From Akkermansiaceae bacterium (GTDB lineage: Bacteria; Verrucomicrobiota; Verrucomicrobiia; Verrucomicrobiales; Akkermansiaceae): DNA of 33,193 nucleotides. Below are positions 1 through 33,193 of this stretch, in pieces (positions within the stretch are counted from its first letter, which is position 1; each line of letters begins with the position of its first letter). The stretch is taken from the NCBI GenBank assembly GCA_903908495.1, contig CAIVSK010000059.1, positions 1 through 33,193 of the forward strand, written 5' to 3'. The notes under the pieces are model-generated. The model was not told the DNA's origin. It saw nothing but the letters and a program-made list of their open reading frames with translations, and searched no databases. Both the position numbers and the translations under genes were made by a program.

Positions 1-89
1 AGAGCCGTGTGCTTGAAGCCTGCGGCATGGAGACCCAAAGCAAGACCACCGGCACCTGAGAACAGTTCAATTGATTGCAGCGCATTCAT
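1..89 (-). CDS. DNA (cytosine-5-)methyltransferase, N-terminal fragment (runs off left edge)
   Basis: Reading the minus strand from an ATG at 89 gives about 29 residues starting MNALQSIELFSGAGGLALG and continuing LHAAGFKHTA before the window ends. The FSGAGGLALG stretch is motif I (the S-adenosylmethionine-binding loop) of C5-cytosine methyltransferases of the Dcm/HpaII type, which in that family sits within the first 10-20 residues. The start is therefore well placed and only the N-terminus is present. The enzyme would methylate C5 of cytosine in a short DNA target, either as an orphan enzyme or as half of a restriction-modification system. The catalytic Pro-Cys motif and the target-recognition domain lie outside the window, so specificity and completeness cannot be judged. 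No Shine-Dalgarno is visible, and a TTGACA box lies about 30 nt upstream. Confidence 0.85.
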   Translation of the reverse strand, partial: MNALQSIELFSGAGGLALGLHAAGFKHTA

Positions 90-100
90 GGTGTTACAAT
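71..100 (+). promoter_or_regulatory. Candidate sigma70-type promoter for a short plus-strand RNA
   Basis: TTGATT at 71-76 and TACAAT at 95-100 are separated by 18 nt, giving 4/6 and 5/6 matches to the -35 and -10 consensus. Initiation would fall near 107. The promoter lies over the first codons of the methyltransferase on the other strand and points at the intrinsic terminator at 163-189. This is inferred from sequence only. Confidence 0.35.
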
Positions 101-125
101 GAACACTCTGAGACGGGCATGTCAA
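96..125 (-). promoter_or_regulatory. Candidate promoter of the methyltransferase gene
   Basis: On the minus strand a perfect TTGACA (plus coordinates 120-125) is followed after 18 nt by a weak CATTGT (96-101). The -35 box ends 30 nt before the ATG at 89, so transcription would begin at or next to the start codon, suggesting a leaderless mRNA. The proposed -10 overlaps the -10 of the opposing plus-strand promoter, so the two could compete. Confidence 0.3.
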
Positions 126-189
126 GGGCGCTATGGCCAATTTTTTGCCACGGCGAGAGGTTCCGACTGACGACGAGTCGGTTTTTTTT
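107..189 (+). ncRNA. Candidate small RNA, about 80 nt, divergent from the methyltransferase
   Basis: A promoter-like pair at 71-100 and a textbook intrinsic terminator at 163-189 bracket a stretch with no credible reading frame. Inside it, TGGC at 134-137 and GCCA at 147-150 can pair around a T-rich loop. The predicted transcript does not match an RNA family I recognise. It could be a regulator of the divergent methyltransferase, a short leader peptide transcript, or the end of a transcript starting inside the methyltransferase gene. The terminator is the solid part; the RNA is inference. Confidence 0.3.
163..189 (+). terminator. Rho-independent terminator
   Basis: The stem CCGACT (163-168) pairs with AGTCGG (176-181) around a 7-nt loop and is followed directly by eight T residues (182-189). 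This is the best intrinsic terminator in the window. It works only for plus-strand transcription, yet no plus-strand gene lies upstream of it in the window. Confidence 0.75.
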
Positions 190-563
190 GCAGGCGGCTT
201 TGAAGGGCTTCGAGGAGACACGGCCATAGGAAGAAACGCGGAAGTACTACGAGGTGCGTGGTTCATATCAGCGGGGTGCCGAGTGTCAAGTGGGAAGGTG
301 GCCTTATGACCGCCGACCGCCTGGGGTCCTTCCATGGGTCCCCGCATGAAGCCCCCAGTTGGGGTGCGACCCAGCGCTTTGCGCTGCGGATTGGGGGAAA
401 TAAATGTTTGCCGCGTGGCCCGGCTGGAAGCATTCTCAACGGGTTCGCCCGTCCCCTCCCGATCATGGAAATTGAAGTCAGCATCGTTTGTGAAGATTCC
501 GCGCGCCGCAGCTCAGGTTCTCGCGCCATTGGCTCACCGTCGGCATTCGTCGAAGGACCTGGC
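190..563. other. Non-coding stretch upstream of the hydrolase
   Basis: Between the terminator and the hydrolase start I see no convincing gene. A reading frame open from a GTG at 258 is in frame with the hydrolase, but its 102 codons encode a low-complexity sequence with no domain and precede an obvious signal peptide, so it is not taken as coding. A compact hairpin, CAGCGC (372-377) and GCGCTG (381-386) around TTT, sits in the middle and may be a dispersed repeat. No clear promoter for the hydrolase was found. Confidence 0.5.
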
Positions 564-1484
564 ATGGCAAATTCCGGGCGCGGACCGGGCCGGGCGCGGC
601 CTGTCCGGCCGATGCAAGGCCTGGTCCTCGCGCTGCTGCTGGCGGCGGGTGGTGTCGGCACCCAGGCGGCCGCCGCGCCGGCGATCATCAAGAACCTGGC
701 CTATGTGCCGCACGGCCACGAGCGCCAGAAGCTGGATCTTTTCAGCCCCCCGAACGTCACCGGGGAGGCGCCGTTGCTGGTTTGGATTCACGGCGGCGCG
801 TGGACGGAAGGCAGCAAGGAGAACTGCCCGGCCGTTGGCTTGGTGGAGAAGGGCTGGGTGGTGGCCAGCCTGAACTATCGGTTCAGCCAACACGCCGTCT
901 TTCCGGCCCAACTCGAAGACTGCAAGGCCGCGCTGCGGTTTTTGCGGGCCCATGCGGCCGACTATCATATCGACAAAACCCGGGTGGTCGTCTGGGGCGC
1001 AAGCGCCGGCGGCCATCTTGTCGCACTGCTGGGCGTGACCGGTAAAACCCGGGATTTTGATGTGGGTGAAAATCTCGAGCAATCCAGCGCGGTCTCCTGT
1101 GTCATCGATTGGTTTGGCCCCACCGACTTTCTGCATTGGGGTGCCGGTTCGGTCATCAAGCCGCAAAACAAGGATGATGTGGTCGCCAGGTTGTTTGGCG
1201 GCCCGGTGGCGGATCACCTCGAATTGGCGAAAAAGGGCAGCCCTATCACGTGGGTCAGCAAGGACAGCGCGCCCATTCTCATCATGCATGGCGACAAGGA
1301 TCCGCTGGTCCCCTTGCAGCAAAGCCAGACCTTCGCCGCTGCCTTGGGCAAGGCGGGCGTGCCTTGCACGCTCCAGGTCTATCCGGGACAAGGCCATGGC
1401 GGCCCAAGCTTCAACGATGACGCCGCCCGCAAACTCATGACCGAATTCGTGGAAAAAAACCTGCCGCCACCCGTAGCCAAATAG
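564..1484 (+). CDS. Secreted alpha/beta hydrolase (BD-FAE/carboxylesterase-like)
   Basis: This 306-residue protein belongs to the alpha/beta-hydrolase fold, close to the esterase/lipase and bacterial feruloyl-esterase-like group that cleaves ester bonds in plant-derived or acylated substrates. Visible motifs are the oxyanion-hole HGGAW at 76-80, the nucleophile elbow GASAG with Ser147, an acidic residue in GDKDPLVP (Asp246), and His278 in GQGHGG, which complete a Ser-Asp-His triad. A hydrophobic segment at about 17-38 ending in an alanine-rich stretch looks like a signal peptide, so the enzyme is probably periplasmic or secreted. ATG at 564 is chosen because AAGGA lies 6 nt upstream; ATG at 612 would put the signal peptide nearer the N-terminus and is a possible alternative. 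It stands alone, convergent with the VanZ-like gene. The true substrate cannot be told from sequence. Confidence 0.85.
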   Translation: MANSGRGPGRARPVRPMQGLVLALLLAAGGVGTQAAAAPAIIKNLAYVPHGHERQKLDLFSPPNVTGEAPLLVWIHGGAWTEGSKENCPAVGLVEKGWVVASLNYRFSQHAVFPAQLEDCKAALRFLRAHAADYHIDKTRVVVWGASAGGHLVALLGVTGKTRDFDVGENLEQSSAVSCVIDWFGPTDFLHWGAGSVIKPQNKDDVVARLFGGPVADHLELAKKGSPITWVSKDSAPILIMHGDKDPLVPLQQSQTFAAALGKAGVPCTLQVYPGQGHGGPSFNDDAARKLMTEFVEKNLPPPVAK

Positions 1485-1488
1485 TCCG

Positions 1489-1507
1489 GGTGGCTGGCTC
1501 CAGCACC
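1489..1507. terminator. Candidate bidirectional terminator hairpin between convergent genes
   Basis: GGTG and CTG (1489-1492, 1494-1496) can pair with CAG and CACC (1501-1507) around GCTC with one bulged G. It fills the 28-nt gap between the hydrolase stop and the VanZ-like stop. There is no T-tract, so the call is tentative. Confidence 0.3.
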
Positions 1508-1512
1508 GATGG

Positions 1513-1911
1513 TCACGCCCGGCGCCAGCTGAGAAAGCGCCGCCGCAGTATGCTGGCAGTGAATTGGCCGAGGCTGAGTCCGGCGAGGTCGGCGAGCCAG
1601 TCGAAGAAATCGCAGGTGCGGGCGGGGATGAACGCCTGGGAGAGTTCCTCCAGCGACAGCACGACGAGCAGCACCAGTGTGACGAGCGTGAAAATGCGCG
1701 TTAGCCGGGTGCCGGGGCGCGGCGGGATCGCCAGATTGCACAGCAAGGCCAGCGTGCTGGTCAGGCCGAGGTGACCGAATTTATCGCCATAGGGGATGCT
1801 GCCGATAAACGCCCACCATTGGTCGCCTTCGCCGCGATCCGCGATGCACACCAGCATGATGAAGAAAGTGATGAAGGCCAGGGCAGCCAGCCGGATGAGG
1901 TTGCGTTGCAT
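1513..1911 (-). CDS. VanZ-like family membrane protein
   Basis: The 132-residue product starts MQRNLIRLAA and has about four hydrophobic segments. It carries the VanZ-family pattern: a conserved D-K-x-x-H near the second segment (YGDKFGHLG), a Glu-rich helix (SLEELSQAF), and a closing aspartate-rich loop (CDFFDWLADLAG). VanZ proteins are small inner-membrane proteins; the founding member gives teicoplanin resistance in enterococci, but most bacterial homologues have no proven role. An upstream extension of the frame to 2058 is open, but the ATG at 1911 puts the first membrane helix at the N-terminus as expected. There is no clear Shine-Dalgarno. The gene is divergent from pduS and shows no evident functional tie to it. 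Confidence 0.8.
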   Translation of the reverse strand: MQRNLIRLAALAFITFFIMLVCIADRGEGDQWWAFIGSIPYGDKFGHLGLTSTLALLCNLAIPPRPGTRLTRIFTLVTLVLLVVLSLEELSQAFIPARTCDFFDWLADLAGLSLGQFTASILRRRFLSWRRA

Positions 1912-2159
1912 GGAGGATGGGTTGAAACTCGCAGGCGCTGGCACCACCGCCCGCAGTGCCAACCATCGGCCCGTTGCCGCAAGTCGGCGAATTGCCCACA
2001 CCCGTGACTGCGCCGAATCGGACGCCTTGTCAACTCGCGACACTCGCGCCGCTTCCAATTTCCATGCCGCTGCCCAGAGTGCGGATTATGGATTGAAATT
2101 TCCCTCATGTCCGCCATGTTGAGCGCCGCCGCTATCCTCAATCCCCACCTCCCCACCTC

Positions 2160-3479
2160 ATGTCACTCGTCACTCAAGTGCGCAACGCCGGCGTCGTCGG
2201 AGCTGGCGGCGGCGGCTTTCCCGCTCACATCAAGCTGGTCGCCAAGGCCGACACCGTGATTGCCAACGGCGCGGAATGCGAACCTCTTCTCCACAAGGAT
2301 GCCGCCGTGCTCCAACACCGCGCCGCCGAAGTGGTGCGCGGCATCCTCCTGTGTGCCGACGCAGTGGGCGCCGCCGACGTGGTCATCGCCATCAAGGCCA
2401 AGAAAAAACACGCGGTGGCCGCCGTTGAGGCCGCCTGTGCCGGCACCCGGGTGCGGGTCCATTTGTTGGATGACTACTACCCGGCCGGTGATGAATACGA
2501 CTTGGTCCACTCGGTCACCGGTCGGTTGATTCCGCCCGCCGGGCTGCCGATCCACGTGGGAGTGGTGGTGCAAAACGTGGAGACGCTGGCCAATATCGCC
2601 GCCGCCGCCGCCGGCCGGCCGGTGATTCGCAAGACTCTAACCATCGCCGGAGCGGTGCGCGAGCCGGCCACTTTCGAGGTGCCGCTGGGCATTTCGCTGC
2701 GCGAGTGCATTGCCGCAGCCGGCGGTGCCACCGTCGCGGATCCGGTGCTCAACCTCGGCGGCATGATGATGGGCGAAACCACCACCGATCTCGACCGGCC
2801 GGTGACCAAGACCACCGCCGGAGTCATCGTGTTGCCGCGCGATCATCACGTGATGGAGCGCAAGCTCAAGCCTGCGCAGTTGCAGGCCGCCATCGGCAAG
2901 TCCGCCTGCGACCAGTGCCGCTATTGCACCGAGTTTTGCCCGCGCTTCCTGTTGGGTTACGCGGTGGAACCCCACCAGGTGATGCGCTCGCTGGGCTTCA
3001 CCGCCACCGGCTCTGAACGCTTCAGTGAATGGGCCGGCCTGTGCTGCTCGTGCGGTTTGTGCACCCTTTATGCCTGCCCCGAGCAACTCTATCCAAAGGA
3101 AGCCTGCGACGACTCGAAAGCCGTGCTGCGCGCCAAGGGCTGGAAATGGACCGGTGCCACCAGCGTCGAGGTCCACCCGATGCACGACGGCCGCCGCGTG
3201 CCCGTCAAGAGTCTGATGAAACGTCTCGGCATCGCGGACTACGACCATCCAGCCCCGCTGCGGGAGGGCGTCCTAACAACCAGTCGCGCCGTGCTGCCAC
3301 TCAAACAACACGCCGGCCCGCCGGCGCTGGCCAAAGTCACCGTCGGCCAAACCGTCGCCGCCGGCCAAGTGCTGGCCGAGCCCGCGCCCGATGCCCTGGG
3401 AGCCATCCTGCACGCGCCTTTCGCCGCCACCGTCGCGGCAGTCACCGACAGCACCATTATCCTGACCCTTTTATCATGA
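2160..3479 (+). CDS. pduS: PduS-like microcompartment electron-transfer protein (RnfC/SLBB/2x[4Fe-4S])
   Basis: This 439-residue protein matches the layout and length (about 450) of PduS, the flavin and iron-sulfur protein that recycles cofactors in metabolic microcompartments such as the propanediol-utilisation organelle. The N-terminus has the Complex I 51-kDa/RnfC-like glycine-rich segment (VGAGGGGFPAH, 13-23) and the NGAECEPLL motif. An SLBB-type domain follows near 160-195. Two cysteine clusters bind [4Fe-4S] centres: CDQCRYCTEFCP, and CCSCGLCTLYACP about 45 residues later. A C-terminal barrel-sandwich domain ends the protein. In Salmonella, PduS reduces cobalamin for diol dehydratase and binds PduT; here the electron acceptor is unknown. 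The stop overlaps the pduT start (ATGA), so the two are coupled. No aldehyde dehydrogenase, phosphotransacylase or dehydratase gene is in the window. The symbol is by similarity, not by operon context. Confidence 0.85.
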   Translation: MSLVTQVRNAGVVGAGGGGFPAHIKLVAKADTVIANGAECEPLLHKDAAVLQHRAAEVVRGILLCADAVGAADVVIAIKAKKKHAVAAVEAACAGTRVRVHLLDDYYPAGDEYDLVHSVTGRLIPPAGLPIHVGVVVQNVETLANIAAAAAGRPVIRKTLTIAGAVREPATFEVPLGISLRECIAAAGGATVADPVLNLGGMMMGETTTDLDRPVTKTTAGVIVLPRDHHVMERKLKPAQLQAAIGKSACDQCRYCTEFCPRFLLGYAVEPHQVMRSLGFTATGSERFSEWAGLCCSCGLCTLYACPEQLYPKEACDDSKAVLRAKGWKWTGATSVEVHPMHDGRRVPVKSLMKRLGIADYDHPAPLREGVLTTSRAVLPLKQHAGPPALAKVTVGQTVAAGQVLAEPAPDALGAILHAPFAATVAAVTDSTIILTLLS

Positions 3480-4027
3480 ACGACCGCGCCATTGGACTCA
3501 TCGAACTCACCAGCATCGCCGCCGGCTTTCTGGTTGCCGACACCATGCTCAAGGCGTCGAACGTGAAGCTGCTGCTATCGCGCTCGATTTGCTCCGGCAA
3601 GTACATGGTCCTCATCGGTGGCGACGTCGCGGCGGTCGGGGCCGCCGTGCACGCCGGTTGCACCGCCGCCAAGGGCTGCCTCATCGATCAATTCGTCATT
3701 CCCAGTGTCCACCCCGACGTGTTCGCGGCGCTCGCCCGCTCACGCCCGGTCGAGCCCACCGGGGCGCTCGGCATTCTCGAATCGTTCAACGTCGCCAACC
3801 TGATTGAAGCGGCCGACACCGCGGTCAAGGCCGCCAATGTCACGTTGTTGGAAATCCGTCTGGCCATGGCCCTCGGCGGCAAGGCCTTCGCCACTTTCAC
3901 CGGCGATGTGTCATCGGTGCAAGCCGCCGTCGATGCCGGCCGCGCGGTCATCGCCGGTGCCGGCTTGCTGGTCAACGCGGTGGTCATTGCCCGCCCCCAC
4001 CCGGACGTCTATCGCGAGCTGATCTAG
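3476..4027 (+). CDS. pduT: PduT-like tandem-BMC shell protein with Fe-S cysteine
   Basis: The 183-residue product contains two BMC shell domains in tandem, at about 1-90 (starting MNDRAIGLIELTS) and 95-183 (starting GALGILESF). This is the BMC-T arrangement that forms pseudohexameric trimers in bacterial microcompartment shells. It matches PduT closely: the SICSGK segment corresponds to the ICPGK loop of PduT, whose single cysteine (Cys38 in Salmonella) from each of three subunits ligates a [4Fe-4S] cluster at the trimer pore. The second domain keeps the NVTL and RPHPD signatures. The ATG overlaps the pduS stop by 4 nt. PduT and PduS are known partners that pass electrons across the shell, so this pair is a plausible electron conduit. 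The start MNDRAIG is the canonical family start. Confidence 0.9.
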   Translation: MNDRAIGLIELTSIAAGFLVADTMLKASNVKLLLSRSICSGKYMVLIGGDVAAVGAAVHAGCTAAKGCLIDQFVIPSVHPDVFAALARSRPVEPTGALGILESFNVANLIEAADTAVKAANVTLLEIRLAMALGGKAFATFTGDVSSVQAAVDAGRAVIAGAGLLVNAVVIARPHPDVYRELI

Positions 4028-4196
4028 GCCGCTGCTCATTTCACGGTGTGCCAGACCATGGTTGAACCAAGCAGAACAGCTGGTTTGAGGTGCCGGTGAC
4101 CACCCATTGCTGGACTGTGTTGCGGGATGGGCGCTGATAGCCGGCAATGCTCAGGTTGCGCTTGCCGGCGGCGGGATTCAGCGACAGCTTGCGGGC

Positions 4197-4760
4197 ATGC
4201 CCATTGTGCTTGCATCTGGATCCCCCCGGCGTCGCGACCTGCTGACGCAGGCCGGGCTTGAGTTTGAGGTGGTGGTTTCTCCCGCTGAGGAAATCCACGA
4301 CCCGTCATTGCGGCCGGACCGCCTGTGCGAGGGCAACGCGATTCTTAAAGCCGCGGCGGTGGCGCTCAGCCACCCGCACGCGACGGTCATCGGAGCGGAC
4401 ACCCTGGTGTTCATCGATGCCGACGCGCTGGGCAAACCGGCCGATCTGGAGGAGGCGCGGGCGATGTTGCGGCGCTTGTCTGGGCGCGCCCACACCGTCT
4501 GCACCGGCGTCTGCGTGATCCGGCCGGGTGGGGCGGTGGAGGCGTTTCACGAGCTGAGTGAGGTGGTGTTCCGGGTGCTGGATGACGCGGCTATCGACGC
4601 CTATTTTGCCCTCGTGGACCCGCTCGACAAGGCCGGTGCGTACGGCATCCAGGTCCACGGCGAACGGATCGTGGCGGAAATCCGCGGCAGTTTTGAAAAC
4701 GTCATGGGTCTGCCGGTGGCCCGCCTGCTGGAAGTGCTCGGCGACACCACAAACGCCTGA
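4197..4760 (+). CDS. maf: Maf-family nucleoside triphosphate pyrophosphatase
   Basis: A 187-residue Maf/YhdE-type protein. Maf enzymes hydrolyse nucleoside triphosphates, including modified or non-canonical ones such as dTTP, UTP or m7GTP, to monophosphates, which keeps them out of nucleic acids; they were first linked to septum formation. The family signature ASGSPRRRDLL sits at 6-16, the acidic AEE at 30-32, the catalytic-region GADTLVF at 66-72, followed by LGKP and HTVCTG. The ATG at 4197 places SxSPRR at the expected distance from the N-terminus; earlier in-frame codons from 4107 add no domain. The downstream peptidase gene begins 2 nt after the stop, so they are probably co-transcribed. 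Which nucleotide is preferred cannot be settled by eye. Confidence 0.93.
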   Translation: MPIVLASGSPRRRDLLTQAGLEFEVVVSPAEEIHDPSLRPDRLCEGNAILKAAAVALSHPHATVIGADTLVFIDADALGKPADLEEARAMLRRLSGRAHTVCTGVCVIRPGGAVEAFHELSEVVFRVLDDAAIDAYFALVDPLDKAGAYGIQVHGERIVAEIRGSFENVMGLPVARLLEVLGDTTNA

Positions 4761-4762
4761 CC

Positions 4763-5512
4763 ATGAACAAATTTCTTCCAGCCCCTGTCTTTCCCTTCCC
4801 GTCCGCACGATGTCGGGTTTTGTCCTTGGGTCCTCTGGTTGCGCTCGCACTCGCGGGGGAATGGGTGGTGGCGGCCCCTTCAGGGGCTGGCAGTCCGCTC
4901 CTCCGTGAGGCCACCCATGAATTCACCACCATGTCGGACACCCTCTACCAGCACCAAACGCGGGTCGATCGGGCTGCCGGCAGCTACCGCTATGATTGCG
5001 TCGGTTTGGTGTCGTACGCGCTCAAGCAGGCGGCACCGCAGGCGTGGGCATCCGCTGCCGCCGGCACTGGCATCGCCAAAGGCCGTATCCCAAGCCCGCC
5101 GCGCTACCGGGCTTTCCTTGCCAATCTGGCCGACGAGCCGCAAGCGGGGTGGGCAGCGGTCGCCACCGCCGCGGAATTGCGCCCCGGCGATGTGGTCGCA
5201 TGGGAGCACAAAACCGACACCGCCGTGGGCCATGCCGTGATCATCCGCTCAACCCCGGTGGCCGGGCCCGACGGGTCGTGGCTGGTGGAGGTGTACGATT
5301 CAACCTCGTCGCCGCACAGCGACGATTCGCGGAGCGGTGACCCGCGCGCCCAAGTGCTGGACTCCACCGGTCGCCGCAGCGGCCTCGGGCATGGCCTGAT
5401 GGTGTTGCTGGCCGACCCCGTCAGCGGTGTGCTCACCGGCTTGCGCTGGAGTCGGAAGGCCAAGGCCATCACCGTTCCCATCGCCGCCGGCCGCCCCATT
5501 GCCACGCCCTGA
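4763..5512 (+). CDS. Exported NlpC/P60-like cysteine peptidase or amidase
   Basis: A 249-residue protein with a hydrophobic segment at 18-38 ending in VVAAPSG, consistent with a signal peptide. The body shows the papain-like NlpC/P60 (or CHAP-like) pattern: YRYDCVGLVSYAL puts the nucleophile Cys79 at a helix start, and GDVVAWE followed by VGHAVII supplies His157. These enzymes usually cleave peptide bonds in peptidoglycan stem peptides in the periplasm. The flanking sequence is proline- and alanine-rich, and the C-terminus is basic with no extra cell-wall-binding domain. The start lies 2 nt after the maf stop, implying translational coupling. Assignment to NlpC/P60 rather than another papain-like amidase is from motif reading only. 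Confidence 0.7.
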   Translation: MNKFLPAPVFPFPSARCRVLSLGPLVALALAGEWVVAAPSGAGSPLLREATHEFTTMSDTLYQHQTRVDRAAGSYRYDCVGLVSYALKQAAPQAWASAAAGTGIAKGRIPSPPRYRAFLANLADEPQAGWAAVATAAELRPGDVVAWEHKTDTAVGHAVIIRSTPVAGPDGSWLVEVYDSTSSPHSDDSRSGDPRAQVLDSTGRRSGLGHGLMVLLADPVSGVLTGLRWSRKAKAITVPIAAGRPIATP

Positions 5513-5615
5513 TTGCGGCAGGATTGGGGGCCGCGGGCGGCAAAGCCTGGCTCAGGGTCGATGCAAGCGCATAAATCGCATTGCTGTGGGACCTCGATCC
5601 GGTCAACACTCCGCC

Positions 5616-6581
5616 ATGCCGCCGTCGCCTCGCTACCCGCTCATCTTCAACCCCAAGGCACGCAGCCAACGGGGCCGGCGGGCGCAGCGGTTTTTGGCAG
5701 GCAAGGCCGCCTGCGTCGAGTTGTTCGCCACCGGCCACGAGGACGAGGCGCGCCAACTTGCGGCCAGCTTCGCGGCGGCCGGCGCGCCGGTGGTCATCGC
5801 CGCCGGCGGTGATGGCACCCTCAATGCGGTGGTGCGGGGGCTGGCTGGATCTAACACGGCATTGGCGGTCCTGCCCACCGGCACCATGAATGTTTTCGCC
5901 CGTGAGATCGGTATCCCGGCGGGCAATCTGGCCCGCGCCTTCGAGGTGATCGAACGCGGGTTTGTTCGGGAAATCGATCTGTTTGAGGCCAACCAAGTGC
6001 CGTTTGTGCAGATGGCCGGGGTGGGGATTGACGCCAAGGTGATAGAAGCGACCAGCTGGGCGTCGAAGAAGGCGCTGGGACCGCTGGCCTATCTGCTGAC
6101 GGCGGTGAAGGTGCTCGGCGAGCATCCGCCGCAGATCGAGGTGATCTGTGCCGATGGGCGGCGCGAAACCGGGGTGGCGGTGCTGGCGGGCAATGGCAGG
6201 CTGTACGGCGGGCCGTTCGAATTTTTCCGCAAGGCGGACAACCAGGACTCGCTGCTGGACGTGTTGGTATACAAAGAGGAAGGCTACCGGCTGCTGTTGG
6301 ATTTGCTGCGCGGGCTGGCGGCGGGAGGGCTGGATTTGGTGTCGTCGGCGAGCTACCTGCAGACGAGCGGATTCACGGTGCGGGCGGATTGCGAGGTGCC
6401 GGTGGAGGTGGACGGCGAGCTGCTCGGGCGCTTCAGCGAGATTCATTTTGAGCAGGCCAGCAAGCGGTTGCGGGTCATCGCCCCGGAGTTGCCGCTGCGT
6501 GGTGGATTTGTTGGAGCCGTCAAAAACCTGTTCCCGTGGCCGCGCCGGGCCGCCGATCCGCTGGCAACCCGCACGCCATGA
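5616..6581 (+). CDS. Diacylglycerol kinase-family lipid kinase (YegS/DagK/LCB5 type)
   Basis: The 321-residue product carries the diacylglycerol-kinase catalytic signature: the nucleotide-binding GGDGTLN at 64-70 and PTGTMNVFAREIG from 87, followed by the two-lobed C-terminal beta domain typical of YegS-like enzymes. Members phosphorylate lipid alcohols such as diacylglycerol, phosphatidylglycerol or sphingoid bases, returning them to phospholipid synthesis. ATG at 5616 is preferred because the upstream in-frame stretch overlaps the peptidase gene and is low complexity; NPKARS at 12-17 is the conserved first-strand motif of the family. The stop overlaps the sanA start (ATGA), so the two are coupled. 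A pgsA-type phosphatidyltransferase lies just beyond on the other strand. The lipid substrate is unknown. Confidence 0.9.
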   Translation: MPPSPRYPLIFNPKARSQRGRRAQRFLAGKAACVELFATGHEDEARQLAASFAAAGAPVVIAAGGDGTLNAVVRGLAGSNTALAVLPTGTMNVFAREIGIPAGNLARAFEVIERGFVREIDLFEANQVPFVQMAGVGIDAKVIEATSWASKKALGPLAYLLTAVKVLGEHPPQIEVICADGRRETGVAVLAGNGRLYGGPFEFFRKADNQDSLLDVLVYKEEGYRLLLDLLRGLAAGGLDLVSSASYLQTSGFTVRADCEVPVEVDGELLGRFSEIHFEQASKRLRVIAPELPLRGGFVGAVKNLFPWPRRAADPLATRTP

Positions 6582-7249
6582 CGGCCCAACCCACATCCCA
6601 ACTCCCCAACTGGCTCAAACGCCTGGGGCGCATCGCATTGGTGCTCGCCGTGGTGGGTTGCGGCGTGGTGGGCTATGCCAACATCACGGCGGTGTGGGCG
6701 TCGCGCGGGCGCTTGTTTGATGAGGTGGAAGCCATGCCGAAAACCCGCGTGGGGCTGGTGTTTGGCACCACCGACCGGGTCAACGGCTTGGAAAACCTCT
6801 ACTTCCGCTACCGCATCGATGCGGCGGCTAAGCTGTGGCAGGCCGGCAAGCTCGACACCCTCATCGTCTCCGGTGACAATTCCAGCAAGTACTACAACGA
6901 ACCCGGCAAAATGAAGCAGGCGCTCATCGAGCGCGGCATCCCGGCCGAGCGCATCGTTTGCGATTACGCCGGCTTGCGCACCTTCGATTCGGTGGTGCGC
7001 GCCAAGGAAATCTTCGGGCTCGACTCGATTGTTTTCATCAGCCAGCGGTTCCAGAACGAGCGCGCGATCTACCTGGCCCAAGCCAACGGCATCCATGCCA
7101 TCGGCTTCAACGCCCGCAGCGTGGAAACCCATGCCGGCCTCAAAACCCGGCTGCGCGAGGTCGCTGCCCGCGTCCTGATGTTGCTCGACGTCCATATCCT
7201 CGGCACCCGCCCGCATTTCCTCGGGGACAAGATCAGGCTGCCTGGTTAG
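6578..7249 (+). CDS. sanA: SanA-like DUF218 inner-membrane protein
   Basis: A 223-residue protein with one N-terminal transmembrane helix at about 17-37 and a periplasmic or cytoplasmic DUF218 domain. It closely follows Escherichia coli SanA: a GT after the first strand (VFGTT), YFRYRI, SGDNSSKYYNEP, DYAGLRTFDSVVRA, and QRFQNERAIYLA all have direct counterparts. SanA contributes to the envelope barrier against vancomycin at high temperature; the DUF218 domain of ElyC/SanA/YdcF is thought to act in envelope carbohydrate metabolism, but its reaction is not established. The ATG overlaps the stop of the lipid kinase gene by 4 nt. Its stop codon overlaps the stop of the convergent pgsA gene by 3 nt, leaving no space for a separate terminator. 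Confidence 0.9.
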   Translation: MTAQPTSQLPNWLKRLGRIALVLAVVGCGVVGYANITAVWASRGRLFDEVEAMPKTRVGLVFGTTDRVNGLENLYFRYRIDAAAKLWQAGKLDTLIVSGDNSSKYYNEPGKMKQALIERGIPAERIVCDYAGLRTFDSVVRAKEIFGLDSIVFISQRFQNERAIYLAQANGIHAIGFNARSVETHAGLKTRLREVAARVLMLLDVHILGTRPHFLGDKIRLPG

Positions 7250-7833
7250 GCATTGGCGTGGCCGCTTTCGTGCAGGATGCGCAGGCCTTCCTTCACGTAG
7301 TCGACGCCGGACCAGACGGTGCACCCGGCCGCAACGATGCACGGATAGATCGGCGAGAACGGCACCATTTTGAGCATGATCCAGCCGATGGCCACCATCT
7401 GCGCGACGGTGCACACCTTGCCACTCCATTGGGGGGCGATGTGCACTTTATGGCCGGTGAAATGCAGCACATTGATGCCGCCCAGAATGATGCAATCGCG
7501 CACGATGACCAGCGCGGTGAACCACAGGGGCAGGTGCCAATGGTCCGGGCCCCAATCCACCGCGGTGAGTGTGATGATGGCGGTGAGCAACAGGGATTTG
7601 TCGGCGATGGGGTCGATGATCGCTCCGAATTTCGAGCGCTGGTTGAAGCGGCGCGCGATCCAGCCATCCAGCCCGTCGCTGGCCGCGGCGATCACAAACA
7701 CCACCAGCGCCGACCAGCGCAGCCATTCGAGCGGCATCTTGTCAGCCACACTGTGCCCGTAGTAGATCGCCAGCACGGCGAACACCGGCACCAACAGCAA
7801 CCGCGACAGGGTGATCTTGCTTGCGAAGGTCAT
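7246..7833 (-). CDS. pgsA: CDP-alcohol phosphatidyltransferase (PgsA type)
   Basis: The 195-residue membrane protein has the complete CDP-alcohol phosphotransferase signature: Asp53, Asp56-Gly57, Ala60-Arg61, Gly70, Asp74 and Asp78, with correct spacing (DGLDGWIARR then GAIIDPIAD). These aspartates bind the metal ions and CDP-diacylglycerol. The most likely reaction is CDP-diacylglycerol plus glycerol-3-phosphate giving phosphatidylglycerophosphate, the first committed step to phosphatidylglycerol and cardiolipin, at the inner membrane. A cardiolipin- or phosphatidylinositol-type activity is a weaker alternative because the family is hard to divide by eye. ATG at 7833 gives MTFASKITLSR, the typical start; a TTG at 7845 would add four residues. 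No Shine-Dalgarno is visible. Confidence 0.85.
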   Translation of the reverse strand: MTFASKITLSRLLLVPVFAVLAIYYGHSVADKMPLEWLRWSALVVFVIAAASDGLDGWIARRFNQRSKFGAIIDPIADKSLLLTAIITLTAVDWGPDHWHLPLWFTALVIVRDCIILGGINVLHFTGHKVHIAPQWSGKVCTVAQMVAIGWIMLKMVPFSPIYPCIVAAGCTVWSGVDYVKEGLRILHESGHANA

Positions 7834-7962
7834 GACCGTATGCAATCACAATACACCCCGAAAGGATATGAGAAATTCAGGGTTCCGAAAGTTGGTTAGG
7901 GTTGCCGTGCATGGCCTTCCTGCGATGCCCCACGGTCTCACAAGTTTCTCCACACTCAGAGA

Positions 7963-7991
7963 TTGACAGCGTCCGGTGCCGCGTGAACACT
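7963..7991 (+). promoter_or_regulatory. Candidate promoter of the dynamin-like gene
   Basis: A perfect TTGACA at 7963-7968 is followed after 17 nt by AACACT at 7986-7991, a weak (3/6) -10. It would give a leader of about 95 nt before the ATG at 8094. Within that leader GTTCTCCGC and GCGGAAC can form an imperfect hairpin. No riboswitch was recognised. Confidence 0.35.
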
Positions 7992-8093
7992 CTGTCGCTT
8001 CACCTAACGGAGCGTTCTCCGCTTGCGGAACATTTCCCCGCGCCCGGCACCCCGTCGTCCAGTCCCACCCCCGTTCATCAGCCAATCCCCCTC

Positions 8094-10646
8094 ATGACAA
8101 CCGCATCGTCCACCGCATCCATCAAGACCGATATTTTTGAGTTCTGCCAGTCCTACGCGGGCATTCTCAAGCCGTTTGCCACCTCGCTGGCAGGTATCCG
8201 CACGAGCCTCCAGGGCAAGGGCGACGCCGAGGCCCTGCAACGGCCGATGGCGGGTTTCGCCGATGTCCATCACCGCTTGGAGAGCCTGCTCAACAAAGTG
8301 GAGCAACAACAGGCCTATCTCATTATCTTTGGCCCGCTCAAGAGCGGCAAGTCCACCCTGATGAACGCCATCAGCGCCGCCTACGTCAGCGAGGTCACTT
8401 CGCTGCCCGCCTATCCCTGCCTGGTGCACGTGAAACACGGCGATGATTGCAGTTTCGTCGTGTCCCGCTACAACGGCGAAAAACTCCAACTCTCGGACAA
8501 CGCCTCGTTGCAGGCCTTGATCAAGCAAAGCCACGAGACGCTCGCCGAGCGCTTGCGCGAGGTCGAGGACCAGGGCGAAACGTTTGATCCGGGCGTCCAC
8601 TATCCCGAGGCGATCCGCCGCGTCGACGTGGCCGTTCCCACCCGCAATTTGAAAGACTCGCTGACGGTGCTGGTGGATACCCCGGGACTCTACACCCGGA
8701 TGAAATTCGGCTACGACCTGATGACCCGCGAGTTCCGCAACAGCGCCGCCTGCGCCGTGTTTGTGGTCAAAACCGACAACCTGTTCCTCGAGCAGGTGTT
8801 CGAGGAGTTCAACGATTTGCTGGACTTGTTCAGCCGGATTTTCATCGTCGTCAACATCGATTCTAACAAACGTGACCTCGACCCCGACGGCACCCTCAAG
8901 CCGAGTTTGGAAAGCAAGTCGCCCGGCGAGGTGATCCGCGCCTTCGAGTCGCTGGTGATGAGCGCACCACTGCGCCGCGCCCAGGAGGCGGGCCGCCTCA
9001 AGATCTATCCGATCGACCTGCTCAACGCCGCCTCCGCCGCGATGCTGCGGGCCAACGAGCCGCCTCAGATCGAAGAGCTGGCCGTGGAAGATGCCCCGGC
9101 CGACGTGGCTGCGGCCGACGTGGCTGCGGCCGACGTGGCTGCGGCCGAGAGTGTGGCGGTTGCTGAAGTTGCCGCCGCCGTGGAAATTCCCGCCGCCGAT
9201 GCCGCCGTCGCTGTGCCGCCCGTGGAAATCCCCGCCGCCGCCGCTGCCGAAATTCCGGTGGACGAGGTGGTGCTGCCGGTCGCCGAGGCCACGTCTCATG
9301 AGCAAGCCGAGCCGCCGGCCGCGGCGGTGCTGCCGGTCAGCGCCGAGCCGGAGGGTGCCGGCGAGACGGCGCTTGCCCTGGCCGAGTCTGCCGCAATCGA
9401 AGGCAAAACCAGTGTGATGCCGGCGGGGTGGACCGAGCATCCGGAGGATTCGTTTTCCGTGTTTCTCAAGGACCTGACGGATTACCTCAACAGCAGCGAC
9501 TACCTGCAGGAGTTCATGGGCGATGCTCTGCTGATGGGAACCAACCTTGGGACCGAGATCCAGGACCATTGCTCGCACCAGTCCACCGCCGCGCTCGAGA
9601 TCCGCCAGCAGGGGCTCAGCATCGACCTCAGCGACACCGAAGCACGGCTTGCGGCCATGGAAAAACTCACCACGCTGGACATCAAGGTGTCCTTCGCCCA
9701 TGTCCGCAGCGACTTGCAAAAACACGTGGTCGACGTCTCCGTGGCTGCCGCCGCCGAGGCCCGCCAGAAAGCCCTCAAACAGCTCGAAAATTGGTTCGAT
9801 TCAGACCAAAGCGTGGCCGCGCTGCAGCGCGATTGGGCGGCCCTGCTCGACGCCTGTGGCAAGCGGGTCGGCAGCGAGTGCCACCTCAAGCAGCGCGCCT
9901 TGGTCGCCAACCCGCTCGGCGGCATCCGCATCGACGACAGCCTGCGCTCGCCGGCGCTGGGCCTCGTCGAATTGCTCGACCCGGTGGTGGCCGCGGCCCG
10001 CGCGACTTTGGGCAACAGCCCCGCCGCGCTTCACCCCGCTCCTTTCCTGATTGAGCCGGAGGTTTTGAAGGTCCAAAAGTCGCTGTGGGATTGGCTCGCC
10101 TTCCGCAGTCTCGGCGCGGTGCGCCGCAGGATCTTTGGCGCACCCGACGCGCTGGATAACGCCGTGCCGCTTCTGACCAAGGAAAAACGCCTCGGTCAGG
10201 AGGGCCGGCAGGCGCTCGAGGAACGGATTCTCGGCGAGTTGTCGCGCCGGTTTCCGAGTGAGGCGTTGCGCGTTGCCGACCTCGAGATTTCCCGATATAT
10301 CGAAACCTACGGCAAGCAACTGCAAGACACCTTGCGCGCCGGCAGGGACAAGGATGCTGCGCGTAAGGCCGCGCTGAAACAACGCATCGAGGACAACGTC
10401 GAGATCCTCAGGATGCTCACCGAAATGACCGGCCAATCCACCGGGGTCTTGGCCGAAATCGACGCCCTGGGCCGCAAGTACCACAGCTACAGCCGGGTCA
10501 CCGCCGCTGCCGCCCAGCTCGCTGCCGAGGCCGAGGCAACTCCGGAGGACGCACCCGCCGCCGACTCCACCAGCAGCGCCGACCCGGCAGAGGACTGCGG
10601 GGATTGCGAGGCCAAGGATGAGTCCGACGGCGAAAAAGAAGCCTGA
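8094..10646 (+). CDS. Dynamin-like GTPase with Ala/Val/Pro-rich linker
   Basis: An 850-residue protein of the bacterial dynamin-like family. The GTPase domain shows the P-loop GPLKSGKST (80-88), the switch II motif VDTPG (194-198), and a G4-like NIDSNKRD near 254-261. A long low-complexity linker rich in Ala, Val, Pro and Glu occupies about 325-445 and includes three exact five-residue repeats. The rest (about 450-815) is predicted helical, with many charged and leucine positions typical of dynamin stalks, and the tail from about 815 is strongly acidic. Bacterial dynamins bind GTP, self-assemble and remodel or protect membranes. ATG at 8094 gives a neutral N-terminus; an in-frame extension back to 7902 is open but looks non-coding. 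The gene stands alone, divergent from pgsA. Its cellular role cannot be told from sequence. Confidence 0.85.
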   Translation: MTTASSTASIKTDIFEFCQSYAGILKPFATSLAGIRTSLQGKGDAEALQRPMAGFADVHHRLESLLNKVEQQQAYLIIFGPLKSGKSTLMNAISAAYVSEVTSLPAYPCLVHVKHGDDCSFVVSRYNGEKLQLSDNASLQALIKQSHETLAERLREVEDQGETFDPGVHYPEAIRRVDVAVPTRNLKDSLTVLVDTPGLYTRMKFGYDLMTREFRNSAACAVFVVKTDNLFLEQVFEEFNDLLDLFSRIFIVVNIDSNKRDLDPDGTLKPSLESKSPGEVIRAFESLVMSAPLRRAQEAGRLKIYPIDLLNAASAAMLRANEPPQIEELAVEDAPADVAAADVAAADVAAAESVAVAEVAAAVEIPAADAAVAVPPVEIPAAAAAEIPVDEVVLPVAEATSHEQAEPPAAAVLPVSAEPEGAGETALALAESAAIEGKTSVMPAGWTEHPEDSFSVFLKDLTDYLNSSDYLQEFMGDALLMGTNLGTEIQDHCSHQSTAALEIRQQGLSIDLSDTEARLAAMEKLTTLDIKVSFAHVRSDLQKHVVDVSVAAAAEARQKALKQLENWFDSDQSVAALQRDWAALLDACGKRVGSECHLKQRALVANPLGGIRIDDSLRSPALGLVELLDPVVAAARATLGNSPAALHPAPFLIEPEVLKVQKSLWDWLAFRSLGAVRRRIFGAPDALDNAVPLLTKEKRLGQEGRQALEERILGELSRRFPSEALRVADLEISRYIETYGKQLQDTLRAGRDKDAARKAALKQRIEDNVEILRMLTEMTGQSTGVLAEIDALGRKYHSYSRVTAAAAQLAAEAEATPEDAPAADSTSSADPAEDCGDCEAKDESDGEKEA
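9099..9143 (+). repeat. Three tandem 15-bp repeats inside the dynamin-like gene
   Basis: GCCGACGTGGCTGCG occurs three times without change, encoding Ala-Asp-Val-Ala-Ala. The unit is a multiple of three, so copy-number changes by slippage would lengthen or shorten the linker without breaking the frame. Confidence 0.95.
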
Positions 10647-10984
10647 TACGGCATGTCGATTCTCATCTGCTCCGGAGCGGCGGACCTCGATCCGCCGCGG
10701 CCCATGAAGAGCCGATGCGTGGTGGCTAACCGCTTTGCATTGGCCCTTCATGGTCTTGGGCGATTCGGAGATCGCCCCCCCCTTGGCGCATGCGCGTCAA
10801 GTTAAGGCGAATCGAGCCGAGAAACCACCGAGTTCCGGTGAATTGTGGTAAAGAAACCACTGAAACACTGATTTACACTGCTGCTAGAATGGACAATGGA
10901 AATGGATGCAGCGCCGTTGCCTTGCTGCCGCCTAAAACCCTCGCTTGATTGTTCCCGCCGCTCCACTAGTCTCACCCCGCGACG
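10647..10984. other. Intergenic region with two hairpins
   Basis: No gene is visible in these 338 nt. GCGGCGGA (10677-10684) and TCCGCCGC (10691-10698) form a perfect 8-bp stem with a 6-nt loop 30 nt after the dynamin-like stop. GGGCGAT (10758-10764) and ATCGCCC (10771-10777) form a second 7-bp stem. Neither is followed by a T-tract, so they may be terminators for Rho-assisted ending or dispersed repeats. The remainder up to the next gene is moderately AT-richer and probably holds that gene's promoter, which I could not pin down. Confidence 0.6.
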
Positions 10985-11446
10985 ATGCGTTCAAACCAAC
11001 TCCGCTATTCCCCAGGACATGTCTTTGTGACGGCCGCCTTCATCGGCAGCCTGGCACTGGTGCTGGCTGCCGGGCTCGGGGCCTTGGGTCTAACGAATCT
11101 GGCCGATGCGGCCATCGCCCGTTGCCTGAGCCCGGCCCTCCAGCCGGAGACCGCTGCGGGCTTTCCCAAAGCCCTGCCGCCATGGGGAGTGTGGCTGGCC
11201 ACCGCAGTGGTTGCCTATGGCCTTGCGCTTGCCATGCTCGGGGTGCCGGGCACTTGGCGGCGGCTTGTGCTGTGGCTCACCACCCTGTGCCTGGTCGCGG
11301 CCTGGGCTCCGGTGCTGGCTTTGGCGGCGCATGCACCCGAGATCGCCGCGCCGCTCATCGCCGCGCTCTGGTCCGGTGCCTGCGCGCTCGTCTACACCCA
11401 CTCCCACCGCATGCCCTGCGATGACGGAACGCTGCAAAATCGTTAG
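10985..11446 (+). CDS. Hypothetical four-helix membrane protein
   Basis: A 153-residue protein with four predicted transmembrane helices at about 13-35, 67-87, 92-113 and 119-138, and a short cytoplasmic-looking tail containing HSHRMPCDD. I recognise no catalytic motif or named family. The frame is chosen over the overlapping open frame starting at 10945 because its hydrophobic periodicity is that of a real membrane protein and because it runs to just before recR (30-nt gap). The T-rich gap after it (TTTTTTGTTAAAAC) has no stable stem, so it may be co-transcribed with recR. A structural or partner role in the membrane is possible, but nothing in the sequence supports a specific function. Confidence 0.7.
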   Translation: MRSNQLRYSPGHVFVTAAFIGSLALVLAAGLGALGLTNLADAAIARCLSPALQPETAAGFPKALPPWGVWLATAVVAYGLALAMLGVPGTWRRLVLWLTTLCLVAAWAPVLALAAHAPEIAAPLIAALWSGACALVYTHSHRMPCDDGTLQNR

Positions 11447-11476
11447 GTTTTTTGTTAAAACCCACCGGACTCCCTC

Positions 11477-12085
11477 ATGGCCCAAGCTGATTTCCCGGAT
11501 CCCGTCAAACTGCTCATCGGCGAATTGAAACGCCTGCCGGGCGTCGGCCCGCGCAGTGCCGAGCGCATCGCCATCTGGCTGCTGCAAAGCCCGAAAGCCG
11601 ATGTGCCCGCCCTCGCCGCCGCGCTCACCCATGCCAAGGCAAGCATCGTCGCCTGCCCGGTTTGCGGGTTTTTCGCAGTCCACGGGTCCTGCCAACTTTG
11701 CGAGGATCCCAAACGCGACGATCTCACACTCTGTGTGGTCGAACAAGCCACCGACGTGCTGCCACTCGAGCGCTCCGGTGCCTTCCGCGGCCGCTACCAC
11801 TGCCTCGGCGGCAAACTCTCTCCGCTCGACCGCGTCTCACCCGAGGACCTGCGCATCCCCGCCTTGCTCCAGCGCGTCGATGCCGCGCCGGCGGCTCTCG
11901 AAGTTATTCTCGCCCTCGGTGCCGACGTCGAAGGCGAAGTGACCGCCAACTATCTGGCCGGCCTGTTGCGCGGCCGCCCTTGCCGCATTTCCCGCATCGC
12001 CCAAGGGCTGCCCGCCGGCGGCGGCCTCGAACACGCCGACGAACTCACCCTCCTGCGCGCCATCGAGGGCCGCCGCGGGATGTAG
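11477..12085 (+). CDS. recR: Recombination mediator protein RecR
   Basis: The 202-residue product is a full-length RecR. It has the N-terminal helix-hairpin-helix LPGVGPRSAER (20-30), a C4 zinc finger (Cys60, Cys63, Cys72, Cys75 in CPVCGFF and GSCQLC), and a Toprim domain starting at LCVVEQATDVLPLE, with the following YHCLGGKLSPLDRV segment highly typical of the family. RecR works with RecO, and in many species RecF, to load RecA on single-stranded DNA at gaps and stalled forks. The ATG at 11477 fits the standard family start. The TAG stop lies inside a hairpin repeat that probably ends the transcript. The dnaX and YbaB genes that often neighbour recR are not seen here. Confidence 0.97.
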   Translation: MAQADFPDPVKLLIGELKRLPGVGPRSAERIAIWLLQSPKADVPALAAALTHAKASIVACPVCGFFAVHGSCQLCEDPKRDDLTLCVVEQATDVLPLERSGAFRGRYHCLGGKLSPLDRVSPEDLRIPALLQRVDAAPAALEVILALGADVEGEVTANYLAGLLRGRPCRISRIAQGLPAGGGLEHADELTLLRAIEGRRGM

Positions 12086-12106
12086 CGGCGGTCTGTGACC
12101 GTCGCT
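12083..12106 (+). repeat. GTAG-headed hairpin at the recR stop (REP-like or terminator)
   Basis: AGCGGCGGTC (12084-12093) pairs with GACCGTCGCT (12097-12106) around TGT, ten pairs with one G-U. It is preceded by G-T-A-G, whose TAG is the recR stop codon. REP elements mobilised by RAYT transposases typically have a GTAG head and a GC-rich imperfect stem. It has no T-tract. Confidence 0.5.
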
Positions 12107-12173
12107 GCCAATGTTAGGCTTCACCTGCGCTGACTGAGGCGCTCACAGAGCGCCGCCACAAGCCATCGCCCCC

Positions 12174-15100
12174 TCATTCCTCGATCCAGCGGGCGAGCTC
12201 GTCTTCGAGTTCGACGCTGCGCTTCACGTTGAAGGCGGCGCCTAACTCGACGGTGACGCGGCGGCCGGCGCTGTTTTGGAAATGCAGGTGGACCGGGGTG
12301 TGGCCGGGATAGCCGGCGATGATGAATTGGATGTCGTCCAGATCGCGCTCGCTGTGGCGGTTGGTCCACAGCATCAACTCAAGCGGCCCCTTGTTGTTGG
12401 CGAGTGTCCGCTTGGGCTTGAGTTCGGCGATCTCATAGCCGGTGAGGCGGCGGCCGCCGGTGCGGTCGTCCACTTGGATGGCGCACTTGAGCTTGATGAT
12501 CTTTCCCGCTTCCAACATGCCGGCATCACGTGCTGGCACGAATGTTTCGCCCCACAGCATGATCTCGGCGCTGCCGGTGAAGTCTTCGAGCACCAGCACA
12601 CCAAATGGCTTGCCGGTCTTGGTGATCTTGGCCTCCATGCTGCGCACCATGCCGGCGAAGGGAAACCGGTCGCGGGCATTGGTAATCTCCAAGTCGTCAA
12701 TGAGACCGAGCCGGCGGTAGCGGTCCGAGTCAATCACGCTGCGGAAGCGGTCGAGCGGATGGCCGGTGACGTAGAATCCAAGCAATTCCTTTTCATGGGC
12801 GAGGCGTTCGTCCTTGGGCCACTCTTCCACCGCCTTGCTGCCGCGTGTGGCTTTGGTGGCCCGCGCCGGGGCGGCAAAGTCCATCGCATCAAACATCGAG
12901 ACCTGCCCGGACGCGCGGTCGCGCTGGATCGAGGACGAGGCCGAGATGACTTGTTCGAGCCGGCCGAACATGCCGACGCGGGTCTCGCCGGTCCAATCGA
13001 AGGCGCCGGCTTTGACCAGGTTTTCGAGAATCCGCTTGTTGACCACCTTGGAATCGAGGCGTGACGAGAAATCCTCGAGCGAGGCGAAGGGCTCGCCGCG
13101 CTCACGTTCCTGAATGGCGGCGGCCATCGCGCCCTCACCGCAATTTTTGATGGCAGCGAGGCCGTAGCGGACGCAGGGTCTGCCGTTAGGGCCGATTTCC
13201 GGGGCGAAGCGCAGTTGCGAGGCGTTGAGGTTGGGTGGCAGAATCTCCAGGCCCATGCGGTGGCACTCGGAGACAAACACACCGATCTTGTCGGTGTTCT
13301 GGATCTCATTGGACAGCAATGCCGCCATGAACTCCACCGTGTGATTGGTCTTCAGATAGGCCGTCCAATAGGAAATGTGGCCGTAACATGCCGAGTGCGA
13401 CTTGTTGAATCCGTAACCGGCGAACATCGCGATCTTGTCGAAAATCTGGTCGGCGAGCTTGCGGCTGATGCCGTTGGTCGTCTCGCAGCCGTCGACGAAC
13501 ATGGCACGCTGCTGCTCCATCTCCTTGGCGTCCTTCTTGCCCATGGCGCGGCGCAGCAGGTCGGCACCGCCGAGCGTGTAGCCGGCGAGCACCTTGGCGG
13601 CATTCTGCACCTGTTCCTGATAGATCATCACCCCGTAGGTGTCGCCGCAGATTTTCTCCAGCAAGGGATGTTCGTACATGGCCTTTTTGCGGCCTTTCTT
13701 CACGTCGAGCATCTGGTCGATGAACTGCATCGCGCCGGGCCGATAGACCGCCAGCAGGTCGATGATATCATCTATCTTGCCGATGGCATACTTGCGGCAG
13801 GTCTCGACCATGCCGCCGCTTTCCAATTGGAACACGCCCATCGTCTCGCCGCGGTTGAGCAGGTCGAAGGTTTTGGGGTCGTCCAGCGGGACGGTCTCAA
13901 TGGCAAACTCCGGGGTGTGCCGCCGGATGTGCTGCACGGCCTCCTGAATGACTGTTAGATTCTTCAGTCCGAGGAAGTCCATCTTGAGCAGGCCCACATC
14001 GGTGATGGCCTTCATGGCATACTGGGTGACCACTTCCCCTTCATTGCCGCGGGTGAGCGGGACATGCTCATCGAGCGGGCGGTCGCCGATGACGATGCCC
14101 GCGGCATGCACGCCGACGTTGCGGTTGAGGCCTTCGAGCTTGAGGGCGTATTCCCACAGTTCCCGATAGCTGGAGCTGCTCTCGATGAGTTCGCGCAGTT
14201 CGGTGTTTTTGACCCATTCGCGGCTCAGGATCGATGGCCCGTACTTTTTCTTGTCGTCCTCATCGTTGGGTTTGGGATCGATCATCTTCGAGAGCTGATC
14301 GCCTGAGTTATAGGACATTCCCATGACGCGGGCGACGTCGCGCACCACGCTTTTGGCGCCCATGGTGCCGTAGGTGATGATATGCGAGACGCAGCGTTCG
14401 CCGTACTTTTGCCGCACATATTCGATGACCTCGCCGCGGCGGCTCTGGCAGAAGTCGATATCGACGTCGGGCGGGCTGATGCGCTCGGGGTTGAGGAATC
14501 GTTCGAACAACAGGCCGAAGCGGATCGGGCAGATATCAGTGATGCCCATCGCATAGGAGGCGAGCGAGCCGGCCGCCGAGCCACGGCCCGGCCCCACCGG
14601 AATGCCTTGGTCGCGCGCCCACTGGATGAAATCCGCGGTGATAAGGAAGTAGGAGGAAAATCCTAACTGGTTGATCGTGTCCACCTCGTACTTGAGGCGA
14701 TCGGCCAGCTCGGGCTCGTTGGAGCGCGCCTCGCCGTAGCGTCTAACCATGCCCTCGCGGCACACCTTCATGAAATACTCCTCGCGCGGGCTGCCGTCCG
14801 GTGTGCCGAATTGCGGGTATTTTTCCGACGAGGTGGCGTCGAGTTTGAGAGTGACGTTGCAGCGCGCGGCGATTTCCAGGGTGGCATCGCAGGCGCCCGG
14901 CACATCCGCAAACAGCTCGCGCATTTCCCCAGCGGTCTTGAAATACAGCTCGGGCGAATAGCGCATGCGATTCTCATCGATGATCAGGTGGCCGGTGCCG
15001 ATGCACAACATCACATCGTGGGCGTCGCGATCGGAGGGATTGAGGAAATGCACGTCATTGGCGGCCACCGGCTTGAGGCCGAGCTCGGCGGCGAGCTTGA

Positions 15101-15680
15101 GCAAGCCCGGCGTGACGCGGCGTTCGGGTTCGAGGTCGTGGTTGTGGATTTCGACGTAGGTGTTGTTCTGGCCGAAGATATCACAAAGCTCGACGAGGAC
15201 CTCGCGCGCCTTGTCCTCATCGCCGGCCAGCAGCCACTCATTGACCGGGCCGGAGATGCAGCCGCTCAGGCAGATGACCCCCGCGGCGTGTTGCCGCAGC
15301 GCGTCGCGGTCGACCCGCGGTTTGCCGTGATAGAGGCCGTCGAGGTGGCCTTTGGTCACCAACTTGCTGAGGTTGGCCCAGCCCTCGTTGGTCTCGGCGA
15401 GCAACGTCAGGTGGGTGGCGCGCTTGCGGCCGGGGATCTCGCGCCGATCTTCGATGGTGGTTGGCGCGAGGTAAATTTCGCAGCCGAGGATCGCCTTGAT
15501 CTTTTGGTCCTTGCAGGCCTTGTAGAACTGGACGGCACCGTACAGGTTGCCGTGGTCGGTCATGGCCACCGCCGGCATGCCAAGTTGCGCCGCGCGTTTG
15601 GCCAGATCCTTGGTGCGGATCATGCCATCCAGCAGGGAAAACTCAGTGTGTAGGTGTAGATGGACGAAAGATTGGGACAT
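12174..15680 (-). CDS. dnaE: DNA polymerase III subunit alpha (DnaE)
   Basis: The 1168-residue protein is the replicative polymerase catalytic subunit of the DnaE1 type. The PHP domain opens with HLHLHTEFSLLDG (7-19) and TDHGNLYG (41-48). The polymerase core has GRGSAAGS (365-372) and the catalytic acidic pair in PPDVDIDF (Asp405, Asp407) plus Asp568 in KMDFLGLKNL, matching Asp401, Asp403 and Asp555 of Escherichia coli. Further on are the helix-hairpin-helix region and an OB-fold with the FAGMVRS...TKTGKPFG pattern near 970-1000. Length matches the family (about 1160). ATG at 15680 gives the canonical MSQSFVHLHLHTEF start; a further in-frame extension to 15902 crosses a strong hairpin and is rejected. 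It appears to be transcribed alone, isolated from the porin gene by the hairpin at 15869-15906. Confidence 0.98.
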   Translation of the reverse strand: MSQSFVHLHLHTEFSLLDGMIRTKDLAKRAAQLGMPAVAMTDHGNLYGAVQFYKACKDQKIKAILGCEIYLAPTTIEDRREIPGRKRATHLTLLAETNEGWANLSKLVTKGHLDGLYHGKPRVDRDALRQHAAGVICLSGCISGPVNEWLLAGDEDKAREVLVELCDIFGQNNTYVEIHNHDLEPERRVTPGLLKLAAELGLKPVAANDVHFLNPSDRDAHDVMLCIGTGHLIIDENRMRYSPELYFKTAGEMRELFADVPGACDATLEIAARCNVTLKLDATSSEKYPQFGTPDGSPREEYFMKVCREGMVRRYGEARSNEPELADRLKYEVDTINQLGFSSYFLITADFIQWARDQGIPVGPGRGSAAGSLASYAMGITDICPIRFGLLFERFLNPERISPPDVDIDFCQSRRGEVIEYVRQKYGERCVSHIITYGTMGAKSVVRDVARVMGMSYNSGDQLSKMIDPKPNDEDDKKKYGPSILSREWVKNTELRELIESSSSYRELWEYALKLEGLNRNVGVHAAGIVIGDRPLDEHVPLTRGNEGEVVTQYAMKAITDVGLLKMDFLGLKNLTVIQEAVQHIRRHTPEFAIETVPLDDPKTFDLLNRGETMGVFQLESGGMVETCRKYAIGKIDDIIDLLAVYRPGAMQFIDQMLDVKKGRKKAMYEHPLLEKICGDTYGVMIYQEQVQNAAKVLAGYTLGGADLLRRAMGKKDAKEMEQQRAMFVDGCETTNGISRKLADQIFDKIAMFAGYGFNKSHSACYGHISYWTAYLKTNHTVEFMAALLSNEIQNTDKIGVFVSECHRMGLEILPPNLNASQLRFAPEIGPNGRPCVRYGLAAIKNCGEGAMAAAIQERERGEPFASLEDFSSRLDSKVVNKRILENLVKAGAFDWTGETRVGMFGRLEQVISASSSIQRDRASGQVSMFDAMDFAAPARATKATRGSKAVEEWPKDERLAHEKELLGFYVTGHPLDRFRSVIDSDRYRRLGLIDDLEITNARDRFPFAGMVRSMEAKITKTGKPFGVLVLEDFTGSAEIMLWGETFVPARDAGMLEAGKIIKLKCAIQVDDRTGGRRLTGYEIAELKPKRTLANNKGPLELMLWTNRHSERDLDDIQFIIAGYPGHTPVHLHFQNSAGRRVTVELGAAFNVKRSVELEDELARWIEE

Positions 15681-15868
15681 CGGGCGCCACAAGCCTAGCC
15701 TCGCCCCACCCACCAGGGCAAGCGACACCGCGCTGAAATCACCGATTTTCGCCCCGCGTGGCATCCGCCCGCTCAACGGTATTGGGCAGGATGGGCGCGC
15801 CAGTGCCAAGCTTGATTCCAGGATGAGCCCGGATGACCCGCAAGCTGGCAATTGCCGGGAAATGATTG

Positions 15869-15906
15869 GGGCGTGGATGCAGCGGCCATCCGCCGCATCC
15901 ACGCCC
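15869..15906. terminator. Strong hairpin, probable terminator after the porin gene
   Basis: GGGCGTGGATGC (15869-15880) pairs perfectly with GCATCCACGCCC (15895-15906), with an inner GCGG/CCGC stem around CCAT. It lies 31 nt past the porin stop. No clear U-tract follows in either direction, but the stem is by far the most stable in the window. Confidence 0.6.
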
Positions 15907-15937
15907 TTTCAGAAAACCAGAATAGCTGGCGGTGATA

Positions 15938-17179
15938 TCAGAACGTCAGGGTTGCATCCACGCCCAAGGTCAGCATGCTGCGGTCCTTTGAATCGTTGAA
16001 CGGACGGGTGCCGCTGTTCAGTGCTCCGTCAAGGCGCACCTCGGGGCGAATCACCAAGCTTTGGATCGGTCCGGACACCGGCACCTTCATGCTGACGCCA
16101 AGCGTCAGCTCGCCGTAGGTCGTGTCGCCACCGCCGACTGTGCGCGGATCGTAAACCATCCCGTCGCGCAGCAAGCTCATCGGGTCGGTGTTATTGGCAA
16201 ACTGCACGGCATAGAAACCCTTGGGATCAGCCCAGATTTCAGCGCGGGCACCGACGCTGAGCCACTCGTTGACCTGATAGGTGAGGTATTGCGCGGCACC
16301 ATAGCAGGCGGCATTGGCGGACTGGTCATAGCTGTAGTTCAGGTCGGTGATGGACGTGAGTTTGTCGCTGATTTTCCAAGTGACGGTGACATCGTTCATA
16401 TAGCGGTAGTCGCTATTATTATTGGGCATTTCAGGGCCCAGATTGGTGATTGCGAGCACGACGAGCTTGCCATCTTGCAAATTGAGTCCGAAGCCGCCCT
16501 GGAAGCCGGCGGATCCGTTGTTGTCCTGGGTGCTGGTGTTGACGCCACGGGTGACGCCGCCGATGAGGTCGAGCTCCTTGGTGACGTGGACCGTGGCCAT
16601 AGCGCCGGTGTAGGTGAGCGGGATGCCGTAGTTAAAGATATAGGAATGCGAGTAGAAGACGTTGGTGCGGGGGTCGATGGTCTCCGCTCCTTCGAGGGTC
16701 ACGGCTTTGCCGAACTTGAAATCCACCCCGCCGTCGGTCAAGATCGCGCAGTGCATGGCAAGGTAAGCTTCGACGATGTCCGGCTGGTAGCGGTCGGTGG
16801 AGGTGGTATCGAGGAGGCCCATGGAATGGGTGAAGCGTGCGTCGCTACCGTACATGACTTGGGCTTTGAAGCCCCAATCGAAGCCGGTTGCCTTCGGGTC
16901 GAGGGCCCGCTCGGCGGTCAGTGAAAGCTGGTTCAGCAGGGCTTCGTTGGAACGATCATCGAAGAGGCGGCCGAAGTTCTGGTTATCGCCCGGGCTGCTG
17001 GTGTTGCCGGTGAAGCCGCCTTCGATCCAGCCGTAGAATTTGAGACGTGGCTCGGGCGCGGTGGTTTTGATGGCGTCCTTGGCCGTGCTGGCGGCTTCGG
17101 CATTTACCTGTGTGAGCGCGGCCAGGAAAATGGCGGAGGCGCGGAGCGCGAGGACGGGTGTCGTAATTCGTGATTTCAT
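15938..17179 (-). CDS. Outer-membrane beta-barrel porin (BBP2/OmpL-like family)
   Basis: A 413-residue exported protein with a signal peptide (MKSRITTPVLALRASAIFLAA, cut near VNAEA). The mature part follows the BBP2-type putative porin layout: an opening KFYGWIEGGFTGN strand, NQLSLTAERAL, a long run of alternating amphipathic strands, and a C-terminal strand ending in phenylalanine (VDATLTF), the usual signal for BAM-mediated insertion. Porins of this group are common in PVC bacteria and are thought to allow diffusion of small solutes. Substrate preference cannot be read from the sequence. The gene has its own candidate promoter and is closed by a strong hairpin, so it is probably monocistronic. 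Length is typical of the family. Confidence 0.85.
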   Translation of the reverse strand: MKSRITTPVLALRASAIFLAALTQVNAEAASTAKDAIKTTAPEPRLKFYGWIEGGFTGNTSSPGDNQNFGRLFDDRSNEALLNQLSLTAERALDPKATGFDWGFKAQVMYGSDARFTHSMGLLDTTSTDRYQPDIVEAYLAMHCAILTDGGVDFKFGKAVTLEGAETIDPRTNVFYSHSYIFNYGIPLTYTGAMATVHVTKELDLIGGVTRGVNTSTQDNNGSAGFQGGFGLNLQDGKLVVLAITNLGPEMPNNNSDYRYMNDVTVTWKISDKLTSITDLNYSYDQSANAACYGAAQYLTYQVNEWLSVGARAEIWADPKGFYAVQFANNTDPMSLLRDGMVYDPRTVGGGDTTYGELTLGVSMKVPVSGPIQSLVIRPEVRLDGALNSGTRPFNDSKDRSMLTLGVDATLTF

Positions 17180-17199
17180 TGTTATTTCGGGGTGGTGTG

Positions 17200-17228
17200 T
17201 ATTTTCTCTAGCAATAGAGTCGGTTCAA
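17200..17228 (-). promoter_or_regulatory. Candidate promoter of the porin gene
   Basis: On the minus strand TTGAAC (17223-17228) is followed after 17 nt by AAAATA, or after 16 nt by GAAAAT (17201-17206). The predicted leader is about 15 nt. The region is AT-richer than its surroundings. Confidence 0.35.
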
Positions 17229-17320
17229 CTGGAAATTCGTTCAAGCGGTTCGACAGGCCGCGTGGGGTGACGCAGGAAGTGTGCCATTTTTTGGTAAAAA
17301 AGTCAGCGAGTGATTGTGGG

Positions 17321-18391
17321 TTACGGCTGAGCGGGGACATACAATTCCGAGCCTCTGGCGAGGACGGTGCTATCCACCAACTCGAGAGCATTGAGGTCAT
17401 TGAGACGGCTGATGCTGGTGCCGTGCTTGGCCGCAAACTCGCCGAAGGTGGTGGTGCCATCGATGGTCACGGAACGGAGGCTCGGTTTCTCCGCAGCAGC
17501 GGTGGCGGGCAGGGGATCTGCGGATTTTTTCGTGGGTCCCGGAGTTGCGGCGGTGGTGGCAGCGACCGGCGGCTTGGCTGCCTGCGTTGGCGGAATCGGG
17601 GGTTTTTGCGCCACTACCGGGAGGGTGGCGGATTTTTCCGCGCGGGGCGTGGCTTTGTCGGCCGTTGGCTGAGTTTTCAGTGCCGGGTTTGGCATCCGGG
17701 AGGCGCTCTTAGCTGGAGTATCGGCGGCCTCGTCCTGTGGCGTGGGCTTTGGCGTGGCAGCCGTGGATTGGGCTGGCATGGCGAGATTGATGATGTGTCC
17801 CGGCCGCATGGCGGTGGGTTTGACGTCGGGATTGGCCGCGATGAGGGTGGCCGTGGGAATGCCGTATTTCTTGCCAATGCTGGAGAACGTTTCGCCGTCC
17901 TTCAATTGGTGGGTCTTGCCGTTGACCGCTGCCGCACTCGCCGTTGGTGGGGCGGGCGCGGCCTCCGTGGGGGCGGGCGCGCCGACGCCTGGCACCTTGA
18001 GCTTTTGCCCCGCGTGGATCGTACTGGTGGCTTTCAACCCGTTCATCCCGGCCAAGGCCGCCGGGGTGATGTCGAATTTCCGCGAGACCCGCGCCAAGCT
18101 GTCATTCGCCAGCGCCGTGTAGGTCTTGGACTTGGCGGGTGAGGTGGCCGTCGCGGGGGTGGCGGCTGGCGTGGCGACTGGTTGGGCCGGGTGGCTGGCT
18201 TTGTCGTTGCTGGTGCGGGAGGCGGTCAGGCCATTCGACGAGCGGAGCTTGGCATTTTCATCCTCCAACTGGCGGATCTGCCGTTCCTGCTCGGCGCACA
18301 GGCTCCGCAAGGTCTCCATCTCGCTCTTGGCGATCAGGGGAAATGCCCCAACAACCCATGAGATGGCGACCAGTAGCAGGGTGGATTTCAT
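17321..18391 (-). CDS. Exported protein with three LysM domains
   Basis: A 356-residue protein with an N-terminal hydrophobic segment (3-21, signal peptide or anchor), then a short coiled coil (about 24-52, EQERQIRQLEDENAKLRSS). Three LysM peptidoglycan-binding modules follow, at about 90-135 (starting KTYTALANDSL), 160-205 (KTHQLKDGETF) and 307-354 (RSVTIDGTTTF), separated by long Ala/Pro/Thr linkers. LysM modules bind N-acetylglucosamine-containing glycans, so the protein probably sits on the cell wall in the periplasm. There is no attached catalytic domain. The linkers look disordered. It could be a structural or scaffold protein of the cell envelope; nothing points to a specific partner. 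The ATG lies only 8 nt downstream of a promoter-like -10 element. Confidence 0.88.
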   Translation of the reverse strand: MKSTLLLVAISWVVGAFPLIAKSEMETLRSLCAEQERQIRQLEDENAKLRSSNGLTASRTSNDKASHPAQPVATPAATPATATSPAKSKTYTALANDSLARVSRKFDITPAALAGMNGLKATSTIHAGQKLKVPGVGAPAPTEAAPAPPTASAAAVNGKTHQLKDGETFSSIGKKYGIPTATLIAANPDVKPTAMRPGHIINLAMPAQSTAATPKPTPQDEAADTPAKSASRMPNPALKTQPTADKATPRAEKSATLPVVAQKPPIPPTQAAKPPVAATTAATPGPTKKSADPLPATAAAEKPSLRSVTIDGTTTFGEFAAKHGTSISRLNDLNALELVDSTVLARGSELYVPAQP

Positions 18392-18399
18392 GACGCCGC

Positions 18400-18428
18400 A
18401 TTAACTCAGAGATGCGCCGGCCCGTCAA
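18400..18428 (-). promoter_or_regulatory. Candidate promoter of the LysM-protein gene
   Basis: TTGACG (18423-18428) and GTTAAT (18400-18405) are 17 nt apart on the minus strand. The -10 ends 8 nt before the ATG at 18391, so the mRNA would have almost no leader. Confidence 0.45.
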
Positions 18429-18559
18429 GCGAAATCTAAGAAACCTTGATTGCTAGCTTGACCTAGGTAATCACAAGGTGAGCGTCGTGGAGTGAAGCCC
18501 GCGATCACCGGGATCCGCCTTGTGGGGCGCTGCGGCAATGGCGGGAGCAGGGTGGAGGA

Positions 18560-19123
18560 TCAGGCGCGGCCGAGGTAGGAATTGTCCTCGGTTTTGACGT
18601 TGATTCGCTCGCCGACATTGATGAAGAGCGGCACCTGCACCACCAGGCCCGTCTGCATGGTGGCGGGCTTGTAAACGTTGTTGGCGGAGTCGCCCTTGAC
18701 GCCTTCCGAGGACTCGACGACGGTCATGACCATTGAGGCCGGCAGGTCGATGGACGCGACATTGGAATCGGCCAGCAGAATCGTGTACACTTGGCCGTCA
18801 ATGAGGTAATTTTTCACCGGATCGACCAAATCCTCATAAACCACAGTATCTTCGTAGGTTTCCGGGTTGAGGAAGTGATAGCCGCTGCTGTCTTTGTAGG
18901 AATACTCGTGCGGGATGCGCTCAAGCAGGACGCTGTCGAGCGAATCATTGGAAGTCATGCGCAGATTGAAGACCTTCTTGGTGGCCACGCTGCGGATCGA
19001 CATCTGGACGTAGGACGCCATGCGGGGAGGCGTTTTCAGCTCATGATCGATGACGATGCAGACTTCGTTGTTGTGGCGGACGGCGTGTCCTTTGCGGAGG
19101 TTGATGACGGGAGTGCTGGCCAT
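18560..19123 (-). CDS. efp: Elongation factor P with arginine at position 34
   Basis: The 187-residue product has the three-domain EF-P layout: KOW-like domain I, central OB domain (EYSYKDSSGYHFLNPETYE), and C-terminal OB domain with the family end motif (YLGRA) and GVKGDSANN...KPATMQTGL. EF-P enters the ribosomal E site and relieves stalling at consecutive prolines. The domain I loop reads KTPPRMASY. Aligned without gaps to Escherichia coli EF-P, Arg34 occupies the place of Lys34, the beta-lysylated residue; an arginine at this tip is rhamnosylated by EarP in Pseudomonas. Whether this arginine is modified is unknown, and no modification enzyme gene is present nearby. A promoter-like pair lies just upstream. 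Confidence 0.95.
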   Translation of the reverse strand: MASTPVINLRKGHAVRHNNEVCIVIDHELKTPPRMASYVQMSIRSVATKKVFNLRMTSNDSLDSVLLERIPHEYSYKDSSGYHFLNPETYEDTVVYEDLVDPVKNYLIDGQVYTILLADSNVASIDLPASMVMTVVESSEGVKGDSANNVYKPATMQTGLVVQVPLFINVGERINVKTEDNSYLGRA

Positions 19124-19134
19124 GGTGCTGGCAG

Positions 19135-19163
19135 TGGATAAGGGGTGCGGCCGGTGCTGGCAA
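19135..19163 (-). promoter_or_regulatory. Candidate promoter of efp
   Basis: TTGCCA (19158-19163) and TATCCA (19135-19140) are 17 nt apart on the minus strand, 11 nt before the ATG at 19123. The matches are 5/6 and 3/6. Confidence 0.35.
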
Positions 19164-19185
19164 GCCCGGAATGACGGGTCAGGGT

Positions 19186-19217
19186 AAAAAACCCCTCAAG
19201 ACCGCCGGGTGGCGGCC
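19186..19217 (-). terminator. Probable terminator of the skp-lpxD unit
   Basis: Read on the minus strand, CCGCC and GGCGG pair around ACCC just after the lpxD stop, and a run of six T residues (19186-19191) follows about 10 nt later. The gap between stem and T-run is longer than in classic terminators. Confidence 0.45.
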
Positions 19218-19228
19218 TGTCGCCCCGC

Positions 19229-20266
19229 TCAGTCGTGGCGCAGGATGGCTTTTTCCAGCGCCTTGACCCGCTCCACGAGCTTCGGCAGACGGCGGACCAA
19301 AACCTCCAGTTTCAATTGTTCCTGCATCGGGGCGGCCGGCTTGCCGGCGTAGGTTCGCCCGCCCTCAAGGTTGACGGTCACACCGGTGCGCGCCGCCAGG
19401 ATGGTGCGGTCGCCGATGGTCACGTGACCGGTGATGCCGACCTGGCCGGCCGCGGTGACGTGATCACCGAGTTGGGTACTGCCGGAAATGCCGGTGAGTG
19501 CAATGATCAGGCAGTGCTTGCCGATGACCACATTGTGGGCGATTTGGACCAGATTGTCGATCTTGGTACCCTCGCCGATGATGGTTTTGCCGAAGCGGGC
19601 GCGGTCGATGGTGGTGTTGGCACCGACTTCCACGTCATCGCCGATTTCGACAATGCCGACCTGATCGACTTTTTGGTGGCGGCCATCATGGAAGGCATAG
19701 CCGAAGCCGTCCGAGCCAATCACACAGCCCGGCTGGAGAATGACGCGCTCACCCAAAACGCAGCGCTCGCGGACCGTGACATTCGCCAGAATCCGGCAAT
19801 TGCGTCCCATGACGACCTGTTCGCCGATCACGCAGTTGGGGCCGATTTCGCAGCCGTCGCCGAGACGGGCACCCGCCATGACCACCGCTCCGGCATGAAT
19901 CCGCACCGATTGCGGATCGAACACCGCGCTCGGATCGACCGCCGCCCGCGGATCCACGCCGGGGCTGAGCGGTTTCGCGGTGGCGGAAAAATGCCGGATC
20001 ACTTCGGAAAACGCCAGCGACGGGTTATCCACCGCTACCAATCCGGTGGCCTCGTGGCCGCCGGTTTCACCACGGGCCACAATCACAGCGCCTGCCTGGG
20101 TCACCAGGAACTGGCCGCGGTATTTGTCATTGCCAAGGAAGCTGATGTCCTGCGCGCCTGCGGCATCCAACGACGCCACCCCGGTCAACGGCCGGTCCAG
20201 CCCGCCCCGGACGATGTCACCATCGACGAGGCGGACCAGTTCTGAAAGCGTCAGGGCGAATGCCAC
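19229..20266 (-). CDS. lpxD: UDP-3-O-acylglucosamine N-acyltransferase (LpxD)
   Basis: A 345-residue protein with the LpxD domain order. The N-terminal uridine-binding domain (1-100) contains [11 protein letters not shown] long left-handed beta-helix of hexapeptide repeats (about 102-300) follows, with the strongly conserved GSDGFGYAF (184-192), the catalytic His244 in QIAHNVVIG, and [12 protein letters not shown]-terminal helix ends the protein. LpxD transfers a hydroxyacyl chain from acyl carrier protein to the 2-amine of UDP-3-O-acylglucosamine, the third step of lipid A synthesis, in the cytoplasm. It shows that the organism makes LPS. The start is GTG at 20266; no nearer ATG fits the family. 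It follows the Skp-like gene by 35 nt, the order often found in Gram-negative genomes. Confidence 0.97.
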
Positions 20267-20301
20267 CGCGGAAAAAGGTGTGAGGGCTCAGTCGATGCGA
20301 C

Positions 20302-20958
20302 TCAGGGCGTGCCGCCTGTAGGCGCGGGAGTTGGCAACTCGGGGGCCGGATCGCCTTCGCTGCGGAGCGAATCGGCCGGGGCGTCCTTGTTCAAATCCTT
20401 GAGCAGCGAGGCGGTGATGTCGGTCGCGTCTTTGGTGTAGAGCAAAAACGGAACTTGCGAGGTGCTCATGCCCGACTTGTCAAAAACGTAATCAAAGTCC
20501 TCGGCCTTGGCGTGCTCTTCGACCAACTTGCGGATTTCCTCGAGGATGCCTTTCATGCGCTGCATCATCTTTTCGTTGAGCATCTGGTTGCGGCGTTGGA
20601 GGAATTCGCGGCGCTCGCGGTCGAGGGCGATGCCCTCCTGTTGCTGCATCTGCCAGTCCTTGAACAGCGCCTGCTTCTTCGAGTCGTTGATGGCCGGATC
20701 ATCGAGCTGCTTGCGCAGATTGCCAAGCGAAGTCTCAATGTCACGAATCTTGGCCATGCGTTCGTTGTTGTCCTTCTGAATGCGGGCGCGCTCCACGTTG
20801 ATCTGCTTTTGCGCCTCATTAGTCCGGTAGTATTGCTTGAACAACTCCTGCATATCGACGGTGGCGATCTTGAGCTTGTTGTCCGGGGCGGCAGCGGCAA
20901 GACTGCAGCTAAACGCAGCAGCCAATGCGACGGTAAGAAAACGACGAATCATGGTCAT
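20302..20958 (-). CDS. OmpH/Skp-family periplasmic chaperone
   Basis: A 218-residue exported protein: signal peptide at 1-22 (MTMIRRFLTVALAAAFSCSLA), then KIATVDMQELFKQYYRT, the classic opening of the Skp/OmpH domain, and two long charged helices (about 45-150) that form the tentacles of the trimer. The C-terminal part (VFDKSGMSTSQVPFLLYTKDATDITASLLKDLN in pattern) returns to the small beta-core. Skp holds unfolded outer-membrane proteins in the periplasm on their way to the BAM complex. A proline-rich tail of about 20 residues follows the core and is unusual for the family. ATG at 20958 is used; an ATG two codons later is equally plausible. Co-location with lpxD supports the call. Confidence 0.9.
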   Translation of the reverse strand: MTMIRRFLTVALAAAFSCSLAAAAPDNKLKIATVDMQELFKQYYRTNEAQKQINVERARIQKDNNERMAKIRDIETSLGNLRKQLDDPAINDSKKQALFKDWQMQQQEGIALDRERREFLQRRNQMLNEKMMQRMKGILEEIRKLVEEHAKAEDFDYVFDKSGMSTSQVPFLLYTKDATDITASLLKDLNKDAPADSLRSEGDPAPELPTPAPTGGTP

Positions 20959-21135
20959 GAGGTGGATGGGGGTTGGTTCCGAGGGGATGGTTCGGGACGC
21001 AGCCTGCAACAAAACGCTCAGCCCGTCAATGCCCAACACGGATGAATCTCGCCGCAGGGGCGCGCGGAAATTTCCCTCGGAAGCTTGTTGCAATTTCCCT
21101 TGCAGACGGACACCGGATCACTAGCATCGCCCCAG

Positions 21136-21156
21136 CCCGCGTGACTGGCACGCGGG
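21136..21156. repeat. Perfect 8-bp hairpin upstream of the small exported genes
   Basis: CCCGCGTG (21136-21143) and CACGCGGG (21149-21156) pair perfectly around ACTGG. On the minus strand the stem is preceded by G-T-A-G-T-A, resembling a REP head. It lies 31 nt before the ATG at 21188 and could instead be a leader structure of that mRNA. Confidence 0.5.
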
Positions 21157-21187
21157 TACTACAACCCCAATTAACACCATATCCAAT

Positions 21188-21310
21188 ATGAAATTCGTCA
21201 AAGTCGCCGTTCTCGCCGCGGTTGCGGCCGGTTCTTTCTACGCAGTTTCCTGCTGCCCGAAAGACGCCACCGCCTCGCCCAAACCCGTCTACGTGAAGCC
21301 CACCAAGTAA
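21188..21310 (+). CDS. Very small exported Cys-containing protein (40 aa)
   Basis: A 40-residue peptide that opens MKFVKVAVLAAVAAGSF, a clear positively charged then hydrophobic export signal, followed by YAVSCCPKD and a short Pro/Lys-rich tail ending KPTK. The double cysteine after the hydrophobic segment resembles a lipoprotein cleavage site, though alanine at -3 is not the preferred residue. It may be a tiny lipoprotein or an entericidin-like peptide; the family is not recognised. The next small gene downstream has a similar plan and the same V-S-C-C motif, which supports real coding. It has an AT-rich leader (AATTAACACCATATCCAAT) with no Shine-Dalgarno. Confidence 0.6.
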   Translation: MKFVKVAVLAAVAAGSFYAVSCCPKDATASPKPVYVKPTK

Positions 21311-21423
21311 ATCTCTCCTCCGGTTTTGCCAAGCGGCGGAGACGGTGCGCTGCATCCACACCCGCCACCCAAGCCGAGCCGGAATCCATCAATCCAGGCG
21401 TATTACAAACCATTTCTTGAACC

Positions 21424-21606
21424 ATGATCCGAATCCTCCTTGCTCTTTGCGCATCCGCTATCGCGCTCACTTCCGTCTCCTGCTGCTGCACCGGTGAATC
21501 CGAGGCCCCGCGGTTGCGTCCCCTGCCCAAATTCAAAGAAATCGAGGCCGCCACCCCGGCTCCCCAGCTCCCCCAGGCCCCGCCGGTGGTGCGTCACGAG
21601 AAATAA
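21424..21606 (+). CDS. Small exported Cys-rich protein (60 aa)
   Basis: A 60-residue peptide with a signal-like start (MIRILLALCASAIALTS) followed by VSCCCTGESE and a proline-rich tail. It shares its plan and the V-S-C-C motif with the 40-residue gene 113 nt upstream, suggesting a duplicated or functionally paired set of small lipoproteins. After cleavage the mature peptide would be about 40 residues, anchored by its first cysteine if it is a lipoprotein. No domain is recognised. It is too short for firm family assignment, and its reality rests on the signal sequence and its similarity to its neighbour. Confidence 0.55.
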   Translation: MIRILLALCASAIALTSVSCCCTGESEAPRLRPLPKFKEIEAATPAPQLPQAPPVVRHEK

Positions 21607-21753
21607 TTCCAAGCTGCCCGAGCTTTAAAAAACCTCCGACGCCCTCCGCCACACCGGGGGGCGCGTTTGTTGTATTGGAGCGGCGGCTGCCACAATCCCG
21701 CCACCGCTCGAGGCCAACTTGACAGCATTCCAGTCGGGGCACCCATCCTTTGC

Positions 21754-21978
21754 ATGAAGCGCTTGACCCAGACCACCCACGCCCCACGCTACAAGGGCGG
21801 AATCCGCCATTTCCATCGCCCCCGAGCCCGCCGCTCGTCGTGGGACCAATGGATCGACGGCGAGGCGCGCAACGCCAGCCCGTCCCGCAAGTGGTTCCGA
21901 ATCCTCGCCGTCTGCGCTGCGCTCGTCGTGCTGGGCGGCCTCGTTGTGGGCCTGATTTTCGCGCTGCGCAACTCCTGA
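21754..21978 (+). CDS. Hypothetical small basic membrane protein (74 aa)
   Basis: A 74-residue protein with a basic N-terminal half (MKRLTQTTHAPRYKGGIRHF, then RPRARRSSWDQWIDGEA) and a single transmembrane helix at about 50-72 close to the C-terminus, as in tail-anchored proteins. The basic, tryptophan-containing segment before the helix could contact the inner face of the membrane or nucleic acid; this is inference. ATG at 21754 is chosen over a frame extension to 21667 because a TTGACA box lies 29 nt upstream and the extension looks non-coding. I do not recognise the family. It stands between the small exported genes and leuC. Confidence 0.55.
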   Translation: MKRLTQTTHAPRYKGGIRHFHRPRARRSSWDQWIDGEARNASPSRKWFRILAVCAALVVLGGLVVGLIFALRNS

Positions 21979-22023
21979 GCCCGCCCGCAAGCTCGCCTTT
22001 TCGAGCCGCCTGAGGATGCGGCT

Positions 22024-22052
22024 TTGACATTTCACACGACCCGCTGCATGCT
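22024..22052 (+). promoter_or_regulatory. Candidate promoter of leuC
   Basis: A perfect TTGACA at 22024-22029 is followed after 17 nt by CATGCT (22047-22052), a weak -10. The leader would be about 30 nt, too short for an attenuator or T-box. Confidence 0.35.
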
Positions 22053-22090
22053 GCCGCAGCTCGCCCGCAAACCCCGGCGAGCCAAGCACC

Positions 22091-23497
<1,407 letters not shown>

Positions 23498-23573
23498 CCG
23501 CCCCCGTTTCCGCCCCGTTTCCGCCTGATGTCGAACGCCCGTGGTACCTGATCCACCGCGAGGACAGCTGAAC

Positions 23574-23614
23574 GAAATTCTGAATTCAAAAGCTAAAATC
23601 TAAATTCCAAATTC
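23574..23614 (+). other. AT-rich block with repeated AAATTC before leuD
   Basis: About 40 nt with roughly 75% A+T in a GC-rich setting, containing AAATTC three times and GAATTC once, end 4 nt before the leuD start. It could be an upstream promoter element, a translation-enhancing A-rich leader, or a remnant of a small mobile repeat. Confidence 0.5.
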
Positions 23615-23618
23615 GCCC

Positions 23619-24218
23619 ATGTCCCTAGCCCCCGTCACCCAAGTTTCCGGTCGCGCCGTTTTTATTCCCGGTGCGGATATCGACACCGACCGCATCATTC
23701 CCGCGCGCTTCATGAAGTGCATCACCTTCGATGGCCTCGGGGAGTTTGCTTTTTACGATGTGCGTTTTGATGAACATGGCCAGCCAACCGCCCATCCGCT
23801 CAACGATCCGCGCTTCGCCGGTGCCTCCATCCTGCTCGCCGGACTCAACTTCGGCTGCGGCTCGTCCCGCGAACATGCCCCGCAATCGCTCCGCAAGTAC
23901 GGCTTCAACGGCGTCGTCGCCGAATCGTTCGCCGAAATTTTCTTCGGCAACTCGACCACCCTCGCCATGCCCTGCGTCATCGCCACCGCCGCCGATCTGG
24001 CCGCCTTGCGCCTCCAGGTCGAAGCCGAGCCGGCCACCGTGGTCACCATCGACGTTGCCGCGCTGCGCGTGCGCAGCTCCGGCGGCCTCGACTTCCCCGT
24101 CACCATGCCGGAGTCCGCCCGCGAGGCCCTCGTCTCGGGCCGCTGGGATCCCATCCAGGAACTGTTGGATAACGTCGCCGCAATCGACGCCAAAGCCGCC
24201 GAATTGCACTATGTCTGA
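23619..24218 (+). CDS. leuD: 3-isopropylmalate dehydratase small subunit
   Basis: A 199-residue LeuD, the swivel-domain partner of LeuC that completes the isopropylmalate isomerase active site. The family markers are ADIDTDRIIPARFMK (17-31 region), the glycine-rich substrate loop NFGCGSSREHAP, and NGVVAESFAEIFFGN. The start MSLAPVTQVSGRAVFIPGADIDTD is typical and the length matches the family. It sits 121 nt after leuC with an AT-rich block between, so it could have its own promoter. The next gene (ccoG) starts 60 nt later on the same strand and is functionally unrelated. Confidence 0.97.
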   Translation: MSLAPVTQVSGRAVFIPGADIDTDRIIPARFMKCITFDGLGEFAFYDVRFDEHGQPTAHPLNDPRFAGASILLAGLNFGCGSSREHAPQSLRKYGFNGVVAESFAEIFFGNSTTLAMPCVIATAADLAALRLQVEAEPATVVTIDVAALRVRSSGGLDFPVTMPESAREALVSGRWDPIQELLDNVAAIDAKAAELHYV

Positions 24219-24278
24219 AATCCGGCAGGTGCGCCGCGCCGGCACTCCTGCGGCAAGCCCGCCATCCCGCTCATCGAC

Positions 24279-25688
24279 ATGTCCAACCCGCGCTCGCCGA
24301 ATCTCGCCTCCCTGACCACGATCAACGACGATGGCTCGCGCTATTTCCTCCACCCGGCGGATGTTCGCGGCTACTGGAACACCCTCAGGCGCCTGTTCGG
24401 TTTCCTACTCATCGTCATCTATGTCGCGCTGCCGTGGATACCTATCAATGGTTACCCGGCGGTGTTTCTCGACGTCGAAAAGCGCATGTTCCATTTGTTC
24501 GGCATCACCCTGGTGCCGCAAGACATGTGGGTCATGTTTTTCGCCGTCACCGGCATGGGCTTCTCCCTGTTTTTCATCACCTCGCTGTTAGGCCGCTTGT
24601 GGTGCGGCTGGGCCTGCCCCTACACCGTGTTTCTCGATCACGTCTACCGCCGCATCGAGCGCTGGATTGAGGGCGACGCCGTCGCCCGCCGCAAACTCGA
24701 CGACGCGCCGTGGACGGCCGGCAAGATCCTCAAACGCCTGCTCAAACACGTGCTCTTTGCCGGCATCGCCGCACTCATCGCCCACGTGTTCCTCTCCTAC
24801 TTCGTGTCGCTGCGCCGCCTCTACGGCTTCATGCATGAAGGACCGCTGCTACATGCCACCGCATTTGGCATCATCATCTTCCTCACCGGCGTGCTGTGGT
24901 TCTGTTTCGGCTATTTCCGCGAGCAATTCTGCATCATCATGTGTCCCTACGGCCGCCTCCAAAGCGCTCTAACCGATAGCGACACCGTTATCGTCGGCTA
25001 CGACGAGAAGCGCGGCGAGCCGCGCGGCGCGGTGGGGCGGGCCACCGGTGATTGCGTCGACTGCCACCGCTGCATTCAAGTCTGCCCCACCGGGATTGAC
25101 ATCCGCAACGGCCTGCAACTCGAATGCCTCGGTTGCACCGCCTGCATCGACGCCTGCGATGATATCATGACCAAGGTGGGCCGGCCCAAGGGCCTCATCC
25201 GCTACGATTCGCAGAACGGCTTTGACGGTCTGCCCAAACGCGTTTTGCGCCCGCGCATCTATGCCTATACTGTCCTCGCAGTGGTAGGCTTGCTGGCGTT
25301 GGGCGTGGTTGCCTGGCTGAAAATGACCCCCTATGCCGCCACCATCACACGGCTGGGCGGGGTGGGTTTTTCTAGCAATGCCGACGCGGTGAGTAATATC
25401 TATCTGCTGCGCGTGCAAAACAAGCGCAACCAGCCGGCCACCGTCACCATCAGCCTGGCAGCGGACGCCCCCGCGGGCTATCAACTCAGTGGCGGCGAGC
25501 AAACCTTCACCATCGAGCCGCTCGGCGAACTCACCCGTACCTGTGTGATACTCGCTCCACTGGCCAGCTACAAGGGGGCCTCGGATGTGGCGGTGCAGAT
25601 CCATGGCGACCCCGGCAATGTCACCCTGCGGAAAGCCACCCGCTTTCTCGGCCCCAATCCCAACGCAGTCGCGCCAGCTGCCCCCTGA
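24279..25688 (+). CDS. ccoG: Cytochrome c oxidase accessory protein CcoG (FixG/RdxA)
   Basis: A 469-residue inner-membrane iron-sulfur protein. CcoG is needed for assembly of the cbb3-type cytochrome oxidase, where it acts as a Cu(II) reductase that supplies Cu(I). The protein has about five transmembrane helices (around 37-58, 84-104, 156-175, 192-212 and 333-353), the membrane cysteine motifs CGWACPY (109-115) and CIIMCPYGR, and two ferredoxin-type clusters: Cys259/262/265/269 (CVDCHRCIQVCP) and Cys283/286/289/293 (CLGCTACIDAC). An immunoglobulin-like C-terminal domain (about 360-460) follows, as in the family. It heads a closely packed group with a micropeptide, a SafE-like protein and a HAD phosphatase. 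The oxidase genes ccoNOP are not in the window. Confidence 0.96.
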   Translation: MSNPRSPNLASLTTINDDGSRYFLHPADVRGYWNTLRRLFGFLLIVIYVALPWIPINGYPAVFLDVEKRMFHLFGITLVPQDMWVMFFAVTGMGFSLFFITSLLGRLWCGWACPYTVFLDHVYRRIERWIEGDAVARRKLDDAPWTAGKILKRLLKHVLFAGIAALIAHVFLSYFVSLRRLYGFMHEGPLLHATAFGIIIFLTGVLWFCFGYFREQFCIIMCPYGRLQSALTDSDTVIVGYDEKRGEPRGAVGRATGDCVDCHRCIQVCPTGIDIRNGLQLECLGCTACIDACDDIMTKVGRPKGLIRYDSQNGFDGLPKRVLRPRIYAYTVLAVVGLLALGVVAWLKMTPYAATITRLGGVGFSSNADAVSNIYLLRVQNKRNQPATVTISLAADAPAGYQLSGGEQTFTIEPLGELTRTCVILAPLASYKGASDVAVQIHGDPGNVTLRKATRFLGPNPNAVAPAAP

Positions 25689-25698
25689 TTGCGCCGCC

Positions 25699-25854
25699 AT
25701 GAAAGCCGTGCTCCAATTCATCGCGCGCCGTCCCTGGATCTTTGTGGTGCTGGCCTTCGTGCTGCTCATTGGCTCGTGGGTTGCGCTCATCTACATCTCC
25801 GCCCACCACCCAACTCCGGAATTCAAGGTGCCTCTCCCGCCGCATCACCCATGA
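25699..25854 (+). CDS. Single-helix micropeptide with His-rich tail in the ccoG operon (51 aa)
   Basis: A 51-residue peptide with one strong transmembrane helix (about 12-33, PWIFVVLAFVLLIGSWVALI) and a short tail that is proline- and histidine-rich (SAHHPTPEF and LPPHHP). It starts 10 nt after the ccoG stop, and its own stop overlaps the start of the next gene (ATGA), so translation is likely coupled on both sides. Its place is that of ccoH/fixH in standard clusters, but it is far shorter than FixH (about 150 residues) and lacks that domain. Length and single helix also recall CcoQ or CcoS. Two His-His pairs suggest possible metal contact, perhaps copper. The family is not recognised. Confidence 0.65.
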   Translation: MKAVLQFIARRPWIFVVLAFVLLIGSWVALIYISAHHPTPEFKVPLPPHHP

Positions 25855-26570
25855 CCGAAATTCAAACCACCATCGCCGCTCTCGTCGCCGGCATGGCCAC
25901 CAGTTTCCACTGCGTGGGCATGTGCGGGCCTATTGCCTGCGGCTTGGGCACCCTGGCCAAGTCGGAGGGCCAGCGCCTCGTGGCCGCCTCACTCTATCAT
26001 GGCTTGCGGCTGACCTCCTACGCGATCATCGGTGGCATCTGCGGGGCTATCGGCCGCCAACCGCTGAAATGGTTTTTTGATTCTCCAGCGGTGATCCTGC
26101 CGTGGGTGATGGTCGGCGTGCTGCTGCTGATGGCTTCCGGTTTGGACAAGCGCGTGCCACGCCCGGCCATTCTCAACCGCTTCACCGTGCGCGCCCGCTT
26201 CAGGGCCGGGCGCTTTTCCGCTCACGGCGCGGCGGCGGCGATGGGCTTGCTCACGCCGTTTCTGCCCTGCACCCCGCTTTATCTGGTGTTTGTGGCCGCC
26301 ATGGCCGCCGGCTCCGCGGCCAAGGGCGCGGAGCTCACCCTTGCCTTCGGCCTCGGCACCGTGCCCTTGCTGTGGTTCGCCCAACTCCAGTTTCATCGCC
26401 TCCGCGCCCGCCTCACCCCGGCGGCCATGAACCGCCTGCGCCGCGGTCTCGCTTTTGCCACGGCGCTAATCCTCGCCTGGCGGTTCCACGGCACCATTCC
26501 ACCGAGTTTCTATGGCGGGACGCCGCCCGCCGCCCCCGCCGCCGAAGAATTGCCCTCCTGCTGCAAATGA
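25851..26570 (+). CDS. TauE/SafE-like (DUF2/COG2836) membrane protein linked to cbb3 assembly
   Basis: A 239-residue inner-membrane protein with about six helices. The first helix holds HCVGMCGP (20-27), the signature of the SafE/UreH-like family often found beside ccoGHIS genes; the cysteines and methionine suggest metal or thiol chemistry. A second characteristic motif, FLPCTPLYLVF near 135-146, resembles the pairing seen in related DsbD-like transporters. The tail ends in a Cys pair (ELPSCCK). Such proteins are annotated as sulfite exporters, but with ccoG they are more often proposed to act in copper handling or cytochrome assembly. The start overlaps the micropeptide stop and the stop overlaps the HAD gene start, so all three are coupled. 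Confidence 0.85.
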   Translation: MTEIQTTIAALVAGMATSFHCVGMCGPIACGLGTLAKSEGQRLVAASLYHGLRLTSYAIIGGICGAIGRQPLKWFFDSPAVILPWVMVGVLLLMASGLDKRVPRPAILNRFTVRARFRAGRFSAHGAAAAMGLLTPFLPCTPLYLVFVAAMAAGSAAKGAELTLAFGLGTVPLLWFAQLQFHRLRARLTPAAMNRLRRGLAFATALILAWRFHGTIPPSFYGGTPPAAPAAEELPSCCK

Positions 26571-27349
26571 ACCCGCCCGTCCCTCCCGATCCACCAGCCG
26601 GCATCGCCCTGTTTGACCTCGACGGCACGCTGCTCGCGTGGGACACCCAGCTGTTGTTTCGGCACCACGTCATCCGCCGCGAACCTTGGCGCGCACTGCT
26701 GTTGCCTGTGTTTCTGCTGGCCCTGCCTTGCTTCCCGCTGCTCAAACTCGACGGCCTCAAACGCGCCTTTCTCAGCTATCTCTGGCGCATGCCGGAGGCG
26801 ACCCTCACCTCCCATGCCCGTGCCTTCGCCGCGGCCATCCTGCCCGCCATCTACCCGGAACTGCGGGAGGCCCTGGAAAACCACCGCCGCCAAGGCCACC
26901 TCCTCATCCTCTCCTCCGCCAGCCCGGAATTCTACGTCGCCGAGATCGGCCGCGCCCTCGGCTTCCAGCTCGCTCTCGGCACCACCGTGGCAAGTTCCTC
27001 CCGCTGCCCCTTGTTGCCTTGCCTCCACAATCACAAGGGCGCGGCCAAGGTCGCGCGCTTGCGCCTGCTGCTGCCCGATACCTACTTCGCCGATGGCCAA
27101 CTGCGCCACGCCCACGGCTATACCGACAGCCGCGCCGACTTGCCCATGCTCGCGCTGTGCCATGCCGCCACCGTCGTCAACCCGGATGCCGCCCTCACCA
27201 CTTTGGCGCACAGCGCCGGCTGGCAAATCCTGCGCCCCGCCCGCCCGTGGCGCTCGCCCGCCGAGTTCGGCCGGCGCGCACTCGCGCTCCTAACATGTCT
27301 GGGGGCGGATCCCGGCGGTATCCAACCCCGATCTAACCGCCAGCCCTGA
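26567..27349 (+). CDS. HAD-IB family phosphatase
   Basis: A 260-residue member of the haloacid dehalogenase superfamily, subclass IB (phosphoserine phosphatase-like). Motif I is FDLDGTLLAWD with nucleophile Asp17 and acid Asp19; motif II is ILSSASPEF with Ser116; Lys157 in HNHKGAAK is the likely motif III; and motif IV is GYTDSRADLPML (Asp187, Asp191). The cap region contains a hydrophobic run (about 43-60) as in several membrane-adjacent HAD-IB proteins that act on lipid or sugar phosphates. The start overlaps the stop of the SafE-like gene by 4 nt. The substrate is unknown; the coupling with ccoG does not by itself suggest one. The tail after about 240 is low complexity. Confidence 0.85.
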   Translation: MNPPVPPDPPAGIALFDLDGTLLAWDTQLLFRHHVIRREPWRALLLPVFLLALPCFPLLKLDGLKRAFLSYLWRMPEATLTSHARAFAAAILPAIYPELREALENHRRQGHLLILSSASPEFYVAEIGRALGFQLALGTTVASSSRCPLLPCLHNHKGAAKVARLRLLLPDTYFADGQLRHAHGYTDSRADLPMLALCHAATVVNPDAALTTLAHSAGWQILRPARPWRSPAEFGRRALALLTCLGADPGGIQPRSNRQP

Positions 27350-27407
27350 TTCACCCCGGAAAGATGGCATCCCGCCCAGGCGACGTGGACAGTGAATCCG
27401 CGGCGAA

Positions 27408-27435
27408 CCCACCCGGCGGAACCGGCCGGGTTGGG
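27408..27435 (+). terminator. Candidate terminator hairpin after the ccoG operon
   Basis: CCCACCCGGC (27408-27417) and GCCGGGTTGGG (27425-27435) pair with one bulge around a 7-nt loop, 58 nt after the HAD gene stop. There is no U-tract immediately after it. Confidence 0.35.
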
Positions 27436-27577
27436 GCCCGTCACCCTTGAAAAATTCCTGCGGCACCACACCTCTTTTTTATTGCGTTGCGCCGCGTCGC
27501 CGTTTAATAAGCCAATCGTGTCTGATTGCAAAATAGCCACAGCCGCATCGCACCACCTCCCGCAATCTTCTGAAATT

Positions 27578-27913
27578 ATGGAAACTCAGCTTGTCATCCC
27601 GCACTCGGAAGCACCCAGCACCATCACCCAATTGCTCGACGCCCTCCGCAAGGTTCACTTCGAACCGCGTCATGAAAGCAAGACCTGGGGTGACTGGATC
27701 TATCTCTACGGCTTCCGCACCGTCATTAGCATCGAATGCGTCAACGGCGTGTCACATGCCGCCACCATCGAGCACGGCGAGGGCGAGGACGAAGGCGAAC
27801 CACTCACCTCCATCCTGCGCGCCTTCGGTAAACTCGGCTGGCACGGCATCGATGAAAATGGCGAGTACCCCCTGGTCTACAAAGCCAGCAAGGTCGGTGG
27901 CAAGGATATATAG
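27578..27913 (+). CDS. Hypothetical acidic soluble protein (111 aa)
   Basis: A 111-residue soluble protein with no signal peptide or membrane helix. It starts METQLVIPHSEAPSTITQL and has a compact alpha/beta composition with an acidic loop (EHGEGEDEGEP, about 68-78), aromatic positions (KTWGDWIYLYGF) and a C-terminal lysine-containing end. I do not recognise a family; the WGDWIYLYGFRTVISIE stretch looks like a well-packed sheet core and argues for a real folded domain. It is separated from the ccoG group by a hairpin and from the convergent iron-transport genes by 12 nt. A GCCCG/CGGGC hairpin with TTTT just after the stop probably ends its transcript. Confidence 0.65.
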   Translation: METQLVIPHSEAPSTITQLLDALRKVHFEPRHESKTWGDWIYLYGFRTVISIECVNGVSHAATIEHGEGEDEGEPLTSILRAFGKLGWHGIDENGEYPLVYKASKVGGKDI

Positions 27914-27925
27914 CTGCTCCCGCCC

Positions 27926-28081
27926 TCACTTGCCCGCTCGCGGGCTTTTCCCGCAGCCGCCACCGCAACCGCCACCGCAGCCGCCCACCCGCTTGCCCCG
28001 CAGCAGCCTCAATGCAAATGCCACGGCGGTGAGCAACACCAGCCCGAATGCTGCTAGAGATTGCCATTCCGCGTTTATCAT
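27926..28081 (-). CDS. FeoB-associated cysteine-rich membrane peptide (51 aa)
   Basis: A 51-residue peptide with one transmembrane helix (about 8-28) followed by a basic turn and a Cys-Gly-rich tail, GGCGGGCGGGCGKS, in which three cysteines are spaced by three glycines. This matches the FeoB-associated Cys-rich membrane protein type, encoded next to feoB in many anaerobes and PVC bacteria; its role in ferrous iron import is not established, but metal contact at the cytoplasmic or periplasmic face is a reasonable guess. The ATG overlaps the feoB stop by 4 nt, so it is translated with feoB. The last codons overlap a terminator for the opposite strand. Confidence 0.8.
   Translation of the reverse strand: MINAEWQSLAAFGLVLLTAVAFALRLLRGKRVGGCGGGCGGGCGKSPRAGK
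27932..27949 (+). terminator. Terminator of the 111-aa gene, inside the opposing coding region
   Basis: GCCCG (27932-27936) pairs with CGGGC (27941-27945) around CTCG, followed by TTTT (27946-27949). It stands 19 nt after the plus-strand stop and within the last codons of the FeoB-associated peptide on the minus strand. Confidence 0.55.
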
Positions 28082-29970
28082 AATCCTAACAAGCTCCCTC
28101 CTTGATAGACAAGCAACGAGGCCAGCCAGGCAAACGCCGTCATGAAGATGAACTGCCCCAGCGCCCAACGCCACGACGCCGACTCGCGCGCCACCACCGC
28201 CACGGTCGGCAGACATTGCAGGGCATAAATGTAGAACACCAGCAGCGAGATCATCGATAGCGGCGTGAACAACGGCCTGCCATCCGGCCAGGTCGCCGCC
28301 GCAATCTCTTCCCGCAGTTTGCCGCGCGTGCTCTTCTTGTCTCCCGCATCCCGCACCCGGAACAAAATGGCCATCGAGGCGTTGAACACCTCGCGCGCCG
28401 AAAATGATGTTAGAATCGCGGTGCCCGTGCGGCCGTCAAACCCAAGCGGCTTGACCAGCGGTTCAATCAGAGCACCCATCCGGCCCATCGCGCTGTGGGC
28501 GAGCTGGTCGGCGGCGTCGGTGCTGCCGGATTTCGGATAGGTGCTCAATGCCCACAACAAGATTGAGAGCCCGAGGATCAGGGTGCCGGCTTTCTGCACA
28601 AAGGCCCACGCCCGTTCCGATACATGCCGCAGGATATATCTCCACTGCGGCATCCTGTACGGCGGCATTTCCAGCATGAAGTGGGTGGCGGTGGCATCCG
28701 GCCCGAGCCGTCCGCGCAACACCCGCGCCACCACAAACGCGCTGAGGGTCCCCAGCGCGTAGATGAGAAACAGCACCAACGCCTGTTTCCACGATCCCTC
28801 GCCCTCATGCAGCAACAGCGGCACGATCAACAAGTACACCGGCAAGCGCGCTGAACAACTCATCCACGGGGCCACGAAAATAGTCACCAAGCGCTCCTTG
28901 GCGGAAGGGATCGTGCGGCTGGCCATCACTCCCGGGATGGCGCAGGCATACGAACTGAACAGCGGCAGGAACGCCTTGCCGCTGAGCCCGGCTTTGGCCA
29001 TCACCGCGTCCATCAGAAAGGCCGCGCGCGCCATGTATCCGGTGCTTTCCAACAGACCGATGAACAGGAACAGCAGGATGATCTGCGGCAGGAACATGAC
29101 CACGCCGCCCACGCCGCCTATCACGCCATCGACTAACAACGAGCGCAGGTCGCCCTCGGCGAGGAGGGATTTGACCCACTCACCCAGCGCCCCTTGAGCC
29201 AGTTCGATCCAGCCCATGGGGATTTTCGCGAAGCTGAAAATCGACCAGAACACCAGCAGCAGAATCGCCACAAAGAAGATCCAGCCGAAAACCGGATGCA
29301 GCAACAGCCCGTCCGCGCGGTCCGAAAGCGTCAATTGATGAACCGCAGAGCGCCGCGCCGCCAGTTCGCACAGGCGCTGAATGAATCCGCGGCGCGAGAT
29401 CTCGGGATCCACTCCAGGCACGAGCCACGAGGCAACGGCGGCGTGCGGCAAAGGGAAGCGCAGTGCCTGTTTCAACTCGATGATGCCCTTGCCTGTGCTG
29501 GCCTGCATGGGGACCACGGGGATGCCGAGTTCCGCCGCGAGCTTGGCCGGATCCAGCCGCAAGCCCGTACGCTCCGCCACATCGATCATGTTGAGCGCCA
29601 GAACACAGGGCAGGCCGAGCTCCACCACCTGCAGCGCCAACTGCAAATGCCGTTCCAGATTGGATGCATCCACCACACACACGACCAGATCGGGCGGTAC
29701 CTCGCCCGGCAGCTTGCCGGTCAGCGCATCCACCGCCACCTTTTCATCCAGCGAGGCCGCTCGCAGCGAATAACATCCCGGCAAGTCGAGCAGCCGCAAT
29801 TTCCGTCCGTGCGGCGTGAAAAATGTCCCCGACTTCACCTCCACCGTGACGCCGGAGTAATTCCCGACATGCTGGTTTTCCCCCGTCAGCGCGTTGAACA
29901 AGGTGGTCTTGCCGGCGTTCGGGTTGCCGATCAGCGCAATCATCGCCGCTACGTCGGTGGTGGGAGGCAT
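28078..29970 (-). CDS. feoB: Ferrous iron transporter FeoB
   Basis: A 630-residue FeoB. The N-terminal GTPase domain has G1 GNPNAGKT (15-22), G2 at NYSGVT, G3 DLPG (62-65) and G4 NMID (127-130). A helical GDI-like spacer follows, and then the transmembrane region from about residue 220 with two Gate-type halves, including the conserved SSYACAIPGVMASRTI segment and FSAREVF. FeoB imports Fe2+ across the inner membrane with GTP hydrolysis. It is shorter than the 773-residue Escherichia coli protein mainly in the C-terminus, in line with many non-enterobacterial forms. feoA is 18 nt upstream and the Cys-rich peptide overlaps its stop, giving an A-B-peptide operon. No FeoC is seen. Confidence 0.97.
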   Translation of the reverse strand: MPPTTDVAAMIALIGNPNAGKTTLFNALTGENQHVGNYSGVTVEVKSGTFFTPHGRKLRLLDLPGCYSLRAASLDEKVAVDALTGKLPGEVPPDLVVCVVDASNLERHLQLALQVVELGLPCVLALNMIDVAERTGLRLDPAKLAAELGIPVVPMQASTGKGIIELKQALRFPLPHAAVASWLVPGVDPEISRRGFIQRLCELAARRSAVHQLTLSDRADGLLLHPVFGWIFFVAILLLVFWSIFSFAKIPMGWIELAQGALGEWVKSLLAEGDLRSLLVDGVIGGVGGVVMFLPQIILLFLFIGLLESTGYMARAAFLMDAVMAKAGLSGKAFLPLFSSYACAIPGVMASRTIPSAKERLVTIFVAPWMSCSARLPVYLLIVPLLLHEGEGSWKQALVLFLIYALGTLSAFVVARVLRGRLGPDATATHFMLEMPPYRMPQWRYILRHVSERAWAFVQKAGTLILGLSILLWALSTYPKSGSTDAADQLAHSAMGRMGALIEPLVKPLGFDGRTGTAILTSFSAREVFNASMAILFRVRDAGDKKSTRGKLREEIAAATWPDGRPLFTPLSMISLLVFYIYALQCLPTVAVVARESASWRWALGQFIFMTAFAWLASLLVYQGGSLLGL

Positions 29971-29988
29971 GGCCGTGGGGGAGACTGT

Positions 29989-30201
29989 CTAAACCGCCGC
30001 CTTCACCAGCACCTGCTCCGCCAATTCACGGCTGATGGCCAAACGGGTGCCGCACATCGAGCAAATCAGGTTGCGGCCGCCCGTCAGCTTGCGCAATTGG
30101 ATCTGCTCGCAAAACCCAAGATCCCTCAAGCGATCACAACCCGGACCGGTGAGCACTTGAATCTGAAAATCACAACCCACCTGCGCCTGATTCAGGGTCA
30201 T
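29989..30201 (-). CDS. feoA: FeoA-like protein with multiple cysteines
   Basis: A 70-residue SH3-like FeoA domain protein, the small cytoplasmic partner of FeoB. It opens MTLNQAQVG, the usual FeoA start, contains GCDRLRDLGF in the place of the family R-L-x-x-L/M-G motif, and ends with RLAISRELAEQV. Unusually it has five cysteines (10, 22, 32, 47, 50), including a C-x2-C where most FeoA proteins have none. ATG at 30201 is preferred because GGAGAG lies 10 nt upstream and a promoter-like pair would start the RNA near 30243. An in-frame ATG at 30240 or GTG at 30243 would add 13-14 residues. The stop is 18 nt before the feoB start. Confidence 0.85.
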   Translation of the reverse strand: MTLNQAQVGCDFQIQVLTGPGCDRLRDLGFCEQIQLRKLTGGRNLICSMCGTRLAISRELAEQVLVKAAV

Positions 30202-30249
30202 GGCAGGCGCACTCTCCGAAGCGTTTGGGGTTGCAAACATCACGCCCGA

Positions 30250-30278
30250 AATATTCGCTAATTGAGAACCGATTGCAA
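30250..30278 (-). promoter_or_regulatory. Candidate promoter of the feoAB operon
   Basis: TTGCAA (30273-30278) and AATATT (30250-30255) are 17 nt apart on the minus strand; both match consensus at 4/6. Initiation near 30243 would give a 40-nt leader to the ATG at 30201. I see no convincing Fur, DtxR or IdeR box in this gap. Confidence 0.35.
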
Positions 30279-30481
30279 CAACAAAATCGGGAAACTTTTC
30301 CGCTGCGAGTAGCTTGGTTCAAAATGAGCGGCTCAACCGCCCCGCCGCGCAAGGGCAGGCACCCCGAGGCACCCCCACCAGGTTACGGAGGACCGGTGGC
30401 ATCCGGGATTCCAGCCATGGGATGATTTTCCTGCGGCTTGCCTTTGACGTGCTGCGCCTCAGGCGGCATGCTCCGCCCGCC

Positions 30482-31615
30482 ATGAGTTTCGCCGAAGTTT
30501 TTCCAGACCTGCTAGAGCGGCCCACGCCGCTGATGCGGCGCTTCGCGCGCTTGATCGACGCGGAGTCTGGCGCGACGCTGGAAGCGCTGGCCCACCGCAG
30601 CCAGCAACTCACCCGCCGTCACTTCGGCAAGACCATGCGGCTGTTTGCGCCCTTGTACCTGTCCAACGAATGCGTCAACAACTGCAGCTATTGTGGCTTT
30701 TCCCGCGATGCCGCCATCCTGCGCACCACCTTGAGTGTCGAGCATGTGGTGCGCGAGGCCAGGCACCTGCACGCGCTGGGCTTCCGCAATCTGTTGCTCG
30801 TCGCCGGTGAACATCCCAAATTCGTCTCCGACGGCTACCTCCAACATTGCCTCGACGCACTCAAACCGTTCATTTCCACCCTCGCCATCGAGGTCGGCCC
30901 GATGGAAGATGACCAATACGCCGAAATCGTCCGCCACGGCGCCGAGGGGCTCGTCGTCTATCAGGAAACCTACGATCCCCGCGTCTATCAATCACTCCAC
31001 ACCGCCGGGCCCAAGCGCAACTTCGCATGGCGGCTCAATTGCCCCGAACGCGCCTACGCAGGCGGCTTTCGCCGCATCGGCATCGGCGCGCTCTTCGGGC
31101 TGGCCCCCTGGCAGTCCGAGGCGATGGCCCTGTGCGCCCACCTGGAATATCTTTACAAACATTGCTGGAAAGCCCAATTCACCGTGTCGTTTCCGCGCAT
31201 GCGCCCCTATGCCGGCAACTACCAATACCAGCCCGACCCCGCCCTGTTTCTGCCGGACCGCGAGTTTGTCAGACTCATCGCCGCCTTCCGCGTGACCTTC
31301 CCGCAGGTCGGTATCGTCGTCTCCACCCGCGAACCGGCACCGCTGCGCGATGCCGTGGCCTGCCTCGGGGTGACCCACATGTCGGCCGGGGCCCGCACCG
31401 AACCCGGCGGCTACACCGGGGCCGGTGGCGACGATCTCCACCTCACCGTGAAAGGCCGCCGCGTCGAACTCACCGCCAAATCCGGCTGCGAAAAGGCCAC
31501 CGAGCAATTCCAAATCAGCGATACCCGCAGCACCGCCGAAGTCGCCGCCATGCTCCGCCACCGCCACCTCGATCCGGTATGGAAAGATTGGGACGAAGCC
31601 TTGCTCGCCACCTGA
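30482..31615 (+). CDS. thiH: 2-iminoacetate synthase (ThiH)
   Basis: A 377-residue radical-SAM enzyme, the same length as Escherichia coli ThiH. It cleaves tyrosine to p-cresol and 2-iminoacetate (dehydroglycine), which ThiG uses to make the thiazole of thiamine in most Gram-negative anaerobes and facultative species. The [4Fe-4S] ligands are Cys64, Cys68 and Cys71 in YLSNECVNNCSYCGF. Further matches to ThiH are LLLVAGEHP, VYQETYD, FAWRLNCPERA, VSFPRMRP and the final LDPVWKDWDEAL. ATG at 30482 is chosen for the family length; an in-frame ATG at 30422 would add 20 residues. No thiG, thiS or thiF is adjacent. I looked for a TPP riboswitch upstream and did not find one. Confidence 0.93.
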   Translation: MSFAEVFPDLLERPTPLMRRFARLIDAESGATLEALAHRSQQLTRRHFGKTMRLFAPLYLSNECVNNCSYCGFSRDAAILRTTLSVEHVVREARHLHALGFRNLLLVAGEHPKFVSDGYLQHCLDALKPFISTLAIEVGPMEDDQYAEIVRHGAEGLVVYQETYDPRVYQSLHTAGPKRNFAWRLNCPERAYAGGFRRIGIGALFGLAPWQSEAMALCAHLEYLYKHCWKAQFTVSFPRMRPYAGNYQYQPDPALFLPDREFVRLIAAFRVTFPQVGIVVSTREPAPLRDAVACLGVTHMSAGARTEPGGYTGAGGDDLHLTVKGRRVELTAKSGCEKATEQFQISDTRSTAEVAAMLRHRHLDPVWKDWDEALLAT

Positions 31616-31736
31616 CCCCACGCGCCCAGCCGCCGGTCCCTACAAAATCCTGTTGTCCGGCGGCGTCAAATCCCGCAGCAATCCCGCATTTCCTGCTTCC
31701 CGGCACTCGTTCCATCCGCTAGGTGTTGTTCCTGCC

Positions 31737-32834
31737 ATGTCCCCGCTTGAAGCCCTAACCGCCCTGAACCTGCTGCCGAGAATCGGCCCGATCCGGGTGC
31801 GCCGACTACTGGAATCCTTCGGCCAAGCCGCCGCCATCCTCGGCGCGGCCAAGGACCGGCTCATGCGTGTTGATGGAATCGGTGAGGAAACCGCTGCCAT
31901 CCTCCACGCCTGGCAAGACCACGCCGATCCCGTCACCGAACTCGCCGAAGCCACACAGCGCGGAATCGCCGTCATCACCCAGGATGATGTGGATTATCCA
32001 GCCCCGCTGCGCGACATTTACGACCGGCCGCTGTTGCTCTATGTCTGGGGCAAACTCGAGCCGCGCGACCGCCATGCCATCAGCATCGTCGGCTCCCGCC
32101 GCGCCACCACCTACGGCACCCAGGCCACCAAGAAGTTTTCCTATCAACTCGCCCACGCCGGGTTCACCATTGTCTCCGGCCTGGCCCGCGGGATCGACAC
32201 CGCAGCCCACGAAGCGGCCCTCGCGGCCAGCGGCCGCACCATTGCGGTGATCGGTTCGGGCCTGGCCCAGCTCTATCCACCCGAAAACCTCGGCCTCGCC
32301 GAAAAAATCGCCTCCGGTCACGGTGCCGTCGTGTCGGAGTTTCCGCTGCACACCGCCCCCGACAAGCAAACCTTTCCGATGCGCAACCGCATCGTTGCCG
32401 GCTGGGCCCGCGCTGTACTCGTCATCGAATGCCCCGCCTGGTCCGGTTCTCTCATCACCGCCAACCTCGCCACGGAATACGGCAAACCCGTCTTTGCCGT
32501 GCCTGGCCCGATCGACAAACCCACCTTTGCCGGGTGCCACCACCTCATCCGCGAGGGGGCCACCTTGGTTGCCGATCCCTCCCACCTGCTGGATGACCTG
32601 GGCGAATTGCCCTTCGCCCGTCAGGCCTCGCCCACCGAGGATCCCGCCTCCATCCCCGAACTGCCGGCCGAGGAAGCCGCCGTCTTCGCTGCGGTCACCA
32701 GCGACGAAGCAGCCGTCGACCGCATCATCGAGCGCTGCGGCCTGCCCGCCCACATCGTCACTGCCACCCTCATGAAGCTGGAAATGCGCCGCCTGGTGCG
32801 CGCCTTCCCCGGTTTCCGCTACGCCCGGCGCTGA
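31737..32834 (+). CDS. dprA: DNA-processing protein DprA
   Basis: A 365-residue DprA/Smf protein. It has the N-terminal helix-hairpin-helix region (1-60, LLPRIGPIRVRRLL), the Rossmann-fold core (about 115-285) with IVGSRRAT (118-124), SGLARGIDTAAHEAAL (147-162), FPMRNRI (213-219) and SGSLITA (237-243), and a C-terminal winged-helix (DprA_WH, about 310-365). DprA binds incoming single-stranded DNA and loads RecA during natural transformation; it is conserved in many bacteria not known to be competent. ATG at 31737 gives a standard N-terminus. It follows thiH by 121 nt on the same strand and is closed by a small GC hairpin. topA, often next to dprA, is not in the window. Confidence 0.95.
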   Translation: MSPLEALTALNLLPRIGPIRVRRLLESFGQAAAILGAAKDRLMRVDGIGEETAAILHAWQDHADPVTELAEATQRGIAVITQDDVDYPAPLRDIYDRPLLLYVWGKLEPRDRHAISIVGSRRATTYGTQATKKFSYQLAHAGFTIVSGLARGIDTAAHEAALAASGRTIAVIGSGLAQLYPPENLGLAEKIASGHGAVVSEFPLHTAPDKQTFPMRNRIVAGWARAVLVIECPAWSGSLITANLATEYGKPVFAVPGPIDKPTFAGCHHLIREGATLVADPSHLLDDLGELPFARQASPTEDPASIPELPAEEAAVFAAVTSDEAAVDRIIERCGLPAHIVTATLMKLEMRRLVRAFPGFRYARR

Positions 32835-32839
32835 CACCT

Positions 32840-32855
32840 GCCCGGCCTCCCGGGC
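32840..32855 (+). terminator. Candidate terminator hairpin after dprA
   Basis: GCCCGG (32840-32845) pairs with CCGGGC (32850-32855) around CCTC, 6 nt after the dprA stop. There is no T-tract. Confidence 0.4.
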
Positions 32856-33014
32856 GGCAGCATGTCGCGGACCGCTGGCCACCCGCTCGGGCTGCTCGGC
32901 GCGCAACAAATTCCCGCCTCACCAAACACTCTCGTTTTCGACGAACAAGGTGAGCAATCTCAATTTCCCGAAGTTGCGGTAACTCGTGGCCAATCGACCA
33001 CGGACCACGGACCC

Positions 33015-33193
33015 TCATTCCACCGTCCTGACCGTCAACTTGCGGGCGGTGAACAGGCTGCCCTGGGCGTCTTCCCGCAGCGCCCGCGCGCCGCTCGTTC
33101 GTTTCGGCCCGAACTGCCCGCGAAACTGCGCAAACACCCCGTCCACGTAGGACTTCGTGCCGATCACCAACCCATCTGTGAAATACCGCAGCC
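33015..33193 (-). CDS. REP-associated tyrosine transposase (RAYT, Y1_Tnp-like), C-terminal fragment
   Basis: Reading the minus strand up to a TGA at 33015-33017 gives 58 residues that enter from beyond the right edge. The pattern LRYFTDGLVIGTK, then YVDGVF, then FGPKRTSGARALR and a closing LTVRTVE is the C-terminal region I associate with RAYT-type single-strand transposases common in PVC and other bacteria; the F-T-D-G-x-V-I-G and K-R-x-x-G-A-R stretches are the recognisable part. RAYTs are Y1-type (HUH) enzymes, usually single-copy, that are linked to the spread of REP hairpins. The catalytic HUH and tyrosine lie outside the window, so activity cannot be judged. Identification is from remembered family pattern and should be confirmed by a search. 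Confidence 0.65.
   Translation of the reverse strand, partial: LRYFTDGLVIGTKSYVDGVFAQFRGQFGPKRTSGARALREDAQGSLFTARKLTVRTVE

What the first reader, a model, noticed from the sequence alone, without database searches (positions are those of the whole stretch)
2160..4027. Isolated pduS-pduT pair: a shell-embedded electron conduit with no visible microcompartment locus
Seen: a PduS-like protein with RnfC-like, SLBB and two Fe-S motifs is followed, with a 4-nt ATGA overlap, by a tandem-BMC protein that keeps the PduT Fe-S cysteine (SICSGK). No other shell proteins or signature enzymes are within 33 kb. Known: PduS and PduT interact in the Salmonella Pdu organelle. Inference: this is a satellite locus supplying redox exchange to a microcompartment encoded elsewhere, possibly the PVC-type fucose/rhamnose organelle, or a stand-alone redox device.
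Basis: partly seen in the sequence, partly recalled or inferred. Interest (0 to 1): 0.65.

Follow-up and report, generated by a model that had tools for sequence, protein, structure and literature searches.

The report
Plug-in electron outlet for sugar organelle
Two neighbouring genes, stored away from the rest of their system, probably give a bacterium's protein-shelled sugar-digesting organelle an iron-sulphur outlet for electrons, an accessory that related bacteria carry inside the organelle's own gene cluster.

Summary
The pair is real: pduS (2160-3479) and pduT (3476-4027) overlap by ATGA and keep every cofactor motif I checked. The window is one whole contig of a Verrucomicrobiota draft genome. 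Contig C150 of the same genome carries a complete PVM-type (fucose/rhamnose) microcompartment locus that lacks any tandem-BMC gene, so the pair is a satellite, not an orphan.

In the order, 17 of 386 genomes have the pair and all 17 also have PVM-type genes; 56 more have BMC genes without the pair. In 4 of the 17, and in many loci outside the order, the pair lies in or beside the PVM cluster, behind the DeoR regulator or the aldolase. It has changed between in-cluster and satellite positions at least nine times on the tree.

Most likely PduS oxidises NADH made inside the shell and PduT passes the electrons out; this step is inferred from Pdu biochemistry. Pair-bearing genomes are enriched for an oxygen-sensitive glycyl-radical enzyme (11 of 17 against 1 of 56), hinting at anoxic use, but phylogeny-corrected tests are too weak to prove it and another anaerobe marker shows no link. 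I found no paper describing PduS/PduT in PVM organelles, within the limits stated.

The parts
2160..3479 (+). pduS-like gene: FMN/NADH-binding, SLBB, two-cluster Fe-S and RnfC_N domains, 439 aa
   Evidence: below the NCBIfam cut-offs
2199..2216 (+). GxGxxG glycine motif (residues 14-19), proposed NADH site
   Evidence: sequence; motif named for C. freundii PduS in PMC2982820 (passage)
2907..2939 (+). first [4Fe-4S] motif C250xxC253xxC256xxxC260
   Evidence: same spacing as C264-C274 of C. freundii PduS; invariant in 17 of 17 rows, window included
3042..3077 (+). second [4Fe-4S] motif C295xxC298xxC301xxxxC306
   Evidence: same spacing as C309-C320 of C. freundii PduS; invariant in 17 of 17 rows
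3476..3479 (+). ATGA overlap of pduS stop and pduT start
   Evidence: sequence
3476..4027 (+). pduT-like gene: tandem-BMC shell protein, 183 aa
   Evidence: model pLDDT 90.5, TM-score 0.94 to 3PAC; below the NCBIfam cut-off
3590..3592 (+). codon of Cys39, proposed pore ligand of the [4Fe-4S] cluster
   Evidence: aligns with the cysteine of 3PAC; invariant in 16 of 16 rows

Best explanation
The pair is a detached accessory module of the PVM (Planctomycetes-Verrucomicrobia) fucose/rhamnose microcompartment encoded on contig C150 of the same genome. PduT is a tandem-BMC tile that inserts into that shell and holds a [4Fe-4S] cluster in its pore. PduS docks on its inner face, oxidises the NADH that the CoA-acylating lactaldehyde dehydrogenase makes inside the shell, and passes electrons through FMN and two [4Fe-4S] clusters to PduT and on to a cytosolic acceptor. 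Lumen NAD+ is thereby regained without having to reduce half of the lactaldehyde to 1,2-propanediol. SHOWN here: gene identity and motifs, co-occurrence with PVM loci, in-cluster placement in relatives, repeated change of position. INFERRED from Pdu biochemistry (PMC2982820): docking, NADH oxidation, outward flow. UNKNOWN: the acceptor, and expression.
For: Complete PVM locus without a tandem-BMC gene on C150. Pair in 17 of 386 genomes of the order, all 17 with PVM-type genes, against 73 of 386 with any BMC domain. Pair in or beside the PVM cluster in G270, G365, G383 and G315 and in 34 of the 84 non-reference rows of the tree (21 behind DeoR, 11 behind the aldolase, 2 probable). 29 of 29 satellite-type genomes outside the survey have BMC-P. 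C. freundii PduS is reduced by NADH and co-purifies with PduT, whose cluster is at +99 mV (PMC2982820, passages).
Against: No expression, localisation or biochemistry. NCBIfam cut-offs not reached. 56 genomes of the order have BMC genes without the pair, so it is dispensable. A lactate/malate dehydrogenase that could recycle NAD+ coexists with the pair in G315, G252, L187, L193 and L201. Only 2.16 kb is visible left of the pair, so a distance of about 7.5 kb or more to C150's locus cannot be excluded for this genome itself. No operator-like site before the window's own pduS.
Confidence: 0.68

Rival explanations
1. The pair serves the PVM organelle, but PduS is the lumen reductase that turns lactaldehyde into 1,2-propanediol, as was proposed for the clostridial fucose/rhamnose organelle; PduT is an anchor or an electron inlet.
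For: Proposed for the PduS-like protein of C. phytofermentans (PMC3557285, passages); dehydrogenases behind the aldolase are rarer in pair genomes, 2 of 15 against 23 of 47.
Against: The fold and domains are those of RnfC and NuoF, with no alcohol dehydrogenase domain; the counts lose significance once kinship is considered.
Confidence: 0.12
2. The pair feeds electrons to something else in the lumen or cell, for instance a corrin or a glycyl-radical activase, and its link to the PVM shell is structural.
For: C. freundii PduS is a corrin reductase (PMC2982820); PduS as electron donor for an activase is proposed for GRM organelles (PMC6325248, passages); a glycyl-radical enzyme is enriched in pair genomes, 11 of 17 against 1 of 56.
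Against: No B12-dependent diol dehydratase found in 17 of 17 genomes, although the control genomes did not ring either, so this is inconclusive. In the window's genome the glycyl-radical enzyme is a predicted trans-4-hydroxyproline dehydratase with its own activase on another contig, C260, with no BMC match. 6 of 17 pair genomes lack it.
Confidence: 0.12
3. Stand-alone redox device, or a decaying remnant of a lost organelle.
For: No BMC neighbours in the window; flanks differ between relatives.
Against: All 17 pair genomes of the order have PVM-type genes; frames and motifs are intact and PduT is 89-97% identical in the six nearest relatives; in-cluster in other relatives.
Confidence: 0.05

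Closest known systems
PduS/PduT of the Pdu (1,2-propanediol) microcompartment
   Same: Domain set, cysteine spacing, gene order and tight or overlapping coupling; PduT fold 44% identical to 3PAC
   Different: Separate, distant clade from three Pdu references; no Pdu-type diol dehydratase found (inconclusive); serves a PVM organelle and is encoded away from it
GRM5 fucose/rhamnose organelle of anaerobes (C. phytofermentans)
   Same: Fuculose/rhamnulose-phosphate aldolase organelle that carries PduS/PduT; all 57 GRM5 loci do (PMC6325248; PMC3557285)
   Different: There the pair lies in the main locus beside a glycyl-radical diol dehydratase; C150 has none
PVM organelle of Planctomycetes and Verrucomicrobia
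   Same: DeoR, PduL, acetate kinase, AldDH, class II aldolase, BMC-H and BMC-P triplet on C150 (PMC4207490 and PMC8857213, passages)
   Different: Published PVM descriptions seen here name no tandem-BMC protein and no PduS; C150 lacks the lactate/malate dehydrogenase named for PVM
EUT-module satellite loci of HO/SPU organelles
   Same: Shell tile plus enzymes away from the main locus as a functional extension (PMC8217296, passages)
   Different: Here the extension is redox, not entry and processing of another substrate

Membership tests
BMC satellite locus (PMC4207490, PMC8217296) | Insufficient shell complement: only PF00936 or only PF03319 genes | tested here: met
   only PduT on C59
BMC satellite locus (PMC4207490, PMC8217296) | At least one main BMC locus elsewhere in the genome | tested here: met
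   C150
BMC satellite locus (PMC4207490, PMC8217296) | Distal from the main locus | tested here: inconclusive
   different contigs in this draft genome; shown outright for G252, about 290 kb on one contig
PduS | Four-domain set (51K, SLBB, Fer4_17, RnfC_N) and two cysteine motifs of fixed spacing | tested here: met
PduS | FMN, two [4Fe-4S], NADH-dependent reduction, corrin reduction | not testable with these tools
   needs protein
PduT | Tandem BMC domains with the pore cysteine | tested here: met
PduT | NCBIfam TIGR02526 curated cut-off | tested here: not met
   120.4 of 250.3 bits; hence PduT-like
PVM organelle (C150) | Class II aldolase, AldDH, PduL, acetate kinase, DeoR with BMC-H and BMC-P | tested here: met
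PVM organelle (C150) | Lactate/malate dehydrogenase in the locus | tested here: not met
   none within 6.1 kb after the aldolase; also absent behind the aldolase in 24 of 47 evaluable pair-less loci
PVM organelle (C150) | Growth on fucose or rhamnose through the organelle | not testable with these tools
   sugar isomerase and kinase genes of this genome were not searched
Pdu organelle | B12-dependent diol dehydratase | tested here: inconclusive
   0 of 17 genomes, but the family rang in no control genome either

The most novel reading that the evidence does not exclude
PduS-PduT is a portable two-gene redox plug-in that has been attached to, detached from and exchanged between unlike PVM organelles many times in Verrucomicrobiota. 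It turns a closed, dismutating organelle (half of the lactaldehyde given up as 1,2-propanediol) into one that is electrically connected to the cytosol, chiefly in lineages that live without oxygen, where its clusters survive.
Probability: 0.35. Interest if true: 0.72.

Novelty: new variant of a known kind. Interest (0 to 1): 0.5.

Why it matters
How a sealed organelle regains NAD+ without wasting substrate is an open question. Here close relatives have the same organelle with, without, or with a relocated electron outlet, so the outlet's effect could be tested on one background. It also extends PduS/PduT beyond the Pdu and GRM organelles to the fucose/rhamnose organelle that is widespread in environmental Verrucomicrobiota.

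Tried and rejected
Dehydrogenase exchange. I asked whether the pair replaces the lactate/malate dehydrogenase behind the aldolase. Counts: 2 of 15 pair genomes against 23 of 47 pair-less ones (one of the 47, G025, comes and is not among the 386). The script counted 22 because it misread G277; Fisher p 0.03 on its counts. Nine genomes, two of them with the pair, were not evaluable, and four of the 56 pair-less genomes (G256, G282, G313, G387) were not fetched because the contig was too short. With independent pairs on the AldDH tree it is not significant. Kept only as a hint.

Shared regulation. A TTGGGAATTTTTGG-like site lies between DeoR and PduL in main loci. Of 13 satellite pduS upstreams, 3 (G018, G026, G252) exceed the 95th percentile of 129 control upstreams, but the group test gives p 0.13 and the window's own copy scores below the control median. 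Not claimed.

Anaerobe markers. PF02901 looked at first like pyruvate formate-lyase: 11 of 17 against 7 of 56 (Fisher 5.6e-5). NCBIfam showed trans-4-hydroxyproline dehydratase in G000 and in the ten others scanned, one of which is pair-less G277; G029, not scanned, is 94% identical to G000's. The six other pair-less hits are only 26-27% identical and were set apart after the fact, which gives 11 of 17 against 1 of 56. NrdD shows no association: 1 of 17 against 6 of 56. Genome size differs (median 5.1 against 3.5 Mb); among genomes of 4.4 Mb or more PF02901 is still 11 of 14 against 2 of 11. Independent pairs are too few for significance.

Contamination of the draft genome as source of the pair: judged unlikely, since pairs 89-97% alike in PduT occur in six separately assembled relatives.

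Full report
WHAT IS THERE. The window is contig C59 (33,193 bp, whole as held) of a 6.19 Mb, 432-contig draft genome, 95.7% complete and 4.8% contaminated. The closest named contigs with the pair are titled Akkermansiaceae or Verrucomicrobia. PduS (2160-3479) and PduT (3476-4027) overlap by ATGA. The PduS domain set equals that described for PduS. Its two cysteine motifs have exactly the spacing of the C. freundii enzyme and are invariant in 17 of 17 rows, window included. PduT Cys39 aligns with the cysteine of 3PAC. The AlphaFold model of PduT (pLDDT 90.5) matches 3PAC at TM-score 0.94 and 44% identity. The PduS model is weaker (mean pLDDT 75.2, 96 of 439 residues under 50, chiefly the Fe-S region) and matches RnfC best, then NuoF-type chains. 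NCBIfam cut-offs are reached by neither protein, so 'PduS-like' and 'PduT-like' are the exact words.

THE ORGANELLE IS ELSEWHERE IN THE GENOME. PF00936 and PF03319 searches found, besides PduT, three BMC-H and three BMC-P genes, all on contig C150. Read out (L009), C150 carries DeoR on the minus strand, then PduL, BMC-H, BMC-H, acetate kinase, BMC-H, BMC-P, aldehyde dehydrogenase, BMC-P, BMC-P and class II aldolase: a PVM locus as described in PMC4207490 and, with three BMC-H and three BMC-P, in PMC8857213 (passages). It holds no tandem-BMC gene. After the aldolase come unrelated genes (MgtE-N and Nramp domains) and no lactate/malate dehydrogenase.

CO-OCCURRENCE. Of 386 genomes of the order, 17 encode a full-length PduS (52% identity or more; the next best hit drops to E 7e-35, and the two genomes behind the next two hits have no BMC domain). 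All 17 have PduT beside it and PVM-type shell genes on the same or other contigs. In all, 73 of 386 have BMC domains, so 56 have BMC genes without the pair. In 12 of 17 the pair is on another contig than the main locus; G029 and G361 are on short contigs and prove no distance. In G252 pair and main locus are about 290 kb apart on one contig. Among the seven genus genomes first compared, flanking genes are not shared, apart from G019 with G029 and a VanZ-like gene about 7 kb away in G006.

IN OR BESIDE THE CLUSTER IN RELATIVES. In G270 and G365 the pair directly follows the PVM aldolase; in G383 a rhamnulokinase-like gene (499.8 bits, cut-off 528) lies between; in G315 the pair lies 2.8 kb from DeoR, behind LutA/LutB-like lactate-oxidation genes and before an MFS transporter. 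A scan of the genome collection with the PduT alignment gave 420 relatives, of which the best 80 were kept: 68 titles name Verrucomicrobiota groups, eight say only 'bacterium', two Latescibacterota, two Vicinamibacteria. The scan patterns include the cysteine motif, so these hits cannot show its conservation. In 78 of 80 PduS, whole or cut, lies directly upstream; the other two are cut by contig ends. Two in-cluster layouts recur: DeoR-PduS-PduT divergent from the main operon, and aldolase-(...)-PduS-PduT at its end. In 29 genomes chosen because the fetched stretch (flanks of unequal length) showed no BMC neighbours, 29 of 29 encode BMC-P proteins: three in 26, two in two, five in one.

HISTORY. 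On a quick tree of 84 joined PduS+PduT rows plus three Pdu references (nine duplicate loci and four cut ones left out), the 84 separate from the references. The window's satellites group with four in-cluster loci (L185, L188, L189, L197; 15 rows in all, support 95). Counting 28 satellites and 34 in-cluster rows (20 'unknown' and two doubtful rows not counted), the state changes at least nine times. The pair's tree and the AldDH tree of the order disagree in places: G377's pair groups with L185 and its kin although its AldDH sits among genus members without the pair; G252's pair is in the window's clade although its AldDH is in another group. This points to exchange of the pair as a unit. Long branches make single placements unsure.

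HOW IT WORKS. Published PVM models regain NAD+ inside the shell by reducing one lactaldehyde to 1,2-propanediol for each one oxidised (PMC6620236, section 18 read; the original paper, PMC3993161, is not held). PduS of C. freundii is an NADH-reducible FMN and [4Fe-4S] protein that co-purifies with PduT, whose cluster is at +99 mV (PMC2982820, passages); that favours flow from NADH outward. By analogy the pair would drain lumen NADH to the cytosol. This step is inferred, and the acceptor is unknown.

HINTS THAT DO NOT REACH PROOF. (1) Dehydrogenase behind the aldolase: 2 of 15 pair genomes against 23 of 47 without; Fisher p 0.03 on 22 of 47, not significant with independent pairs, and five cases hold both (G315, G252, L187, L193, L201). 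(2) Operator-like sites before some satellite pduS: group p 0.13, none in the window. (3) A trans-4-hydroxyproline dehydratase-type glycyl-radical enzyme in 11 of 17 pair genomes and 1 of 56 pair-less genomes with BMC genes (Fisher 4e-8; split made after the fact from 7 of 56 PF02901 hits), and no PF02901 hit in 20 genus genomes without BMC; within the genus 10 of 12 against 0 of 25. Of five independent pairs, on average 1.9 go the same way and none the other, too few for significance. NrdD shows no association. The Fe-S clusters are oxygen-labile (PMC2982820 abstract and PMC6325248; the same for glycyl radicals is general knowledge), so a shared anoxic niche is the simplest common cause.

NOVELTY. 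Searches of the held library for PduS/PduT with Verrucomicrobia, Verrucomicrobiota or fucose, and for microcompartment with Planctomycetes, BMC-T and lactaldehyde, listed 1, 0, 15 and 4 papers. I looked into passages of PMC4207490, PMC8217296, PMC8857213, PMC5615132, PMC6325248, PMC2982820, PMC3557285 and PMC6620236, and found no description of PduS/PduT in PVM organelles there; the other listed papers were not opened. PMC8217296 has no mention of PduS or PduT in its main text, but its supplementary locus diagrams were not seen and may show them. Verdict: a new variant of a known kind.

Noticed in passing
L094 8795-9418 (G377), L095 5410-6057 (G252), L233 3652-4299 (G023); second-BMC-T-like hits also listed for G113, G172, G282, G286, G308, G324, G330: A second, different tandem-BMC gene (one weak and one strong BMC domain, about 207-215 aa) away from the PVM locus. 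In G377 and G252 it sits directly beside a DHDPS-family aldolase, in G377 also near an enolase-superfamily dehydratase and an SDR. This could be another satellite that feeds lactaldehyde from a non-phosphorylated fucose route (recalled pathway, untested).
   Followed up: partly
L231 7997-11310 (G252:C4, about 254-257 kb): A glycyl-radical enzyme (316 bits to PFL2-3, cut-off 678) and its activase lie about 3.5 kb after the PVM aldolase and 2.4 kb after the dehydrogenase of G252, with MFS transporters around: a possible PVM/GRM hybrid.
   Followed up: partly
L230 3893-6358 and 2920-3822 (G000:C260): Predicted trans-4-hydroxyproline dehydratase (1155 bits, cut-off 1100) with an activase in the window's genome; the type is enriched in pair-bearing genomes, 11 of 17 against 1 of 56.
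   Followed up: partly
L043 14796-15785 and equivalents: The malate dehydrogenase-like gene behind the PVM aldolase is a near copy (87-91% in the same genus) of another MDH elsewhere in the same genomes, so it looks like a recruited duplicate.
   Followed up: partly
L169 and other Opitutae satellites: A GroEL-like gene lies about 3 kb upstream of pduT in six loci of the neighbour clustering.
   Followed up: no
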